Source of the DNA: Aurantibacillus circumpalustris
GTDB taxonomy: Bacteria > Bacteroidota > Bacteroidia > B-17B0 > Aurantibacillaceae
Direction of reading: 5' to 3'
Length of the DNA stretch: 64,000 nucleotides
Assembly: GCF_029625215.1 (NCBI RefSeq)
Contig: NZ_CP121197.1
Location: 1,240,001-1,304,000 of the forward strand
In this document: positions 1 to 64,000 of the stretch, piece by piece
Position numbering within the stretch: the stretch's first letter is position 1
How the letters are laid out: every line of letters starts with the position of its first letter
Program-made: the position numbers and the translations under genes
Notes under the pieces: model-generated
The model's database searches: none
Told to the model about the DNA's origin: nothing
Seen by the model: only the letters and a program-made list of their open reading frames with translations

Positions 1-813
1 TTCTATATCGCTTAAAGTTTCCTTTGAATTTTTAGGATCGCGAATAGACTCCTGAACATTATGTTTTAGAGTCTCAGCCAAAGAAGAAATTGGCGCTACG
101 GAGTTCATAATTTCATGCGTCATAACACTTAACAGTTTTTGCCAGGCCTTTGATTCTGTTTCATCTAGGGCTTCGTTAATATTTTGAAAGGCAATGAGTT
201 TGTAAGTTTTATTTTCACTTTGAAAAGTAGTTGGGGATAATAATATTTTATAGACACTTTTATCCTTTGTAATAGAACCAATAACATTGTTGCCTACACT
301 AAGTGTAATAATTTGATCGTATAATTCTTTATTACGTTTTTCGAGTGAATGAATAGTTTTTAAATACGGGATTTGAAGTAGATTTTTCAAGGACTCGTTC
401 ATCCATAATATTTCACCACTTTCTGTTTCGTAAGATAAAATACCCGTGTCAACAATTTCGAGAATGGTTTTAAGATGTAAGTATTGAGTTTCTTTTTCTT
501 TACTTATGATTTTAAAAGTGTCGTTAATTTCATTAAATCCCGTCCGGAAAGGTTGCAGTTCAGCCGGGGCTCTCTTCACATCAAAATACCTCGAAAAATC
601 CCGGTAATGAACTGCCTCTACAAATTGTTGAATTTCACTTTGCGCTTTTTTATTGAATTTGTAATAGTCTATGAAAAGGAAAACAATAAGGGGAACGATG
701 ATTAACTCCAGCAAATACCAACCTTTAACTAATGCAAAAGATGCCAGTAGTAGTGTTGCAAAAACAAGCAGCACTTTTATAAATATGTTCCAACCAAAAC
801 GTTTAAATTTCAT
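1..813 (-). CDS. Sensor histidine kinase (NtrY-like), 3' end cut by window
   Basis: Open frame of 271 codons from an ATG at 813 (minus) running off the window start, so the C-terminal ATPase domain is missing. Two hydrophobic segments at about residues 8-27 and 31-50 anchor it in the inner membrane. A PAS-like region lies around 100-215, followed by a dimerisation/phospho-acceptor helix with the H-box sequence MTHEIMNSVAPIS; the predicted phosphorylated His is residue 233. Its start overlaps the end of the upstream NtrC-type regulator by 11 nt, so the two are translationally coupled and almost certainly form a two-component pair. Family knowledge: such kinases phosphorylate sigma-54 activators. 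The signal sensed is unknown. The function call is solid; the NtrY-like subclass is inferred from architecture and partner. Confidence 0.88.
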   Translation of the reverse strand, partial: MKFKRFGWNIFIKVLLVFATLLLASFALVKGWYLLELIIVPLIVFLFIDYYKFNKKAQSEIQQFVEAVHYRDFSRYFDVKRAPAELQPFRTGFNEINDTFKIISKEKETQYLHLKTILEIVDTGILSYETESGEILWMNESLKNLLQIPYLKTIHSLEKRNKELYDQIITLSVGNNVIGSITKDKSVYKILLSPTTFQSENKTYKLIAFQNINEALDETESKAWQKLLSVMTHEIMNSVAPISSLAETLKHNVQESIRDPKNSKETLSDIE

Positions 814-2152
814 ACTTACTTAATCTGCGGTACAAGGCTGTGCGCGTAATGCCAAGTTCTTTCGCAGCCTTGGTTATGTTTCCATTGTTTTTTTCAATCG
901 CTCTCAGTATGGTTTGTTTTTCGACGGCGCTGAGTTTTGTTTCATTGCCTTCTTCCGAAATTAATTTTGATCCTGATTCTATTGGCGAAAAAATAAGATC
1001 GCTTGCTTGGATCTGTTCGCTGTCCGCCATAATAACAGCGCGTTCTATACTGTACTGCAATTCCCTTACATTTCCTGGAAAGCGATAGTCGCATAATTTT
1101 TCTAAAGCTTTGGAATGAAATTCGGCTTTCGGTTTAAAATATTTATTTCCATAAAACTTTAGAAAGTGTTTGGCCAAGAGGGCTATATCACCTTTCCGTG
1201 AACGCAAAGGAGGTACAATAATTTCAACGGTATTGATACGATAAATTAGATCCTTTCTGAATTTATCTTCGTTCGCTAATTCAGTAAGTGGTAAATTGGT
1301 TGCGCAAATAAGTCTCAAGTTAATGGTGATCTCATTATTGGTTCCAAGGCGAACAACCTTTCTATTTTGCAATACACTTAATAGTTTTGCTTGTTGGTGT
1401 AAAGAAATATTTCCAATCTCATCTAAAAAAAGTGTTCCACCATCAGCGGCTTCAAAACGTCCTGCGCGATCTTCACGCGCGTCTGTGAAAGCTCCTTTTT
1501 TATGGCCGAATAATTCACTTTCGAATAAACTTTCAGTTAAAGAGCCGACATCTACTTTTACATAGGATTTATTTGCACGTAAGGAGCGTTGATGAATAGC
1601 TTGTGCAATGAGATCTTTACCTGTTCCATTTTCTCCCAAAATTAAAATGTTAGCATCTGTTGGGGCAATTTTTTCAATTTTACTAAAAATATCGCGCATC
1701 ACATCGCTCTCACCAATTAAGCCATACTCTCCAAAGTTTTGTTTATTGTTCTTTTTCTCAGCCCCTTTTTTCTTTAATACATCTTGTATTGTTTCCGTTA
1801 ACTTCTGATTGTTCCAAGGCTTTACAATAAAATCATCAGCCCCTTCTTTTAAAGATCTTATTGCTAAATCAATATCAGCATAAGCAGTAATCATAATTAC
1901 ACACATATCAGAATGAAACTCTTTTATACGTTTTAACCAATATATTCCTTCGTTACCAGTGTTAATAGACGCATTAAAATTCATATCTAACAAAACAAGA
2001 TCAAAGTTTTGTTTTTTAAGAAGTCCAAGTAAGTTTTCAGGATTTTTTTCGGTAACAACTTCTAACACTTCCTTTTTAAGAAGTAAACCGATGGCAGTGA
2101 GCACATCTCTGTCATCATCTATTACTAATATGCATGCTTGTTTTAAATTCAT
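803..2152 (-). CDS. NtrC-family sigma-54-dependent response regulator
   Basis: 449 residues with three domains in the usual order. The receiver is at 1-125, with acidic residues D12/D13, phospho-acceptor D56 and conserved K111. The AAA+ domain is at about 145-380, with Walker A GENGTGKD at 173-180 and Walker B FLDE at 242-245. A Fis-type helix-turn-helix occupies about 405-449. The sigma-54 contact loop reads GAFTDA (220-225) instead of the textbook GAFTGA. It would couple ATP hydrolysis to open-complex formation by sigma-54 RNA polymerase. It is co-transcribed with the overlapping kinase and faces away from the ABC export operon starting at 2463, where a near-consensus sigma-54 promoter is visible, so that operon is the likely target (inference). 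The start ATG at 2152 is the first in frame and gives a complete receiver. Confidence 0.95.
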   Translation of the reverse strand: MNLKQACILVIDDDRDVLTAIGLLLKKEVLEVVTEKNPENLLGLLKKQNFDLVLLDMNFNASINTGNEGIYWLKRIKEFHSDMCVIMITAYADIDLAIRSLKEGADDFIVKPWNNQKLTETIQDVLKKKGAEKKNNKQNFGEYGLIGESDVMRDIFSKIEKIAPTDANILILGENGTGKDLIAQAIHQRSLRANKSYVKVDVGSLTESLFESELFGHKKGAFTDAREDRAGRFEAADGGTLFLDEIGNISLHQQAKLLSVLQNRKVVRLGTNNEITINLRLICATNLPLTELANEDKFRKDLIYRINTVEIIVPPLRSRKGDIALLAKHFLKFYGNKYFKPKAEFHSKALEKLCDYRFPGNVRELQYSIERAVIMADSEQIQASDLIFSPIESGSKLISEEGNETKLSAVEKQTILRAIEKNNGNITKAAKELGITRTALYRRLSKYEI

Positions 2153-2245
2153 AGAACAAAGTTTGTCTGCTATAAATATACCGGAAAGCTAATAAACAGA
2201 ATCTAAATAGATTATAAAATTTATAAGAAAGAGATTGTATCAAAA

Positions 2246-2274
2246 CCGAACACTCTAAGAATCATTTCCGAACA
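2246..2274. repeat. Short direct repeat, possible activator-binding site
   Basis: The heptamer CCGAACA occurs at 2246-2252 and again at 2268-2274, 22 bp apart (about two helical turns). It lies roughly 55-80 bp upstream of the candidate -24/-12 promoter at 2326-2342, the usual position for enhancer sites of NtrC-type activators. The repeat is seen directly; its function is inference, and two short copies can occur by chance. Confidence 0.25.
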
Positions 2275-2325
2275 GTTCTTATATAAAGTAAAGCTTAAGT
2301 GGTTCAAAATCAATCGTAAAATACT

Positions 2326-2342
2326 TTGGCACGATTCTTCCT
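2326..2342 (+). promoter_or_regulatory. Candidate sigma-54 (-24/-12) promoter of the ABC export operon
   Basis: TTGGCACG at 2326-2333, then 4 nt, then TTCCT at 2338-2342. The -24 GG (2328-2329) is separated by 10 nt from the -12 dinucleotide, as required, but that dinucleotide is CC rather than GC. The match to TTGGCACG-N4-TTGCW is therefore complete except for one -12 base. Its position between a sigma-54 activator gene and the operon starting at 2463 supports the call. Confidence 0.45.
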
Positions 2343-2368
2343 TATATAAATCCGTTGTTTTTTCAATC

Positions 2369-2421
2369 AATATGTATGGCACTTTTATGAGCTGCAAATT
2401 ATAGGAGTTGCCATACATATT
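2369..2421. repeat. Perfect 13-bp inverted repeat upstream of the export operon
   Basis: AATATGTATGGCA at 2369-2381 is the exact reverse complement of 2409-2421, with a 27-bp spacer. It lies 42 bp before the adaptor gene start, downstream of the candidate -24/-12 element, so it would sit in the 5' leader. It could be a two-half-site operator or form a long hairpin in the mRNA leader. The rest of the 310-bp gap between 2153 and 2462 shows no other convincing feature. Confidence 0.5.
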
Positions 2422-2462
2422 TTAATCACTAATTTAACATTGAGATAATCAATGTAATATAT

Positions 2463-3722
2463 ATGGACAGAGTAATTGAGAAGAAAAAATGGACGACAAG
2501 AAAAATTATAACGATTGCTTTTGTTGTTTCTATTGTGATGTTAATTGCAGGAAGTATTTATTTTACTTCTGGTGCTACAAAGTTGAATGTAGATTCAGAA
2601 AGGCTTACTATTAGTGAGGTTAAGAAGGGATCATTTAAGGAGTTTATTCCTGTTAATGGGATTGTGTTGCCCTTAACTACAATTTATTTAGATGCGGTAG
2701 AAGGTGGGCGTGTAGAAGAAAAGTTTGTTGAAGACGGAACGATGATGAAAAGGGGAGAGCCTATTCTAAAACTACTTAATACAGATTTAGAGCTAAGTTT
2801 AGCCAATCAGGAAACTTCGGTTTTTAATTTACTGACACAAATGCGGATTTCGAGAAACGCTGCCCAACAAAATACAATTATGAAATTAAATCAAAGAAGT
2901 GATATCGAAAACACATTTAAAGAATCAGAGCGCATTTATAAAGTAAACAAACAACTCTTCGAACAAAAAGTAATTTCGGAGCAGGATTACAAACAATCTG
3001 AGAATAATTACACTTATGCTGTTCAAAAAAGGAAATTGACTGAACAAATTTTAAAACAAGATTCCGTTTCCACAAAAGAAGAATATGCGCAGGCCGAAGA
3101 ATCTTACAAACGCACGCAGCAATCTTTAGCTATCATGCGTAAAAAAGTGGAAGACCTCATAGTTCGCGCTCCTATTGACGGACAGCTTACATCGCTTGAT
3201 GCCGAGATTGGACAGAACAAAAACAAAGGTGAACGACTTGGGCAGATAGATGTGTTAAGTGGATTTAAAGTTAGAGTTGATATTGATGAGCATTACATTT
3301 CGCGGATCTACACTGGTTTAATCGGTGAGTTTACCTTTAGTGGAAAAGATTATAAATTAAAAATTCATAAAGTTTATACACAAGTAACGAACGGGAAATT
3401 TCAGGTAGACATGAAGTTTGAAGGAGAAATTGCTAAGGAAATTCGCCGTGGACAAACGCTTCAAATTCGTTTAGCATTAAGTGATGAGACAGAAGCGCTA
3501 CTTCTAGCAAAAGGCGGCTTCTATCAACAAACTGGAGGGAATTGGGTTTTTAAGTTAAATGAAGATGGAAGTAAAGCCTACAAAGTGGATATACAGTTGG
3601 GGCGGCAAAATCCGGAATATTATGAAGTAATGCAGGGTTTAAAACCAGGAGATAAAATTATTACTTCAGGCTACGATAATTATGAAAACACACAAGAATT
3701 AGTTTTAAAAGAAAGTAAATAG
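2463..3722 (+). CDS. Periplasmic adaptor subunit of an ABC exporter (HlyD/MacA-like)
   Basis: 419 residues with one N-terminal membrane segment at about 15-35. A barrel-sandwich (lipoyl-like) half follows at about 75-105, then a long charged, Gln-rich coiled coil at about 115-235 and the returning lipoyl half (IVRAPIDGQL). The C-terminal beta-barrel and membrane-proximal domains lie at about 245-415. Family role: it bridges an inner-membrane ABC transporter and a TolC-type outer-membrane channel. It is the first gene of a plus-strand operon and is followed after 12 nt by the ATPase. No outer-membrane factor is encoded here, so the channel must be supplied from elsewhere. The ATG at 2463 is the only sensible start. 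The substrate cannot be predicted. Confidence 0.93.
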   Translation: MDRVIEKKKWTTRKIITIAFVVSIVMLIAGSIYFTSGATKLNVDSERLTISEVKKGSFKEFIPVNGIVLPLTTIYLDAVEGGRVEEKFVEDGTMMKRGEPILKLLNTDLELSLANQETSVFNLLTQMRISRNAAQQNTIMKLNQRSDIENTFKESERIYKVNKQLFEQKVISEQDYKQSENNYTYAVQKRKLTEQILKQDSVSTKEEYAQAEESYKRTQQSLAIMRKKVEDLIVRAPIDGQLTSLDAEIGQNKNKGERLGQIDVLSGFKVRVDIDEHYISRIYTGLIGEFTFSGKDYKLKIHKVYTQVTNGKFQVDMKFEGEIAKEIRRGQTLQIRLALSDETEALLLAKGGFYQQTGGNWVFKLNEDGSKAYKVDIQLGRQNPEYYEVMQGLKPGDKIITSGYDNYENTQELVLKESK

Positions 3723-3734
3723 AAAATAACAGAT

Positions 3735-4412
3735 ATGATAAAAGTAACAGAACTTGAGAAAATTTATCGTACCGAAGAAGTGGAAACGGTAGCGTTAAAT
3801 AAAATTTCGTTTGATATTAAAACGGGCGAATTTGTGGCTATTATGGGTCCTTCGGGTTGCGGTAAATCTACGCTATTAAACATAATTGGTTTGCTAGACG
3901 ATTTGGATGGTGGTAGTTTTAAGTTTAATGATATTGAAGTGGCAAAGTTTAATGAACGCAAACGTGCTGAAATGCGTAAGCATAACATTGGTTTTGTTTT
4001 TCAAAGTTTTAACCTGATAGACGAATTAACGGTTTTTGAAAACGTAGAACTTCCTTTAATATATACAGGAGTTGCCACGGCTGAAAGAAAACGAATTGTT
4101 GATGAAGTGTTAGATAAAATTCAAATCGCGCATCGGCGCAATCATTATCCACAACAGCTTTCCGGAGGTCAGCAACAACGTGTTGCTGTTGCTCGGGCCG
4201 TTGTAAACAAACCCAAATTAATTCTTGCCGATGAGCCAACAGGAAATTTGGATTCACGCAATGGTAACGACGTTATGCAACTTTTAACTGATTTGAATGA
4301 ACAAGGAACTACTATTATTATGGTAACGCACTCTGAACACGATGCGCGGTATACGCACCGCATCATAAATATGCTTGACGGACAAATTGTAACTCAAAAT
4401 ATTAAAATATAA
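3735..4412 (+). CDS. ABC transporter ATP-binding protein (MacB/LolD type)
   Basis: 225 residues, the usual length for this class. Walker A GPSGCGKST is at 38-46, the Q-loop reads FVFQSFNL, the signature LSGGQ starts at residue 142 and is followed by QQRVAVARA, Walker B is LILADEPTG with an intact NLDS D-loop, and the H-loop is MVTHSEHD. All catalytic elements are present, so it should hydrolyse ATP and power the neighbouring MacB/FtsX-like permeases. Family knowledge: these ATPases drive mechanotransmission exporters that act on periplasmic or outer-leaflet substrates. It lies between the adaptor gene and a small membrane-protein gene in the same operon. Confidence 0.95.
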   Translation: MIKVTELEKIYRTEEVETVALNKISFDIKTGEFVAIMGPSGCGKSTLLNIIGLLDDLDGGSFKFNDIEVAKFNERKRAEMRKHNIGFVFQSFNLIDELTVFENVELPLIYTGVATAERKRIVDEVLDKIQIAHRRNHYPQQLSGGQQQRVAVARAVVNKPKLILADEPTGNLDSRNGNDVMQLLTDLNEQGTTIIMVTHSEHDARYTHRIINMLDGQIVTQNIKI

Positions 4413-4422
4413 AAACTAAAAA

Positions 4423-4746
4423 ATGATTTCTGCAATTCTCCTGTCGTTGATTAGTATTCTCAAAAGCGGAAAAGTTTTGGCTTTTGTGAACTCCCTGACT
4501 ATTCTATTTCTAATAGTGAGTTTATTTTTTTTAAGCAACGCAGATAAAACAAATCTTAGTTCATCACATGAAGAGAATGCGGTACTTCTTGATTCATCCT
4601 TTCATCAAGACATTACGTTTATACAGCCCTTTACCTCGCTTGCAGGATTTAACTGGCGATTTGGGAAAGATATGAAGAGGAAAGAAAAGGAAGTAAAAGT
4701 AATTTCAGTGCCCACAATTAATTTGCCAAATCTCTTTAAAAGATAA
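4423..4746 (+). CDS. Small membrane-anchored protein of unknown function in the ABC operon
   Basis: 107 residues. A strongly hydrophobic segment lies at about residues 19-37, preceded by a weaker hydrophobic stretch; the rest (38-107) is polar, rich in Ser and Lys, and probably periplasmic. I do not recognise a family. It begins 10 nt after the ATPase stop and ends 4 nt before the first permease, so it is part of the operon by position. Its ending (NLPNLFKR) carries no sorting signal. It could be an accessory subunit or a degraded remnant. The frame is open throughout and its spacing matches neighbouring genes, which favours a real gene. Confidence 0.6.
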   Translation: MISAILLSLISILKSGKVLAFVNSLTILFLIVSLFFLSNADKTNLSSSHEENAVLLDSSFHQDITFIQPFTSLAGFNWRFGKDMKRKEKEVKVISVPTINLPNLFKR

Positions 4747-4750
4747 GCCA

Positions 4751-7147
4751 ATGCTAAAAAACTATTTTAAAATAGCCTGGAGAAATCTTTTAAAAAATAA
4801 ACTGTTCTCGTTCATCAATATCATTGGACTTGCCATTGGTATTGGTTGTTGTGTGCTTATTTTCATTTACGTTGAAAATGAATTAAGCTACGACACTTTT
4901 AATGAGAATGCCGATAGAATTTGTCGTGTAACCTCAGTTGTTTACCAGGAAAAAAAGGAAGAACATTTCGCACCTACTTCCCCTATCACTGTGCAAAAAA
5001 TTCAAGATGGATTCCCGGAAGTGGAAAAGATAGTCCGGCTCACTTTTTCAGGCAGACTTATTACCTACAAAGACAAAACATTTTACGATACAAAAACTCT
5101 ATTTGCAGACTCAACTTTTTTTGACATTTTTTCTTTTCCACTACTGGACGGCAGTGCTCAAAAGGCCTTGGTGGCTCCCTATAGCCTTGTAGTAACCGAA
5201 AAAATTGCAAAAAAATACTTTGGCAAGGAATCTCCGGTTGGTAAAATATTAAAGTTAGATACATTAACTGTAATGGTGACGGGTGTTATGAAAGACATTC
5301 CTCTTAATTCGCACATCAATTTTGATTGTCTTGTTTCAAGAAGTACCTTATTTGAAATGAATAAAGGCGAGTCAACCTGGCGCGACGATCATGAAAAGAA
5401 TTGGCTAAACTGTAATGCCTATTCCTATTTACTTTTGAAAAATAAAGTAGATGTAAAAAATTTTGAAACTAAGGTGAATAAATACTTGACCATAGAAACT
5501 GCGGGTTTAAAAAAAGACATTGGTATGTGGATGAATGTTGCGGTACAACCGATTCTTGATATTCATTTAAAATCAAAAATGGAGCACGAATTCCGCGGGA
5601 CTAAAAACAGTGATATTTCTTATGTTTATATTTTTTCGGCTACAGCCTTCTTAATTTTATTGATCGCCTGTTGCAATTTTATTAATCTTTCAACCGCTAA
5701 ATCCTTAAACAGATCAAAAGAGATTGGACTCAGAAAAGTTATCGGCGCCAATCGCGCTCAACTCATTTCACAATTTCTTGGTGAATCTGTGCTGTTCACA
5801 CTAATAGCAAGCGTTTTATCGTTCTTGCTTGTTTTGCTCTTTTTGCCGGTGTTTAATTCTTTTATTGAAACAAAACTTGAATTTAGCAGAAGTATCGCTT
5901 GGCTTTACCTTGCAATTATATTCAGTGTTGGACTACTGGCAGGTTTGTACCCAGCGCTCCTCATGTCATCCTTCGCTCCCATTCGTTCTCTAAAAGGAAA
6001 AATTAGTCACGGTATCGCAGATATTATTTTTCGAAAAGGCTTAGTGGTATTTCAATTTTCTATCGCCATTGTTTTAATTATTGTAACAACCTTAATTCTT
6101 CGGCAACTAGACTTTATCCAGAACCGTAACATTGGTTTAAATAAGGATCAAGTATTAACAATTGAACTAAGAGGCATCGGTCCGCAGAAAGGTGATGTAC
6201 TTGTTAAAGAGTTGAGTAAAAATCCAAAAGTTTTAAGCACAAGCTTAACCAATTTTACATTTAAAGGTATACCAAACATTACGGTGCTTCCAGAGGGATT
6301 CGCCCAAACAGAATTAACAGGGTGTGCAGTTATTTCGGTAGATGAAGATTTTTTAAAAACCATGCAAATAGAAGTTCTTGAAGGAAGAAATTTTTCTAAA
6401 GACTATTCTACAGATATTAACGAGGCCTTTATAGTAAATGAAGCGGCCGTAAAAGAATTCAGGTGGAAAACACCCAAAGAAGCCATTGGCAAAAAAGTGG
6501 AATGGGCTTTCGGCAAAAATGGAAAAATAATTGGTGTGGTAAAAGATTTTAATTTCGCCTCGATGAAGGAAAATGTAAAACCTCTACTCATTCATATTTT
6601 CAAGCATTGGCACGGCACAGTGATTGCTCGTTTAAAAACCGATAATCTTACTTCAACCATGAAAGAGATAGAAGCAACGTTTAAAACAGTTGCGGGAGAT
6701 GCTCCGTTTAAAGCAACCTTTATGGAAGATGACTTTAACGCTTTATATCAATCTGAAAAAAATATGCGTTCAGTATTGAGTACTTTTACTTTTTTAGCTG
6801 TGCTTGTTGCATGCCTTGGTTTGTTTGGTTTAGCGACCTTCACCATCAAACAACGCTTCAGAGAAATAGGTATCCGCAAAGTGCTTGGCTCAAGCGTTAG
6901 TGACATCGTACGACTATTATCTAAAGATTTTTTAAAACTGGTAGTTATTTCTTTTCTAATAGCATCTCCAGTTGCCTGGTATGCCATGCATAAATGGTTA
7001 CAGAATTATGCTTTTCGTATTGATATTGGCGCTTGGGTGTTTATTATTTCTGGCTCATTGGCACTTCTAATTGCTTTTTTAACCGTGAGTACTCAAGCCA
7101 TAAAAGCCGCAATTGCCAATCCTGTAAAAAGCTTAAGAACCGAATAA
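4751..7147 (+). CDS. ABC transporter permease, MacB/FtsX-like, copy 1
   Basis: 798 residues with a duplicated FtsX/MacB architecture. TM1 is at about 18-40, followed by a periplasmic MacB core domain to about 280 and three TMs (about 290-312, 345-370, 380-405). A second half has TM5 at about 430-450, another periplasmic domain, and three TMs near the C-terminus. Cytoplasmic coupling motifs EIGLRKVIGA and EIGIRKVLGS follow TM2 and TM6, as expected for FtsX domains. The protein ends in NPVKSLRTE, shared with the other three permeases. Paired with the upstream ATPase and adaptor it should move a substrate or transmit force across the envelope; the substrate is unknown. Confidence 0.93.
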   Translation: MLKNYFKIAWRNLLKNKLFSFINIIGLAIGIGCCVLIFIYVENELSYDTFNENADRICRVTSVVYQEKKEEHFAPTSPITVQKIQDGFPEVEKIVRLTFSGRLITYKDKTFYDTKTLFADSTFFDIFSFPLLDGSAQKALVAPYSLVVTEKIAKKYFGKESPVGKILKLDTLTVMVTGVMKDIPLNSHINFDCLVSRSTLFEMNKGESTWRDDHEKNWLNCNAYSYLLLKNKVDVKNFETKVNKYLTIETAGLKKDIGMWMNVAVQPILDIHLKSKMEHEFRGTKNSDISYVYIFSATAFLILLIACCNFINLSTAKSLNRSKEIGLRKVIGANRAQLISQFLGESVLFTLIASVLSFLLVLLFLPVFNSFIETKLEFSRSIAWLYLAIIFSVGLLAGLYPALLMSSFAPIRSLKGKISHGIADIIFRKGLVVFQFSIAIVLIIVTTLILRQLDFIQNRNIGLNKDQVLTIELRGIGPQKGDVLVKELSKNPKVLSTSLTNFTFKGIPNITVLPEGFAQTELTGCAVISVDEDFLKTMQIEVLEGRNFSKDYSTDINEAFIVNEAAVKEFRWKTPKEAIGKKVEWAFGKNGKIIGVVKDFNFASMKENVKPLLIHIFKHWHGTVIARLKTDNLTSTMKEIEATFKTVAGDAPFKATFMEDDFNALYQSEKNMRSVLSTFTFLAVLVACLGLFGLATFTIKQRFREIGIRKVLGSSVSDIVRLLSKDFLKLVVISFLIASPVAWYAMHKWLQNYAFRIDIGAWVFIISGSLALLIAFLTVSTQAIKAAIANPVKSLRTE

Positions 7148-7149
7148 TT

Positions 7150-9579
7150 ATGCTAAAAAATTATTTAAAAATAGCCTTCCGAAATATTTTACGAAACAGA
7201 AGTTCGGCCTTAATTAACATTGTCGGTCTTGCAACTGGAATCGCAACGTGTATGCTTATTTACATGTATGTGAACCATGAACTCTCTTTTGATAGATTCA
7301 ATAAAGATTCAAAAAATATTTATCGTCTGGTTTTTGATTATCAATTTCCAGATAAATTAGATCACTTAGCTGTTGCCGCACCGATTGCGGGAATTACGAT
7401 AAAGAAAGATTTTCCTGAAGTAGTAAATTATACTTCCATTTCACCATACGGAGCAAAACTTTTAGTAAAATATGGTGAGAAGAAATTTTACGAAGAAAAT
7501 GTTTATGTGGCAGACTCTACTTTTTTCTCCGTGTTTGACTACAAACTTATTTCAGGAAACAAGAACACCGTGCTAAGTCAACCGAACACGATTGCAATTA
7601 ATGAGACAATGGCGAAAAAGTATTTTGCCAACGAAAATCCGATTGGAAAGGTGCTGGAGTATGATAACAATGATGGAACATTTGCTTCCTACAAAATAAC
7701 AGGTGTGTTCGAAGATGTTCCTTCTAACAGTCACCTCGTGTTTAACTCGCTTGTTTCTTACAAAACATTGGAAGTACTTTTTGGTGCACAGGGTATTAAC
7801 AGTTGGCATAACGCTGGTTCTTTTGTTTTTCTACAACTCAAAGAAGGAACGAATACCGAAATATTCGAAAAGAAAATTGCTCATCTCTATGATAATTATG
7901 CCGATCAATATCAAAATGTAAAAGCGTCAATTGTTATGCATCTTGAGCCTTTAACTGATATTCATTTACGTTCGGACAAACTTTTTGATGCAGCCGTGAA
8001 AGGCAATTTAACCTACATCTATATTTTTGCCGTTGTTGCGCTTTTTCTTTTAACCATTGCTTGTATTAATTACATCAATCTTTCAACGGCTCAGGGAAAA
8101 GTCCGCATGAAAGAAATCGGAGTAAAGAAAGTGATTGGGGCAGGAAGAAAACATTTGATTGAACAGTTTATTTTTGAATCCGTAATTCTTGTTTTACTTG
8201 CAGTTTTTGTTTCGCAATTAATTATTCTTATTTGTTTACCGGCCTTTAATTATCTCACGGATCTTAAACTTAGTTTTTTAGATCTCTATTCGCTCCAAAA
8301 TATTTTTGCATTGGTGATGCTAAGTATTGGAATTGTTTTACTTGCTGGAATTTATCCGGCATTCTATCTAACGTCTTATAGTCCTATTGTTGCCATTAAA
8401 ACGAATTCAACAACCGGTGAAAAGGGAATTACACTCCGCAAAGCTTTGGTCGTAACACAGTTTACAATCTCCATTGCACTGATCGCTTCTACGTTAATCG
8501 TTAGGAGTCAGGTAAATTATATGTTAGACCATGATCCAGGTTTTAATAAAACGAATGTGATGGCCATCCGTTTTCAGGACACACTTTCTGTTAGCAACTA
8601 TAAAGCAATAAAAGCCGAAATGCTCCAACTAAAAAATGTAACTAAAGTAGCCCAATCATCAACACTTCCTGGTGATCCGCCAGACAGAAAGATTACACAA
8701 GTAGAAGGAAAAACTCCTGGCGTAATAAATGAAATTCCGCTAGAACCCATTTGGATTGATCCTGATTATTTTGACTTAATGCAAATTCATTTAAGGGAAG
8801 GTCGTTTGTTTGATTTAAGTCGTGGCACAGATTTACGTGAGTCATTTGTCGTAAACGAATCTGCCGCGAAAAAATTGGGTTGGGATAAATCTATTGATAA
8901 AAAAATAATTTGGGGGCGTGGTCCAAGAAAACGTGATGGAAAAGTTATTGGAGTGGTAAGAGATATTTTTACCACCTCTCTAAAAAACGAAGTCGATCCC
9001 ATTGTGTTTATTTGCGATGAAAACCCTAGTAAAGCTTATAACATTGGTTATCTTTTAGTGAGGATGAACACAACGAACAAAGAAAAAAGTGTGGCAGAAG
9101 TTGCTGAAGTATGGGCAAAATTCGACAAAGTGCATCCGATTGATTATAAATTTTTGGATGAGAATATAGTTGGACTTTATAGCGCCGAGGAAAAAACAAA
9201 CGCACTCTTTCAATACCTTTCTTTACTCACTATTTTTATCGCTTGTTTAGGATTGTTAGGGTTAGTTTCATTTTCCATTTCACAAAGAGTAAAAGAAATT
9301 GGAATACGCAAAGTTTTGGGGGCAAGCGTTGCGCAAATAAATATCATTCTCTCAAAAGACTTTTTAAAACTGGTTGCGGTTGCATTTATAATTGCAGTCC
9401 CACTGGGTTGGTACGCCATGCAAAAATGGCTTCAGGATTTTGCTTTTAAAACCTCTATACATTGGTGGACGTTTATTTTGGCAGGTTGTATTGCATTTGC
9501 CATTGCTATTCTTACAATTTCGTTTCAAGGAATAAAGGCCTCACTTGCAAATCCTGTAAAAAGTTTAAGAACTGAGTAA
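7150..9579 (+). CDS. ABC transporter permease, MacB/FtsX-like, copy 2
   Basis: 809 residues from the ATG at 7150. The frame is open further upstream, but the conserved N-terminus (MLKNYLKIAFRNILRN) matches copy 1 and starts here, 2 nt after copy 1 ends. It has the same two-halves layout: one TM, periplasmic core, three TMs, repeated, with coupling helices EIGVKKVIGA and EIGIRKVLGA and the shared C-terminus NPVKSLRTE. Tight spacing implies translational coupling. It may pair with one of the other three permeases as a heterodimer or act as a homodimer; sequence cannot decide. Confidence 0.93.
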   Translation: MLKNYLKIAFRNILRNRSSALINIVGLATGIATCMLIYMYVNHELSFDRFNKDSKNIYRLVFDYQFPDKLDHLAVAAPIAGITIKKDFPEVVNYTSISPYGAKLLVKYGEKKFYEENVYVADSTFFSVFDYKLISGNKNTVLSQPNTIAINETMAKKYFANENPIGKVLEYDNNDGTFASYKITGVFEDVPSNSHLVFNSLVSYKTLEVLFGAQGINSWHNAGSFVFLQLKEGTNTEIFEKKIAHLYDNYADQYQNVKASIVMHLEPLTDIHLRSDKLFDAAVKGNLTYIYIFAVVALFLLTIACINYINLSTAQGKVRMKEIGVKKVIGAGRKHLIEQFIFESVILVLLAVFVSQLIILICLPAFNYLTDLKLSFLDLYSLQNIFALVMLSIGIVLLAGIYPAFYLTSYSPIVAIKTNSTTGEKGITLRKALVVTQFTISIALIASTLIVRSQVNYMLDHDPGFNKTNVMAIRFQDTLSVSNYKAIKAEMLQLKNVTKVAQSSTLPGDPPDRKITQVEGKTPGVINEIPLEPIWIDPDYFDLMQIHLREGRLFDLSRGTDLRESFVVNESAAKKLGWDKSIDKKIIWGRGPRKRDGKVIGVVRDIFTTSLKNEVDPIVFICDENPSKAYNIGYLLVRMNTTNKEKSVAEVAEVWAKFDKVHPIDYKFLDENIVGLYSAEEKTNALFQYLSLLTIFIACLGLLGLVSFSISQRVKEIGIRKVLGASVAQINIILSKDFLKLVAVAFIIAVPLGWYAMQKWLQDFAFKTSIHWWTFILAGCIAFAIAILTISFQGIKASLANPVKSLRTE

Positions 9580-9590
9580 TTTAATAAATT

Positions 9591-11972
9591 ATGCTTCATA
9601 ACTACATTGTAACCGCCTTACGCAATCTATGGCGAGGTAAGGTTTTTTCTCTGATCAACATATTTGGTCTGAGCATAGGAATTGCAAGTTGTATGCTTAT
9701 TTTTTTATATGCCAAAGATGAAATTAATTTTGATCGTTTTCATAAGGATAACATTTACAGAATTACAGCGAGCCTTACCAACTCTAAGGGCGAAGTCAAT
9801 AAAGTCGGGAACACTGGTTTGATGCCTGGTCCACGATTTACAGAACAAATTCCAGAAATTGAAAGCTTCGTGCGAGTGCAGGCAGCCTACTGCGTGGTAA
9901 AAAAGGGAGTAGATGTTTTTGAAGAAGACGCACTCTGGGCTGACGAGAATTTTTTCGAGATGTTTAATTTCCCTCTTTTGTATGGAGATGTTATGACGCC
10001 ACTAAAAGACCCGCACTCTATTGTTATCTCAGAGGATATAGCAAATAAGTATTTTGGAAAAACTGATGTTGTCGGTCAAACCATTCAACTGAATCCTGAT
10101 AAGACATTCGATTCTTTTATTGTTTCAGCAGTTGCTAAAAATTCGCCGCAAAATTCTTCTATTAAGATCAACATGATATTGCCAATACAATTTCAATTAA
10201 ACAAGGAACCAGACGATACCTGGATGAATTTTTTCTTAAATACGTTTGTTACAATAAAATCTGGTTCTAACATTGTGGCAGTTGCTGCAAAAGCTAATCT
10301 CATCTTTGAGAAAGAAGCGGCTGACCAGCTAAAAATAATGAAAGAAAAATATGATTTTGACGAAAAAGCCGAATTTGGATTTCAGCCTTTAACGGCAATG
10401 CACTTGAGTAAAGATTATCCTTCCTCAAACGGACTAGTAAACGCCAGTAATCCTATCTACTCTTATATTCTTAGTGGAATTGCGCTTTTTATTTTACTAA
10501 TAGCCTGTATTAATTTTGTAAACCTCACAGTAGCACGTTCGCTCAAAAGAGCTAAAGAAATTGGGATCAGAAAAGTGGTAGGTGGCCAAAGAAAACAATT
10601 AATTTTTCAATTTCTTGGCGAGTCTTCTATTCTCGCCTTTTTTTCATTTCTGTTTGCAATTGTGTTGGTTGTAGTAATACTGCCCTTTTTTAATTCAATT
10701 TCTGATAAAGCCCTTTCTTTTTCTTACTTATTAGATTTAAAACTTGCAGGGGCTTATTTTCTTCTGTTCGTGCTAACAAGTTTACTAGCGGGTTTTTATC
10801 CTGCACTCGTATTGTCTCGCTTTAATCCGGTTGAAACTTTGTACGGCAAAATGCGCTTTTCAGGAAAAAGTCATTTAGCACGAGGTCTTATAGTGCTGCA
10901 GTTCACACTTGCTGTTTTTTTAATTATCACAACTATCACTGTGTTTTCGCAATTCAATTATCTCGTTAACTATGATCTGGGTTATGATAAATCAAGTGTC
11001 TTGCGCATTATTACTGGCCACATGAACAAAACTAAAATGGAAACACTTAAAAGCGAATTAAAACGGGAGTCAGCCATTGGTGCTATTACAGCTAGACAGG
11101 GCGGTGGCTACATTACAATTGCGCACATTAATGGCGAAACTAATCAGGAATTTGGATACAATCGGATTGATGAAGAAAATTTTCCCTTATTCAAAATTCC
11201 AATTGTTCAAGGGCGAAATTTTTCAAAAGATTACCCGACAGATTCCACGAATTCACTTATTGTGAATGAATCGTTTGTAAAAGCTGCTAGGTGGAAAAAT
11301 CCAATCGGAGAGGTTATTGATTTTTTTTATAAGAATAAAAAATATCATGTAGTTGGTGTAGTGAAAGATTTCCACACGGGACCCCTCACTGAGAAAATTA
11401 CACCTCAGGTATTTAGCGTGGATCCCGAACTACCATATCAAGTCCTTTTTCTAAAAATAAATTCTAATGGCAAAACTGCAGCCTTGAACCATGCACAAAA
11501 AGTAGTTAAAACAATGTTTCCAGCAATACCTTACCATTATACTTTTCTTGATGAGGATCTTATTAGTCAATACAAAAATGAAGTAAAATGGAAACAAATT
11601 ATTTCTTTCGCGGCACTACTCACATTATTTCTTTCGTGTATTGGCTTATTTGGAATTACAGCACTCTCAGCTGAGAAACGTTCAAAGGAAGTAAGTATAA
11701 GAAGAGTTCTTGGCGCATCTGTAGCGCTTATTGTTTCAAAATTATCGTTCGATTTTTTGAAACTAGTGTGTATCGCTGGTTTTATCTCTATGCCTTTGGC
11801 ATGGTGGGCTATGAATACATGGCTCGAAAATTATCCATACAGAATACATCTTGGACTTTCCACTTTCGTTTTCGCCTTGTTAGCCGTACTAATGGTGGCA
11901 TCGTTTACAATAATTTTTCAAGCAATCAAAGCAGCTATAGCAAACCCGATAAAAAGTTTAAGAACAGAATAA
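9591..11972 (+). CDS. ABC transporter permease, MacB/FtsX-like, copy 3
   Basis: 793 residues, starting 11 nt after copy 2. N-terminal motif MLHNYIVTALRNLWRGK, a TM at about 18-40, two large periplasmic regions and two groups of three TMs. Coupling motifs are EIGIRKVVGG and EVSIRRVLGA, and the C-terminus NPIKSLRTE matches the other copies. The second coupling motif has Val-Ser where the siblings have Ile-Gly or Val-Gly, so this is the most diverged of the four at that point. No frameshift or truncation is seen. Confidence 0.92.
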   Translation: MLHNYIVTALRNLWRGKVFSLINIFGLSIGIASCMLIFLYAKDEINFDRFHKDNIYRITASLTNSKGEVNKVGNTGLMPGPRFTEQIPEIESFVRVQAAYCVVKKGVDVFEEDALWADENFFEMFNFPLLYGDVMTPLKDPHSIVISEDIANKYFGKTDVVGQTIQLNPDKTFDSFIVSAVAKNSPQNSSIKINMILPIQFQLNKEPDDTWMNFFLNTFVTIKSGSNIVAVAAKANLIFEKEAADQLKIMKEKYDFDEKAEFGFQPLTAMHLSKDYPSSNGLVNASNPIYSYILSGIALFILLIACINFVNLTVARSLKRAKEIGIRKVVGGQRKQLIFQFLGESSILAFFSFLFAIVLVVVILPFFNSISDKALSFSYLLDLKLAGAYFLLFVLTSLLAGFYPALVLSRFNPVETLYGKMRFSGKSHLARGLIVLQFTLAVFLIITTITVFSQFNYLVNYDLGYDKSSVLRIITGHMNKTKMETLKSELKRESAIGAITARQGGGYITIAHINGETNQEFGYNRIDEENFPLFKIPIVQGRNFSKDYPTDSTNSLIVNESFVKAARWKNPIGEVIDFFYKNKKYHVVGVVKDFHTGPLTEKITPQVFSVDPELPYQVLFLKINSNGKTAALNHAQKVVKTMFPAIPYHYTFLDEDLISQYKNEVKWKQIISFAALLTLFLSCIGLFGITALSAEKRSKEVSIRRVLGASVALIVSKLSFDFLKLVCIAGFISMPLAWWAMNTWLENYPYRIHLGLSTFVFALLAVLMVASFTIIFQAIKAAIANPIKSLRTE

Positions 11973-11984
11973 ATATAATACATC

Positions 11985-14387
11985 GTGATATTAAACTATT
12001 TTAAAACCGCTTATAGGAATCTTGTCCGCAACAAAAGCTACGCGATTATCAATATCTCCGGACTCGCTATAGGAATTGCTGCATGCCTTCTTATCTTTTT
12101 AGTAGTGAGATACGAATTGAGTTATGATAAATTCAGAATAGATTATTCTAATATTTATCACATCTATACTCAAAATAAACATTCCGACGGCTTGACTTAT
12201 AATCCAGGAGTTCCATATCCCATGGTGGATGCCTTGCGATCAGAATTTCCGCAGATAAAATCGGGAGTAATTTGTACAAGTTATGGTAATCAAATTACCA
12301 TTGATGCTGGTTCTTCATCAGCAAAAAAATTTATCGAAGAGTCTGGCACTTGCTTTGCTGATCCAGATTTCTTCGATGTAATTAAATTTAATTGGTTAAT
12401 TGGTGCTCCAAAGGTACTTTCAGATCCAAACAAAGTTGTGTTAAGTAAAAGTATTGCCACAAAATATTTTAGCGATTGGCAAACATGTATTGGAAAAACA
12501 CTGAAGCTAGATAACAGACTTGATTTGCAGGTTGGAGGCATTGTTGAGGATGTTCCATTCAATTCGGATTTCCGATTTCAATTGATCGGCTCTTATATTA
12601 CTATTAAGAATAACAATACTTACGGTTATACTTCCGATTGGGGTTCCAATAGCAGCAACAATCAAGTCTTTATGCTTTTTCCTGAAAAAGTTTCTGAAGC
12701 AGCGATTGAAAAACAACTTGAGGCTTTTTCAAAAAAGTACCATAAAGACAATGGAAAAAGTGAGACACTTAATTTACTCCGCCCCTTAAAAGACATCCAT
12801 CACGATAGAGTGTTGGGAAATTTCGGAACGCACATCACAACTCATTCTACTTTAGTTACTTTATCATTTATTGGGTTTTTGATTATCATCATGGCCTGTA
12901 TCAATTTTATTAATCTCTCAACTGCCCAATCAGTGGGACGTTCAAAGGAAGTTGGCATTCGTAAAGTATTAGGAAGTAACCGTAAACAATTATTTTGGCA
13001 AATGCTCGGTGAAACAAAAGTGATGGTCTTATTTTCTTCTTTTATAGCAATTGGTCTGGCTTGGCTTTTTTTACCATATATTAAGTATGTTATAACAATC
13101 GACGAAGAGTTAAGTCTATTTACAGTTCAGAGTATTCTTTTCTTTATATCTACTCTTGTTGTAGTTACTGTTCTTGCAGGAATATATCCTGCGGTGGTGC
13201 TCTCTGGATTTAAGCCAGTAGTTGCGTTGAAAAACAAAATTAATTCTGCTAACATTGGAGGAATTTCTTTACGTCGTTCATTGGTAGTGATTCAGTTTGC
13301 TATTTCTCAGGTACTTATTATTGGAACCATCGTAGCTATTTCTCAAATGAACTTCATCAATTCTATTGATCTTGGCTTTAATAAGGAAGCCATTCTATTG
13401 CTTCAGGGGAGTACAGATAGTGTCTCAATAAGTAAACATAAAGTTTTTAAAGAAGAACTTTTAAAAATGCCGGAAGTAAAAGATGTGTCCTTTGCGAGCG
13501 ACATGCCTTCTTCCGATAATAATTTAGGAACAAATTTTGCAATCGATCACCATTCAGACGAGGATTTTACCCTGTACCTTAAATTTGGTGATGAAGATTA
13601 TTTCAAAACATTTGGGTTGCAGTTTATTGCAGGAAGGAGTTACTCTGAAGGTGACACCATTACCGAAGTAGTAGTTAACGAGACGTTTCTTAAAAAACTA
13701 AACATTACTAATGCAGATGTTGCCATTGGGAAAGAAATTAGAACGGGAGGAAACCCCTGGAGAAAAATTTGCGGCGTAGTGAAAGATTTTAAAACAAATT
13801 CTTTGCGGGAAGAAATTCGGCCAATTATGATTTCTGCATTCAGAAAACGATACCAAGTGGTAAGTGTAAAATTGAGTAGTCAGAATCTGGCACAGACACA
13901 AAAAACAATTCAATCTAGTTGGGATAAGTTTTTTCCAGACTACGTGTATGTCTCAAATTTTATGGATGAACACATTGAGAAATTTTACGAGCAGGAAAGA
14001 CAAATGGCCTTGCTTTATAAAATATTTGCAGGTTTAGCAATTTTTATCTCATGTCTGGGTCTCTATGGATTAATTTCCTTTATGGTGGTTCAAAAAACAA
14101 AAGAGGTTGGAATAAGAAAAGTATTGGGTGCAGGAATTTCAAGTATTTTCTATCTTTTTTCAAGGGAGTTTGCAGCTCTGATTGTTGTTGCATTTTTAAT
14201 TGCGGCTCCACTGGCTTATTATTTTATGAGTGCGTGGTTAAATAATTTTGTATTTAGAGTTACTATGGGAGTTGGGGTTTTTATTGTCGCAGTTACAACT
14301 TCTTTATTAATTGCTTTTTTAGCAGTAGGCTATAAAGCTTACCGGGCCGCCGTTGCCAATCCCGTAAAAAGTTTACGAGCAGAATAA
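11985..14387 (+). CDS. ABC transporter permease, MacB/FtsX-like, copy 4
   Basis: 800 residues from a GTG at 11985. No ATG exists nearby that would retain the conserved N-terminus (ILNYFKTAYRNLVRN), so GTG is the best start. The architecture is as in the other three copies; coupling motifs are EVGIRKVLGS and EVGIRKVLGA, and the C-terminus reads NPVKSLRAE. It begins 12 nt after copy 3 and is followed after 13 nt by the second ATPase gene. The GTG start may lower its translation relative to its neighbours (inference). Confidence 0.92.
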   Translation: MILNYFKTAYRNLVRNKSYAIINISGLAIGIAACLLIFLVVRYELSYDKFRIDYSNIYHIYTQNKHSDGLTYNPGVPYPMVDALRSEFPQIKSGVICTSYGNQITIDAGSSSAKKFIEESGTCFADPDFFDVIKFNWLIGAPKVLSDPNKVVLSKSIATKYFSDWQTCIGKTLKLDNRLDLQVGGIVEDVPFNSDFRFQLIGSYITIKNNNTYGYTSDWGSNSSNNQVFMLFPEKVSEAAIEKQLEAFSKKYHKDNGKSETLNLLRPLKDIHHDRVLGNFGTHITTHSTLVTLSFIGFLIIIMACINFINLSTAQSVGRSKEVGIRKVLGSNRKQLFWQMLGETKVMVLFSSFIAIGLAWLFLPYIKYVITIDEELSLFTVQSILFFISTLVVVTVLAGIYPAVVLSGFKPVVALKNKINSANIGGISLRRSLVVIQFAISQVLIIGTIVAISQMNFINSIDLGFNKEAILLLQGSTDSVSISKHKVFKEELLKMPEVKDVSFASDMPSSDNNLGTNFAIDHHSDEDFTLYLKFGDEDYFKTFGLQFIAGRSYSEGDTITEVVVNETFLKKLNITNADVAIGKEIRTGGNPWRKICGVVKDFKTNSLREEIRPIMISAFRKRYQVVSVKLSSQNLAQTQKTIQSSWDKFFPDYVYVSNFMDEHIEKFYEQERQMALLYKIFAGLAIFISCLGLYGLISFMVVQKTKEVGIRKVLGAGISSIFYLFSREFAALIVVAFLIAAPLAYYFMSAWLNNFVFRVTMGVGVFIVAVTTSLLIAFLAVGYKAYRAAVANPVKSLRAE

Positions 14388-14400
14388 AATTTAAATATCT

Positions 14401-15069
14401 ATGATACAACTAAAAGGAATTTACAAATGGGTAAACAGTGGAGGAAATAAAACGTTTCTTTTAAGAGATATAAATTTAACCATCAACGAAGGAGAGTTTG
14501 TGTCAGTGATGGGTCCATCTGGATCAGGAAAATCAACACTTCTAAACGTCATTGGAATGCTTGATACATTTAATGAGGGGGATTATTTGTTTACTGATAA
14601 AAATGTAAAAGACCTTCGCGAAAAGCATCGTTCCCAACTTTACAAAGAACACATTGGTTTCGTTTTTCAAGCTTATCATTTGATAGACGAATTAACTGTA
14701 CAAGAAAATATCGAAACTCCTTTACTTTATCGCGACATGAAATCTTCCGAAAGAAAAGCCGCAGTTTCTGATATGCTGGATCGTTTTAATATTGTTGGAA
14801 AAAAGGACTTGTTTCCAACACAACTATCTGGTGGACAACAACAAATAGTTGGCATAGCACGCGCATTAATTGACAATCCCAAACTACTTCTCGCAGATGA
14901 ACCTACTGGAAATTTAAACTCTAAACAAGGTGAAGAAATAATGGAACTTTTTAGTAAACTAAACAAAGAAAATAAAGTAACCATTATTCAGGTTACGCAC
15001 TCTGACAAAAATGCAGCGTATGGTTCGAAAATAATTAATTTGTTGGATGGAAGAGTACAGAACAATTAA
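14401..15069 (+). CDS. ABC transporter ATP-binding protein with altered signature flank and D-loop
   Basis: 222 residues, last gene of the export operon. Walker A GPSGSGKST is at 38-46, the Q-loop is FVFQAYHL, the signature LSGGQ is present, Walker B is LLLADEPTG and the H-loop His is kept (QVTHSDK). Two positions that are nearly invariant in MacB/LolD ATPases differ. The residues after the signature read QQIVGIARAL, with Ile where Arg is usual, and the D-loop reads NLNS rather than NLDS. It may hydrolyse ATP less efficiently or form an asymmetric heterodimer with the first ATPase. Its stop overlaps the convergent DoxX-like gene by 4 nt. Confidence 0.92.
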   Translation: MIQLKGIYKWVNSGGNKTFLLRDINLTINEGEFVSVMGPSGSGKSTLLNVIGMLDTFNEGDYLFTDKNVKDLREKHRSQLYKEHIGFVFQAYHLIDELTVQENIETPLLYRDMKSSERKAAVSDMLDRFNIVGKKDLFPTQLSGGQQQIVGIARALIDNPKLLLADEPTGNLNSKQGEEIMELFSKLNKENKVTIIQVTHSDKNAAYGSKIINLLDGRVQNN

Positions 15070-15485
15070 TCCTGATTAGCTTGTTTTTTTATTCCAATAA
15101 GCTTTAAAATTGTCTTCAATTTTTCTTTGTACAAGTACAAACATATTCCGCAACCAATGGAAACAATGAGACTAAGTATGAATAGATAACCTCCGTCATT
15201 TTCAACTTCAATTCCCAGTTCTGTTAGGTGTGCAAAAATGGCTCCAATCATAATTCCTAATCCAAATAAAGCTCCGAAAAAACGTGTTACTGGAATAAGA
15301 ATTAAAATGGAAGCAATAAGTTCTGCGATACCAATACCAATTCTTCCGTATGGCTCAAGACCAAGTGTACTGAAAATATAAACACTTTCAGGGGCAGCGC
15401 TGAATTTAAAATAGAGTGTTTGTAACATAATGATTGCAGAAACCAAGGCTGCAATCCATGAAATAAGTTTGTGTGATTTTTTCAT
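15066..15485 (-). CDS. DoxX-like four-TM membrane protein
   Basis: About 139 residues from the ATG at 15485. An upstream in-frame ATG would overlap the preceding gene, whereas this one lies 5 nt downstream of that gene's stop. Four hydrophobic segments (about residues 5-25, 45-70, 74-95 and 102-122) and the patterns LYFKFSAAPESV and YGRIGIGIAELIASILIL match DoxX-like inner-membrane proteins, whose biochemical role is poorly defined. It is transcribed with the YHS-domain gene. The family call rests on topology and motif resemblance only. Confidence 0.7.
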   Translation of the reverse strand: MKKSHKLISWIAALVSAIIMLQTLYFKFSAAPESVYIFSTLGLEPYGRIGIGIAELIASILILIPVTRFFGALFGLGIMIGAIFAHLTELGIEVENDGGYLFILSLIVSIGCGICLYLYKEKLKTILKLIGIKKQANQD

Positions 15486-15490
15486 TTTTG

Positions 15491-15970
15491 TTATTTGTAA
15501 AGTGTTTTCCAATTATCGTCTGCTTTTTTGTTTAAATTTTTCTCATTCGCATTCCATTTAGGAAGTGTGTTATTAAAGAAAGCATTATAAAACAGATAAA
15601 GTTTTCCATTAATTATTTTAAACGTTTCCGGATCTATCTCCACTTTTTCACCGCTTGCGCCCATTGCGTATGCACACCATCCACCGTAGGCTGGCTCAAA
15701 TTTTTCTGGTGAAGCTGAAAAAAGCTCCTTGTTCTTATCTGAAGTAAATTTGTAAGTAAGTCCGTTGTATTTATAAACAACGGCCGTACTGCCTTTTTTT
15801 GGATTACCCAAAAAATAACTAATAGGATCGTAGCCCTTTATTGCTAGTCCAGATTTTTCGATGTTGTAATGCTTGGTTCTTAAGTTTGTTTCACTTGGTG
15901 AAGCTTGCGCATTCAAAAGCCAGACAAAAACGAATGGGCTAAAAAGCTGAATTAAGATTTTATTTTTCAT
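15491..15970 (-). CDS. Exported YHS-domain protein
   Basis: 159 residues with a signal peptide at about 1-23 (cleavage near NAQA). A YHS-type domain follows: GLAIKGYDPISYF, then YKYNGLTYKFTSDKNKELFSASPEKFEPAYGG with WCAYAMG. This pattern is typical of short periplasmic YHS proteins in Bacteroidota and Proteobacteria; YHS domains are often linked to metals, but no metal site can be assigned here. It is followed by the DoxX-like gene with a 5-nt gap, so the two are an operon. The upstream gap to the Crp/Fnr gene is 62 nt. Confidence 0.82.
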   Translation of the reverse strand: MKNKILIQLFSPFVFVWLLNAQASPSETNLRTKHYNIEKSGLAIKGYDPISYFLGNPKKGSTAVVYKYNGLTYKFTSDKNKELFSASPEKFEPAYGGWCAYAMGASGEKVEIDPETFKIINGKLYLFYNAFFNNTLPKWNANEKNLNKKADDNWKTLYK

Positions 15971-16032
15971 TTCTATTTTGCGGTAAAATTAAATAGTGTT
16001 ACCAACAAAATATGTCGCTCAAACGACAATAA

Positions 16033-16707
16033 CTACAAATCTTTTATATTGGGAATAATTACCTTTTTCCGGCCTTCGTAAACAATCTTTCCTTTTTCAA
16101 CCAGTTTATTAATGATGGTTGTCACCGATTGCCGCGACGAGGCAGTGTAGTCTGCAATATCTTGATGGGTTAACATCATTTCCATTTCAACCATATTACC
16201 TGTTACTTTTCCATGATGACTGGCGTAATTTTTAAAAAAATCGAGTACTCTTGTATCTACATCTTTAAAAATAAGGTCTTCATACTTTTGTTGAAACGAA
16301 ATAAGTTTTTCGTTAACGGCATCTGCGTACTTAAGCGAAAGATTAGGATTGTTTTTAAGCACACTCTTAAAATTATCGATTTCGAAAAAACAAAGTTTTA
16401 CCTGATCGCTAAGAACCTTAGCGTATTCTATTTTGGTGGACGAAGCATTTATATGGCCAAAAATGTCCCCTTCGGTAAGCATTTCTGTAATTATTTCTTT
16501 ACCGTATTTATCTTCTCTACAAATTTTAACTGTACCGTATTTAAGTATGAATATTTTTTTGACTTCCGACTCTGAAAAAAAAATAATGTCATTTTTTTCA
16601 GCAGACTTCATATGTGAAATGATACAAAGGTCTTCTACTTCGTTTTTGCTTAACTGATCAAACAACTTATGGTTTCTCAAATACCAATATTTATTGTCTT
16701 CTGTCAT
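16033..16707 (-). CDS. Crp/Fnr-family transcriptional regulator
   Basis: 224 residues. A cyclic-nucleotide-binding-like beta-roll is at about 15-125 (motif GDIFGHI), followed by a long dimerisation helix at about 125-150. The C-terminal winged helix at about 150-220 has the recognition-helix region LTHQDIADYTASSRQSVTTIINKL. It lacks an Fnr-type N-terminal cysteine cluster, so oxygen sensing through an FeS cluster is unlikely; the effector is unknown. Its ATG overlaps the stop of the upstream LysE-type gene by 4 nt, so they are co-translated. It may also control the YHS/DoxX pair downstream (inference). Confidence 0.9.
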   Translation of the reverse strand: MTEDNKYWYLRNHKLFDQLSKNEVEDLCIISHMKSAEKNDIIFFSESEVKKIFILKYGTVKICREDKYGKEIITEMLTEGDIFGHINASSTKIEYAKVLSDQVKLCFFEIDNFKSVLKNNPNLSLKYADAVNEKLISFQQKYEDLIFKDVDTRVLDFFKNYASHHGKVTGNMVEMEMMLTHQDIADYTASSRQSVTTIINKLVEKGKIVYEGRKKVIIPNIKDL

Positions 16708-17351
16708 TTAGTATTGTAGGCGAGTAAAAATAATTGTTGAATAGCAATGGCAATGAATAAGAATGAAAGTGCTTTAAAATAAAATCGGCTATTTATGTAG
16801 GTTAGCAGTTGCAATTTATATTTGTTTACAAATATAGTCAAGAGAATTAAAAATGTAAGTGCACCAAAACCTGACCCTAATATAAACGAAAAATTGTGCC
16901 ATTCGGATTTAGTTTGTAAAAAATTAATTGAATTGAAAAACACATTCACAAACATCCAAAAAGGTAAAAGCTGGGGGTTAAAAAAGGCTAAAGTGAAGCC
17001 TTTGAAGATAGTTTTTAAATCGCTATGTGAATTTGCCACCTTAGATTGTACTTTTATTACACCTGGTTTTTTTGTCCAAAATACTACCGCAACGCCAATT
17101 AAAATCAATATAAAAACGTAGTGAAATACCATCTGAAATAAGAGAGACTTTTGAAAAAAGTGATTCGCATAAACTGCAAGCGTACAGTAAATGAATTCCG
17201 GTAAACTACCTCCAATTGCTACCAAAAATGCAGTACGTTGGTTTTCATGCAAAGCACTATTGATGACAAATAAGTTTACCGGCCCCAGTTGCAAAGAACC
17301 CACAAAACTCATTAAACAACTTGCTAGGAAAATAGATATAATTGAGAGCAT
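16704..17351 (-). CDS. LysE-family amino-acid exporter-like protein
   Basis: About 215 residues from the ATG at 17351. The frame extends to a GTG at 17381, but the ATG places the start just before the first TM. Six hydrophobic segments are visible, with the N-terminal family signature SFVGSLQLGPVNLFVINSAL and the later FTLAFFNPQLLPFW, which fits the second conserved NPK/NPQ-type motif of LysE/RhtB exporters. Probable role: export of amino acids or small metabolites across the inner membrane. It overlaps the Crp/Fnr gene by 4 nt. Confidence 0.82.
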   Translation of the reverse strand: MLSIISIFLASCLMSFVGSLQLGPVNLFVINSALHENQRTAFLVAIGGSLPEFIYCTLAVYANHFFQKSLLFQMVFHYVFILILIGVAVVFWTKKPGVIKVQSKVANSHSDLKTIFKGFTLAFFNPQLLPFWMFVNVFFNSINFLQTKSEWHNFSFILGSGFGALTFLILLTIFVNKYKLQLLTYINSRFYFKALSFLFIAIAIQQLFLLAYNTK

Positions 17352-17604
17352 AGTAATCAGTAAAGTTAGAGATTCTCTCACTCATTTTACCTTTGTGTTT
17401 TTCAAATAACAAAGAATCCTTTTTTTGCAAAAAACGCAGATCCCAAAGGCAGTTAAAGTAATTAACATAAAATTTACAATCATATCCAAATTAAGAGAGA
17501 CTTTTTTTCAGCTTTCACTAAACTAATTCCTGTCTTGGCAATTAACCGTTTTCAGTAGGTGATTACGCGATGTAATTTTGAGGCGACAACTTAAACTTAT
17601 AGCT

Positions 17605-17808
17605 ATGAAAACAAACAATCACGATAAATTTCAAATTAGGCCCTTATTAAGAGCAATTAAGAAGACTATTGTTCAAACATTTATTTTTTTCGCTGTTTTT
17701 ATATCAGGTATTTTAATGATTGACAGTATTTATCAAAACCTAAAACAATTTAGCGAACCTCAAAAAAATTACACCACAATAAATTGTCTTTTTGACTTAG
17801 TGCAGTAG
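17605..17808 (+). CDS. Small hypothetical membrane protein
   Basis: 67 residues from the ATG at 17605 (an earlier TTG at 17578 is possible). It is basic at the N-terminus and has one membrane segment at about residues 25-45 (TIVQTFIFFAVFISGILMI). No family is recognised. It stands alone between the divergent LysE gene and the aminotransferase gene, with no clear promoter or terminator. It could be a real single-pass small protein or a chance ORF; the amphipathic-then-hydrophobic layout mildly favours the former. Confidence 0.4.
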   Translation: MKTNNHDKFQIRPLLRAIKKTIVQTFIFFAVFISGILMIDSIYQNLKQFSEPQKNYTTINCLFDLVQ

Positions 17809-17925
17809 GTCAATTAAAAACAGGAATTAACATCATTCTGCCAAAATTAGATTCCGGTAAATTAATCTGCTTTCACAATTATATTTTCTATTTTTACGAA
17901 ATAGGACCCAAATTAGACAAAGCAC

Positions 17926-19110
17926 GTGAGTATATTAAAAGACAAATTTCTTCTTAATCCTGAAATCACTTATTTGAATTTTGGTTCATTTGGTGCGTGT
18001 CCCAAAGTGATTTTTGAAGATTATCAAAAATGGCAAAGAGAGTTGGAAGTAGAACCGGCGCAATTTATCACAGTAAATAGTCCAGTTTATTTAAAAGGAG
18101 CGCGTGAAGCACTGGCAAACTATATTCATTGCGCTGCAGATGATTTGGTTTATGTTACAAACCCATCTTACGCAATTAACATTATTGCAAAAAGCCTTAA
18201 GCTAAATTCGGGTGATGAAATATTGAGTACCGATCTCGAATACGGTGCTTTAGATCGCACGTGGAATTATTATACAAAACAAGCTAAGGCAAAGTATGTG
18301 CGACAAAAAATTCACTTACCACTTGTAAGTAAGGAAAAACTTATTGAGGATTTTTTCGCAGGACTTAGTTCTAAAACAAAAGCCATCTTTATTAGTCATA
18401 TTACCAGTAGCACAGCGTTGATATTGCCGGTAAAAGAAATATGCGCCATTGCTAAACAAAAAGGTTTACTAACGATAGTGGATGGGGCACATGTACCTGG
18501 ACATATTGATTTGAATCTTTCTGAACTGGAAGCAGATATTTACACAGGAGCATGTCACAAATGGATGCTAACTGCTAAAGGTTGTTCATTTTTGTACGTG
18601 AAAAAAGAACTACAGGAATTATTTGATCCTTTAGTGGTAAGTTGGGGTTATGAAGCAGACTCTCCCTCTTCGTCACAATTTCTAGACTATCATCAAATGC
18701 AAGGCACCAGAGATATTTCAGCATTTTTAACTGTTCCAAGAGCGATTGCTTTTTTAAAGGAAAATGACTGGAAGACAGTCGCGTCAGACAGCAGAGCTCT
18801 AGTGCAAAAAAACGCGCAATTTTTTTGCGATTTAGTTGGGGCGCAACCTTTATGTCCTATTACAGACGAGTTCCTAGGACAAATGTTCAGTATACCGATT
18901 AACCCTTTGAGTGCAGAACGTTTGCAACGGTATTTGTTTCAAACCTATAACATTGAAATTCCTGTTATGGTTCATGGAGAATCAACCTATCTGCGTTATT
19001 CCATCAATGCTTTCAATACTCAAAAAGACTTAGATCACCTTTCAATAGCTTTAAAAGAAATTATTGAGGTAACGGATTTTATTGCTGTACCCGAAAGATT
19101 GAATAAGTAG
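17926..19110 (+). CDS. PLP-dependent aminotransferase class V (isopenicillin-N-epimerase/cysteine-desulfurase-like)
   Basis: 394 residues from a GTG at 17926; the next in-frame ATG would remove the conserved N-terminus (YLNFGSFGACP), so GTG is preferred. Fold-type I markers are visible: the aspartate that binds the PLP ring nitrogen in IVDGAHVPGHI and the Schiff-base lysine in GACHKWM. The GSFGACP start and GTRDISAFL near residue 265 are typical of the CefD-like branch rather than of NifS/IscS. The substrate is unknown. The gene is monocistronic by spacing (129 nt to the next gene). Confidence 0.87.
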   Translation: MSILKDKFLLNPEITYLNFGSFGACPKVIFEDYQKWQRELEVEPAQFITVNSPVYLKGAREALANYIHCAADDLVYVTNPSYAINIIAKSLKLNSGDEILSTDLEYGALDRTWNYYTKQAKAKYVRQKIHLPLVSKEKLIEDFFAGLSSKTKAIFISHITSSTALILPVKEICAIAKQKGLLTIVDGAHVPGHIDLNLSELEADIYTGACHKWMLTAKGCSFLYVKKELQELFDPLVVSWGYEADSPSSSQFLDYHQMQGTRDISAFLTVPRAIAFLKENDWKTVASDSRALVQKNAQFFCDLVGAQPLCPITDEFLGQMFSIPINPLSAERLQRYLFQTYNIEIPVMVHGESTYLRYSINAFNTQKDLDHLSIALKEIIEVTDFIAVPERLNK

Positions 19111-19239
19111 AAATAAAAATGCACTTTACTAAACACCTTAAATTGTTTTTTGAATAAGTGTTTCTTAATTTCGTTTCACTGAAAGTTTATTTTTCAGCAC
19201 AAGTAATTTTTTCGGTATTCTATATCAACATATTTTGTT

Positions 19240-19797
19240 ATGCGGAAAATAAATTCGTTTACCTTTTTAACACTGAACGGTTTTTACAAAGGCCCTGGCG
19301 ATGATACCAGTTGGCACAAGCACGGCGAAGAAGAAAGCAAATTTTCAGAGCAGCAACTAGAAGCTGGCAACATTCTTCTTTTTGGAAAAACCACTTTTGA
19401 AATGATGCAAAGTTTTTGGCCAACGCCCATGGCAGCTGAACTTTTCCCTAAAGTTGCTAAGGGAATGAATGAAGCAGAAAAAATTGTCATTTCAAATTCA
19501 CTTAAGAAAACCGATTGGAAAAACACAAAGATTTTAAGAGGAGATATTATTAAACAAATCCAAGAATTAAAAGCAAGTAAAGGCAAAAACATCACCATTT
19601 TAGGCAGTGGAAGTATTGTATCTCTGTTAACGAACGCTGAGCTTATTGACGAATACCAAATTATGATTGATCCCGTAGCAATTACAAAAGGGACAGCTAT
19701 TTTTAATAACATCACTACTAACTTAGATTTAAAGTTAACAGAGTCGAGAGTTTTTAAAAGTAGCGGTACAGTTTTGCTTACTTACAAAAAAGTATAA
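19240..19797 (+). CDS. Dihydrofolate-reductase-like protein (RibD C-terminal family)
   Basis: 185 residues. The N-terminal strand and loop MRKINSFTFLTLNGFYKGPG, followed by LLFGKTTFEMMQSFWP and IVISNSLKKTDWKN, then NITILGSGSIVSLLTNAELIDEYQIMIDPVAI, match the RibD-C/DHFR-like family of NADPH-binding small proteins common in Bacteroidota. The true substrate of these stand-alone proteins is usually unknown. It is followed 12 nt later by a VOC-family gene, so the two are probably co-transcribed. Confidence 0.85.
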   Translation: MRKINSFTFLTLNGFYKGPGDDTSWHKHGEEESKFSEQQLEAGNILLFGKTTFEMMQSFWPTPMAAELFPKVAKGMNEAEKIVISNSLKKTDWKNTKILRGDIIKQIQELKASKGKNITILGSGSIVSLLTNAELIDEYQIMIDPVAITKGTAIFNNITTNLDLKLTESRVFKSSGTVLLTYKKV

Positions 19798-19809
19798 AAC
19801 CTACTAGAT

Positions 19810-20232
19810 ATGAAAAACAAACTTTATCCCTGTTTATGGTTTGATGGAAAAGCCAAAGAAGCTGCTGAGTATTATTGCTCTATTTTTAAAAATTCAAAAA
19901 TCACTTCTGAAAACCCTCTTGTGATAATTTTTGAATTAAACGGATTTAAATTTATGGGCTTGAATGGTGGACCTAATTACAAATTTTCTCCTGCAACTTC
20001 TTTCGTTATTGAATGTGATACGCAAGAAGAGATAGATCATTATTGGGAAAAATTAGGTGAAGGCGGCGTTTACAATCAATGCGGATGGCTCGATGATAAA
20101 TTTGGAATGTCATGGCAAATTGTTCCTTCTATCCTTGGAAAACTCATGTCTGATCCTGAAAAATCTCAAAGAGTTATTCAGGCCTTTATGCAAATGAAAA
20201 AATTTGAGATTGAAAAACTCCTTAATGCCTAA
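19810..20232 (+). CDS. VOC-superfamily protein (PhnB/glyoxalase-like)
   Basis: 140 residues with the PhnB-type pattern: LYPCLWFDGKAKEAAEYYCSI at the start, FMGLNGGP in the middle, and CGWLDDKFGMSWQIVP followed by a helical tail. Proteins with this pattern are often annotated as 3-demethylubiquinone-9 3-methyltransferase-like, but that activity is not supported for the family; a metal-dependent or binding role in a betaalphabeta-betabetabeta fold is more likely. It shares an operon with the RibD-C-like gene 12 nt upstream. Confidence 0.85.
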   Translation: MKNKLYPCLWFDGKAKEAAEYYCSIFKNSKITSENPLVIIFELNGFKFMGLNGGPNYKFSPATSFVIECDTQEEIDHYWEKLGEGGVYNQCGWLDDKFGMSWQIVPSILGKLMSDPEKSQRVIQAFMQMKKFEIEKLLNA

Positions 20233-20356
20233 CGCGAAATAAAAAACTGAAAATCCAAAAACAAAGAATTAAGCAAACACCACCACCTTTCATTCTTTTA
20301 CACTTTCTTGCCTGTATTATTGTACTGTTTAAATTTAAAGCATACATTTACTTACA

Positions 20357-23230
20357 ATGGCTTATAAAAAATCCCTTATAACATTCCATTTCATTTTTCT
20401 ATTGAGTACCGCCGTCTTTTCCCAAGACCAAGGCCTCATTGATTCCCTCCAAACCCAACTCAAGCAATTACAAACTGAAAGAACTGAACTACGTAATGGC
20501 ACAATGGGTATAAAGGATAGCTCCATTGCGAAAATTTTGAACGCGCTCTGTAATGCATATCGAGATAACAATCCCGACAAAGCTCTAGATTACGGCACCC
20601 AAGCGGTGGCTTTATCCGAAAAAATTGTTTGGAAGAAGGGGATTGCACTGGCGTACAATAGTATTGGGATTGTTTATAAGAATCAGGACAATTACCCCGA
20701 GGCTTTGAAAAATTACTTTGCCTCTTTAAAAATAAAAGAAGAAATCGGGGATAAAAAAGGAATAGCAGGTTCATACAATAACATTGGAACTATATACATG
20801 GCACGGGGCAATTACCCTGAAGCCTTGAAAATGTACCTTTCTGCTTTAAAAATAAATGAAGAGACCGGCAACAAAAATTGGCTTTTAATCAATTATCGGA
20901 ATATCGGGCAGATTTATCATAAGCAGGGCAATAATTCAGAAGCTTTAAAAAACTATTTTGTTGCTTTGAAAATAGCTGAAGAACTTGGGGATAAGAACCA
21001 AATAGCGGGCTCTAACGAGTATATCGCAGGTGCTTATATGGATCAGGGCAATTACACCGAAGCTTTAAAAAAGTACTTTTCTGTTTTGGAAGTAGTAGAG
21101 GAAACGGGGAAAAAAAATTCGATTGTCAGTTGTTATGGAAATATTGCTCTCATTTATGCCCTTCAGCACAACTACCTTGAAGCCCTGAAAATCACTTTTG
21201 CTGCTTTGAAAGTATCGGAAGATATCGGGGCTAAAGCGCATATAGCCGCTTCTTACATTAACATCGGGACTTACTACCTCCAGATGAACCGCGCAAAAGA
21301 AGGGAAGACATGGCTGCAAAAAGGATTGACATTAAGCAGAGCATTAGGTCGATCAGACGATATTATGGAAAACTACAAAAACCTTGCAGAAGCCGACAGC
21401 GCCTTAGGCAATTACAGAGGCGCCTTTGAAAATTACAAACTTTATATTCTATACAGAGATAGTATTTTTAATAATGAAAATACGAAAAAGCTCACTCAAA
21501 CCGAAATGCAATTTGAGTTTGATAAAAAAGAAGCTTTAACAAAAGCTGAACAAGAAAAAAAAGATGCCTTGGCACTTGAAGAAATAGAAAAACAAAAATT
21601 AGTGCGTAATGGCTTTATCGGTGGCTTTACGGTGGTGCTGCTTTTTGCGGGCGTATTTTTCAGGCAGCGCAATAAAATTAAACAGGGTAACCGCGAATTA
21701 CAAATCGCCAAAGAACGCGCAGAGAAATCAGAACGCTTAGAACAACAGTTCTTAGCTAACATGAGCCATGAAATTCGAACACCCATGAATGCTGTGATGG
21801 GAATGACCAACCTGGTTTTAGACTCGCCTTTAAATCCTAAACAAAAATTTTATCTCGACATCATTAAAAAATCTGCGGATAATTTATTGTACATCATCAA
21901 CGATATTTTAGACCTCTCTAAAATAGAAGCTGGCAAACTCGATGTTGAAAAAATTGATTTCTCAATTGAAACCGTTAGCAAACAAGTGATGCAAACCTTA
22001 CAACACAAAGCAGAAGAAAAAGGATTAGAACTGGTTTTAAATTTAGATTCTGCTCTTCCAGCTGTGGTGTTGGGTGATCCGGTGCGGCTTAATCAAATCT
22101 TAATGAACTTGGCAGGCAATGCCATTAAGTTTACCGAAAAAGGAAGCGTGGCCATTGAAGTGAAAAAAAACGCATCTGAAATTAAATTTTCAATTATAGA
22201 TACCGGTATTGGCATTCCAAAAGATAAATTACAAACCGTGTTTGAAAGTTTCTCGCAGGCGAATAGTTCTGATACCCGCAAATATGGTGGCACGGGATTG
22301 GGATTAACCATTAGTCGGCAGTTAGTAGAATTAATGGGCGGCAAAATAAACATCGAAAGTAAAGAAGGCTCAGGCACTACTTTTTGGTTTAGCATGCCTT
22401 TTGAAGAAGGTTCCGAAGCAGGATTAAAACAACGGCTTGCCAAAGAAGAAAACGTGGACGGAAGCATTTTAGATGCTTTAAATATACTCGTGGTTGACGA
22501 TAACGAGTACAACCGTATTGTAGCCAAAGATACTTTGGAATCAAAATCGAAAGCAAAAGTTACTGCCGTCGACAGCGCTAAAGAAGCTATAAAACTATTA
22601 CAACAAAAAACATTTGATGTGGTTTTGATGGACGTTCAAATGCCGGACATGAATGGATTTGAAGCGACACAATACATCAGAACAAAATTAGACGCGCCAC
22701 TCAACACCATTCCCATTGTGGCTTTAACAGCCAGTGTACTAAGAGCTGATTTGGATAAATGTACCGCTGCGGGTATGAACTCTTATATTCCAAAACCTTT
22801 TAAGACTTCGCAACTCATTGCAGGCATTGCGCAGGTGTTAAATATTGAATTAGTAATCAGCAAGGAAACCCAATCTGAAACAAATAAACCAGAAACAAGA
22901 AATTCACAAATCACCAATCTCGATTATTTGCATAAATTTTGCGAAGGCGATAAAACAAAAATGAAAAAGTACATTGGTCTTTATACATCTGCAGCACCAA
23001 CATTAATCTCCAACATTAACGATGCCCTCAAAAAAAATAATTTAGAAGAACTCGCCAATCAAATTCACGGCTTTAAAACCAAGTGGATTATGATGGGCAT
23101 GACAGAAACAAAAAATCTCGCCATGGAAATTGAAAATCAATGCAGAGAAGGAAAAAGCGATGAAAAGTTGTTTTCAAATATAAACGAGCTAGTAAGCCAA
23201 ATTAGAACGTCGATAAGTGAGTTATCATAG
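20357..23230 (+). CDS. Hybrid sensor histidine kinase with periplasmic TPR domain
   Basis: 957 residues. Signal peptide at about 1-22, TPR repeats at about 60-360 (each with a YNNIGxIY...GNYPEALK-type core), a coiled coil and one TM at about 416-436. Then come HisKA with H471 (MSHEIRTPMNAVMG), an HATPase with its N and G boxes (IGIPKDK; GGTGLGLTISRQ), a receiver with D759 (LMDVQMPDMNG), and a C-terminal Hpt domain with H904 (QIHGFKT). This supports an internal phosphorelay His-Asp-His, after which phosphate would pass to a separate receiver. A stand-alone receiver protein is encoded 55 nt downstream and is the obvious partner. The ligand of the TPR sensor is unknown. Confidence 0.93.
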   Translation: MAYKKSLITFHFIFLLSTAVFSQDQGLIDSLQTQLKQLQTERTELRNGTMGIKDSSIAKILNALCNAYRDNNPDKALDYGTQAVALSEKIVWKKGIALAYNSIGIVYKNQDNYPEALKNYFASLKIKEEIGDKKGIAGSYNNIGTIYMARGNYPEALKMYLSALKINEETGNKNWLLINYRNIGQIYHKQGNNSEALKNYFVALKIAEELGDKNQIAGSNEYIAGAYMDQGNYTEALKKYFSVLEVVEETGKKNSIVSCYGNIALIYALQHNYLEALKITFAALKVSEDIGAKAHIAASYINIGTYYLQMNRAKEGKTWLQKGLTLSRALGRSDDIMENYKNLAEADSALGNYRGAFENYKLYILYRDSIFNNENTKKLTQTEMQFEFDKKEALTKAEQEKKDALALEEIEKQKLVRNGFIGGFTVVLLFAGVFFRQRNKIKQGNRELQIAKERAEKSERLEQQFLANMSHEIRTPMNAVMGMTNLVLDSPLNPKQKFYLDIIKKSADNLLYIINDILDLSKIEAGKLDVEKIDFSIETVSKQVMQTLQHKAEEKGLELVLNLDSALPAVVLGDPVRLNQILMNLAGNAIKFTEKGSVAIEVKKNASEIKFSIIDTGIGIPKDKLQTVFESFSQANSSDTRKYGGTGLGLTISRQLVELMGGKINIESKEGSGTTFWFSMPFEEGSEAGLKQRLAKEENVDGSILDALNILVVDDNEYNRIVAKDTLESKSKAKVTAVDSAKEAIKLLQQKTFDVVLMDVQMPDMNGFEATQYIRTKLDAPLNTIPIVALTASVLRADLDKCTAAGMNSYIPKPFKTSQLIAGIAQVLNIELVISKETQSETNKPETRNSQITNLDYLHKFCEGDKTKMKKYIGLYTSAAPTLISNINDALKKNNLEELANQIHGFKTKWIMMGMTETKNLAMEIENQCREGKSDEKLFSNINELVSQIRTSISELS

Positions 23231-23285
23231 AAATTATTGATTTTATAGAATATTAATTAACTTTAAACATCATAAAAAACAAGAA

Positions 23286-23669
23286 ATGGAATTTACAAAA
23301 CCAATAAAAATATTCGTTGTAGATGACGACGTGATGTTAACCGAAGCCTTAAGTGATTATCTTACCCGAAAGGTAGCTCATCAAGTTTCTTGTTTTCACA
23401 CCGGCGAAGAAGCTTTGAGGCGAATTGGCGACAACCCGGACATCGTTATACTTGATTTTTATATGAACACTGTGAAAAAGGATGCTGCTACTGGTTTGGA
23501 AATATTGGAAGTAATTCACAAACATTATCCTAGCACAATGGTAATCATGCTTTCGAGTCAGGAAAGTTACGTGAAGGCTGCTCAAACTATTTCAAAAGGA
23601 GCGATTCAATATGTGATTAAAGATGAAGATGCATTTGAAAAAATCATGCAACAAATCGAAAGTATGTAA
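23286..23669 (+). CDS. Single-domain response regulator (receiver only)
   Basis: 127 residues, a receiver without an output domain: acidic residues D13-D15, phospho-acceptor D57 (VILDFYM), and the conserved Lys in YVIKDED. It lies 55 nt after the TPR hybrid kinase gene and is the likely recipient of phosphate from that kinase's C-terminal Hpt domain (inference from order). As a receiver-only protein it would act by protein-protein contact rather than DNA binding. Confidence 0.9.
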   Translation: MEFTKPIKIFVVDDDVMLTEALSDYLTRKVAHQVSCFHTGEEALRRIGDNPDIVILDFYMNTVKKDAATGLEILEVIHKHYPSTMVIMLSSQESYVKAAQTISKGAIQYVIKDEDAFEKIMQQIESM

Positions 23670-23822
23670 TTCGAAAACTCTATTCGGTTTTTATTGAAAT
23701 ACTTTATTTAAAGCAATTAACGAGCTTTAAGCCCACTGGTTCTTTCAAATTTTTACGATTTGATTATGTTTTTTTGTAAGCTCCAGCTTTCAAAAGGCAG
23801 TAAATATGATTAACTTAGTTAA

Positions 23823-24434
23823 ATGAAAAAACTTTTACTAATTGCTTTGATTTGTTTTTCTGTTAAACTCAATGCGCAGTTTTTAGTTTCTTCAAATACC
23901 GCCATTGAATTTTGTAACGAAAGAGATTCCTGTTTAAACGCTAATAATTTTTCCTTCCTCTTTTATGATGAGAGCAAAAGCGAATTTTTCCTTAAAGTAG
24001 ATTTTAGCACCTTCCGGACTGAACAAGACACTTCAAATAATTGGTTAATCAACGAGCGGGATACCTGTCTTTATTATCGCTTTATTTTTCCAAGAGAAGA
24101 TTTTCCTAAACTGGGGATTGAGGAAAGGCAATCGTTTAAATTAAATGGAAAAATATTTTATAATAATAAATGGAAAGAGCAATCTATCGATTTAAGTATG
24201 TTTGCACCACAAAGCAATTTAATGAATAACACCAGCAATCCGAACAGCACTGGTTTCGAAAATTATAAAGTCAATTTCACACTTCCTTTTGTTCCAGCTA
24301 ATTTCAAAAAATACAAAATACCCGCTTATAATAAACAAGTGGTGAATATTAATGTTACGCTAGGTCGCATTAACATGCTTAAACAAGGCATGGAAAGTAT
24401 TTTAGATGCCGATTTTTATCAGACGACGCGCTGA
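23823..24434 (+). CDS. Exported protein of unknown function
   Basis: 203 residues with a signal peptide at about 1-18 (MKKLLLIALICFSVKLNAQ, cleavage after NAQ typical of Bacteroidota). The mature part is beta-rich and has no recognised domain. Three Cys occur in the first third (EFCNERDSCLN, RDTCLYY), which could form disulfides. No T9SS sorting domain and no lipobox are seen. It lies upstream of dusB but is not clearly linked to it, because a separate promoter element occurs at 24467. Confidence 0.7.
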   Translation: MKKLLLIALICFSVKLNAQFLVSSNTAIEFCNERDSCLNANNFSFLFYDESKSEFFLKVDFSTFRTEQDTSNNWLINERDTCLYYRFIFPREDFPKLGIEERQSFKLNGKIFYNNKWKEQSIDLSMFAPQSNLMNNTSNPNSTGFENYKVNFTLPFVPANFKKYKIPAYNKQVVNINVTLGRINMLKQGMESILDADFYQTTR

Positions 24435-24466
24435 CCAATAACCTAACGTTTTTGATGTTTTTTGCC

Positions 24467-24474
24467 TATCTTTG
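24467..24474 (+). promoter_or_regulatory. Bacteroidota -7 promoter element at the dusB start
   Basis: TATCTTTG is an exact match to the Bacteroidota -7 consensus TAnnTTTG and lies only 5 nt before the proposed TTG start of dusB at 24480. Transcription would begin at or next to the start codon, so the mRNA may be leaderless. No good -33 TTTG element is present at the expected 19-21 nt distance, which weakens the call. Confidence 0.45.
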
Positions 24475-24479
24475 CCTTC

Positions 24480-25469
24480 TTGATTAAGATAGGTAATATA
24501 GAGCTCCCCGATTTCCCATTATTATTGGCTCCCATGGAAGATGTGAGTGATCCACCTTTCCGTTATGTTTGCAAACAATATGGCGCAGACCTTATGTACA
24601 CTGAGTTCATTAGCAGCGAAGGTTTAATTCGCGACGCCATTAAAAGCCGTAAAAAGCTCGATATTTTTGATTACGAACGTCCTATTGGCATTCAAATTTT
24701 TGGTGGAGACGAAGAAGCAATGGCTATGTCAGCTAAAATAGTCGATGCCACACAACCCGATATTGTAGATATTAATTTTGGTTGCCCCGTTAAAAAGGTA
24801 GTTTGTAAAGGCGCTGGTGCTGGGGTTTTAAAGGATGTAGACTTAATGGTGCGTTTAACAAAAGCAGTTATAAAAAGTACCTCTTTACCAGTAACAGTTA
24901 AAACGCGCTTGGGCTGGGACGAGTCTATGATTAACATTATGGAAGTTGCTGAACGCCTTCAGGACATTGGTGTGCAAGCTCTGGCGATACATGGTCGCAC
25001 CCGCGCGCAAATGTATAAAGGCAGTGCCAACTGGAAATACATTGCAGATGTAAAAAATAATCCACGCATAAAAATTCCAATATTTGGAAACGGTGATATT
25101 GATTCTCCTGAAAAAGCTCTGGAGTATAAAAACAAGTATGGTATTGATGGGATCATGATTGGACGTGCTGCAATTGGTTATCCATGGATTTTTAACGAGA
25201 TCAAACATTATTTTAAAACAGGTGAACATTTACCTAAACCAATTTTGCAGAATCGTGTGGATGTGGCTAAAACACACGTTTTAAAATCGGTTGAATGGAA
25301 AGGTGAAAAATTAGGTCTGTTAGAGATGCGCAATCATTACGCAAATTATTTTAAAGGCATTCCGAATTTTAAAGAAACCCGTACTAAGTTAGTTACCTTG
25401 AGTTCTACTTCTGAAATTATAGAGGTTTTGGATAGCGTGCTTCATATGCCGGAATTGTTGGCGGTTTAG
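24480..25469 (+). CDS. dusB: tRNA-dihydrouridine synthase
   Basis: About 329 residues. This FMN enzyme reduces uridine to dihydrouridine in the tRNA D-loop. The N-terminus IGNIELPDFPLLLAPMEDVSDPPFR is the standard DusB beginning of Bacteroidota, the catalytic Cys lies in DINFGCPVKKVVCKGAGAGVL, and the FMN-phosphate-binding motif is GNGDIDS...GIMIGRAAIGYPW. I chose TTG at 24480 (giving MIKIGNIEL) because the first ATG, at 24534, would remove conserved residues; another TTG lies at 24462. The promoter element TATCTTTG immediately upstream suggests a leaderless transcript. Confidence 0.9.
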   Translation: MIKIGNIELPDFPLLLAPMEDVSDPPFRYVCKQYGADLMYTEFISSEGLIRDAIKSRKKLDIFDYERPIGIQIFGGDEEAMAMSAKIVDATQPDIVDINFGCPVKKVVCKGAGAGVLKDVDLMVRLTKAVIKSTSLPVTVKTRLGWDESMINIMEVAERLQDIGVQALAIHGRTRAQMYKGSANWKYIADVKNNPRIKIPIFGNGDIDSPEKALEYKNKYGIDGIMIGRAAIGYPWIFNEIKHYFKTGEHLPKPILQNRVDVAKTHVLKSVEWKGEKLGLLEMRNHYANYFKGIPNFKETRTKLVTLSSTSEIIEVLDSVLHMPELLAV

Positions 25470-25520
25470 TGTTTCTATTTAGTCGACACTCAAAAAAGTC
25501 TCTTCCCTTTTTTAGAACTT

Positions 25521-25550
25521 ACTTTTCTTCCTTGATGAAGAAAAGTAACA
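25521..25550. repeat. Perfect 12-bp hairpin, probable interspersed repeat
   Basis: TTACTTTTCTTC at 25521-25532 is the exact reverse complement of 25539-25550, with a 6-nt loop. No T-run follows, so it is a poor terminator for dusB. The A-rich hairpin followed by an AATCAAGGCG-like tail resembles intergenic repeats seen many times in Bacteroidota genomes (from memory, not checked). The IS element is inserted about 85 bp further on, apparently in the same repeat-rich spacer. Confidence 0.4.
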
Positions 25551-25622
25551 AAAGAAATCAAGGCGATTTGCCAACCTGAATTTTTCGCTAAATGCCTAAA
25601 CCCACAACCCACTTAACGATCC

Positions 25623-25634
25623 CGAAAGCTTTCG
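25623..25634. repeat. Left target-site duplication of the IS element (palindromic 12-mer)
   Basis: CGAAAGCTTTCG at 25623-25634 is repeated directly at 27040-27051, immediately outside the 13-bp terminal inverted repeats. Because the 12-mer is itself palindromic, it also looks like an extension of the inverted repeats. The reconstructed empty site reads TCCCGAAAGCTTTCGGGA, a perfect 18-bp palindrome. Confidence 0.6.
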
Positions 25635-27039
25635 AATTGGCGTCAAGTTAAAAATGCCACTTTATCGGTAAAGTTCGCTCTATTCCTTGTTTCGTAGGTT
25701 ATTAATCTTCGACTATTATTAAGTTGTACTTGACTTAAGGTCCAATCCGATCGCGGCATTAATCCTACAATAAATCTTGTTGTTTTTATTAAGCTTATAC
25801 CCTTAAATGTTTTTATTGCTAGTCGGTATACAGGCATTATAAATAAGACAGTCAAAAGTAAGGTGAGGTAAATAATTGCTTCAGGAATAAATGGTCGGTT
25901 TAGTCTTTTAGGGATGTTTTTTTCTAATTTTAGATGACTTTTCCATGATTTAAAAACTATTTCTATATGCCACCTTATTTTGTAAATATCTTGTATTACT
26001 TGTGGTTCAAGGTCTGCACAAGAACTTACAAAAACATCCCATCCTAATAAATGAAGTTTTTCTATTGTAAGTTTTTTTCTTCTGTCACGATCCTGAATAG
26101 CGCATTTTTGTCTATAGCTTGCTGTTTTACGATCTAATTTAATTGCAAAAAGTGTAACAGGTACTTTTTCTTCTTTACCTAAAAGAACAGTCTGTTTCAA
26201 ATACTTTTTGTTTTTTAATAGCTTCTTCAAATCAATGAGTTGATTGTTATGTGGGAAAAACAAATGAACATCTTTTCGTAATGGACAAATAAAATGCGCT
26301 CCTTTCTTAAGAATCTCTTTAAGAGATCTTAAAACAAAATAACCTAAATCCCTTACTATTAAGTCGCCCGCGCTAATATATTGCAAGATGTCAGCGGAAG
26401 CTGCCTGATCATTTCTGGTAAAAGAAGTAACCATTAGTTCTTCAAATGTATTCTTCATTAAATTATAGATAACCTGAATCTTCGCAACGGAGTGATTACC
26501 TGTGTAAGTTTTATTTCCCTGATAAAATTCATACAATGAGCTTGGTAAGTGAATACAGGTGCTATCTTGAATGTAAACATTACTGAATTTTTTCATGAAT
26601 TTATTTACCGTGCGCTTAGAATTAAAAGATCTATTTAAAAGTTCGCGACATAAATTTATAAAATCAGCATCAACTCGCTCAAAAATAGCCTGTTTCGAAA
26701 TCGGTTTATTTATAAGTTGACTTAGATGAAAAGCCCAGCCAGAAAGAGAAAACGAACCATTTAGGTTACAATTGTAAAAACTCAAAATCAAATTTAAAGG
26801 ATCGATTTTTTTGGTTCGTCGCTTTTGAAAATTGCATGAATGAGAAAGTGAATAAATTCTTAATTCTTTTAGTCTTTCTTTTAAAGAGATAATTTTATTT
26901 TTGAAATGGTTTCCTGTGCGCATATTTTGTTTTGTTAGCGCAATTAAAATACAGCAAGCAGGAAACTTTTTTATCCCTCTATCTTCTTAATTATCAATAC
27001 ATAAAAGTTAATTTCATTAGAATTACCTTGACGCCAATT
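25635..27039 (-). mobile_element. IS4-family insertion sequence, complete
   Basis: 1405 bp bounded by 13-bp perfect inverted repeats (AATTGGCGTCAAG at 25635-25647 and its complement at 27027-27039), carrying one intact transposase gene on the minus strand. The transposase stop codon lies inside the left inverted repeat. It is flanked by the 12-bp palindrome CGAAAGCTTTCG on both sides, best read as a target-site duplication at a pre-existing palindrome. The alternative is that the inverted repeats are 28 bp (25620-25647 and 27027-27054) with no duplication visible. An intact ORF and matching ends imply recent activity. Confidence 0.88.
25643..26923 (-). CDS. IS4-family DDE transposase
   Basis: 426 residues. 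The catalytic triad is visible: first Asp in YIQDSTCI, second Asp in IVRDLGYF, and the Glu in the IS4 signature Y-(2)-R-(3)-E-(6)-K, here YKIRWHIEIVFKSWK. The N-terminal basic region is probably the end-binding domain. Length and motif spacing are normal for the family, and there is no frameshift. It catalyses cut-and-paste movement of the surrounding 1405-bp element. Confidence 0.95.
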   Translation of the reverse strand: MRTGNHFKNKIISLKERLKELRIYSLSHSCNFQKRRTKKIDPLNLILSFYNCNLNGSFSLSGWAFHLSQLINKPISKQAIFERVDADFINLCRELLNRSFNSKRTVNKFMKKFSNVYIQDSTCIHLPSSLYEFYQGNKTYTGNHSVAKIQVIYNLMKNTFEELMVTSFTRNDQAASADILQYISAGDLIVRDLGYFVLRSLKEILKKGAHFICPLRKDVHLFFPHNNQLIDLKKLLKNKKYLKQTVLLGKEEKVPVTLFAIKLDRKTASYRQKCAIQDRDRRKKLTIEKLHLLGWDVFVSSCADLEPQVIQDIYKIRWHIEIVFKSWKSHLKLEKNIPKRLNRPFIPEAIIYLTLLLTVLFIMPVYRLAIKTFKGISLIKTTRFIVGLMPRSDWTLSQVQLNNSRRLITYETRNRANFTDKVAFLT

Positions 27040-27051
27040 CGAAAGCTTTCG
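27040..27051. repeat. Right target-site duplication of the IS element
   Basis: Second direct copy of CGAAAGCTTTCG, abutting the right inverted repeat of the IS and followed by GGGA, which completes the palindromic target. The remaining 27055-27230 sequence up to miaA is AT-rich non-coding DNA in which I see no promoter or hairpin that I would call. Confidence 0.6.
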
Positions 27052-27230
27052 GGACGGGTTCGCACCAAATCGCCGTTCGCTACCGCACTATCCTAGACGT
27101 AACCAGAACCCAAAAAAATTAATTTAATCCGGCGGAAAAAAAATTGCAGACATGCCTCATAAACTAAAAAAAATCCGTTTAAATAAAAATAATATTTGTT
27201 GACTTTGTTGCCGAGGGTTTTGAAACTCAA

Positions 27231-28142
27231 CTATTTAAAAAGCGTACTTAACCGAGGAAAAACATCCTCATCTTTTTGTATCCAATTAATTTCCACACCT
27301 TCCTTTTCCATTTTACGAAACCAGGTCATTTGCCTTTTAGAGTATTGAAAAATGGCTGTTTGTAATTGAACAAATAACTCCTCTTTTGAGATTTCTTTTT
27401 TTAGGTAACGCGATACAAATTTATACTCTAAACCAAATAATTCCAATCGCTCATGGGTAATGCCTTTACTTAATAAATTTTCAACTTCTTGAATCAACCC
27501 TTCTTCTAAGCGTTTGTGAAGTCGCTCGGTAATGTGTTTTTTCCGGGATTTCACTTCTGTTGTAATGCCTATGTAATAAGGTTTATATGGTAAGGAGACT
27601 TTAGAAAGTGTATTTCCACTTTTAGAAAAATGTTCGGCAATCTCAATTCCACGAATAATTCTTTTTTTAGAATTTAAATCAACATGTTGCATAAATTGTT
27701 CAGGATATGTTTTAATCAGCGCGACTAATTCTTCTTTGTCGATAAATTCTAATTCACTTCTTAATTTTTCATTCTCCTTTATTTGTGTGAAAGAAAAATC
27801 TTTTCGGACTGCGTCTAAATACAATCCTGTTCCACCACAAATAATTGGAATTTTACTTTTTGCAGTAATCAACTCAAATGCTTTTTTTAATTCTAGGCCA
27901 AACTGATGTAAATAAAATTGCTCTTGCGGTTCTATGATATCAATGATGTGATATGGGATTGATTTTTCGTTTATCACATACTCATTCAAATCTTTTCCTG
28001 TGCCAATGTTCAGACTTTTATAAACCTGACGTGAGTCTGCACTTATAATCTCGCCATCTAATTCATAAGCCAGGTGGCAAGCAAGCCGTGTTTTTCCGCT
28101 AGCAGTAGGCCCTAAAACAATTATGCAATTATATTTATTCAA
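27231..28142 (-). CDS. miaA: tRNA dimethylallyltransferase
   Basis: 303 residues, the normal MiaA length. Transfers the dimethylallyl group from DMAPP to N6 of A37 in tRNAs reading UNN codons. Motifs: P-loop GPTASGKT near the N-terminus, ISADSRQVYKSLNIGTGK, PYHIIDIIEPQEQF, CGGTGLYLDAV, and the C-terminal QLQTAIFQYSKRQMTWFRK RNA-binding region. It is translationally coupled to the upstream gene (8-nt overlap). The identification is firm. Confidence 0.97.
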   Translation of the reverse strand: MNKYNCIIVLGPTASGKTRLACHLAYELDGEIISADSRQVYKSLNIGTGKDLNEYVINEKSIPYHIIDIIEPQEQFYLHQFGLELKKAFELITAKSKIPIICGGTGLYLDAVRKDFSFTQIKENEKLRSELEFIDKEELVALIKTYPEQFMQHVDLNSKKRIIRGIEIAEHFSKSGNTLSKVSLPYKPYYIGITTEVKSRKKHITERLHKRLEEGLIQEVENLLSKGITHERLELFGLEYKFVSRYLKKEISKEELFVQLQTAIFQYSKRQMTWFRKMEKEGVEINWIQKDEDVFPRLSTLFK

Positions 28143-28881
28143 CTAGTCTAGTTGGGATATAGAGAAGTTTAAAATTATAATTTGGATGCTCTTTGTTTTG
28201 TTTTTCGGAGTTGTAGTAATCATTTCGTTTATTACCTTTTTTTAAGGAGCTATTTGAGTTCATATTGAAATGAGGATCGTGTTCATTCGCCTGAACAAAA
28301 CCCGCATTTATGAATGCGGTTTCCGAACCAAATTCTTTGTTAACATAGGTCATTATATCGCCTGCACTTTTTTGTTTGCAAAAATGAGAAACTAACTTAC
28401 TCAATCCTCCAACTACAGTAAGCCCGTGTTTGCAGCAAAAACGAATTAATTCAAAAGAACGAATATCTTTATGTAAACGATCCATTTTTCTCCCTTTAGA
28501 AAAGGTAGCAATAGCCACTAATTCATTTTCATAAAACAATCCTAAATTATAGGCGCTTTGTGTGCTACCCATGAGGTGATACTTGCTTAAGAAATCGTTT
28601 TTAGTAAAATTATCAACACTATCTATGTTGCACTTACGGGCATAAATACGTTCGTTTAAACCTAATTTCGAAAAAACAACTCCAGCAATTTTATTAAAAT
28701 CATTCATCAAATGATCAAAACGGAAACAAGGAAAATCGCTTTCTTCTACAGGTAAAGTTTTGGAAAGTGTGTAAACAATTGATTTATCCTGAAAGGAAAA
28801 AATAAGTTTTTTGTTTTCTAAAACAAGTTCAACCTTTTTTTTGGCTAACTGAGTCTTTAAACTATTTAACCCGATTTCCAA
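28135..28881 (-). CDS. Conserved-looking hypothetical, GNAT/Mom-like core
   Basis: 248 residues. The middle (about 95-195) has the pattern FLSKYHLMGS...YNLGLFYENELVAIATFSKGR...ELIRFCCKHGLTVVGGLSKLVSHF...IMTYVNKEFGSETAFINAGF. This resembles a domain found in phage homing-endonuclease-associated proteins and, in outline, the acyltransferase-like fold of phage Mom proteins. That is pattern memory, not a database result. The C-terminal tail is Asn/Lys-rich and likely disordered. The gene overlaps miaA by 8 nt and precedes it, so co-expression is near certain, and a role in nucleic-acid modification is an attractive but unproved inference. Confidence 0.65.
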   Translation of the reverse strand: MEIGLNSLKTQLAKKKVELVLENKKLIFSFQDKSIVYTLSKTLPVEESDFPCFRFDHLMNDFNKIAGVVFSKLGLNERIYARKCNIDSVDNFTKNDFLSKYHLMGSTQSAYNLGLFYENELVAIATFSKGRKMDRLHKDIRSFELIRFCCKHGLTVVGGLSKLVSHFCKQKSAGDIMTYVNKEFGSETAFINAGFVQANEHDPHFNMNSNSSLKKGNKRNDYYNSEKQNKEHPNYNFKLLYIPTRLVE

Positions 28882-28902
28882 AATAATTATTTATTAATGC
28901 AA

Positions 28903-30111
28903 TTAAGCATTCACAGGAGTCATTGCTTTTTTAACACAAGCCGAAATCTTCGCCGCCATTTCTGTCATGTATTCTTCTGTCCACGCACATTTTACACCGA
29001 AGGAAATTAAACGTCCGATAACCGCTTGTGTTTTTGGAAGATTTAAGTTGTTATAATCTTGTGGCGCGCCTAAAACATGAATTGGCAATTTAGAAGCTGT
29101 TTTCAGTCCTTTAATATGATCCCATTGATTAATAAAATGGTACATGTTTTTAAACCAGTAATCAAAACCAGCGACACCCGCTTTATTAAACTCGTCTACC
29201 ACACGCTGGGCAATTTCAGTACTTGGCAACATGATGTTTAAGAAGGTTGCTGAATCGCCACTTTCGTCTCCTAATTTTGCAAAACCAATGCCTTCTGTTT
29301 TAGACAATTGATCTTGCATGAATTTTTTATGCTTACGATTCGTTGTCAAAATCTGAGGCACTTTGCGTGTTTGCGCGGCTCCAACAGCAGCGTGCAATTC
29401 ACTGATACGGAAATTAAATCCAATGATCGGATGATTTTCCATACCACGTTTGTCGCCTACGTGATCGTGACCATGATCACAAAAACTATCTGCTAATTTA
29501 TAAGTCGTTTCATCATTGGTAACAAAAATACCGCCTTCACCAGCAGTTGCAATTTTAAAAAAGTCAAAAGAGTAGGCGCCGGCTTTACCGAATAAACCTG
29601 TAAACGTTCCTTTGTAAGAGGAAGCAAATGCTTGTCCAGCATCTTCCACTAAAATTAATTTATGTTTGTTTACCACAGCCATAATCTCATCCATATTAGC
29701 GTTACCGCCACACATGTGAACCAGACAAACGGCTTTGGTTTTAGGTGTAATGGCATTTTGAATTCCTTCTGCACTCAAACACAAAGTTTCGTCTATCTCA
29801 GCAAAAACTGGCAATCCACCTAAAAATAAAATAGCTTCAATGGTAGCAATGTACGTGAATGGCGGACAAATAACCTCATCACCCGTTCCAATTCCAGAAG
29901 CAGCTAATGCAGCCATAATCGCCGCTGAGCCATTCGAAACAGCTAAGGCATATTTTGCTTTTGTTATTTTTTTTGTTTCTGCTTCAAAATCTTTTGCTTT
30001 CCAAATGTTGTTACGCTGTGCATCGTGGTTGTAACGAAACATAACACCCGTTGATAATACATCTTCTATTTCTTTGCGCTCTTCTGCGCCAAATAATTCT
30101 GTTCCTGGCAT
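28903..30111 (-). CDS. DegT/DnrJ/EryC1/StrS-family PLP aminotransferase
   Basis: 402 residues. It probably transaminates a sugar-nucleotide or similar keto substrate. Family features: ALAVSNGSAAIMAAL near the N-terminus, PFTYIATIEAILFLGG, the PLP-binding Asp in LVEDAGQAF, and the Schiff-base Lys in AYSFDFFKIATAGEGG (Phe-Lys where many members have His-Lys). It is monocistronic or leads the miaA operon (21-nt gap to the next gene). No sugar-biosynthesis cluster surrounds it, so the physiological substrate is open. Confidence 0.88.
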   Translation of the reverse strand: MPGTELFGAEERKEIEDVLSTGVMFRYNHDAQRNNIWKAKDFEAETKKITKAKYALAVSNGSAAIMAALAASGIGTGDEVICPPFTYIATIEAILFLGGLPVFAEIDETLCLSAEGIQNAITPKTKAVCLVHMCGGNANMDEIMAVVNKHKLILVEDAGQAFASSYKGTFTGLFGKAGAYSFDFFKIATAGEGGIFVTNDETTYKLADSFCDHGHDHVGDKRGMENHPIIGFNFRISELHAAVGAAQTRKVPQILTTNRKHKKFMQDQLSKTEGIGFAKLGDESGDSATFLNIMLPSTEIAQRVVDEFNKAGVAGFDYWFKNMYHFINQWDHIKGLKTASKLPIHVLGAPQDYNNLNLPKTQAVIGRLISFGVKCAWTEEYMTEMAAKISACVKKAMTPVNA

Positions 30112-30265
30112 GATTGATTTTTTTTTGTGGCTTAAAGTTAAGATTTATTAGGTGTTTTATCAAAACTGATTTTCAAAACTGATTTATTTTAAAAAAATCC
30201 AAATTGCAATTTCGTTTTATTTGTTTAATTTTAATAAACCGGTTAAACTCTAGCACCGACTATCC

Positions 30266-32128
30266 ATGCAAATCATTCTAAACTATTTATTCCTATTTGC
30301 TTTTTTTATTCAATCGCTTATTGGCTTTTCGCAGAGCGAAACAAACAAGTGGTATTTTGGCGGTAATGCCGGACTTGATTTTATGACAACGCCTCCGACA
30401 ATTCTTGTTAATGGTGCCCTTAATACAGTTGAAGGATGTGCAAGCGTGGCAGATGCGACAGGAAATTTGTTGTTTTATACAGATGGAGTAACTGTTTGGG
30501 ATCAGACACACGCAATTATGGCAAATGGTTCGGGACTATTCGGCATCACTTCACCATGTCAATCATGCATAATCATAAAAAAGCCAGGAAGCAGTACTTT
30601 ATATTATGTTTTTACAATGGCAGGTGTTTCAAATACTTTAGGGCTTAACTATTCGGTAGTGGATATGAGTCTAGCCACCGGAATGGGCTCAGTTACTGTA
30701 AAAAACGCGCCTCTTTTTAACGCACCCTGTGCTGAAAAAATAACCGCTGCAAAACATTGTAACGGTGTGGATTATTGGGTGATGATTCATCAACATAATT
30801 CTACCAATTTCCATGCCTATCAGCTCACTCCCGCTGGGGTAACATCGGTGGCGGTTACTTCGTCTATTGGCGTGGCGGTTGGCCCACCTTATTCTCTGGG
30901 TTGCATGAAAATTTCCGTAAGCGGTAATAAACTTGGTATGACAGACTACTTGGGCTTTGTAGACCTTTTTGATTTTGATAACAGTACTGGTTTTGTATCA
31001 AACTGGGTGCCACTGTTGAGTAATTTTTCGTCCTACGGCTGCGAGTTTTCTCCCGATGGGACTAAGTTTTACGCAGGATCTTTCGGTGTTTCGAGTATTA
31101 AACAGTGGGATATTTGCGCGGGAAGCGCCACGGCTATCGCTGCTTCCGAGTATAGTTTCTCAGCAACAAATCCTTGGAGCTTACAAATGGCCTCAGACGG
31201 TAAAATTTACGTTGCACACAATACTTCAACACTCGGCGTTATAAACAACCCTAACTTGGCAGGTGTAGCCTGTAATTACACTAATAATGGCCAATCCATT
31301 GCTCCAAAAAGCACTTATAGGAGTTTGCCCAATTTTGCCAATAGTAGTTTTGCACCACCCAAACCAGCTTCACCTTTTACTTCAACCATGAACACAAGCG
31401 TTTGTAAACAGGTAACGTTTTCGGTTCCTGCAGTGCCCACACAAAGCGTTATAGGTTGTAGCACGATGGGTTATTCGTTAAACTTTGTGTTGTGGAATTT
31501 CGGAGATCCTGCTTCCGGAGCTGCAAACACCAGCACATTAAGTAATCCCTCGCATACCTTCACTGCCTTTGGAACTTACACAACTCAACTCATTCTTTAT
31601 TATAGCTGCACAGGCGGTACCGATACGCTCAGACAGGTTATCACGGTTTCAAGCGTCCCAAGCCAGACTTTAAACGTTAACGGAAAAACCACCATTTGCA
31701 TTGGCGAGAGCACTAAACTTACCATAAGCGGTGCATCTACTTATAGCTGGAGCACAGGAGTTGTTGGATCTTCAGTGAGTGTATCACCAACGGTGACTAG
31801 TGTGTATACTGTAACTGCCGATATGAGCAGTTGCATTATTAGCAAAACAGTGCAAGTAACGGTAAACAAATGTCTCGGAATAGATTCTCAAACCTATAAT
31901 TCGCTAATAGACTTATTCCCTAATCCTACCCGAGGGGTATTTTATATTGATGCAAATTCAGATTACGAAGTAGAATTATTTGAGGCCACCGGAAGAATGC
32001 TTATTTCCCTAAAAATTATCAAAGGGCAGAACCCTTTAAATATAGATAATCTAGCAGACGGCATGTATTACTTAAAATTAAAAAGAGAAGGCTATCAAGC
32101 CATCAAGCGATTAGTAAAAATCAACTAG
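30266..32128 (+). CDS. T9SS-secreted protein with PKD/Ig-like domains
   Basis: 620 residues: signal peptide at about 1-22 (ending GFSQ), then a beta-propeller-like region at about 25-370 (NKWYFGGNAGLDF start, repeated D/N-rich strands). A PKD-like domain (VLWNFGDP...HTFTAFGTYTTQLIL) lies at about 405-455, an Ig-like repeat (TICIGESTKLTISGASTYSWS) at about 475-530, and a type A T9SS sorting domain at about 545-620 (LFPNPTRGVFYI...LADGMYYLKL). It would be exported by Sec, cross the outer membrane through T9SS and be attached to or released from the surface. The ligand is unknown. It is divergent from the DegT gene. Confidence 0.88.
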   Translation: MQIILNYLFLFAFFIQSLIGFSQSETNKWYFGGNAGLDFMTTPPTILVNGALNTVEGCASVADATGNLLFYTDGVTVWDQTHAIMANGSGLFGITSPCQSCIIIKKPGSSTLYYVFTMAGVSNTLGLNYSVVDMSLATGMGSVTVKNAPLFNAPCAEKITAAKHCNGVDYWVMIHQHNSTNFHAYQLTPAGVTSVAVTSSIGVAVGPPYSLGCMKISVSGNKLGMTDYLGFVDLFDFDNSTGFVSNWVPLLSNFSSYGCEFSPDGTKFYAGSFGVSSIKQWDICAGSATAIAASEYSFSATNPWSLQMASDGKIYVAHNTSTLGVINNPNLAGVACNYTNNGQSIAPKSTYRSLPNFANSSFAPPKPASPFTSTMNTSVCKQVTFSVPAVPTQSVIGCSTMGYSLNFVLWNFGDPASGAANTSTLSNPSHTFTAFGTYTTQLILYYSCTGGTDTLRQVITVSSVPSQTLNVNGKTTICIGESTKLTISGASTYSWSTGVVGSSVSVSPTVTSVYTVTADMSSCIISKTVQVTVNKCLGIDSQTYNSLIDLFPNPTRGVFYIDANSDYEVELFEATGRMLISLKIIKGQNPLNIDNLADGMYYLKLKREGYQAIKRLVKIN

Positions 32129-32179
32129 GTGTTTTGTTTGGCTTCGAATTATTTTGTTTCAGAACTCACTAAACACGAA

Positions 32180-34486
32180 CTATACACGAATTCCAATAAT
32201 GGTAACGTCATCTACCTGCTCATAAGAGTTAATCCAGCTGTCAAATGCAGACTCTAGATTTTGTTTTTGCTCAGAAATAAGAAGATCGGAATTTTTTAGC
32301 ATTAATTCTTTTAAATTCTTACTCATGAATTTTTTCCCGTTTGGTCCGCCAAACTGATCGGCAAATCCATCGGTTGTTGTATAAATCAAATCACCGGGTA
32401 GAAGATCAATGACGTGCGTGTTAAACGTTTCTTTGTCCTTGTCGTGTTTACCCACAGGCATTTTATCGGGTTTAATTTCTATGAGTTCACTCTGCCGGAT
32501 AATCCAAACTGGATTATTTGCCGCTGCTATTTGTAATTGTTTATTCTTAAAATCAAAAATTATCAGGCTTACATCCATACCGTCTTTTCCACCTTCAGGA
32601 CTTCCATCTTTTTTTAAACGGGTGATAATTGTTTTACGGGTTTCATTTAAAATTTCAGCGGGATCTGTTTTATGTTCAATCGATTTTTCGAGACTCATAA
32701 TATTGAGTAAACTCATAATGGCGCCCGGAACGCCGTGTCCTGTGCTATCTGCGGTAGCCAGAACAAAATTTCCGTTAGTAAGTGTTTCCGCCCAATAAAA
32801 ATCTCCACTTACAATATCCTTTGGTTTGAAAAAAATAAAATAGTCTTTCAGATGCTTATCGAGCAGTTCTTTTGAAGCCAGAAAACTTCGCTGAATTCTT
32901 TCCGCATAATTAATACTATCTGTAATTTCTTTATGTTTTTCTTCTACAAGGTGTTTTTGTTGCGCAATTACTTCGTTTTTAGAAAGCAATTCCAGATTTG
33001 CTTTTTGCTTTTGCCTTAACCCTCTTAAGATGAATAGCACTAATAAAAATAGCAACAACAATCCTGCGCTTACTGAATAAATAATGATTTTTTGTTTTTG
33101 CTTTTCTTCAGTATAAATTGCGTCTTTTTTTTCTTGTTCTGCCTTGTCTGACATTTTTTGCTTTTCAAGATCGCTTTGAAATTTATCGCGCGTAGCCTTT
33201 TTATTAAATTCTTCTTTGTTCAATTTATTTTTTAGAGCAATATACCGCTGGTAATGCAGGTAGGCGTCTTTGTAATTATTACTGGCTGAATCAATTTTAT
33301 AAGCAAGTTTCTCACGCTCGTAGGTATGTTGAACAGAACCTTTCCCATCCAAAATTGACAAAGCTCTGTCGGAATACAATTTTGCATTTTTATAATCACC
33401 TTTTTCAAAATAATCTTTAGTGAGATAAATACATGACGACATAATCGCTTCGGGACTTCCACTTTGTTCTGCCAAAGCGAAAGCTTCCTTATGTAACTCA
33501 ATGCTTTTTGTAAAATTGCCCATGTGCTGGTATACTCTGCCTGTACTAAGGAGTGTGAAATAAATGAGCCGGATATCATTTGTTTTTTCGCCGATTTCAG
33601 TAGATTTATTTAGATGTATTAGGGCTTCAGGATATTCTCGTTTTTCCAAATAGGCGCACCCTATTTTTTCGTGAAGATCTCCAATAGTTTGCGTTTCTCC
33701 TTTTAGAGTATATAATTTAATTGCCTTAAGATAATGGTCAATCGCTTCTTTGTAATAAAGTAATTGCATATAAAAATTTCCTAACACAACTAAACCCCTT
33801 GCATCTTCCTTCTCGTCAATGATCAATTTTTTAGCGGAAATCGCTTTGTCTAGGTAACGCAATGCTTGTAGCGTATCATCTTGTTCCGCATAAAGAAAAG
33901 CAATTTCCATAGTGAAGCGTACAATACCTTTTTGCCAGTTTATTTTTTTTGCATGAGCTAATCCACTCTCAAAACACTCCAGTTGCTGAATGATTTTTCC
34001 TTGCGAAAAATAATAGTCCGATATACCTAAACTTGCTTCTATAATTCCTGCTTCATCATTTTGGTCTTCACATATGGAAAGCATTTTATTCATGTATGTT
34101 AAAACCTTTGGTGAACTTAGACCATCTTTAAACTGGTAATAATTTGCTTTAAACAAATAACCTTGGGCTTTGGCCTTTAGCAGACGCTTTCGTACAATAG
34201 TATCTTTAGTAGTTATTAAAAGTTTATCTACTGATTCTATTAATGGGTTAGCATATTTTAAATTATCTTCACCCTCGCAATATTCGCATAGCATAAGGTA
34301 GATTCTAATCCTGAATGTATCTAAGGGCAACCCTTCTAGAACATGGTTTAAGGAATCTAATTTTTTAGTTTGAAAATTTAGTAGTTCATTAACCAGCTCT
34401 TTTGAAGATTTTTTTTGCGCGCAGAGATTTTGATGAGCCAGGAAATTCAAGTAAAAAAACAAACTAAACAGTATTATCTTCTTCAT
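32180..34486 (-). CDS. TPR-containing membrane SpoIIE/PP2C phosphatase
   Basis: 768 residues: signal peptide at about 1-22, an array of TPR repeats at about 60-430 in the periplasm, a TM at about 460-482, and a short coiled coil (EVIAQQKHLVEEKHKEITDSINYAERIQ). The cytoplasmic SpoIIE-type PP2C domain spans about 545-768, with metal-binding aspartates in SGDFYWAE and TADSTGHGVPGAIMS and a late DGFADQFGG. Such proteins are serine/threonine phosphatases that often control partner-switching anti-sigma systems. No antagonist protein is encoded next to it. It mirrors the TPR sensor architecture of the hybrid kinase at 20357. Confidence 0.92.
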   Translation of the reverse strand: MKKIILFSLFFYLNFLAHQNLCAQKKSSKELVNELLNFQTKKLDSLNHVLEGLPLDTFRIRIYLMLCEYCEGEDNLKYANPLIESVDKLLITTKDTIVRKRLLKAKAQGYLFKANYYQFKDGLSSPKVLTYMNKMLSICEDQNDEAGIIEASLGISDYYFSQGKIIQQLECFESGLAHAKKINWQKGIVRFTMEIAFLYAEQDDTLQALRYLDKAISAKKLIIDEKEDARGLVVLGNFYMQLLYYKEAIDHYLKAIKLYTLKGETQTIGDLHEKIGCAYLEKREYPEALIHLNKSTEIGEKTNDIRLIYFTLLSTGRVYQHMGNFTKSIELHKEAFALAEQSGSPEAIMSSCIYLTKDYFEKGDYKNAKLYSDRALSILDGKGSVQHTYEREKLAYKIDSASNNYKDAYLHYQRYIALKNKLNKEEFNKKATRDKFQSDLEKQKMSDKAEQEKKDAIYTEEKQKQKIIIYSVSAGLLLLFLLVLFILRGLRQKQKANLELLSKNEVIAQQKHLVEEKHKEITDSINYAERIQRSFLASKELLDKHLKDYFIFFKPKDIVSGDFYWAETLTNGNFVLATADSTGHGVPGAIMSLLNIMSLEKSIEHKTDPAEILNETRKTIITRLKKDGSPEGGKDGMDVSLIIFDFKNKQLQIAAANNPVWIIRQSELIEIKPDKMPVGKHDKDKETFNTHVIDLLPGDLIYTTTDGFADQFGGPNGKKFMSKNLKELMLKNSDLLISEQKQNLESAFDSWINSYEQVDDVTIIGIRV

Positions 34487-34918
34487 GCGAAATTTATTGT
34501 TGTAAATTAATAAATTAAGGACTGGGTAAATATTAGGACAATTAATGCTACTAAAATAACATTTAAAACCAGACTATTCATTCTAAAAAAATTTCTTTTG
34601 AATCGGTATAATTCAGTGCTTTAAATTCATATTTACAAAAAAGTAGTATTATATTGCTTTAGTTTATAAAACTCCGTTTTAATAAACTCAGGCGATTTCA
34701 GCCAATTTAAAACATTAACATTTATCAAGTTTTTGGAAAAAAAAAGTTGACAAATGTCAATTTTAATTTTTATCAAGCCCCCCGTATAGCTAATAAAATC
34801 AATGGTTACAGGGCATTTTATTTAACTATTTGAAAAACATTTAGAATAAAATTTATAAGTGTGTTTTTGTTGTCAATTTGTTTTTTTTAATAGGTTTGTT
34901 TTATAACAACTAAACATT
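34487..34918. other. AT-rich intergenic region between divergent genes
   Basis: 432 bp between the SpoIIE phosphatase gene (minus) and the T9SS gene (plus). It contains a short inverted repeat, TTGACA-AA-TGTCAA at 34747-34760, that could be an operator, and many A/T tracts. I see no credible -33/-7 pair, RNA gene or coding frame. Confidence 0.4.
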
Positions 34919-37900
34919 ATGCACATGAAAAAAAATTATCAAACTACTAAGGTGTTTTTCGCCTGCCTTTTGCTTTTTAGTATTAAGGCTTTTGCACAAT
35001 TAGCAGGTGTTGTGACTATAAACAACACAGCGCCTGCTTCAGCAACAAATTTTACAAGCTTCACGGCTTTTGCCGCTGTGGTTAATACAGCGGGTGTTAG
35101 CGGGCCGTTAACAGTGAACGTAGATGTTGCTTCTGGTCCATATACCGAGCAAGTTAAATTTTTGCAAGCTCCTGGTATTTCAGCAACCAACACCATAACT
35201 ATTAATGGAAATGGTCGCGTATTAACCTTTGGCTCTTCTGCCTCTGCTAACCCGCACACAATGGTATTGCAGGGCGCAGATTACATGTTCTTTAATAACT
35301 TAAATTTCATTGGCACGGGTACAACTTACGCGCTTGTGGTTCATTTGTGGAGTTCGGCTAATAACAATCAGTTTTTAAATTGCACGTTTACTGCTCCGCA
35401 AAATGGGACATCTTCTTCTCAGTGTCCTTATTCCATATCTGGTTCAGGAACTAGTGCTACTGGTTCAGGTAATGCAGGCGATGATAATATTGTAAACTCT
35501 TGTACACTCACCAGTGGATATTATGCAGCTGCCTTTTATGGTAACAGTGGTACACCAAAAAATACAGGAAATCAGATTTTAAACTCAAGCTTAACTAACT
35601 TTTATGTTTACGGAGTTTATGGATATTACAATGAGTACCTTACTATAAAAGGTTGTACGATAGATCGCCCTACACGTACCACGCTTACTACATTTTATGG
35701 CCTTTATTTAAGTACAGGAAATTTGGATGGAATTTTTGATGGAAATCAAATAAGAACGCCTTGGGGCAATAGCCTAACGAATACCGGTACGGCTTATGGA
35801 ATCTATTGTTCTTCAGCAGCAACAAATACACATGAGAATAGGATTATAAATAATATTATTTCAGATATGTACTCAAATGGAACTACCTATGGGATATATA
35901 CAGCTGGTTCTTATAATCAGGTTTATCATAATACGGTTGTTTTAGATGGTTCAACAAACACCGCTGGTACAGCGTATGGTGTTTACGCAACTGTCGCAAC
36001 TAATCCTGTAAAAAATAATATCATAAATATAAACCGTGCAGGTACTGGCACCAAATATTGTTTGTATGCTGGAACAACTAGTAACACTTGGAATTCCGAT
36101 CACAATGTTTTTAATATGCTTTCTACTGCTGGTACAAATGGTGTTGTATACGCAAGTACGAATCATACAAGTTTAGCAGTTTGGCAGGCATTTTCTTCTA
36201 ATGATATGGGAAGTTCAGAAGCAGATCCAGTCTTTAATAATCCTTCGGCTTATGATTATTCTCCAACTTCTACAATAATAAACAACATGTGTCCTCCATT
36301 AGGGGTTGGTGAGGATATTAATTCCGTATCCAGAAGCCCATTATTCCCAGATCCGGGTGCTGTTGAAGTATTTAATACACCATGTACTGGAGCTCCGGGC
36401 CCTAATTCTTTTATTACCCCAACTGTTGCCTTTTGCCCTGGCATGGTGCTTGATCTTAATTTATTAAGCAGCGGATCGTATACAAATTCTGGTTATACCA
36501 TCGCTTGGCAAACATCTACGGCTTCAGCTGTTGGACCGTTTACTTCGGTTTCAGGTGCAACTTTAAATAGTTATAATACAGGCCCAATTCTTCAAACAAT
36601 TCATTACAGGGCGGTAATTACCTGTACAGCCGGTTCAAGTTTTTCAACAGTTCCTCAGTCAGTTAACGTTGCTCCTGTTACCACAAGTGTAGTTCCTTAC
36701 CATGAAGGTTTCGAAACGCTTGCTTTAAATAAGCTTCCAAACTGTTCTTGGGCTGCAAGTAATGTTGGTATAAGTAACTTAACCTATACGGCTCCTGCCG
36801 GAAACAACAGGGTTCCTTATACCGGCAGTAATTTCGCTTCTTTCGCTAGCTCACCATCTGGAACTAGCTATTTCTACACTAACGGTATTCAATTAGTTGC
36901 TGGAATTACGTATTCTGCTTCCATGTGGTATATTACAGAGTCAGGTTTTAATGATTGGGCAGATTTGTCTATCATGGTGGGGACGGGACAAACACCTGCA
37001 GGTATGGTAACCGTTGCGTCAACAGGTGGCACGGTAACACCGATACTTTACACACTGCTTTCAAATACATTTGTAGTACCTCTTTCGGGCTTATATTACG
37101 TTGCAGTGAAAGCTACTTCTGGTGCAGGTGTAGCGCCATATTTAACCTGGGATGATTTAAGCATTACAATTCCTTGCGAAATTAATGGTCCTAACTTGTC
37201 AATTAGCCCTAGTGCTACAACTATTTGTCAAGGTCAAAACGTTTTATTAACGGGCGTTGGTGCCGACTCTTATTTATGGAGTGGTGGTCAAACAGCTACA
37301 GTAGGTATATTTGCTCCAACTTACCCACAAACATACACGCTTACAGGATTTAACACACTTAGTGGATGTACAACAACATTGACTCAAATGATAGATGTGC
37401 TTACTTCACCTCAAGTTTCGGTATTTATAAATGACCCAACAGGTTGTGCTGGAGAAACTGTGAGTTTATTAGCTTATGGTGCAGATACTTATTTTTGGAA
37501 TACTGGCGCACAGTCGGCATTAAATTTTGTAAATCCAAATGTAACTACAACCTATTCAGTAATTGGTACAAATTCTTTGGGCTGTAGCAGTATTGGAGTA
37601 GTTCAGGTTACTGTGAACCCCGCTCCTATTATTACGGTGTTAATTTCCAATACACAATTATGTAACGGAGATCAATTAACGCTGACAGGGTCTGGTGCTG
37701 GAACATATAATTGGCTAACAAGTCTCAACTCTTCTCAAAGTGGTAATCCTTTAACAATAAATCCAAATGCTTCAGGAACTTATACGGTTATTGGAAAAGA
37801 CAGCAAAGGTTGTGAAGGAAAAGCAACTGTGAGTTTCGCTGTTGAAGAGTGTACAAGTCTGACTAAATTATCGAGTTCAAATGTTTCAAAACTTTACCCT

Positions 37901-38113
37901 AATCCAACTACTGGTGTTTTTGCTATCGAGTTAAATAAACCAGCAAGCAAAATAGAAATCAGTGATTTAACTGGTCGCGTAATTTCATCTTATCTGAATG
38001 TTGAAGGAAAAGTTAGTTTTAATATCAATACGTTAGCTAATGGCATTTATTATGTCAAAATAAGTCAATCGGATTCGTATGAAGTAGTTAAGCTTGTAAA
38101 AAGCAATAACTAA
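34919..38113 (+). CDS. Large T9SS-secreted protein with beta-helix-like N-terminal half
   Basis: 1064 residues (ATG at 34919; a second ATG two codons later is equally possible). Signal peptide ends near AFAQ. Residues about 45-480 show repeated NNxF/NNI-type strands (NNLNFIGTG, NNQFLNCTF, NQILNSSL, NRIINNIIS) typical of right-handed parallel beta-helices. About 600-760 contains a jelly-roll-like module starting YHEGFETL, and about 765-975 has three Ig-like repeats (TICQGQNVLLTGVGADSYLWS and similar). The C-terminal 80 residues are a type A T9SS domain (LYPNPTTGVFAI...LANGIYYVKI...VVKLVK). Likely a surface or extracellular adhesin or polysaccharide-binding protein. Confidence 0.86.
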   Translation: MHMKKNYQTTKVFFACLLLFSIKAFAQLAGVVTINNTAPASATNFTSFTAFAAVVNTAGVSGPLTVNVDVASGPYTEQVKFLQAPGISATNTITINGNGRVLTFGSSASANPHTMVLQGADYMFFNNLNFIGTGTTYALVVHLWSSANNNQFLNCTFTAPQNGTSSSQCPYSISGSGTSATGSGNAGDDNIVNSCTLTSGYYAAAFYGNSGTPKNTGNQILNSSLTNFYVYGVYGYYNEYLTIKGCTIDRPTRTTLTTFYGLYLSTGNLDGIFDGNQIRTPWGNSLTNTGTAYGIYCSSAATNTHENRIINNIISDMYSNGTTYGIYTAGSYNQVYHNTVVLDGSTNTAGTAYGVYATVATNPVKNNIININRAGTGTKYCLYAGTTSNTWNSDHNVFNMLSTAGTNGVVYASTNHTSLAVWQAFSSNDMGSSEADPVFNNPSAYDYSPTSTIINNMCPPLGVGEDINSVSRSPLFPDPGAVEVFNTPCTGAPGPNSFITPTVAFCPGMVLDLNLLSSGSYTNSGYTIAWQTSTASAVGPFTSVSGATLNSYNTGPILQTIHYRAVITCTAGSSFSTVPQSVNVAPVTTSVVPYHEGFETLALNKLPNCSWAASNVGISNLTYTAPAGNNRVPYTGSNFASFASSPSGTSYFYTNGIQLVAGITYSASMWYITESGFNDWADLSIMVGTGQTPAGMVTVASTGGTVTPILYTLLSNTFVVPLSGLYYVAVKATSGAGVAPYLTWDDLSITIPCEINGPNLSISPSATTICQGQNVLLTGVGADSYLWSGGQTATVGIFAPTYPQTYTLTGFNTLSGCTTTLTQMIDVLTSPQVSVFINDPTGCAGETVSLLAYGADTYFWNTGAQSALNFVNPNVTTTYSVIGTNSLGCSSIGVVQVTVNPAPIITVLISNTQLCNGDQLTLTGSGAGTYNWLTSLNSSQSGNPLTINPNASGTYTVIGKDSKGCEGKATVSFAVEECTSLTKLSSSNVSKLYPNPTTGVFAIELNKPASKIEISDLTGRVISSYLNVEGKVSFNINTLANGIYYVKISQSDSYEVVKLVKSNN

Positions 38114-38120
38114 ATAAATA

Positions 38121-38157
38121 AAATAGTCTTCCAAATTAATTTGGAAGACTATTTTTT
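38121..38157. terminator. Strong rho-independent terminator
   Basis: AAATAGTCTTCCAAATT at 38121-38137 is the perfect reverse complement of 38138-38154 (17-bp stem, effectively loopless as written), followed by a T-run to 38157. It ends the 34919 transcript, so the glycine-rich gene at 38222 needs its own promoter or read-through. Confidence 0.85.
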
Positions 38158-38221
38158 ATAAATAATAGTATTAGCTATAGGACTTACGATTCACAACTTT
38201 ACTTAGTTAAAACACAGTACC

Positions 38222-40261
38222 ATGAAAAGAAAAATTTACAAATTATTATCAAGCGCAAAACAAGGTTTGTTTGCCCTTGCATTGACCGTGTTTTCGGGCA
38301 TGGCATATTCACAAGCAACCTATACTTTTAATTACACAGGAAGTACACAAACTGTGGCTGTTCAGGCAGGTTCTTATTCAATACAGTGCTGGGGTGCAGA
38401 TGGTGGTGATGGTGGTGATGGTTCTTCTGCTAATATAGGATCAGGCGGTAAAGGTGGCTATAGTTATGGCGTTTACACAGTAGCATCATCTACAATCCTA
38501 TACATATATGTTGGAGAAAAAGGTCAATCGACAAATACTACAGGCGCGGCATTAGTTACAGCAGCGGGTGGTTGGAATGGTGGTGGTGGCGGTTTTAGTG
38601 GCTCTTCCAGTAGTAATTACAAAGGCGGCGGTGGCGGCGGAACAGATGTTAGAACTACTCAAAACACTATTTACTCAGATAGGGTAATTGTTGCCGGCGG
38701 CGGCGGCGGCGGTGGCGGTGGCGCTAGTGTTGGTTATCAAGGAATTGGAGGTAATGGTGGTGGTACATCCGGCCAAGATGGTGTATTGGGAAGTTCACAA
38801 ACTGCTCACAACGGTTTAGGAGGAACGCAAAGTGCTGGGGGTGCAGGCGGAGTATACAGTTCCAGTACCGGATTTCCAGGTGTTTTTGGTCTTGGTGGGG
38901 ATGGAGGAAGTGTATCAGGCAACAGTTATCCTGCTGGCGGTGGCGGTGGTGGCTGGTATGGCGGCGGCGGCGGAGCAACTCAAGGCGGCAGTGGCGCCGG
39001 TGGTTCAGGCTACATTGGTGGTTTAACGAGTGGTACAACAGCTGCATTTGGTCAGCCTGGTTTTGTTCCCAATCCCGATGTTACAGGAAACGGTAGAGTA
39101 ATAATCACTCAGCTTTGTGATGTTAGTATAGAAGCTAGTTCTAATCCTGTTTGCGAAGGCACTAGTGTAACGTTAACTTGTACTGCGGTAACCACACTTT
39201 CTTGGAGTTCTACTGTTTCAACAGCTTCTACAATTGTTGTAACACCTACAAGTAATGCAACTTATTACGTTACGGGTATAGGTTCAAACAATAATTGTGT
39301 TGCCACTGCTGCAATCAATATTTCTTTAACACCATTGCCAGACATTTCTTCCATGGTTAATCCTCCTTTATTATGTGTTGGCAATTCAGCTACTTTAACG
39401 GCATCTGGAGCAAATACTTATACCTGGAGCAACTTAAGTTCAGGTATTACAACAGCTGTTAATCCCAGCGTTACAACTACCTATTCCGTATCAGGAACAA
39501 ATGGTTTTGGATGTATCAATAATGCAGTAATCGGTGTTAATGTTAATACAAATGTTATTACCGCTTCCTCAAATACAACTATTTGCTCTGGCGAATCTGT
39601 TAATGTTATAGCGAATGGCGCTGTATCCTATACTTGGAGCAATGGAGCTGGTTTATCGGGCTTCATAGTTTCTCCAACCGTAAGTACTGTCTATTCGGTT
39701 TTAGGAACTGATGTTTTTAATTGTGCGCTTTCAAATTCAGTTTCTATTACGGTTAAAGCTTTACCAAACGTTTTTCCGTCTACTGATAAAGATATTATTT
39801 GTAAAAAAGAATCCGTGGTTCTTAGTGCAACAGGGGCAGATACCTATGCTTGGAGTAATCCAATAACAGGTTCCTCAACAGGAGCCTCGGTGACTCTAAC
39901 ATTAAGCATAGATATTCCCTATTTATTTACCGTTGTCGGTACCGGAACTAACGGTTGCAGCAGAACCGCTACCGTATCTGTGGATGTACAAAAATGTGCT
40001 GGTGTAAATGAATTGAGTGAACAAAATACTTTAGTGAGTGTTTATCCGAATCCAAATAATGGATTATTCACAGTGGAATCAAAACAAATAAGTTCTGGAA
40101 CAATTGAAATAATGGATCTTTCAGGAAAAATTATTTTCACTGAAACTGTTAGAGGTAATACAACTCAAGTAAACATGGGTGATTATGCAGCTGGCATTTA
40201 TTTTGTTAAGGTTAAAAATGAAACTTCTTTTGAAGTTATTAAACTAATAAAAAATCAATAA
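38222..40261 (+). CDS. Glycine-rich T9SS-secreted protein, tandem copy 1
   Basis: 679 residues. Signal peptide (MKRKIYKLLSSAKQGLFALAL...) to about 30. A glycine-rich domain at about 30-300 has beta-strands (YTFNYTGSTQTVAVQAGSY; SIQCWGADGG; ILYIYVGEKG) separated by poly-Gly loops, including nine consecutive Gly codons at 38696-38722. Then come about four Ig-like repeats (NPVCEGTSVTLTCTAVTTLSW; PLLCVGNSATLTASGANTYTWS; and so on) and a type A T9SS domain (VYPNPNNGLFTV...AAGIYFVKV...IKLIKNQ). The glycine-rich fold resembles that in ALK-type and other extracellular proteins. Copies 2 and 3 follow in tandem with similar signal peptides and nearly identical C-termini, indicating recent duplication. 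Confidence 0.87.
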   Translation: MKRKIYKLLSSAKQGLFALALTVFSGMAYSQATYTFNYTGSTQTVAVQAGSYSIQCWGADGGDGGDGSSANIGSGGKGGYSYGVYTVASSTILYIYVGEKGQSTNTTGAALVTAAGGWNGGGGGFSGSSSSNYKGGGGGGTDVRTTQNTIYSDRVIVAGGGGGGGGGASVGYQGIGGNGGGTSGQDGVLGSSQTAHNGLGGTQSAGGAGGVYSSSTGFPGVFGLGGDGGSVSGNSYPAGGGGGGWYGGGGGATQGGSGAGGSGYIGGLTSGTTAAFGQPGFVPNPDVTGNGRVIITQLCDVSIEASSNPVCEGTSVTLTCTAVTTLSWSSTVSTASTIVVTPTSNATYYVTGIGSNNNCVATAAINISLTPLPDISSMVNPPLLCVGNSATLTASGANTYTWSNLSSGITTAVNPSVTTTYSVSGTNGFGCINNAVIGVNVNTNVITASSNTTICSGESVNVIANGAVSYTWSNGAGLSGFIVSPTVSTVYSVLGTDVFNCALSNSVSITVKALPNVFPSTDKDIICKKESVVLSATGADTYAWSNPITGSSTGASVTLTLSIDIPYLFTVVGTGTNGCSRTATVSVDVQKCAGVNELSEQNTLVSVYPNPNNGLFTVESKQISSGTIEIMDLSGKIIFTETVRGNTTQVNMGDYAAGIYFVKVKNETSFEVIKLIKNQ

Positions 40262-40271
40262 TTGTTATCAT

Positions 40272-40310
40272 AGAAACTTCTCCGGATAAAATCTGTGAGA
40301 AGTTTCTTTT
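40272..40310 (+). terminator. Terminator behind glycine-rich copy 1
   Basis: AGAAACTTCTC at 40272-40282 pairs perfectly with 40297-40307, then TTTT. The same hairpin with the same loop recurs behind copies 2 and 3. Confidence 0.85.
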
Positions 40311-40343
40311 AGTTCTTAAATCTCAAATCTTAAATCTTAGCAC

Positions 40344-42377
40344 ATGAAAATAAAAATTTACAAATTATTATTGGGTGCAAAACAGGGATTATTTGCCCTT
40401 GCTTTGCTTGTTTTTGGAGCGGGATATTCGCAAACAACATACACTTTCAATTACACAGGAAGTGCACAAACCATCACCCTTTCGGGAGGCTCAATTTTCG
40501 TACAAATGTGGGGTGCTGATGGAGGAAATAATCTTACAGCAGGTACGGGGGGTAAAGGCGGTTATTCTACAGGAACTGTCAATGTTGCCCCAGGCACTTA
40601 TTATGTTTATGTTGGAGGCAAGGGCACAACGCTACAAGCAGCTTCTACTGCGGCTACAGGCGGCTTTAATGGCGGCGGCAATTCAGGGGCTTATTCTTCT
40701 ACTGGTAATGCGTGTGGTTCCGGTGGTGGTGCATCGCATTTTGCGTCAGCAACAGGACTTTTGAATACTTTATCAGGAAATCAATCGGCTGTATCTATTG
40801 TAGCTGGCGGCGGCGGCGGCGGCGGAGCTAATCATGGAGGAACTAATACGCAAGATCTTGGAGCGAATGGTGGTGGATTAACTGGTGGAAATGGACTAAC
40901 GGGCACTTATGGTGGATTTGGCGGCACTCAAGTTGCAGGTGGAAGCAACTCATCGGTTCCTCTTTATTCAGGCACGATGGCTGAAGGCGGTTCTTTTGGT
41001 AAAGGAGGTTCGGCCAATTTGGCACCCAGCGGATATGCTGCATACCCTAGTAATACCGGCGGCGGCGGTGGCGGCGGCTGGTATGGTGGCGCAGCGGCAT
41101 TGTGGGAAGGTGGTGGCGGCGGTTCAGGATACGTTGGCGGTACAGTTAATGGTACAACCGCTGCAGTAGGTCAACCTGGTTTTGTTCCCAATCCCGATGT
41201 TTCAGGAAATGGTATGGTAATAATTACAAAGCTTTGCGATGTTACCATAGGAGCTAGTTCCAATCCTGTTTGTCAGGGCAGCAGTGTAACGTTAACTACT
41301 ACTGCGATAACTACTCTTTCTTGGAGTGCTAGTGTTTCAACGGCTTCTTCAATTGTTGTAACACCAACAAGTAACACAACTTATTATGTTACAGGAATAG
41401 GTACAAACAACTGCGTTGCCACTGATGGAATCAATATTACAATGGTACCTTTACCAAACGTTTCTTCTATGGTTAATCCTCCTTTATTATGCGTTGGCAA
41501 TACAGCTACTTTAACAGGACAAGGAGCTATCACTTATACCTGGAGCAATTCAACTACAGGCCTCACAACAGCTGTTAATCCTAACGTTACAACTAACTAT
41601 ACCGTATCGGGAACAAATGGTTTTGGATGTATCAATAATGCAGTAATCGGTGTTATTGTTAATACAAATGTTATTAGCGTATCAGCAAATACAACTATTT
41701 GTACTGGAAAGTCTGTTAATATTTCAGCGAGTGGTGCAGTAACCTATACTTGGAGTAATAATATTTCTTTATCAGGTTTATCGGTATCACCTACTTTAAC
41801 TACAGTTTATTCTGTCATAGGAAGGGATGTTAATAACTGTCTACTTTCAAATTCTGTTTCAATAACGGTTAACGATTTACCAAACGTTTTTCTGTCTTCT
41901 GATAAAGATATTATTTGCAAAAAAGAATCCGTGGTTCTTAGTGCAACAGGAGCAAATACCTACGCTTGGAGTAATCCAATAACTGGTCCGCTGAATGGAG
42001 CATCACTAACACTAACTTTAAATATCGACCTTCCTTATTTATTTACCGTTGTTGGTACCGGAACTAACGGTTGCAGCAGAACTGCTACCGTATCTGTGGA
42101 TGTACAAAAATGTGCTGGTGTAAATGAATTGAGTGAACAAAATACTTTTGTGAGTGTTTATCCGAATCCAAATAATGGATTATTCACAGTGGAATCAAAA
42201 CAAATAAGTTCTGGAACAATTGAAATCATGGATCTTTCGGGAAAAATCATTTTCACCGAAACTATTAAAAGTAATGCTACTGAAGTAAATATGAGTGCTT
42301 TTGCAACTGGCATTTATTTTGTTAAGGTTAAAAATGAAACTTTTTCGGAAGTTACTAAACTAATAAAAAATCAATAA
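40344..42377 (+). CDS. Glycine-rich T9SS-secreted protein, tandem copy 2
   Basis: 677 residues with the same plan as copy 1: signal peptide, glycine-rich region at about 28-295 with a GGC microsatellite near 40806, four Ig-like repeats and the T9SS domain. The Ig-like part and sorting domain are very close to copies 1 and 3, but the last ~120 bp differ (ETIKSNATEVNMSAFATG) while copies 1 and 3 agree there. The glycine-rich part is the most variable between copies, consistent with diversification of the exposed ligand-facing region. It has its own terminator immediately after. Confidence 0.87.
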   Translation: MKIKIYKLLLGAKQGLFALALLVFGAGYSQTTYTFNYTGSAQTITLSGGSIFVQMWGADGGNNLTAGTGGKGGYSTGTVNVAPGTYYVYVGGKGTTLQAASTAATGGFNGGGNSGAYSSTGNACGSGGGASHFASATGLLNTLSGNQSAVSIVAGGGGGGGANHGGTNTQDLGANGGGLTGGNGLTGTYGGFGGTQVAGGSNSSVPLYSGTMAEGGSFGKGGSANLAPSGYAAYPSNTGGGGGGGWYGGAAALWEGGGGGSGYVGGTVNGTTAAVGQPGFVPNPDVSGNGMVIITKLCDVTIGASSNPVCQGSSVTLTTTAITTLSWSASVSTASSIVVTPTSNTTYYVTGIGTNNCVATDGINITMVPLPNVSSMVNPPLLCVGNTATLTGQGAITYTWSNSTTGLTTAVNPNVTTNYTVSGTNGFGCINNAVIGVIVNTNVISVSANTTICTGKSVNISASGAVTYTWSNNISLSGLSVSPTLTTVYSVIGRDVNNCLLSNSVSITVNDLPNVFLSSDKDIICKKESVVLSATGANTYAWSNPITGPLNGASLTLTLNIDLPYLFTVVGTGTNGCSRTATVSVDVQKCAGVNELSEQNTFVSVYPNPNNGLFTVESKQISSGTIEIMDLSGKIIFTETIKSNATEVNMSAFATGIYFVKVKNETFSEVTKLIKNQ

Positions 42378-42387
42378 TTGTTATCAT

Positions 42388-42427
42388 AGAAACTTCTCCG
42401 GATAAAATCTGTGAGAAGTTTCTTTTT
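42388..42427 (+). terminator. Terminator behind glycine-rich copy 2
   Basis: 11-bp stem 42388-42398 / 42413-42423 followed by a T-run, same sequence as behind copy 1. Confidence 0.85.
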
Positions 42428-42452
42428 AGTTCTTAATCTTAAATCATAGCAC

Positions 42453-44453
42453 ATGAAAACAAAAATTTACAAATTAGTATCAAGCGCAAAACAAGGATTG
42501 TATGCCCTTACTTTGCTTGTGTCTGGAACGGCATACTCACAAAACACTTTTACCTTTACATACTCTGGAAACCAACAAACGATGGCCATTCCGGCAGGTC
42601 CTTATCAAATAGAGGTTTGGGGAGCTAGTGGAGGATTAGGAAATATTAACTCGGGATCGGTTCCGAACAGCCAAATCGCAGGCGGTGTTGGAGGATATTC
42701 TTCTGGCACTATTACTGTTAACGCTCCAACTACCTGGTATATCAATGTTGGTGGCAAGGGCTCAGATGGATTTCTGAATACGACTGCACCAGGCGGGTAT
42801 AATGGTGGCGGTGATGGAAGCGTTAACTCTACACATAGAGGCGGTGGTGGTGGCGGAGCTACCCATGTTGCTAGTGCAACGGGTATCTTGAGTTCTTTAT
42901 CTGGAAATCAGTCTGCGGTAGTAATTGTTGGTGGTGCTGGCGCTGGCGGCGGAAATCAGTCTATTGGTGGAGACGGAGGTGGTTTGAATGGAATTCAGCC
43001 TCCAAATACCACCCAATTTTCGAATAGAACAGCTGGTGCTGGCGGATCACAAAGCGCTGGCGGTGCGTGTTATTCTGGTGGTTCTGGTGCCGGTTTTGGG
43101 CAAGGAGGAACTTCAACGCAAAACCTTGCCGGAGGTGGCGGTGGCGGTTGGTACGGCGGTTGTACTGGCGAAAATAGTACCGGCGGCGGCGGCGGTTCCG
43201 GTTACATTGGCGGTGTGAGTAATGGTACAACAGCTGCATTTGGTCAGCCTGGTTTTGTTCCCAATCCCGATGTTTCAGGAAACGGTTTGGTAATAATCAC
43301 CAAGCTTTGCGATGTTACCATTGGAGCTAGTTCCAATCCTGTTTGTCAGGGCAGTAGTGTAACATTAACCACCTCTGCGGTAACTACTCTTTCCTGGAGT
43401 GCCAGTGTTTCAACGGCTTCTTCAATTGTTGTAACACCAACAAGTAACACAACTTATTACGTTACAGGAATAGGTTCAAATAACAACTGTGTTACCACTG
43501 TTGCAATTAATCTTTCTATGACACCTTTACCAAACATTTCATCCATGGTTAATCCTCCTTTGTTATGTGTTGGCAATTCAGCTACTTTAACAGGACAAGG
43601 AGCAAATACTTATACCTGGAGCAACTTAACTTCAGGCCTCACAACAGCTGTTAGTCCTAGTGTTACAACTACCTACACCGCATCGGGAACAGATGGTTTT
43701 GGATGTGTTAATTCCAATACAGTGAGTGTGGTTGTAAATTCTAATTCAATAAGTGTTCCTGCCGCTACAACTATTTGTAGGGGTTCTTTGGTTAACCTCA
43801 CCGCAAGTGGCGCTGTAAGCTATATTTGGAGTAATGGAATCCCACTATCTGGTATTCTTGTAAGTCCAACTGTAAGTACAGTTTATTCTGTTATTGGTAT
43901 TGATGTAAACAACTGTTCTTTGAGTAATGCAGTTTCAATAACGGTTAACGATTTACCAAACGTTTTTCCGTCTACTGATAAAGATATTATTTGCAAAAAA
44001 GAATCCGTGGTTCTTAGTGCAACAGGAGCAAATACCTATGCTTGGAGTAATCCAATAACGGGTTCCTCAACAGGAGCCTCGGTGACTCTAACTTTGAATA
44101 TTGATGTTCCTTATTTATTTACCGTTGTTGGTACTGGAAGTAATGGTTGCAGCAAAACTGCTACCGTATCTGTGGATGTACAAAAATGTGCTGGTGTAAA
44201 TGAATTGAGTGAACAAAATACTTTTGTAAGTGTTTATCCGAATCCAAATAATGGATTATTCACAGTGGAATCAAAACAAATAAGTTCTGGAACAATTGAA
44301 ATAATGGATCTTTCAGGAAAAATTATTTTCACTGAAACTGTTAGAGGTAATACAACTCAAGTAAACATGGGTGATTATGCAGCTGGCATTTATTTTGTTA
44401 AGGTTAAAAATGAAACTTCTTTTGAAGTTATTAAACTAATAAAAAATCAATAA
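42453..44453 (+). CDS. Glycine-rich T9SS-secreted protein, tandem copy 3
   Basis: 666 residues with the same domain order as copies 1 and 2. The glycine-rich region spans about 30-285, with loops such as GGGGGATHVASATGILSSLSGNQSAVVIVGG, partly shared with copy 2. The Ig-like repeats follow. The final ~200 bp, stop and terminator appear identical to copy 1 on reading. The mosaic similarity (N-terminal half nearer copy 2, extreme 3' end identical to copy 1) suggests gene conversion. It would be secreted by T9SS like its siblings. No promoter is obvious in the 26-nt gap after the previous terminator. Confidence 0.87.
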   Translation: MKTKIYKLVSSAKQGLYALTLLVSGTAYSQNTFTFTYSGNQQTMAIPAGPYQIEVWGASGGLGNINSGSVPNSQIAGGVGGYSSGTITVNAPTTWYINVGGKGSDGFLNTTAPGGYNGGGDGSVNSTHRGGGGGGATHVASATGILSSLSGNQSAVVIVGGAGAGGGNQSIGGDGGGLNGIQPPNTTQFSNRTAGAGGSQSAGGACYSGGSGAGFGQGGTSTQNLAGGGGGGWYGGCTGENSTGGGGGSGYIGGVSNGTTAAFGQPGFVPNPDVSGNGLVIITKLCDVTIGASSNPVCQGSSVTLTTSAVTTLSWSASVSTASSIVVTPTSNTTYYVTGIGSNNNCVTTVAINLSMTPLPNISSMVNPPLLCVGNSATLTGQGANTYTWSNLTSGLTTAVSPSVTTTYTASGTDGFGCVNSNTVSVVVNSNSISVPAATTICRGSLVNLTASGAVSYIWSNGIPLSGILVSPTVSTVYSVIGIDVNNCSLSNAVSITVNDLPNVFPSTDKDIICKKESVVLSATGANTYAWSNPITGSSTGASVTLTLNIDVPYLFTVVGTGSNGCSKTATVSVDVQKCAGVNELSEQNTFVSVYPNPNNGLFTVESKQISSGTIEIMDLSGKIIFTETVRGNTTQVNMGDYAAGIYFVKVKNETSFEVIKLIKNQ

Positions 44454-44463
44454 TTGTTATCAT

Positions 44464-44503
44464 AGAAACTTCTCCGGATAAAATCTGTGAGAAGTTTCTT
44501 TTT
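44464..44503 (+). terminator. Terminator behind glycine-rich copy 3
   Basis: 11-bp stem 44464-44474 / 44489-44499 followed by five T, third copy of the same terminator. Confidence 0.85.
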
Positions 44504-44521
44504 AACTCTTAATCATAGATC

Positions 44522-44643
44522 TTATACCGATCATATAAAATAGATAATTCAATTAACTGTGCAACTATTTTATTCTATCGGCATAACCATTGTAATTTGT
44601 TATGTGAGTCCTTTGGACTACTTAACAAATACAATTGGTATAA
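44522..44643. repeat. MITE-like element with terminal inverted repeats
   Basis: 122 bp beginning TTATACCGAT (44522-44531) and ending ATTGGTATAA (44634-44643), which are reverse complements at 9 of 10 positions. Inside are two long imperfect hairpins. 44522-44543 pairs with about 44565-44587, and about 44586-44602 pairs with 44622-44638 around the palindromic centre AGTCC-TTT-GGACT. It has no coding capacity worth calling, although a short Gly-rich frame runs through its right end to 44702. The layout fits a non-autonomous miniature transposable element or a REP-like unit. The rest of the 44454-44854 gap is featureless. Confidence 0.55.
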
Positions 44644-44854
44644 CTGTAGGATGGGGTGGCGGTGGCAAAGGCAGTTATTCACCTGAAGCGTTAACTTACT
44701 AACCCAGCCATAACGTAAACAAACGTTGGTTTTGTTAGATTCTTAAAGGTTTACTAAAATCAAGTGTTTTTTGAAGAGGACTTGCTAATTGACCTTTTGC
44801 AACCAAATAAGTACTTATTTAGATGAATGACTTTCTACAGGAAGAGGCACAAGT

Positions 44855-45316
44855 TTAATTCGGAAAATAAAAAAAATTATTCTCTCTCTCCAGTAAGCCA
44901 AAATTAACTGATACCAGCTTATTATTTTCAAAATAACAATCTAAGCCAGCCTCATCGAAACTGATGCGTTTTTCGCCCCACTTGTGCACTTCTGAGTCAC
45001 TTAAACCATATCCGTGTTCTTTCATGAGCTCAATAATTTCTTTCTCTTTAAGGGAGAATATGCGTATGTCAAACAAAAGCGTGTCTTTATTGTCGATTTC
45101 TACGCTGCAAAAGGACTGATCAGTATTGGTATTAAAAAAAAGTGAATACCCTTCATTCCAGTAATGATACACTAGTGAGTTATTATTGAGAATATCATCG
45201 GTTAAATTTTGAATTTCCTCAGGTTGGCCAAAAACCTCTACAGCCGTATCTTTATTGCTCCCGAAGGGCAGTGTGCAAAAACTTTTTAATAGAATTATTT
45301 GCGGCTTTTCGAACAT
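44855..45316 (-). CDS. Hypothetical protein, possibly immunity/SMI-like
   Basis: 153 residues, no signal peptide, alpha/beta composition. Motifs such as ALPFGS-like LPFGSNKDTAVEVFGQPEEI near the N-terminus and FNTNTDQSFCSVEIDN in the middle suggest a small cytoplasmic protein; sequences with a start like this are seen in unannotated bacterial proteins of similar size, but I cannot name a family. It stands alone between the MITE-like element and the tRNA promoter. The weak suggestion of an immunity-type fold is inference only. Confidence 0.6.
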   Translation of the reverse strand: MFEKPQIILLKSFCTLPFGSNKDTAVEVFGQPEEIQNLTDDILNNNSLVYHYWNEGYSLFFNTNTDQSFCSVEIDNKDTLLFDIRIFSLKEKEIIELMKEHGYGLSDSEVHKWGEKRISFDEAGLDCYFENNKLVSVNFGLLERENNFFYFPN

Positions 45317-45383
45317 ACAGGCTAAAATAGAAATTGTAGCATAGAAGAGGAAATATTTAATCGAAAAAAAAGTTGAAATTTAT

Positions 45384-45414
45384 TTTGAAAGTGACCAAAA
45401 GACTACTATATTTG
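45384..45414 (+). promoter_or_regulatory. Promoter of tRNA-Lys (Bacteroidota consensus)
   Basis: TTTG at 45384-45387, a 19-nt spacer, and TATATTTG at 45407-45414: an exact fit to TTTG-N19-TAnnTTTG. The start would be near 45420, at the base of a leader hairpin and about 90 nt before the tRNA. Confidence 0.8.
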
Positions 45415-45418
45415 CAAC

Positions 45419-45448
45419 CCGAATTAAAAGATATGTTTTTTAATTCGG
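45419..45448 (+). other. Leader hairpin upstream of tRNA-Lys
   Basis: CCGAATTAAAA at 45419-45429 is the perfect complement of 45438-45448, forming an 11-bp stem with an 8-nt loop right at the predicted 5' end of the tRNA precursor. It may protect or guide processing of the precursor by RNase P and other nucleases; no T-run follows, so termination is unlikely. Confidence 0.5.
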
Positions 45449-45512
45449 CCCGCACACGAAATGTCTCTGAATAAGAGGCGGTTCCTGCGAGAAGTGATAA
45501 TAAATCTTAAAT

Positions 45513-45585
45513 GATTCCGTAGCTCAGCTGGTAGAGCATTACACTTTTAATGTAGGGGTCCTGGGTTCGAATCCCAGCGGGATCA
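45513..45585 (+). tRNA. tRNA-Lys (anticodon UUU)
   Basis: 73 nt folding into a standard cloverleaf. The acceptor stem GATTCCG / CGGGATC has one T-G pair and discriminator A at 45585. The D-arm contains AGCTCAGCTGGTAGAGC, the anticodon loop is CTTTTAA with anticodon TTT, and the T-arm is CTGGG-TTCGAAT-CCCAG. CCA is not encoded. Together with the upstream promoter it is a single-gene tRNA unit ended by the hairpin at 45603. Confidence 0.97.
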
Positions 45586-45590
45586 CAGAA

Positions 45591-45715
45591 AATACAAAAT
45601 GTGCCAAGCTTTAGCTTGGCATTTTTGTTTTACGCGGAAGCGTCAAAAGCTTTGCTTTTGTAAGCGAAGGTGTAAAAACAAAAACGAGCCGCCTTAGCGG
45701 GGCGCATTTTGTATT
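45591..45715. repeat. Large palindromic element behind tRNA-Lys
   Basis: AATACAAAATG at 45591-45601 pairs perfectly with 45705-45715, extended by four more pairs (one wobble). Further inside, a T5-G-T4 tract at 45622-45631 pairs with the A-rich 45674-45684. Each arm contains its own hairpin (GCCAAGCT/AGCTTGGC at 45603-45620; CCGC/GCGG at about 45689-45700), and the centre has CAAAAGC-TTT-GCTTTTG at 45644-45660. The 125-bp segment can therefore form a branched cruciform. It overlaps the tRNA terminator. Confidence 0.6.
45603..45630 (+). terminator. Terminator of tRNA-Lys
   Basis: GCCAAGCT-TT-AGCTTGGC stem at 45603-45620 followed by A and a T-rich run. It is also the left-arm hairpin of the larger palindromic element. 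Confidence 0.85.
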
Positions 45716-45751
45716 ATGACCTTTGACATGCCCATTGGGATCAGCGAAGCT

Positions 45752-45767
45752 AATCCAGCGGGATCAC
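45752..45767. repeat. Copy of the tRNA-Lys 3' end
   Basis: AATCCAGCGGGATCAC repeats the 3' end of the tRNA (45569-45584) except for one missing C. It lies about 180 bp downstream of the tRNA end, beyond the palindromic element. Such copies can mark an attachment site or a duplication associated with insertion next to a tRNA. Confidence 0.6.
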
Positions 45768-45791
45768 TGGTTGAAAAACCAAAGCACATCA

Positions 45792-45833
45792 AAAAGCCTT
45801 CAAACTCAATAGTTTGGAGGCTTTTGTGTTTTT
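45792..45833. terminator. Rho-independent terminator
   Basis: 15-bp near-perfect stem (AAAAGCCTTCAAACT at 45792-45806 with 45811-45825, one wobble) and loop CAAT, followed by a T-rich stretch. It can work in either direction because A-runs flank the left side. Confidence 0.7.
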
Positions 45834-45958
45834 AGGCTATTCTGTAAAGTAATACAGTTGAAATGGATAAGTTTCAAAAGTTGGAGAGTAGAAAAGATAA
45901 TCTGAATTTAAAGATCATAAATTAACGCTCACTAAATGGAAGGGCGTTTGTTCTATTT

Positions 45959-46159
45959 ATGACAGAACACAAGGTTTATATTCTTTATGCCACAAAAAAG
46001 ATACTTGTATATTTCTTTGCAGCCCATAAAAAAATGTATAATGCTAAAAAAGGTGTTCTTCGTGTTCTTAACTCCATTCTTATTTACACTGTAAATCTTG
46101 CTGTTTTGTGGGTTGTATTAACTGTTTTAGGGGTTGTGACTCTTTTCACCCTTCACTAG
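45959..46159 (+). CDS. Possible small single-pass membrane protein
   Basis: 66 codons from the ATG at 45959, or 41 from the ATG at 46034. The C-terminal half (VLNSILIYTVNLAVLWVVLTVLGVVTLF) is one convincing membrane segment preceded by Lys-rich residues. There is no recognised family. The gene would lie alone between two terminator-like hairpins and the HMA protein gene. It may be a real small protein or chance; the clean hydrophobic helix is the only support. Confidence 0.3.
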   Translation: MTEHKVYILYATKKILVYFFAAHKKMYNAKKGVLRVLNSILIYTVNLAVLWVVLTVLGVVTLFTLH

Positions 46160-46206
46160 TTACGTTGTTATTTGCTTTGTGATAAGTAGGATTTAGTTCA
46201 GATTTA

Positions 46207-46575
46207 TCAAGATGGTTTTTTACAGCAATCGTCTAGTTTAGCAACCGCTTCCGGATCTGCTTTCACCTCATCTGCGTCAAAACCCAATTTTGAAATTTTT
46301 GTACGAACTTGCTCCAAGGTTATTTTACGTTCATCATAAGTAACCGTAATAATATTTGCTTTTGAATCAACACTGGTGTTTTTAATTCCTTTTTCATTGT
46401 ATAATTCTTTAAGTATACTTCCTCCACAACTTTCACAAATTTTGCAATGGTCACAATAGATAGTGGTTTTAATAACAGCCGTTTTAACTGGCTTTGTTTT
46501 TTGAGCAACTACTGAACCTACAAACAAAAGTGTCAATATAAGTGTAGTACTTATGCGTGAAAAATACTTCTTCAT
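46207..46575 (-). CDS. Exported heavy-metal-associated (HMA/MerP-like) domain protein
   Basis: 122 residues from the ATG at 46575. The frame extends further upstream, but this start gives a clean signal peptide (MKKYFSRISTTLILTLLFVGSVVAQ). An HMA-like fold follows: VKTAVIKTTIYCDHCKICESCGG, then IKNTSVDSKANIITVTYDERKITLEQVRTKISKLGFDADEV. The metal-binding loop CDHCKICESC carries four Cys rather than the classic CxxC pair, and the C-terminus ends DDCCKKPS with two more Cys. A periplasmic metal-binding or chaperone role (copper or similar) is inferred. Confidence 0.8.
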   Translation of the reverse strand: MKKYFSRISTTLILTLLFVGSVVAQKTKPVKTAVIKTTIYCDHCKICESCGGSILKELYNEKGIKNTSVDSKANIITVTYDERKITLEQVRTKISKLGFDADEVKADPEAVAKLDDCCKKPS

Positions 46576-46764
46576 GATTTTTAATTCTTTTAAGCGCAAA
46601 TTTACAAATTTTACTGCTTTAGTCTTGCAAAATCCGACGCGTAGATATACTATAAGGGCTAATAAACTTCTTTTCTGATGGTAGCATAACAAAGCAGTTT
46701 GTGTTTTCAAGACTTAAGAAATAGTTAGAGAGCAAATAACACTGTTGATTATAAAGAGTCCCCA

Positions 46765-46797
46765 TTAAAAAAGCCTTGAACAATATATCCAAGGCTT
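46765..46797 (-). terminator. Terminator of the PhoB/OmpR-type regulator gene
   Basis: Minus strand: AAGCCTTG (46797-46790) pairs with CAAGGCTT (46778-46771), followed by a T-run (the A-run at 46767-46772 on the plus strand). It lies 36 nt after the regulator stop. Confidence 0.8.
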
Positions 46798-46832
46798 GAG
46801 TTTGATAAATTTTTCTATTTATTACGTGCTGA

Positions 46833-47516
46833 TTAAAATTCGAATTTATATCCAACACCCTTTACAGTTTTAAAATAATCATCGCCAATTTTTTCACGCA
46901 GTTTACGAATGTGCACATCAATCGTGCGATCTCCAACTACCACTTCATCTCCCCACACTTGATCAAGAATATATTCGCGGGTAAAAACCTTTCCAGGTTT
47001 ACTGCTCAATAAAGCGAAGAGTTTGAATTCCTTTTTTGGAAGCGCAATTTCTACTTCATTTTTAAATACAGAATGTTTTTCCTTGTCAATACGCACATCA
47101 CCAAACTCTGCATTTGACTCAACGGCTGCTGCCGCTTGCAATCTTCTTAATAAAGCTTTTACGCGACTAATAAAAACACGTGGTTTAATTGGCTTGGTAA
47201 TGTAATCATCTGCACCCACTTCAAACCCTGCAATTTGTGTATAATCTTCGCTACGTGCCGTAAGAAAAGCTATGATAACATCTTGTAAACCTTTTTGTTC
47301 ACGAATTTCCCGACAGGTTTCAATCCCATCCATATCGGGCATCATAACGTCAAGTATAATTAAATGCGGAATTTCTTTTTTAGCAATCTCAATGGCGTCT
47401 TTACCATTATTTGCGGTTAAAATCTCGTAACCCTCTTTTTTCAAATTGTAGCCTAAAAACTCAACAATATCCGGCTCATCATCTACTAAAAGTATTTTAA
47501 ACGCTGAATTACTCAT
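46833..47516 (-). CDS. OmpR/PhoB-family response regulator
   Basis: 227 residues. The receiver is at 1-120 with D12/D13, phospho-acceptor D56 (LIILDVMMPDMDG) and the conserved Lys in DDYITKPIKP. A winged-helix DNA-binding domain is at about 130-227 (PKKEFKLFALLSSKPGKVFTREYILDQVWGD; RTIDVHIRKLREKIG; VKGVGYKFEF). All receiver residues are intact. It closely resembles PhoB-type regulators of Bacteroidota, but no kinase or phosphate-transport gene adjoins it, so naming it phoB would be a guess. It is divergent from the TonB receptor gene and may control it. Confidence 0.92.
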   Translation of the reverse strand: MSNSAFKILLVDDEPDIVEFLGYNLKKEGYEILTANNGKDAIEIAKKEIPHLIILDVMMPDMDGIETCREIREQKGLQDVIIAFLTARSEDYTQIAGFEVGADDYITKPIKPRVFISRVKALLRRLQAAAAVESNAEFGDVRIDKEKHSVFKNEVEIALPKKEFKLFALLSSKPGKVFTREYILDQVWGDEVVVGDRTIDVHIRKLREKIGDDYFKTVKGVGYKFEF

Positions 47517-47561
47517 AATACAAATTTATGTTACAAAATTAACAAAAACGCAAACGGTCTA

Positions 47562-47621
47562 AAGTTAACTTATTATTAAGTTATTCCACTAAAACAACAA
47601 TTAAGTTAAACTTTTGGTAAC
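47562..47621. promoter_or_regulatory. AT-rich repeats between the regulator and TonB receptor genes
   Basis: The divergent 163-bp gap contains AAGTTAAC (47562-47569), TTAAGTTA (47577-47584 and 47601-47608) and GGTAACAT (47616-47623). The same TTAAGTTAA core occurs at 53374-53382, upstream of the second regulator. These could be binding sites for the OmpR-type regulators encoded in this island. AT-rich sequence produces such matches easily, so this is tentative. Confidence 0.3.
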
Positions 47622-47679
47622 ATGAACTTTAAGTACGAATAATTTAGGATTGCGTTTTTTGCAGCATAAAATTAATAGC

Positions 47680-50583
47680 ATGCAAAAGTATTTTACAATT
47701 CTCTTTTTATTTTTTACAACTCTTTTACTGAGTCAAACAGGCAGAATTTCAGGAACGATTTTAGATTCTAAAACCGGTGAATCTCTACCAGGTGCAACCA
47801 TTTTAATTGAGGGAAGTACGCGTGGTGCTTCAGCTGACTTTGATGGGAATTTTTCAATTAACAACGTGCCCGCTGGTAAGGTAAACTTAGTCATTGCTTA
47901 TATATCTTACACAAGTAAAAAAATAGAAGGTGTTATTGTAGTCGCAAATGACGCGACAAGCGTAAATATTCAATTAGAGCCTTCAACCTCTCAAGATTTA
48001 ATGGAAGTGGAAGTTGTGGTGACATTAAACAAAGAGAATAATACTGCTTTAGTACTGCAACAAAAAAATAACGCTAGTGTAAGCGATGGTATAAGTGCAG
48101 AAACAATTAGAAGAACACCAGATAAAAACACCAGTGATGTATTGAAACGTGTGAGCGGCGCTAGTATTCAGGATAATAAATTTGCGGTTATACGTGGTTT
48201 AAATGAGCGTTATAATGCCGCTTATTTAAATGGGGCGCCGTTGCCAAGTTCTGAAAGTGATAGAAAAGCATTTGCCTTTGATATTTTTCCAAGTAATATG
48301 CTTGATAATTTAGTTATTACTAAAACGGCGCGACCAGATATGCCTGGTGAGTTTGCTGGCGGTATTATTGACGTGAGTACAAAAAGCATTCCTGAAAAAA
48401 ACTTCGTTTCACTTTCTTTGAGCAGTGGATATAACACGCAAACGACCTTTAAACAACAGTATTATTATAAAGGCGGAAAAACAGATTGGTTAGGTTATGA
48501 TGATGGAACGCGTAAAATGCCGGATGTTATTCCTTCGATAAAAGATTATCCAGACGTGGATAAAAAGGCGCAAGCAAAGCTTGCACAAGATGTAAATACA
48601 GGTGATTGGGGTACGTATAACAAAAAATTTTCGCCCAATAGCGCCCTTCAATTGGCTGCTGGTTACAATATTAAATACAAAGAGCGTGATTTTCTTGGAG
48701 TGCTGGCATCGCTGAGCTACAATAAAACGAACAGTTTTACAAAAGCGGTTAGGAATTCCATTTCCGATAACAACGATGTTAATCGCCCTTCTCAATTGGA
48801 TGCTGTCTTTAATGATGACACGTACTCTGAAAGTGTTTTAATAGGGGCGCTTTTGAATCTAACTTGCAAACTAAATTCAAATAACACCATAAGCTCCAAA
48901 AATTTATATAGTCTTAATTCTGAAGACAGAACCATTATTAGGTCAGGGGAAGGCAGTCTTCACGAACCAGAAAACGCAACGCTTTCTAAAACAAATGGAT
49001 TTTGGTATACCTCGAATAAAATTGCGTCGTCACAATTGATTGGCGATCATTATTTAAAGGCACTTAAAGTTAAAATTGCCTGGGTTGGTTCTTATAGTGA
49101 TGTAAAAAGGGAAGTGCCTGCTTTAAGACGTAATACATACAGCAGACTTAAAAACTCAACTAATCCTGATGACACCGTTTATAAAGCTTCTATATCCCCT
49201 AGCAGTGTTGGTAGTGATTATGGTGGATACATGTTTTGGTCGAACCTAAACGAAAGTAACAAGAGTATAAAGGCCGATATTACACGATCTTTTAAAATAT
49301 CCCCAAAAATAAACATAGAAGTTAAAGGTGGTGGATTTGGACAAGCGCGAAGCCGTGATTTTACAGCGCGTCAATTTGGCTACACTAAATATGAAGCAGC
49401 AGGGGTGGTTTTCACGCAAAGTCTAGTTGCCTTGGGTGATGGAGAAATTTTTAACAATCAAAACATGGGATTGATTGCTCCTGGCTCTGGAGGCTTTAAA
49501 CTAAACGAAGGAACTAAACCAAGAGATTCTTATTTGGCGAGCTCAAAATTAAACGCAGGTTACCTCATGGCTGATTTTAAGTATAATCAATGGTTTAGAG
49601 CTATTTTTGGAGCCAGAATCGAGTCTTATCATCAAACACTTGTGTATAAGGATGAACGTTATAAATTTAACGGTTTGGAAATAACAAAAGACACCACTGT
49701 TGTTGACATGCTTCCATCAGCGAATTTTATATTTTCATTAAACAGCAAACAGAACATTCGTGTAGGCTATTCTCAAACGCTGAACAGACCAGAATTTAGA
49801 GAACTTGCTCCTTTTGCCTTTTACGATTTTACAACTTTGTTTTTAACAACCGGTAACGACACTTTAAAAAGAGCCTTGATTAAAAATTACGATCTCCGTT
49901 ACGAAATTTACCCGGGCAGTGGTCAATTATTTTCTACTTCGGTTTTCTACAAACATTTTGATAGTCCTATTGAACAGGTTGCCAGTGTTAACAAAGATGA
50001 AATTACTTACATCAATGCACCAGAAGCCAAGTGTTATGGTTTTGAGTTGGAATACCGCATAATTCTTGGCACATTCATGAAAAATGATTCGTCTGCTGTT
50101 GGAAAAATACTAAATAATACTACTTTATTCTCCAATTTTGCTTACATAAAATCATCTGTAGATGTTTCCACGCAAAGTTCGATACGCCCAGGTTATCCAG
50201 GAACAAGAGCCTTACAAGGGCAATCTCCTTATTTATTTAATGCTGGCTTAATGTATGTTGATAATGATAAGGGTTATAGTTTGAGCGCAATTGTAAACCG
50301 TGTAGGGCAACGTATAAATGTGGTTGGAAATTATGAAGCGCAGTTGGATATTTGGGAAAGCGGCAGAACCGCGTTAGATTTACAAGTTTCTAAAAGTTTT
50401 TTCAAAAACAAATTAGAAGTGAGAATAACTGCTCGTGATGTTCTGGCTAAATGGCAACTACAATACTATTATAATAAAAAAGACCCTAACGCTAATTCTA
50501 GTTTAGATAAAAACAAAGACGATATTATTAGAACCATTCGGTATGGAACTACATATAGCTTTCAGCTAACCTACAAGTTCTAG
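47680..50583 (+). CDS. TonB-dependent outer-membrane receptor
   Basis: 967 residues from the ATG at 47680 (an upstream TTG in frame would lengthen the signal peptide unnaturally). Signal peptide to about 20, then a carboxypeptidase-regulatory-like domain (GRISGTILDSKTGESLPGATILIEGSTRGASADFDGNFSI) at about 21-110. The plug domain at about 125-245 includes IRRTPDKNTSDVLKRVSGASIQDNKFAVIRGLNERYNAAYLNGAPLPSSE, and the rest is the 22-stranded barrel ending in Phe (YSFQLTYKF). It would import a bulky ligand across the outer membrane with TonB energy. The neighbouring T9SS protein at 50891 could be a surface partner. The substrate is unknown; phosphate-related uptake is only inferred from the PhoB-type neighbour. 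Confidence 0.95.
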   Translation: MQKYFTILFLFFTTLLLSQTGRISGTILDSKTGESLPGATILIEGSTRGASADFDGNFSINNVPAGKVNLVIAYISYTSKKIEGVIVVANDATSVNIQLEPSTSQDLMEVEVVVTLNKENNTALVLQQKNNASVSDGISAETIRRTPDKNTSDVLKRVSGASIQDNKFAVIRGLNERYNAAYLNGAPLPSSESDRKAFAFDIFPSNMLDNLVITKTARPDMPGEFAGGIIDVSTKSIPEKNFVSLSLSSGYNTQTTFKQQYYYKGGKTDWLGYDDGTRKMPDVIPSIKDYPDVDKKAQAKLAQDVNTGDWGTYNKKFSPNSALQLAAGYNIKYKERDFLGVLASLSYNKTNSFTKAVRNSISDNNDVNRPSQLDAVFNDDTYSESVLIGALLNLTCKLNSNNTISSKNLYSLNSEDRTIIRSGEGSLHEPENATLSKTNGFWYTSNKIASSQLIGDHYLKALKVKIAWVGSYSDVKREVPALRRNTYSRLKNSTNPDDTVYKASISPSSVGSDYGGYMFWSNLNESNKSIKADITRSFKISPKINIEVKGGGFGQARSRDFTARQFGYTKYEAAGVVFTQSLVALGDGEIFNNQNMGLIAPGSGGFKLNEGTKPRDSYLASSKLNAGYLMADFKYNQWFRAIFGARIESYHQTLVYKDERYKFNGLEITKDTTVVDMLPSANFIFSLNSKQNIRVGYSQTLNRPEFRELAPFAFYDFTTLFLTTGNDTLKRALIKNYDLRYEIYPGSGQLFSTSVFYKHFDSPIEQVASVNKDEITYINAPEAKCYGFELEYRIILGTFMKNDSSAVGKILNNTTLFSNFAYIKSSVDVSTQSSIRPGYPGTRALQGQSPYLFNAGLMYVDNDKGYSLSAIVNRVGQRINVVGNYEAQLDIWESGRTALDLQVSKSFFKNKLEVRITARDVLAKWQLQYYYNKKDPNANSSLDKNKDDIIRTIRYGTTYSFQLTYKF

Positions 50584-50587
50584 TAAA

Positions 50588-50625
50588 ATAAAGTCTCACT
50601 ATCATTCAGTGTGACTTTATTTTTT
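50588..50625 (+). terminator. Terminator of the TonB receptor gene
   Basis: ATAAAGTC-T-CACT / AGTG-T-GACTTTAT stem (50588-50600 with 50608-50620) with one internal mismatch, then a T-run. The remaining 50626-50890 gap holds a CTCTGTG/CGCAGAG-type repeat pair (about 50745 and 50797) and a weak promoter-like CAACTTTG at 50849-50856. Confidence 0.8.
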
Positions 50626-50890
50626 AATCTCAATGAATTAACAATTCTATCAAAACCGCCGTGTTTTGTTAAATTTTATAGCTATTTCTTTTCGCAGCCC
50701 TTAAGCGGCGTTTCTCGTGATATCATAGGTTCTGATTCAATCATTGTCTCTGTGTGTTAATTCTTCCCACGGTGCATCGTAACCTTTACATAACGCAGAG
50801 GTAATTGTTATTTAATTTTTGTTTAACGCCTAGAACACCTTAGCGCACCAACTTTGCAGTAGAAAATTAAATCAATTAAAATTAAATCAA

Positions 50891-52834
50891 ATGAAAAAAA
50901 GTTTATTTACCGCGGTTGCCGCAATAACTTTAGCAAGTTCTTTTGCGCAAAACCTATTTCTTGAAAAAACATGTTACCGCGGAGCATTTGCTCCAGCGCC
51001 AACTGCAATGTGGACAGACGGCTGGGCCGAATGGGATCCTCAAAATAAAGTGTATCCTGCTCCAACCGTTACTGTTAATGCAAATATCACAACCAATACA
51101 ACATGGACTGCAGGTCAAACCTATTTGTTACAAGGCCCTATTTATGTAACTGGTAATTCTATATTAACTATTCCTGCTGGTGTTGTTGTTAAAGGACAAA
51201 GCGGTGCTGGTGGATCTGGTTTATTTATTACTAAAGGATCTAAACTAATTGCTGTTGGTACCGCAACAAGTCCAATTGTTTTTACTTCAGACCAACCTAT
51301 TGGTAGCAGAGCTCCTGGTGATTGGGGGGGCATTATCCTTATGGGTAAGGGCGCTATTAATAGCCCTAATGGCATCAACAACATCGAAGGAATTGCTGCA
51401 TCCTCTTTAACAGAATATGGTGGAGGTACTAGTCCTGATGACAATGATAATTCAGGTGACTTACAATATGTGCGTATTGAATTTGGTGGATATATTTATG
51501 CGCCAGATAAGGAGATTAACGGTTTAACCATTGGTGGTGTTGGTCGTGGTACAACAATTGATCACGTACAATGTTCATTTACAAACGACGATTCTTTTGA
51601 GTGGTTTGGTGGTGCAGTTAATTGCAAGCATTTAATCGCTTACCGTGGTGTAGATGATGATTTTGATACTGACTTTGGTTTCAGAGGAACCGTTCAATTT
51701 TGTTTAGGTGTTCGTGACCCGAACCTAGCCGACCCAACTTACGCAAATACCTCAGGAGCTTCTACTTCAGAAGGTTTTGAATCTGATAATGATGGTAGCG
51801 GTTCTACAGCTACTCCACAAACAGGTGCTATTTTCTCAAATGTAACTGATATTGGTCCATTAAGAGGTGTTCTCACAGCAACTTGTCATCCAGGTTTCCG
51901 TCGTGGGGCTCGTATCCGTAGAAATTCAGCTTTAAAAATTGTTAACTCTATACTTATGGACCACAAAACACGTGGTGTATATATTGATGGCGCTTTGAGC
52001 GAAGGAAACGCTACTTCAGGTTCTTTAGTATTTAAAAACAATATCCTTGCTGGTTACGGTCAACGCGCTACAGAAGTTGGAAGTGGTAGTACTTTTAACG
52101 CTAACTCATGGGTAGCTGCAAATGCAAATGATACATTACTTTCTAGTTTAAATATTCTAGCAAATCCATATAGCTGGACAGCTCCAGATTTTCGTCCGAC
52201 TGCTGGTTCAATTGCTTTATCTAATGCAAGTTTTACTGACGCTGCAATTGCTGCTGCAACCAAGCCTTACACGTCAACTGTTGTTGCAACTATACCACAA
52301 GTAGTATGTATCGGTAACGGTGTTACTGTTATCCCTGCTAATTTTGTTGCAAGTACAACACTTGAACCAATATATTGTTCTCTTTCTTGGAGCGTTTCTC
52401 CTGGTGTTACTATTTCAAGTTCTACTGCGATCAATCCTTCATTTACAATCTCTACTGTTGGTACTTTCAGCGTTTATTTAATTGTAGCTGATGCAAATGG
52501 AAATCAAACATCAATGACTTCGATTACAACAAATACTTGTTCAGACGTTTCTGTTAAAGAAATTGCTAACAGAATTGGCGCAGTGAGTTTATATCCAAAT
52601 CCAACTAAAGATGCAGCAACTTTGCTAGTGAATACACAAAACGCCGCTTCATTAAATGTAAATGTTTATGATATCACTGGTAAGTTAGTTTTAAGTCCAG
52701 TGCAAAATACAACACTTAACACTGGTGAAAATAAATTTGCACTTGATACGCAAAATTTACAAAACGGTATTTACTTTGTAACATTAACTAGCTCTAAGGG
52801 TAAAGAAACTGTTAAATTAGTAGTGAATAAATAA
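50891..52834 (+). CDS. T9SS-secreted protein, beta-helix-like
   Basis: 647 residues: signal peptide at about 1-19 (MKKSLFTAVAAITLASSFAQ). A long region (about 40-470) has Gly/Asn-rich turns and motifs LTIPAGVVVKGQSGAGGSGLFITKGSKLIAVGTATSPIVFTSDQ, GDWGGIILMGKGAIN and YVRIEFGGYIYAPDKEINGLTIGGVGRGTTIDHVQ, consistent with a parallel beta-helix. A short Ig-like part and a type A T9SS domain follow (LYPNPTKDAATLLV...LQNGIYFVTL...TVKLVVNK). This family is commonly found next to TonB receptors in Bacteroidota. The gene follows the receptor by 307 nt with its own weak promoter. A ligand-capturing surface role is inferred. Confidence 0.88.
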   Translation: MKKSLFTAVAAITLASSFAQNLFLEKTCYRGAFAPAPTAMWTDGWAEWDPQNKVYPAPTVTVNANITTNTTWTAGQTYLLQGPIYVTGNSILTIPAGVVVKGQSGAGGSGLFITKGSKLIAVGTATSPIVFTSDQPIGSRAPGDWGGIILMGKGAINSPNGINNIEGIAASSLTEYGGGTSPDDNDNSGDLQYVRIEFGGYIYAPDKEINGLTIGGVGRGTTIDHVQCSFTNDDSFEWFGGAVNCKHLIAYRGVDDDFDTDFGFRGTVQFCLGVRDPNLADPTYANTSGASTSEGFESDNDGSGSTATPQTGAIFSNVTDIGPLRGVLTATCHPGFRRGARIRRNSALKIVNSILMDHKTRGVYIDGALSEGNATSGSLVFKNNILAGYGQRATEVGSGSTFNANSWVAANANDTLLSSLNILANPYSWTAPDFRPTAGSIALSNASFTDAAIAAATKPYTSTVVATIPQVVCIGNGVTVIPANFVASTTLEPIYCSLSWSVSPGVTISSSTAINPSFTISTVGTFSVYLIVADANGNQTSMTSITTNTCSDVSVKEIANRIGAVSLYPNPTKDAATLLVNTQNAASLNVNVYDITGKLVLSPVQNTTLNTGENKFALDTQNLQNGIYFVTLTSSKGKETVKLVVNK

Positions 52835-52852
52835 ATTTAATTAACTTTTCTT

Positions 52853-52883
52853 AAAAACGCCTGCTACATTAGCAGGCGTTTTT
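52853..52883 (+). terminator. Strong terminator behind the T9SS gene
   Basis: Perfect 14-bp stem AAAAACGCCTGCTA (52853-52866) with 52870-52883, loop CAT, T-run included in the stem end. It ends only 5 nt before the next start codon at 52889. Confidence 0.9.
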
Positions 52884-52888
52884 AGTTT

Positions 52889-53284
52889 ATGACAGAAAAG
52901 AAAATCAATTTTGCCTTGGGTAGAATTAAGGCTTGTAAAACCAATAAGTGCCCTCTGGAAGCACTTATTAGAAGCTATCATTTAAATATAGATTTACTTA
53001 AGTTTATTTTTGTTCGCGCGGTACCTGGCTACGAATTAGAGAATAAGAAAGTTAAAGTGATAGTTGCAGAGTTTTTAAAAGAACTCGATAACAATATGGC
53101 CTTAAAAACCTTCATAAATAAACGCTCAATTAAATCATTAAAACCCTGGCTTTCAAAAATGGATCTTTTTTTTAAAAGCCTTAAACTCGGACAACAAAAA
53201 AACATAGCTTCTTTGCAAGATGAAACCGAGAAAATATTCGGCATCCTTAAAATTTCTACAAACAAATTATTTGTAAAAAAGTAG
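52889..53284 (+). CDS. Hypothetical helical protein directly behind a terminator
   Basis: 131 residues, mostly alpha-helical, Lys-rich, no signal peptide, no TM and no recognised family. It contains CKTNKCPLEALIRSYHL near the N-terminus and several Leu/Lys heptad-like stretches (LLKFIFVRAVPGYELENKKVKVIVAEFLKELDNN). It begins 5 nt after a strong terminator, so it must be expressed by read-through or from a promoter inside the hairpin. It lies just upstream of the degenerate OmpR-type regulator (147-nt gap). Its placement in the regulatory island may be meaningful; the function is not predictable. Confidence 0.6.
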   Translation: MTEKKINFALGRIKACKTNKCPLEALIRSYHLNIDLLKFIFVRAVPGYELENKKVKVIVAEFLKELDNNMALKTFINKRSIKSLKPWLSKMDLFFKSLKLGQQKNIASLQDETEKIFGILKISTNKLFVKK

Positions 53285-53431
53285 CCCGTAAGCCTTTTCT
53301 GCTCTGATTAATCTTTTATTGTTTGAAGAGAGAAAACGGATAAAGCTTTGTTAAAAACACGCATCATTTAATATTAAGTTAACATTGACTTGGTGAAGGC
53401 TTAAACTTAAAAGTTAAACTTTACTTTCTAA

Positions 53432-54115
53432 ATGAGCGCGAACCCTTCTTCCATAATTTTTGTAGATAACTCCATTAACGGGATTTTTAAAACCTTGGAA
53501 GTTCTTAAACAGAATTATAAAAACATTTCCATATTTAATCAGGAAAAAGATTTTTTAGAGTTTATGGAAACAAATCAGGCTGATGTTATTTTTTTAAACC
53601 TCGATTTACACCCCAACGATGCCGTAGTTCTTTGTAAAGAAATTAGACAACATAAGTTTGAATTTAATCCCTTTATTATTATTTATACCGATAAACAGGA
53701 TGATTTTGTGCAAGAGCTCGCATTTAATTCAGGCGTTGATTCTTTTATCAATTTCCATAACAAACCGTCAGTAATAGAATTGTTTCTCAAAAATTTATTG
53801 CGTCGTCGCGTTAAAGTTAAAAGTGATCATAAACGAGAGGTAATCATAGATACTGAACAACATCTTGTTTTTAAAAATGGTGTAGCGTTTCAATTACCGC
53901 GAAAAGAATTTAAGTTATTCGAATTGCTTTATAATAATTCAGAAAAGTTTTTTAGTAAAACAGAAATTGCATCCAACATTTGGAATGATGAAGCCATCGC
54001 GAATAAACGTACCATAGATGTGCACATTTATAACATCCGTCAGTTTTTTGGTAAACGCATTATTCAATCACAAAAAGGGCGAGGGTATCGAATTAATAAG
54101 AAGTTAATTAGTTAG
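53432..54115 (+). CDS. OmpR-type regulator with degenerate receiver (atypical response regulator)
   Basis: 227 residues, same length and order as the regulator at 46833, but with key receiver residues changed. The phospho-acceptor position D56 is Asn (VIFLNLDLHPND), the acidic pair is D12-N13 instead of D12-D13, and the conserved Lys (TKP) is Phe in DSFINFHNKP. The DNA-binding winged helix (about 130-225) remains strong (PRKEFKLFELLYNNSEKFFSKTEIASNIWND; RTIDVHIYNIRQFFG; QKGRGYRI). It should therefore bind DNA without Asp phosphorylation, possibly as a constitutive or ligand-controlled regulator or a partner of the canonical paralogue. Its stop overlaps the convergent lipoprotein gene by 8 nt. 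Confidence 0.88.
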   Translation: MSANPSSIIFVDNSINGIFKTLEVLKQNYKNISIFNQEKDFLEFMETNQADVIFLNLDLHPNDAVVLCKEIRQHKFEFNPFIIIYTDKQDDFVQELAFNSGVDSFINFHNKPSVIELFLKNLLRRRVKVKSDHKREVIIDTEQHLVFKNGVAFQLPRKEFKLFELLYNNSEKFFSKTEIASNIWNDEAIANKRTIDVHIYNIRQFFGKRIIQSQKGRGYRINKKLIS

Positions 54116-54821
54116 TTTCGCCATTTAATTTTATTCCAATTCCTAAACGAAAGAAAAGATATTGTGTTGGCCAAAACATGGTGTGATCGTAACTAATATT
54201 CATACCCGCTTGCATATTGAGATAAAAGCGATTCGTAAAAAAATCACGCACAAAAAGGCATGGTTCAAAGGACATGTTTTTTTCCAGCCCATTAAAATCA
54301 TTTGCTTGCTGAGTACTGTTTCTTAAAGTAGTGTATTGATCCCAGTAATAATTTCCTTTTAAAGAGATACCTGCGTACCAACCTGGATCTGTGGCGTCAT
54401 CAGTAATTGCAATAAAAGATTGAATCATTAATTTTTGAAAACTTCCATTTGTAAGGATAGAATAGGTGGTAGAATCATTGAACTGATTATAGTTCCAATT
54501 ATAAGAACCCAGACCATAACCAGCATTAAACCCGTAGATTAATTTACGGCAAGATCCGTAGGTGCCTATACCTAACTCCGCATTTCTTTGATGAAAACCT
54601 GCATTTTTTGTTAAAACCAAGGCTTGCACATTTCCCAAAATCGTAAGGTGATTGAGCGGGGCATAAGCGGCGCTCACGCTAGCCGGCCCGTAACCAAAGG
54701 AGGCTTCCCCCTCAAATTGATTTTTTTTAGTAATCGTAGGTGTAAAATGGGGAGATGGCGTGTGAAGTGAAGCACAGGAGAACAAGATAAAAAAGGGTAG
54801 TATGGTAAAGTACTTTATCAT
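54108..54821 (-). CDS. Outer-membrane-beta-barrel-like lipoprotein of unknown function
   Basis: 237 residues with an N-terminal lipobox (FFILFSCASL, Cys at about residue 16). The rest is alternating beta-strand and glycine/aromatic-rich (GEASFGYGPASVSAAYAPLNHLTILGNVQALV; ELGIGTYG; GFNAGYGLGSYNWNYNQFND; ending FFRLGIGIKLNGETN), suggesting a small barrel or barrel-like protein at the outer membrane. No family name can be given. It is convergent with the regulator gene, overlapping by 8 nt. Confidence 0.65.
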   Translation of the reverse strand: MIKYFTILPFFILFSCASLHTPSPHFTPTITKKNQFEGEASFGYGPASVSAAYAPLNHLTILGNVQALVLTKNAGFHQRNAELGIGTYGSCRKLIYGFNAGYGLGSYNWNYNQFNDSTTYSILTNGSFQKLMIQSFIAITDDATDPGWYAGISLKGNYYWDQYTTLRNSTQQANDFNGLEKNMSFEPCLFVRDFFTNRFYLNMQAGMNISYDHTMFWPTQYLFFRLGIGIKLNGETN

Positions 54822-54873
54822 TGGTCTTAATCATTTATTGCAGTGCCGCCTAACGGCGCGTTTGTACCTATTC

Positions 54874-54950
54874 AACGCAGAGATGGAGGTACTGAGACAC
54901 GGAGGTTTCTTTCTTTACTCTGTGGCTCTGAGACTCATCATCTCTGTGTT
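54874..54950. repeat. Inverted repeat with CGCAGAG/CTCTGTG arms
   Basis: AACGCAGAGATG at 54874-54885 and CATCTCTGTGTT at 54939-54950 are complementary except for one position, with further ACTGAGACAC/GGCTCTGAG complementarity inside. A related pair (CTCTGTGTGTTA near 50745, TAACGCAGAG near 50791) lies behind the TonB receptor gene. Likely a dispersed repeat. Confidence 0.4.
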
Positions 54951-55007
54951 AAAAAATAAGGTCATCTTAAAGTAACAGTAAGATAAGGATTTTATTGTCT
55001 AAATATT

Positions 55008-55958
55008 TTATTTATGGCTCAAAATAATTTTAGAGATGGTGCTGCTGCCAGAAGAATTTGTTTTTAGAAAATAAATTCCACTCTCGAAATCCGAAAGATT
55101 GAGCAACTTTGTTGTTTCGATACCTTGGGAATTATATTCCAAAAGTTTCGTTCCGGTTAAAGAAATTATTTCTAGCGAATTAAAAGGTTCGCTAAATGTA
55201 ATTGCAATAGTTCCATCTCTACTTGGATTTGGAAATGTTTGTGGTTTATTAAAAGAATTTGAAGTTCTATCAATTGGCACATTTAATAATATCAAACTAT
55301 CCAGCACCGAGCCATCAAATGAAACATTATCAATACTAAAACTGCCGCCGCTAGATTCTGCATTCCAAGCAAAAAAACGAAAAGTAATAGGTTGTGTTAG
55401 AGTTTTAAACTGATTCCCAAAGGTTATTGTGCTGCCTTTTTGATCGTTTGAAGTAGACACTGAGTCGTAATTCCAAAAAAACACGTCGCCGGGAATAACC
55501 GATAGTTTAGTGGCAGTACCCGTGCTTGCCGCTAAATTATTGGTGTAGCCATCTAAATTAGATCGCACGCAATAATGTCGTATGCCTGTTCCTGAACGTC
55601 GCATCGAAAAACTTAAGGTATTCAAACTCAAAGTATATCCAGGATTTATCGCGATTGAAACTTCAAAATAAACGGTTGGAGAAAGTGCGCCAGTAAAATT
55701 TGAATAATCATCTGTGCCATCTACCCCGCCTATTGGCCACTTGGTAAAGGAAAATCTCCCCGTAGCACTTGGGTTTGCAGATGCCCCCGTTGAAGAAAAA
55801 GAATTAAAAACAAGGCCAGTTACAGTGGGTGTTGTGCTGGGATCAACGGTACCAGTGGTCGTGCTTACTTCCGGAAATCCATAAGTCACCACAAATTTTT
55901 GAGCCGACATAAAAAAATTAAAGAATGTTAAGCAGATAATGGGTAGATTTTTTATCAT
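55008..55958 (-). CDS. T9SS-secreted protein, short
   Basis: 316 residues: signal peptide at about 1-18 (MIKNLPIICLTFFNFFMSAQ), a beta-sandwich-like region at about 25-230 (YFEVSIAINPGYTLSLNTLSFSMRRSGTG; FRFFAWNAESSGGSFSIDNVSFDGSV), and a type A T9SS domain at about 238-316 (TFPNPSRDGTIAI...DFESGIYFLKT...ISKIILSHK). The central domain looks like an extracellular carbohydrate- or ligand-binding module, but no family is certain. The gene stands alone. Confidence 0.82.
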   Translation of the reverse strand: MIKNLPIICLTFFNFFMSAQKFVVTYGFPEVSTTTGTVDPSTTPTVTGLVFNSFSSTGASANPSATGRFSFTKWPIGGVDGTDDYSNFTGALSPTVYFEVSIAINPGYTLSLNTLSFSMRRSGTGIRHYCVRSNLDGYTNNLAASTGTATKLSVIPGDVFFWNYDSVSTSNDQKGSTITFGNQFKTLTQPITFRFFAWNAESSGGSFSIDNVSFDGSVLDSLILLNVPIDRTSNSFNKPQTFPNPSRDGTIAITFSEPFNSLEIISLTGTKLLEYNSQGIETTKLLNLSDFESGIYFLKTNSSGSSTISKIILSHK

Positions 55959-56013
55959 AACAATAAGTTTTTAAATTTATACAAAATAATAACTCTAGTA
56001 AAGCCACACTAAC

Positions 56014-57042
56014 ATGTTTAACAAAGCTCTTTTACTTTCTATCTTTTCACTTGCATTTACAATTTTACCCGCTCAAAATGAAGACGGTCTGGTTACTTGG
56101 TTGAGTTTAAAAGAGGCTCAGGAAAAAAATAAGGAAATAAAAAAACCATTTTTAATTGACATTTATACGGATTGGTGCGGCTGGTGCAAACACATGATGA
56201 AAACTACTTATTCTAATCCTGGATTGGCGAGTTACATCAATACCCATTTTTATCCTGTAAAATTTAACGCAGAGACCAAAGATACTATTGAGTATAATGG
56301 TAAAATCTACAAACCTCTATCTGACCAACCCAAAACGCCTCATGAACTTGCTGTAAAATTTATGGGTGATAGATTAAGTTACCCATCTACTATGTTTGTT
56401 ACCAATAATTTTGAATACAATCTTTTAACACAAGGTTATTTGGAGGATAAAAAAATAGAACCTCTTTTAATTTTTATAGTAGAAAATGCCTGGCAGACGT
56501 CGGTTTATGAGGAATTTCAAAAGCACTTTAATAATACCTTTATTGATACCAATTTCGCTAAAACTCCTGTGAAACACTATTCTTTTCAAGAAGTAGAAAA
56601 ACTGCAAAAGAAAAAACCTAAAAAAGTACTGGTAACATTTAGTGCTGACTTTTGTAATACCTGCAAGGTTATGAATGCCACTACATTTATTGATACCAGT
56701 ATTGCTTCGTACATTAATAAAAATTATTACCTCGTCAACCTTAACGTAACCTCAACGGATACTATTGTTTTTAAAAACGAAAAGTACTATAACACGCTGG
56801 TCAACAATTTTCCGCTGCACACCCTAAGTTTAAAAGTTACGGGTAATCGACTTGTTTTTCCTTCCCTTTGTCTTTTAGATGAGCAATTAAATACGATTGA
56901 TGTTTTAAATTATTATCAGTCGCCCGAACATATAAAACCAATTTTAAAGTATATTGCGAGCGATAGTTACAAAACAAAAAATTTTAACGATTACATGCAG
57001 GAGTACTTAAATCCTAAACCGGTAAAAACAGGTAAAAAATGA
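56014..57042 (+). CDS. Exported double-thioredoxin-domain protein
   Basis: 342 residues. Signal peptide to about 20, then two thioredoxin-like domains, each with a CxxC active site: DIYTDWCGWCKHMMKTTY (about residues 50-57) and FSADFCNTCKVMNATTF (about 213-220). The first resembles DUF255/thioredoxin_7-type thiol-disulfide proteins; CGWC is a strongly reactive motif. Likely works in the periplasm on disulfides or in protein folding. It overlaps the next gene by 4 nt (ATGA), forming a two-gene operon. The two domains in one protein probably arose by fusion or internal duplication. Confidence 0.88.
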   Translation: MFNKALLLSIFSLAFTILPAQNEDGLVTWLSLKEAQEKNKEIKKPFLIDIYTDWCGWCKHMMKTTYSNPGLASYINTHFYPVKFNAETKDTIEYNGKIYKPLSDQPKTPHELAVKFMGDRLSYPSTMFVTNNFEYNLLTQGYLEDKKIEPLLIFIVENAWQTSVYEEFQKHFNNTFIDTNFAKTPVKHYSFQEVEKLQKKKPKKVLVTFSADFCNTCKVMNATTFIDTSIASYINKNYYLVNLNVTSTDTIVFKNEKYYNTLVNNFPLHTLSLKVTGNRLVFPSLCLLDEQLNTIDVLNYYQSPEHIKPILKYIASDSYKTKNFNDYMQEYLNPKPVKTGKK

Positions 57043-57998
57043 AGCCCACAACCATACACCATCTCAATACGGGTTTAATTATCTTTTCATGTATTGTTTC
57101 TTTTTTTATACCCTTTGAGCTTTTTCTTTTTTCGTATGGTATACTTGGGCCCTTGCATTATCTTACCGAGATTGGTTGGCTTCACAAAAAAAATTATTTT
57201 ACAAAAGGTAAATACGATTTTCTTTTTCTAGTTGCTGCCTGCGTTGTATTGGTTTACTGGAATTACAATCCGCCTAAAAAATTCGGATTAACAGCTGATA
57301 TTATTTTTTTTAGTTTATTGTCTTGCATTGCTTTTGTGTTTATAAAGGATTGGCTTTATCGTTTAGTGGTAATTGCTTTAGCACTAGTTTTCGTTGGTTT
57401 TTTAAATAATTCACCGCAATTTTTTACCTGGGTAGCCATTTTTCTACCAACAATTATTCATGTATTTATTTTTACCTGGGCCTTTATGTTATTTGGTGTT
57501 ATTAAAGAAAAATCAGGCGCTGGAATTATTTCTATCATCGTTTTAATTGTCTGTTCAATACTTATCATAGTAATACAACCAACAAGTCTTTATTATACTG
57601 TAAGTGATTACGCCCAAAAAAGTTACCAAAGGTTTGGCGATCTTAATTTTAATTTGATTAATTATTTTAACATGGATAAGTTAACCGACATAAAACAAAT
57701 TTTTACAACCAATGCGGGCTTTGTCATCATGCGATTTATCGCATTTGCTTATACATATCACTACTTAAATTGGTTTTCGAAAACATCGGTTATCAAGTGG
57801 CACCAAGTTCCGAAGAAAGTGCTTTTTGGAACATTTACACTTTGGTTAATTTCTATTTCACTTTACATCTACGATTACAATTTAGGCTTGCAGGTACTAT
57901 TCTTTCTCAGTTTCTTACATGTGTTTTTAGAATTTCCTCTAAATATTGTTTCGTTTACAGGCATTGGCAAAGCCGCTTTAGCAATTGGTAAGCGTTAA
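57039..57998 (+). CDS. Multi-pass membrane protein of unknown function
   Basis: 319 residues with about nine hydrophobic segments, from LNTGLIIFSCIVSFFIPFELFLF near the start through FFLSFLHVFLEFPLNIVSFTG near the end. Conserved-looking motifs GPLHYLTEIGWLHKK near the N-terminus, TYHYLNWFSKT and LHVFLEFPLN near the C-terminus carry His residues that could bind heme or metal in the membrane; this is inference. It overlaps the double-thioredoxin gene by 4 nt, which suggests a joint redox or cofactor function. No family is recognised. Confidence 0.7.
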   Translation: MKPTTIHHLNTGLIIFSCIVSFFIPFELFLFSYGILGPLHYLTEIGWLHKKNYFTKGKYDFLFLVAACVVLVYWNYNPPKKFGLTADIIFFSLLSCIAFVFIKDWLYRLVVIALALVFVGFLNNSPQFFTWVAIFLPTIIHVFIFTWAFMLFGVIKEKSGAGIISIIVLIVCSILIIVIQPTSLYYTVSDYAQKSYQRFGDLNFNLINYFNMDKLTDIKQIFTTNAGFVIMRFIAFAYTYHYLNWFSKTSVIKWHQVPKKVLFGTFTLWLISISLYIYDYNLGLQVLFFLSFLHVFLEFPLNIVSFTGIGKAALAIGKR

Positions 57999-58124
57999 GC
58001 AGCTTAGAAAATGATTGGAATTATTAGAATTCTTAACAATGCTTTATTGGTAAAACCCTATCATTCCCTTTGATGCTACGTATATTTTCGCTAACTTTAT
58101 ATTTCACGAACATATATTTTAATA

Positions 58125-59156
58125 ATGCGAATTGTCCTTTTAGTTAGTGTACTCCTTTTTGCAGAAGTCATGTTTTCATGCGCCGTTGATGATTCTTTGG
58201 CGAAAAAGACCAATACTCAAGCCTCTAACGAAAAATGTTACAAGGGTGTAGTGGGTATTATGAATCCATTAACCAATTGTAACGAGAATTATATTTTCGA
58301 TAAATCTATCTATCATTTAAAAGTAGATACACTTCCACAAATTAAATTTTGGCGTAATATTATGAATATGCCTGCCGATACTGCTTTTATATGTGTTGCC
58401 GAGTCACGCAGTATTGTTGAAAAGGTTTGTTTAAAAGAATGGAACTCAAAAAGTGACTCCGCTAAAAAGTATTATAGAGATAGTGTTAGACTTGCCAATA
58501 ACTTAGATACTACAAGCAGATTGCTTCTCACCTCAGGAAAAAAATTCTTTTATGATTTTGATAGAACTTCCTTAAATTTTGACAGAGGTATTCGTTGTTT
58601 TATTCAGAACAAAGTAGATCCGTGGTATGCACAGGCAATCTTATTGATTGAGAGTCCGAATAAATTACAAAAATCAAATGTCGGTGCTTACGGTCCTTTT
58701 CAATTGATGAAAGATGTGGCGCGCATGTATGGTTTAAAAGTGAATAAATCTATTGATGAACGTTCCGATTTTGAACGCAGCGCATACGCTGCCAGCAGTC
58801 TTATCAAAAACATTTGTGTTCCAAGAGCAAGACGCATTATCGATTCTTTACATATTTGTAACTATAACGAAGACGAACTTTGGTTTCGTTTGCTCGTTAT
58901 GCACATTTATCACGCCGGTGCTTATAATGTGCAAAAGGCGGTGTTTTCTTTTTGTCCGACCGAAGGCAACATGGATTTAATTTTTACTTTATGGAAAACC
59001 CGCGAAGGGCGTTTTAAAGGCTCGTCTCAAAATTACTCACAACTTGTTTTGGCTGCGATGCTAGAAATGAATGAGCGTAATCCGGCATTAGATAAAGAAC
59101 TATTTTTAAATGCTTCTGTAGAAGATCAATTGAATTTTTCACCGTCGAAGAATTAG
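58125..59156 (+). CDS. Lytic-transglycosylase-like lipoprotein (SLT domain)
   Basis: 343 residues. Lipobox near the N-terminus (VMFSCAVDD). Residues about 160-320 fit an SLT/MltD-type catalytic domain: AQAILLIESPN (predicted catalytic Glu), NVGAYGPFQLMKDVARMYGL, ERSAYAASSLIKN, and LLVMHIYHAGAYNVQKAV. It would cleave peptidoglycan glycan strands non-hydrolytically; the N-terminal 130 residues are unassigned. The Glu context IESPNK deviates from the usual ESG motif, so activity should not be assumed. It is monocistronic. Confidence 0.8.
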   Translation: MRIVLLVSVLLFAEVMFSCAVDDSLAKKTNTQASNEKCYKGVVGIMNPLTNCNENYIFDKSIYHLKVDTLPQIKFWRNIMNMPADTAFICVAESRSIVEKVCLKEWNSKSDSAKKYYRDSVRLANNLDTTSRLLLTSGKKFFYDFDRTSLNFDRGIRCFIQNKVDPWYAQAILLIESPNKLQKSNVGAYGPFQLMKDVARMYGLKVNKSIDERSDFERSAYAASSLIKNICVPRARRIIDSLHICNYNEDELWFRLLVMHIYHAGAYNVQKAVFSFCPTEGNMDLIFTLWKTREGRFKGSSQNYSQLVLAAMLEMNERNPALDKELFLNASVEDQLNFSPSKN

Positions 59157-59200
59157 AAGAAATTTAAAATCATTTTCGTGTATTTAATCTATTTATTTAT

Positions 59201-59300
59201 AGGGCGCCCGGGCGGGCTTTCGCCACTCGCTCTTTTTATTTACCCTGCGGGATAAATAAAAAGGAGCTCAAACAATGGCTCAATCCCTGGCGCGGATACC
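59201..59300. repeat. Interspersed-repeat-like sequence with hairpin
   Basis: A GC-rich start (GGGCGCCCGGGCGGGCTTTCG) leads into a hairpin, CTTTTTATTTACCC (59232-59245) with 59249-59263, one bulged base, and then an ACAATGGCTCAATCCCTGGCGC tail. The layout matches a dispersed intergenic repeat family that I know from Flavobacteriia (memory, not checked). The remainder of 59157-59668 is AT-rich; apart from another short self-complementary stretch near 59470-59510, I see nothing in it. This gap marks the change from chromosomal to phage-like genes. Confidence 0.5.
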
Positions 59301-59668
59301 CACCCTTAAATACACACAATTTTCCCGCATTTCTTTAGCTTTTCTGCCAAAAGCCTGGTTTGTTTAGCGTGCACCGGCCAATAAGTCTTTAATAGGAGTG
59401 GCATATCGCGTCGGTCAGTAGCGCTGATATTTCGCCCTAAACCCTAAAAATTAAAAAAATAGTTCTAATTCTACTGTCCGAAATTTTGTTTTATATTTTT
59501 ATTTCGAAAGGCGTTTAAAACTAAAATTGAAGTGTATTCCCATTAACCATTCCGTCCGCTCGTGAAAATATAATCCGCAAAACCAAAAGTGCTTAATTTC
59601 AAAACGAAAAGTACAGGTTTAGTTTTTCAACCCCCAATTCTTTTAAATGGTATTTAATTACCGTTTAT

Positions 59669-60466
59669 TTACAACTTAATTGGATAGTTTGCCGTTAATA
59701 CTTCGGTCTTTATTTTTTGGCCTTTGCTACTATTATTATTTGCCACCGATACCCCGGCTTTAATTTCAAATGAATGCCATTTGTGGGCTTTTATATAGCT
59801 TTTTAAGATTGGGCTGGGATAACTACTCAAAAGAAACTTTCCTTTAATCCCTGCCAGCATTTTAAGTAGATTTTCAAAGTCTTGTAACGAATAACCATCA
59901 TAATGCGCACAATCTGAGTTAAAATACGGTGGATCGCAATAAAAAAACGCATCCTTGTTATCTCTTGAACTAATTATCCGCAAAGCATCAGTACACTCAA
60001 TCTGTACATTCTGAAGCCTAATTGCGTAATCTTCGGTAAAACTTGACCGTTTATTGCTTATTTTCTTGGTTGTTGTGTTTTTTACAATATCATATCCCCA
60101 CGAACCATCAATAATACCAGCGAAACCTTGTGAAGCTAAACACCAAACAGCCCACGCCCTTTGAATTTCGTTAAACATTTGTGGGTTGTTGTAAATAACT
60201 GAAGCTTCACGAAACGACTGACGGCTGTGCAATGTGATCCTTATGTGTTTCTCTAAACTAATAAAATCATTTTGCACAACTCTGTAAAAGTTTATCATTT
60301 CAGAATTAACATCATTAATCACTTCAACCGCTGATGGCTCTTTGGCAAAGAAGATTGCCGCGCCTCCAATAAATGGCTCACAGTAGAGTTTATGGGTAGG
60401 GATTAATTTTAAAATTGTTGCGGCTAACTTTTGTTTGCCACCGTAATAAGTGATTGGCGTTTTCAT
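59669..60466 (-). CDS. DNA adenine methylase (D12 class, Dam-like)
   Basis: 265 residues. N-terminal SAM-binding motif YYGGKQKLA (FxGxK type) and CEPFIGGAAIFFAKEP (motif I continuation). Catalytic motif DPPY is in FFYCDPPYFNSD at about 173-178, with the target-recognition region between. It transfers methyl to N6 of adenine, classically in GATC, but the site cannot be read from sequence. Together with the adjacent tail genes it is probably phage-encoded, protecting phage DNA from host restriction. No cognate restriction gene is nearby. Its 5' flank is the structured segment at 60494-60616. Confidence 0.9.
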   Translation of the reverse strand: MKTPITYYGGKQKLAATILKLIPTHKLYCEPFIGGAAIFFAKEPSAVEVINDVNSEMINFYRVVQNDFISLEKHIRITLHSRQSFREASVIYNNPQMFNEIQRAWAVWCLASQGFAGIIDGSWGYDIVKNTTTKKISNKRSSFTEDYAIRLQNVQIECTDALRIISSRDNKDAFFYCDPPYFNSDCAHYDGYSLQDFENLLKMLAGIKGKFLLSSYPSPILKSYIKAHKWHSFEIKAGVSVANNNSSKGQKIKTEVLTANYPIKL

Positions 60467-60481
60467 ATATTTTTTATTTAT

Positions 60482-60489
60482 TATCTTTG
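60482..60489 (+). promoter_or_regulatory. -7 promoter element at the edge of the structured segment
   Basis: TATCTTTG, an exact TAnnTTTG match, placed so that transcription on the plus strand would start near 60494-60497, the first base of the outer stem. No good -33 element is seen at the usual distance. Confidence 0.45.
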
Positions 60490-60493
60490 TTGC

Positions 60494-60616
60494 AGTCTCA
60501 CCTTAACGAAAAAAACGCGGAACATTCTATGAAGGCATTGGCCTCCGGTAGAACGTTCCGCGTTCGAATTTTTAGAAAAGGTGAGACTTTTCTTTTGAGC
60601 CGGAGGCCTCTTTTTA
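60494..60616 (+). ncRNA. Candidate structured non-coding RNA or attenuator in the prophage
   Basis: Outer stem AGTCTCACCTT (60494-60504) with 60578-60588 (11 bp). Inside it, AACGCGGAAC (60514-60523) pairs with 60555-60564, then one mismatch and five more pairs. The apical loop contains GGCCTCCGG (60540-60548), exactly complementary to CCGGAGGCC (60600-60608) outside the outer stem, so a pseudoknot or switch is possible. A T-run follows on the plus strand (60610-60615). On the minus strand the inner hairpin is followed by seven T and looks like a terminator between the tail genes and the methylase. Which strand is used is uncertain. A 58-codon frame from 60529 runs across it and into the antisense of the tail gene, but it is probably chance. 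Confidence 0.45.
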
Positions 60617-60631
60617 CCCCGGCATTAAAAA

Positions 60632-61357
60632 TTAGGTTACAAACCTTACTCCATCTAAGTAAACAAATACAGCATCTGTGCCACTTAAACCAAGAGGCTT
60701 AACTTCACCTGTAGTGTCTATTTGTAGGTGTATAAATGTTTTTGCACCATTAATAAGCGCAGGTGCTGCAACGGTTCTCAGCTCTTGAGGTCTGAGTGTT
60801 GTCGACAATGTGCATATTACAGTATCTGTTCCGGCACTATATGAGGCAACTGTAACTGTTCCTCTCATAATAACGTCACCAATAATATTCATTCCGGCAA
60901 GCGGTGCTGTGCCTGAAGCATTCCACGCACCATTATAAGTTAATACTGCCCAATTTTTCCAAGCACCTAGTCTTCTTGCGGTTGTCCATAAATAAGCACC
61001 ACCTCCAGTTGCTGTTGCTGCCGCTTTTCTTATAACATAAGTGTCTTCAATGTTTAAATCTTCGTATTGTTGATTTCCAGCAGGGTCATAGGTTTCTACA
61101 ATTTCCCACGCAGGGTTTCCAGAAACAGGCGTACTACCTGCATCAACTTGAAATATTTCACCTTGCATATAAAGCCAACCAGCAGTCCAACTTAGCGTAC
61201 CAGCCGCATTTGTATAAACTATTCCTGACAATATAACGTAGTCGCCCATAAACGCTTGTATAAAGGCAATAAAAGCCTCGTTTAAAGAACTTTGTAAAAA
61301 CAGAAGATCGTCTCCTGTAAAGTTGTGTCCGCCTAATTTTATGTCTAATTTTTTCAT
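60632..61357 (-). CDS. Phage tail/tail-fibre-like protein
   Basis: 241 residues. N-terminal helix-plus-turn KLDIKLGGHNFTGDDLLFLQSSLNEAFIAFIQAFMGD, then a beta-rich, Gly/Thr-rich body (GIVYTNAAGTLSWTAGWLYMQGEIFQVDAG; NWAVLTYNGAWNASGTAPLAGM). The ending DAVFVYLDGVRFVT is typical of phage tail-fibre or baseplate appendage proteins of Bacteroidota phages. I cannot name the family. It is the last gene of a minus-strand structural cluster and is followed by the structured segment. Confidence 0.65.
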   Translation of the reverse strand: MKKLDIKLGGHNFTGDDLLFLQSSLNEAFIAFIQAFMGDYVILSGIVYTNAAGTLSWTAGWLYMQGEIFQVDAGSTPVSGNPAWEIVETYDPAGNQQYEDLNIEDTYVIRKAAATATGGGAYLWTTARRLGAWKNWAVLTYNGAWNASGTAPLAGMNIIGDVIMRGTVTVASYSAGTDTVICTLSTTLRPQELRTVAAPALINGAKTFIHLQIDTTGEVKPLGLSGTDAVFVYLDGVRFVT

Positions 61358-61371
61358 GATTTAATTGTTGT

Positions 61372-61971
61372 TTAATAAATAATAATTTGATAACCCCGGC
61401 CAGCTAGTTTGTAATAATTAATTAATGATTTCATTTCCCATTCAGCAAAAACCACAGCAGCTGGAACATATACGTAAAAGGCAACCAAGCCATTATAGTT
61501 TGCTTTTTTCCTTAAAATAGGAGCCTTACGCGCTGGCCTAATATCCCATTCGGGGTCAACCCCCGGCACTTTATTTAACGCGGTTGCGTTTGCCTCATAA
61601 ATATCACCTTGGTAAAAACAAAATTTACCAGTAGCAAAAGAAGTTGCGGCATTCCACTTCCTATATAAAATTAATGGCGGTTTTAATTCTGAAACTTTAT
61701 AAATATATAATTTAGCGTGATTGGCGAGTGTAATGTAAATCCCTCTGTTAATACTATCAAACCTGTCGTTTAAAGCCGTTTCCAAATAAACAACAGAGCC
61801 GTTAAATCTGCATTTATAAGTGTATTCAGCACGCAAAGCTGTAAACTCTGCGTACATAATTTCTAAAGGTTTAATTAATGCTTTAAGACGATTTAAACGT
61901 ATTGGCGTAATCAAGTAACGAAGTATGTTTTCCTTCATTACCTTAATGAAATCTATGATGAAATTATACAT
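61372..61971 (-). CDS. Phage structural protein, unknown
   Basis: 199 residues. N-terminal helical region (MKENILRYLITPIRLNRLKALIKPLEIMYAEFTALRAEYTYKCRFNG), then beta-strands and tryptophan-containing turns (YRKWNAATSFATGKFCFYQGDIYEANATALNKVPGVDPEWDIRP), a pattern found in carbohydrate-binding or tail-tip modules. It starts 8 nt inside the preceding gene and lies 14 nt before the next. No homologue is recognised. Its place in a tail cluster supports a virion role. Confidence 0.6.
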   Translation of the reverse strand: MYNFIIDFIKVMKENILRYLITPIRLNRLKALIKPLEIMYAEFTALRAEYTYKCRFNGSVVYLETALNDRFDSINRGIYITLANHAKLYIYKVSELKPPLILYRKWNAATSFATGKFCFYQGDIYEANATALNKVPGVDPEWDIRPARKAPILRKKANYNGLVAFYVYVPAAVVFAEWEMKSLINYYKLAGRGYQIIIY

Positions 61972-62842
61972 TAGGCACGTAAGTTACAGATGAGCTTAAA
62001 GGTGTACCCGGATCAATAATCATGTATCCGGCGTTTGGCAAATAACGTTGATTAAATGCCACATAAGGGTTTGCGCCATATCTAGCAAAGGCAGCTGTAA
62101 CATAAACCGTGTCTATACCAAGTGCGTTTTGCATTTTATCTTCTAAGCGCATAATTTCAAAGCCACTATTAAAACCATCTTCGCCGCCAAATTCATTTAA
62201 ATATTCGGCAACAGCATCACGCAAAGGAAATGTACCCGGCGCGGAAATTAACTCACCAATAATGGTTAACACCAACGGATCAAAAGTTGCTGTAATAAAC
62301 AATTGCAACTCGTCGGCATTGTCATTAATTATATTTACTATAATACCAGCAGGTGCTTTTTTCTTTATGTAAGCAGTAAAAGCTACATATTGCGGTGCAC
62401 TAATAGGTGTAGGATTTAAACCACTCAAGGTTGCTATTTTTAAATTCACAACGCCAACACCTTCTTGCGCTGCCGCTAAAGAAATTATTTGGCTAGCAGG
62501 GTTAACAGTTGCATAACGCCACTCTAAATCAATAAGAGTTAGTGAGTCACCGTATTGAAACTCTTTAGCAACAGAAATATACCAAGGCAAAGTACCATAG
62601 CGCGATTTTGCCGCAATTGCTTCTAAATAAATTTTATAAAGATCAAATACAACATCAAGAGCAAACATTGCTGATGCAACACACCAAAATTGCAAACGCC
62701 AAATTGCCACTTTGCTTTGTGAGGTTAAATCAGCCAAAAGCGTTTGTGCGCTATCAATATTTGGTTGGTAAATATTTAAATTGCTAAAAGTGTTTTTCTC
62801 AGCAATCATTATATCGTACCAGTATTTAGGTGTTCGTGCCAT
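61964..62842 (-). CDS. Phage baseplate/tail protein, possibly gpJ-like
   Basis: 292 residues from the ATG at 62842 (MARTPKYWYDIMIAEKNTF); the frame extends upstream, but this start fits the 17-nt overlap with the preceding gene. It is helical at the N-terminus, with VAIWRLQFWCVASAMFALDVVFDLYKIYLEAIA, then PWYISVAKEFQYGDSL, and a C-terminal part with repeated SAPQYVAFTAYIKKKAPAG / PLRDAVAEYLNEFGGEDGFNSG modules. The order of helix, DAVAEYLN and conserved acidic loops resembles baseplate J-type proteins, weakly. It overlaps the following gene by 8 nt. Confidence 0.55.
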   Translation of the reverse strand: MARTPKYWYDIMIAEKNTFSNLNIYQPNIDSAQTLLADLTSQSKVAIWRLQFWCVASAMFALDVVFDLYKIYLEAIAAKSRYGTLPWYISVAKEFQYGDSLTLIDLEWRYATVNPASQIISLAAAQEGVGVVNLKIATLSGLNPTPISAPQYVAFTAYIKKKAPAGIIVNIINDNADELQLFITATFDPLVLTIIGELISAPGTFPLRDAVAEYLNEFGGEDGFNSGFEIMRLEDKMQNALGIDTVYVTAAFARYGANPYVAFNQRYLPNAGYMIIDPGTPLSSSVTYVPNV

Positions 62843-63032
62843 TTGTTTTAAGTATTTCAGGTTCTTTATATTCTTGATTGTATGTTTTAAGCTTATCAAT
62901 CAAAAGCTGTTTTGTTGGAAATAAAAAAAGTTCAGGTTGACCAGTTACAACTTGCTGTCCCTCAATTAAGCCTCCATAGTGAAACACTGTTGTTTCATTT
63001 GTTGCCAAGTAATATGTGTTAAATTCCACCAT
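62826..63032 (-). CDS. Small phage protein of unknown function
   Basis: 68 residues: EFNTYYLATNETTVFHYGGLIEGQQVVTGQPELFLFPTKQLLIDKLKTYNQEYKEPEI. Mixed beta then helical, no signal or TM. It starts 14 nt inside the BspA-type gene and overlaps the next gene by 17 nt. Such overlaps are normal in phage structural operons and support a real gene. Function unknown. Confidence 0.6.
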   Translation of the reverse strand: MVEFNTYYLATNETTVFHYGGLIEGQQVVTGQPELFLFPTKQLLIDKLKTYNQEYKEPEILKTNGTNT

Positions 63033-64000
63033 CAGTTATAGTCCAATTATTTGGCGCGCCGGTTAATATTGCTTTTCCTGCCGAACCGCCAGCTGTGTAT
63101 TTAATTGTGTTGAAGTTTATATTTACGTTTGGTTGTAATGTCAATGCAGACCATGTATTATAAATTAAATCTAGATTAGCAGCTGAAAAACCAGCAGCAG
63201 ATTTTCCTAGCATAAACTCTGTGAATGAAGTAACATTTGAAACGTCCCAAGAACTTATATCTTGATCTATTCCACAATAAGCAAACATATATGCCATAGT
63301 GGTTACACTTGAAACATCCCAACCACCAATATTTTTATTAAAAGACTGACAATTATAAAACATGTATCTCATATCAGTCACATTTGAAACATCCCAAGCT
63401 GTGATATCTCCATTAAAAACTATTGCAGACTCAAACAGCTCAAGCATATTGGTTACGTTTGAAACGTTCCAAGAATTTAAATTTTGATTAAATGATTGAG
63501 CGTTATAAAAAAGTAAACTCATGTTTGTCACGCTTGAAACATTCCAAGTGTTTAATGGCTGATTAAACGAAAGGCAACTACAAAGCATAGCAGACATATT
63601 AGTAACGCTTGAAACGTCCCATGTACCAATGTTTTTATTGAAGGATACAGCGGAATAAAACATAAAACTCATATTTGTTACGCTTGAAACATCCCATGCA
63701 CCAATATTTTGATTAAATGATTGGCAGTAATATAGCATGTAGCTCATGTTTGTTACGCTTGAAACGTTCCAACTACCAATATTTTTATTAAAAGATTGAG
63801 CTCCATAAAACATATAGCTCATGTCTGTAACGCTTGAAACGTTCCATAAGCTAATATTTCCATTAAAGGCAACTGCACCATAGAAAACATATCTCATGTC
63901 TGATACGTTTGAAACATCCCAAGTGCTTATATCTCCATTAAAAGATGTAGCAGATTCAAATATCTCCAACATAACAGTTACATTTGAAGTATTCCATGAA
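63019..64000 (-). CDS. BspA-type leucine-rich-like repeat protein (DUF285), 5' part beyond window
   Basis: At least 327 residues. The visible N-terminal Met (63972) is internal, because the repeats continue to the window edge. Eleven copies of a 25-residue repeat are visible, each with a core like W-N/D-V-S-S-V-T-N-M and FxxAxxFNxNI, giving a 75-bp DNA period. Family: Mycoplasma/BspA-type DUF285 repeats, seen in surface and phage-associated proteins. A non-repeated C-terminus (AANLDLIYNTWSAL...GAPNNWTITDGGI) ends the protein. In this phage context it is probably a receptor-binding or tail-tip adhesin, which fits rapid repeat-number change. Confidence 0.85.
   Translation of the reverse strand, partial: SWNTSNVTVMLEIFESATSFNGDISTWDVSNVSDMRYVFYGAVAFNGNISLWNVSSVTDMSYMFYGAQSFNKNIGSWNVSSVTNMSYMLYYCQSFNQNIGAWDVSSVTNMSFMFYSAVSFNKNIGTWDVSSVTNMSAMLCSCLSFNQPLNTWNVSSVTNMSLLFYNAQSFNQNLNSWNVSNVTNMLELFESAIVFNGDITAWDVSNVTDMRYMFYNCQSFNKNIGGWDVSSVTTMAYMFAYCGIDQDISSWDVSNVTSFTEFMLGKSAAGFSAANLDLIYNTWSALTLQPNVNINFNTIKYTAGGSAGKAILTGAPNNWTITDGGI
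63203..64000 (-). repeat. 75-bp tandem repeats inside the BspA-type gene
   Basis: Near-identical units (for example around 63754-63764 and 63829-63839, exactly 75 bp apart) encode the 25-residue repeat. The high nucleotide identity allows unequal recombination and copy-number variation. This is not a CRISPR array: the units are contiguous and in frame. Confidence 0.85.

Follow-up and report, generated by a model that had tools for sequence, protein, structure and literature searches.

A predicted structured RNA family encoded head-on to DNA-modification cassettes in temperate Bacteroidota phages

Comparison of phage sequences revealed a family of folded elements in temperate Bacteroidota phages, which appear to be selected as plus-strand RNA, possess a host-type promoter box of their own and lie head-on before modification cassettes. 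In the window (the whole 64,000-nucleotide stretch of Aurantibacillus circumpalustris DNA that was analyzed), positions 60494–60615 of the plus strand are predicted to constitute a gene for such a structured noncoding RNA of approximately 120 nt. The reading favoured here, to which a probability of roughly 40% can be given, is that this head-on, antisense RNA delays expression of the modification cassette to the late stage of infection.

Predicted RNA element and prophage of the window

The element is preceded by the box TATCTTTG (60482–60489, +), an instance of TAnnTTTG, which we take to be the Bacteroidota-type −7 promoter motif and which recurs upstream of the relatives. The start of the RNA gene (60494–60615, +) was placed from this −7 box and its end from the run TTTTT (60611–60615, +); model R1, of which the element is a seed, gave it 67.7 bits. 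The outer stem P1 (11 bp) is formed by AGTCTCACCTT at 60494–60504 (+) and its partner at 60578–60588 (+), and the inner hairpin P2 by 60514–60530 (+) and 60548–60564 (+), with 10 bp, an A-C mismatch and then approximately 5 bp in the window. From the P2 loop, GGCCTCCGG (60540–60548, +) forms a 9-bp Watson-Crick pseudoknot helix with CCGGAGGCC (60600–60608, +). All three helices are supported by covariation. The two stems (the inner one as 10+5 bp), the loop-to-outside pairing and the box had been pointed out in an earlier note on this DNA, and each could be located in the sequence. The fold lies far beyond chance, with folding energy z-scores of −7.2 (+) and −9.1 (−), and none of 200 shuffles was as good on either strand.

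An additional helix, P3, which crosses P1 and goes beyond the elements described earlier, could also be recognized. In the window it is a 7-bp run overlapping the P1 3' strand, of which only 60574–60577 (+), paired with 60590–60593 (+), is free of P1. Its run length varied from 3 to 8 bp among 33 members, part of which also overlap P1; because P3 covers inner P1 positions in some members, the two helices may partly compete, as alternatives rather than coexisting. The 5' to 3' order in the family is promoter box, P1 5' strand, A-rich linker, P2 with its apical loop, P3 5' strand, P1 3' strand, P3 3' strand, pseudoknot partner and T-run. Seven A at 60509–60515 of the window read as seven T behind the P2 hairpin on the minus strand. 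The element is single-copy in the genome, and a DNA-level repeat or MITE was rejected, with one genome copy besides its own palindrome.

The element lies, as the earlier note had placed it, between a prophage methylase and tail genes. A D12-class N6-adenine DNA methyltransferase gene (59669–60466, −), the last gene of the prophage, runs divergently from the RNA, and the last tail-region gene of the late operon (60632–61357, −; weak minor-tail match, E 0.0005) runs convergently with it, the RNA being antisense within the late operon. No separate promoter for the modification gene could be seen by eye in the window.

The prophage contains genes for a transposase (phrog_310), a DNA transposition protein (phrog_296), a repressor, a terminase, a sheath and a tape-measure protein, and the first two products can be read as putative MuA and MuB. 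A repeat at 59598–59615 (+), possibly a transposase site, is shared in inverted orientation with the other prophage end (20 of 22 letters, as the best of many comparisons made with no chance control), and similar inverted repeat copies lie near the methylase and near recA, which was named from its sequence. Based on the transposase, the transposition protein, the phage genes and the end repeats, the prophage is classified, by sequence, as Mu-like, and the methylase occupies its right end. The tail region also includes a gene of DUF285 repeats (63019–63999), the product of which is a possible receptor-binding protein.

Members of the family and the phages that carry them

A total of 153 members, 140 of them distinct, were gathered from phage contigs and from genomes, the latter nearly always of Bacteroidota. 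A methylase search of viral contigs yielded 64 loci, and by descriptor scan, examination of upstream stretches and R1 the RNA was found in 19 of them (L014, L015, L021, L033, L034, L036, L037, L038, L042, L051, L052, L057, L058, L063, L065, L068, L069, L071, and L076). L051 equals L052 in sequence, the L076 copy lies approximately 0.9 kb upstream, L021 and L034 were recovered by the descriptor alone, and L069 was weak by R1 (E 0.14). The same three approaches did not find the RNA in the other 45 of the 64 loci, and the methylase therefore does not need it. Among 80 methylase-selected genome loci, R1 matched 20 (L160 weakly, at E 0.13), and apart from L163 their titles are all of Bacteroidota. 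The L163 match (1879–2007, 73.3 bits) lies beside a methylase on a 3-kb contig of a MAG labelled Spirochaetia, which may represent a binning error or spread beyond Bacteroidota.

Further members were brought in by a conserved loop pattern, and two RNA-only patterns combining the promoter box and the P1 core returned 127 loci, of which 6 with weak P2 and pseudoknot were dropped as chance and 121 were kept. These two patterns fix TCTCAC/GTGAGA and the promoter box, both of which are therefore invariant in the RNA-only loci by selection. A search of 79 of the 113 distinct RNA-only loci matched 50 at E ≤ 5e-7 and left 29 unmatched. Two copies of the RNA, approximately 0.7 kb apart, occur in L144 (3045–3173 and 3834–3958). 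A survey of 392 genomes of the phylum with R1 returned the window's own copy alone; approximately 9 candidates were scored per genome, and the survey is for this reason taken as insensitive. A single 22-nt DNA match was obtained in 59 relative genomes, the window element produced short matches alone (E ≥ 2) in INPHARED, and the last tail gene was unsuccessful as a route to relatives.

Transposase phrog_310 was present in 22 of the 40 RNA-bearing contigs given from the 121 kept loci. The remaining 18 comprised 12 with a tyrosine integrase and 6 with neither, and an exclusive tie to Mu-like phages was accordingly rejected. In hankyphage jmh43_hp (PV107405) of Bacteroides thetaiotaomicron, the RNA lies between avd and an 80-aa gene, which are followed by ThyA and a methyltransferase; it received 45.7 bits with P2 misplaced in the model alignment, the helix being plain by eye. 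The host strain of this phage has been cultured and engineered (PMC12135933). In Winogradskyella phage Peternella_1 the RNA precedes a methyltransferase (36.3 bits, poor T-run), and no RNA match was obtained in the 3.8 kb searched of Bacteroides phage BF1-TP2, which has a related methylase.

Known RNA families did not account for the element. No small RNA family of Bacteroidota had come to mind for it in the earlier note, and in agreement with that, Rfam 15 revealed only tRNA in the whole window, and at E ≤ 5 the best match to the window element was L20_leader with 18.3 bits against a threshold of 58.7. In 34 further member loci (16 + 18), Rfam 15 matched only tRNA, c4-2 and RT-3, none at the element. 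The c4-2 antisense RNA (RF02944) was found at threshold in L063 (8577–8663), on a contig that also has the new RNA. RT-3 RNA (RF03068) lies approximately 2 kb from the new RNA in L207, L213 and L303, where it is probably tied to a diversity-generating retroelement. The two RNAs thus share three phage contigs, together with a reverse transcriptase, but RT-3 occupies another place and belongs to another family, which the new RNA does not match. No description of the new RNA was found in the open-licence PMC literature.

Covariation, strand of selection and transcript ends

Covariation was evaluated in a 50-sequence alignment that included 12 R1 seeds and 29 sequences from the RNA-only patterns with their fixed P1 core. 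Paired cells amounted to 92.6% compared to 71.1 ± 0.7% in shuffles, and changes on both sides were seen in 29 of 34 pairs compared to 20.5. The earlier note had set a lack of compensatory changes in homologues as grounds for refutation; such changes are present, with both sides altered in 325 cells, against 90.5 ± 7.2 for shuffles. The signal was lost once partners were slid by 1–3 columns. P1 and P2 were fitted to R1, and since the pseudoknot is absent from the R1 structure, its covariation is independent of the fitting. For the pseudoknot alone, 53 doubly changed cells were counted against 12.3, a value reached by none of 500 shuffles; further pair types were the weakest measure (15 vs 12.8; 21 of 500 shuffles). 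Complementarity of the pseudoknot strand was 17.5 with its own partner, 11.7 with swapped partners (standard deviation of 20 shuffles, 0.2) and 12.2 with its own reversed tail; the corresponding values for P3 were 13.9, 9.1 (0.2), and 10.1 when reversed. The pseudoknot, which had been proposed as possible, therefore recurs with compensatory changes in many phages.

An A-C apposition on one strand corresponds to G-U on the other, and only the strand that functions as RNA retains G-U pairs. To count them, Watson-Crick seeds were extended through G-U or A-C alike, leaving out 6 of the 39 early members because their automatically assigned helices were wrong (L021, L034, L051, L069, L142, and L143). 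The G-U to A-C ratio was 77:5 in the pseudoknot and 32:1 in P3 (together 109:6), 41:21 in P1, and 31:52 in P2, which is opposite in direction to the other three. As G-U far exceeds A-C in P3 and the pseudoknot, these appear to be selected as plus-strand RNA, and the functional strand is taken to be the plus strand, with P2 carrying an opposite signal. In the P2 A-C cells of 131 members, A stood on the 5' side in 49 of 52, most frequently near the loop, a one-sidedness that pairing on neither strand accounts for. Wherever both senses matched, R1 scored the plus sense, on which it was built, above the reverse. P1 was misplaced in MAFFT alignments A1 and A3–A8, which were left out of the counts, and 4 antisense matches were left out of alignment A13 by the cut-off.

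The promoter box could be found within 30 nt upstream of 31 of 33 R1 matches in the methylase-selected loci, where the upstream stretch is free of selection because R1 starts at P1. Among non-seed matches it was present in 25 of 27, with approximately 0.015 expected for each. This test rests on R1 matches, as the descriptor-scan listing, in which weak pseudoknots are shown only with the box present, was unsuitable. A T-run of at least 5 T in 8 nt occurs in all 131 members where one was found, this being the criterion itself, and 9 of 140 have no detected T-run. A local hairpin before the T-run is rare (6 of 131 below −6 kcal/mol in the last 24 nt); the stem ending at the T-run is instead the long-range pseudoknot, and transcription may be predicted to terminate at the T-run that it precedes. 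The promoter box and the strand bias agree with the earlier suggestion of a short plus-strand RNA ending at a T-run. At least 5 A in the 9 nt ahead of P2, which appear as T on the opposite strand, were counted in 101 of 131 members.

Gene neighbourhood and possible mode of action

Neighbouring genes were called by a simple open-frame rule. Across the 113 distinct RNA-only loci, 96 have a nearest 5'-side gene that points against the RNA; of the others, 5 lack a gene in the first 250 nt, 4 have one in the same orientation and 8 run into a contig edge. The 3' side gave 96 of 113 as well, with 6 lacking a gene, 5 in the same orientation and 6 at an edge. The RNA is thus encoded opposite to the neighbouring transcript on each side, as in an antisense regulator, with L021, L034 and L143 as exceptions. 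These three loci, all missed by R1, have the RNA at their outer end, on the far side of the methylase, where it cannot be antisense to the methylase leader. The distance from the promoter box to the start codon of the next late gene had a median of 24 nt, and 77 of 96 starts on the 5' side fell at 0–45 nt.

Among the 103 RNA-only loci with an opposite-running 5' gene, cluster analysis assigned at least one of the first four genes on that side to a modification type in 83; L281 and L301 add two N6/N4 DNA methylases, giving 85 of 103, and none was recognized in the other 18. On the 3' side, there was no modification-type gene among the first six genes of the RNA-only loci. Clusters were named from representatives by Pfam; the clade-2 methylase representative fell short of D12, which its cluster mate L110 reached. 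ABC/GNAT, formyltransferase and thymidylate-synthase-like genes were counted as presumed modification genes. Pfam analysis of 95 neighbours identified D12 in 36, thymidylate synthase in 18, ABC in 8, Mom in 7, C5 methylase in 3 and N6/N4 methylase in 2, and 43 neighbours matched the DNA methyltransferase family phrog_56 of PHROGs. An exclusive tie to D12 methylases was rejected, as two methylase HMMs matched in 58 of 121 RNA-only loci. An 80-aa helix-turn-helix protein, often encoded by the first gene, adjoins the RNA in 22 distinct RNA-only loci (for example L334, 3210–3452); one representative had weak similarity to Mor (E 0.024), and the protein is a candidate late activator. A short thymidylate-synthase-like protein of approximately 212 aa is encoded in the modification cassette in 30 of 121 RNA-only loci (for example L334, 3525–4169).

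Under the favoured cis silencing, the host polymerase would make the RNA in the lysogen. Transcription from the opposite direction, and pairing of the antisense RNA with whatever mRNA reads through, would then silence the cassette, and this block would give way once late transcription becomes strong. The fold would stabilise the RNA and set its 3' end, and the RNA would achieve what phage Mu does to mom through C and Com. The conserved pseudoknot counts against cis silencing, since simple antisense pairing would not require it, and it hints at a partner that binds the RNA.

Because the fold is conserved and the enzymes are unrelated, a role in trans stays close behind. The folded RNA could bind a protein of either host or phage (a counter-defence or immunity RNA would be one example), and its association with the cassette would then arise because both protect phage DNA. 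Such a molecule would suit the fold kept despite sequence divergence, the strand-specific G-U bias in P3 and the pseudoknot, the RNA's own promoter box, the neighbour genes from unrelated families and the occurrence with MuA-like transposase phages and tyrosine integrase phages alike; however, it would need no fixed position and orientation beside the cassette. Rather doubtful is the wider proposal of a new class of phage RNA, in which the folded form, not the antisense sequence, would act in trans with DNA modification or host takeover across Bacteroidota and transcription would end at an intrinsic terminator made by the pseudoknot.

An account in which the element only separates late genes from the cassette, as an insulator or a terminator working in both directions, and its transcript has no role of its own, could explain the T-run behind the pseudoknot (found by that criterion in 131 members, with none in 9 of 140) as well as the A-rich tract before P2. 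It is nevertheless an unlikely reading, as P3 and the pseudoknot are kept beyond what a terminator needs and with a bias to one strand, and the promoter box is retained.

For the minus strand, the earlier note had read the inner hairpin as a terminator just upstream of the methylase gene and its alternative pairings as a switch controlling that gene. The terminator part is consistent with P2 and its seven T, the A-rich tract and the excess of A-C over G-U in P2. The switch is not supported as the main reading because the RNA adjoins unrelated genes (D12, C5, N6/N4, Mom, and thymidylate-synthase-like) and because three loci place it on the far side of the methylase. An attenuator or riboswitch in the leader of the methylase mRNA is quite improbable also in view of the G-U bias of P3 and the pseudoknot, which points to the plus strand, as do the higher plus-sense scores of R1, a model built on that sense. 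Least credible is a DNA element such as a cruciform, transposition-end or packaging site, which would fit the element's position in hankyphage and in the Mu-like prophage of the window, close to the right end in both, but DNA pairing cannot produce the G-U to A-C asymmetry and the element is also found in tyrosine integrase phages.

Among known systems, cis silencing of the cassette can be compared with com-mom of phage Mu, a right-end modification gene after the late genes whose expression is held back with involvement of RNA structure (PMC6483171). The prophage of the window is likewise transposable and has its modification gene at the right end, behind the late genes, and Mom-family genes adjoin the RNA in 7 of the 95 scanned neighbours; however, the window gene is D12 and not Mom. 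In Mu, moreover, the target of the zinc-finger protein Com is the mom mRNA itself, whereas here a separate RNA lies on the opposite strand; this and the other details of mom control, including C and Com, are general background. CopA, RNAI and RNA-OUT are cis-antisense RNAs, likewise short, stable and opposite the leader of the gene they control (a would-be control here), and to our knowledge they lack both a conserved double pseudoknot and a T-run preceded by a pseudoknot. Type III toxin-antitoxin RNAs such as ToxI are also pseudoknotted and lie beside one gene, but they occur as tandem repeats ahead of, and on one strand with, the gene for a ToxN-like nuclease, whereas the present RNA is single-copy, on the opposite strand and next to a methylase rather than a toxin nuclease. 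The RNA thus fits no described family among those tested, and in function it could resemble an antisense regulator and fulfil the same purpose as mom control in Mu. Its novelty would lie in the RNA family and its architecture, and the mode of action may prove to be a known one.

Members of this widespread RNA family share a defined fold and, within a major bacterial phylum, occur in transposable phages as well as in phages with an integrase. If confirmed, a pseudoknot right before the T-run would widen what intrinsic terminators can be. The timing of phage DNA modification has been worked out mainly in phage Mu, and the tie of the RNA to unrelated DNA-modification genes suggests a general means of such timing.
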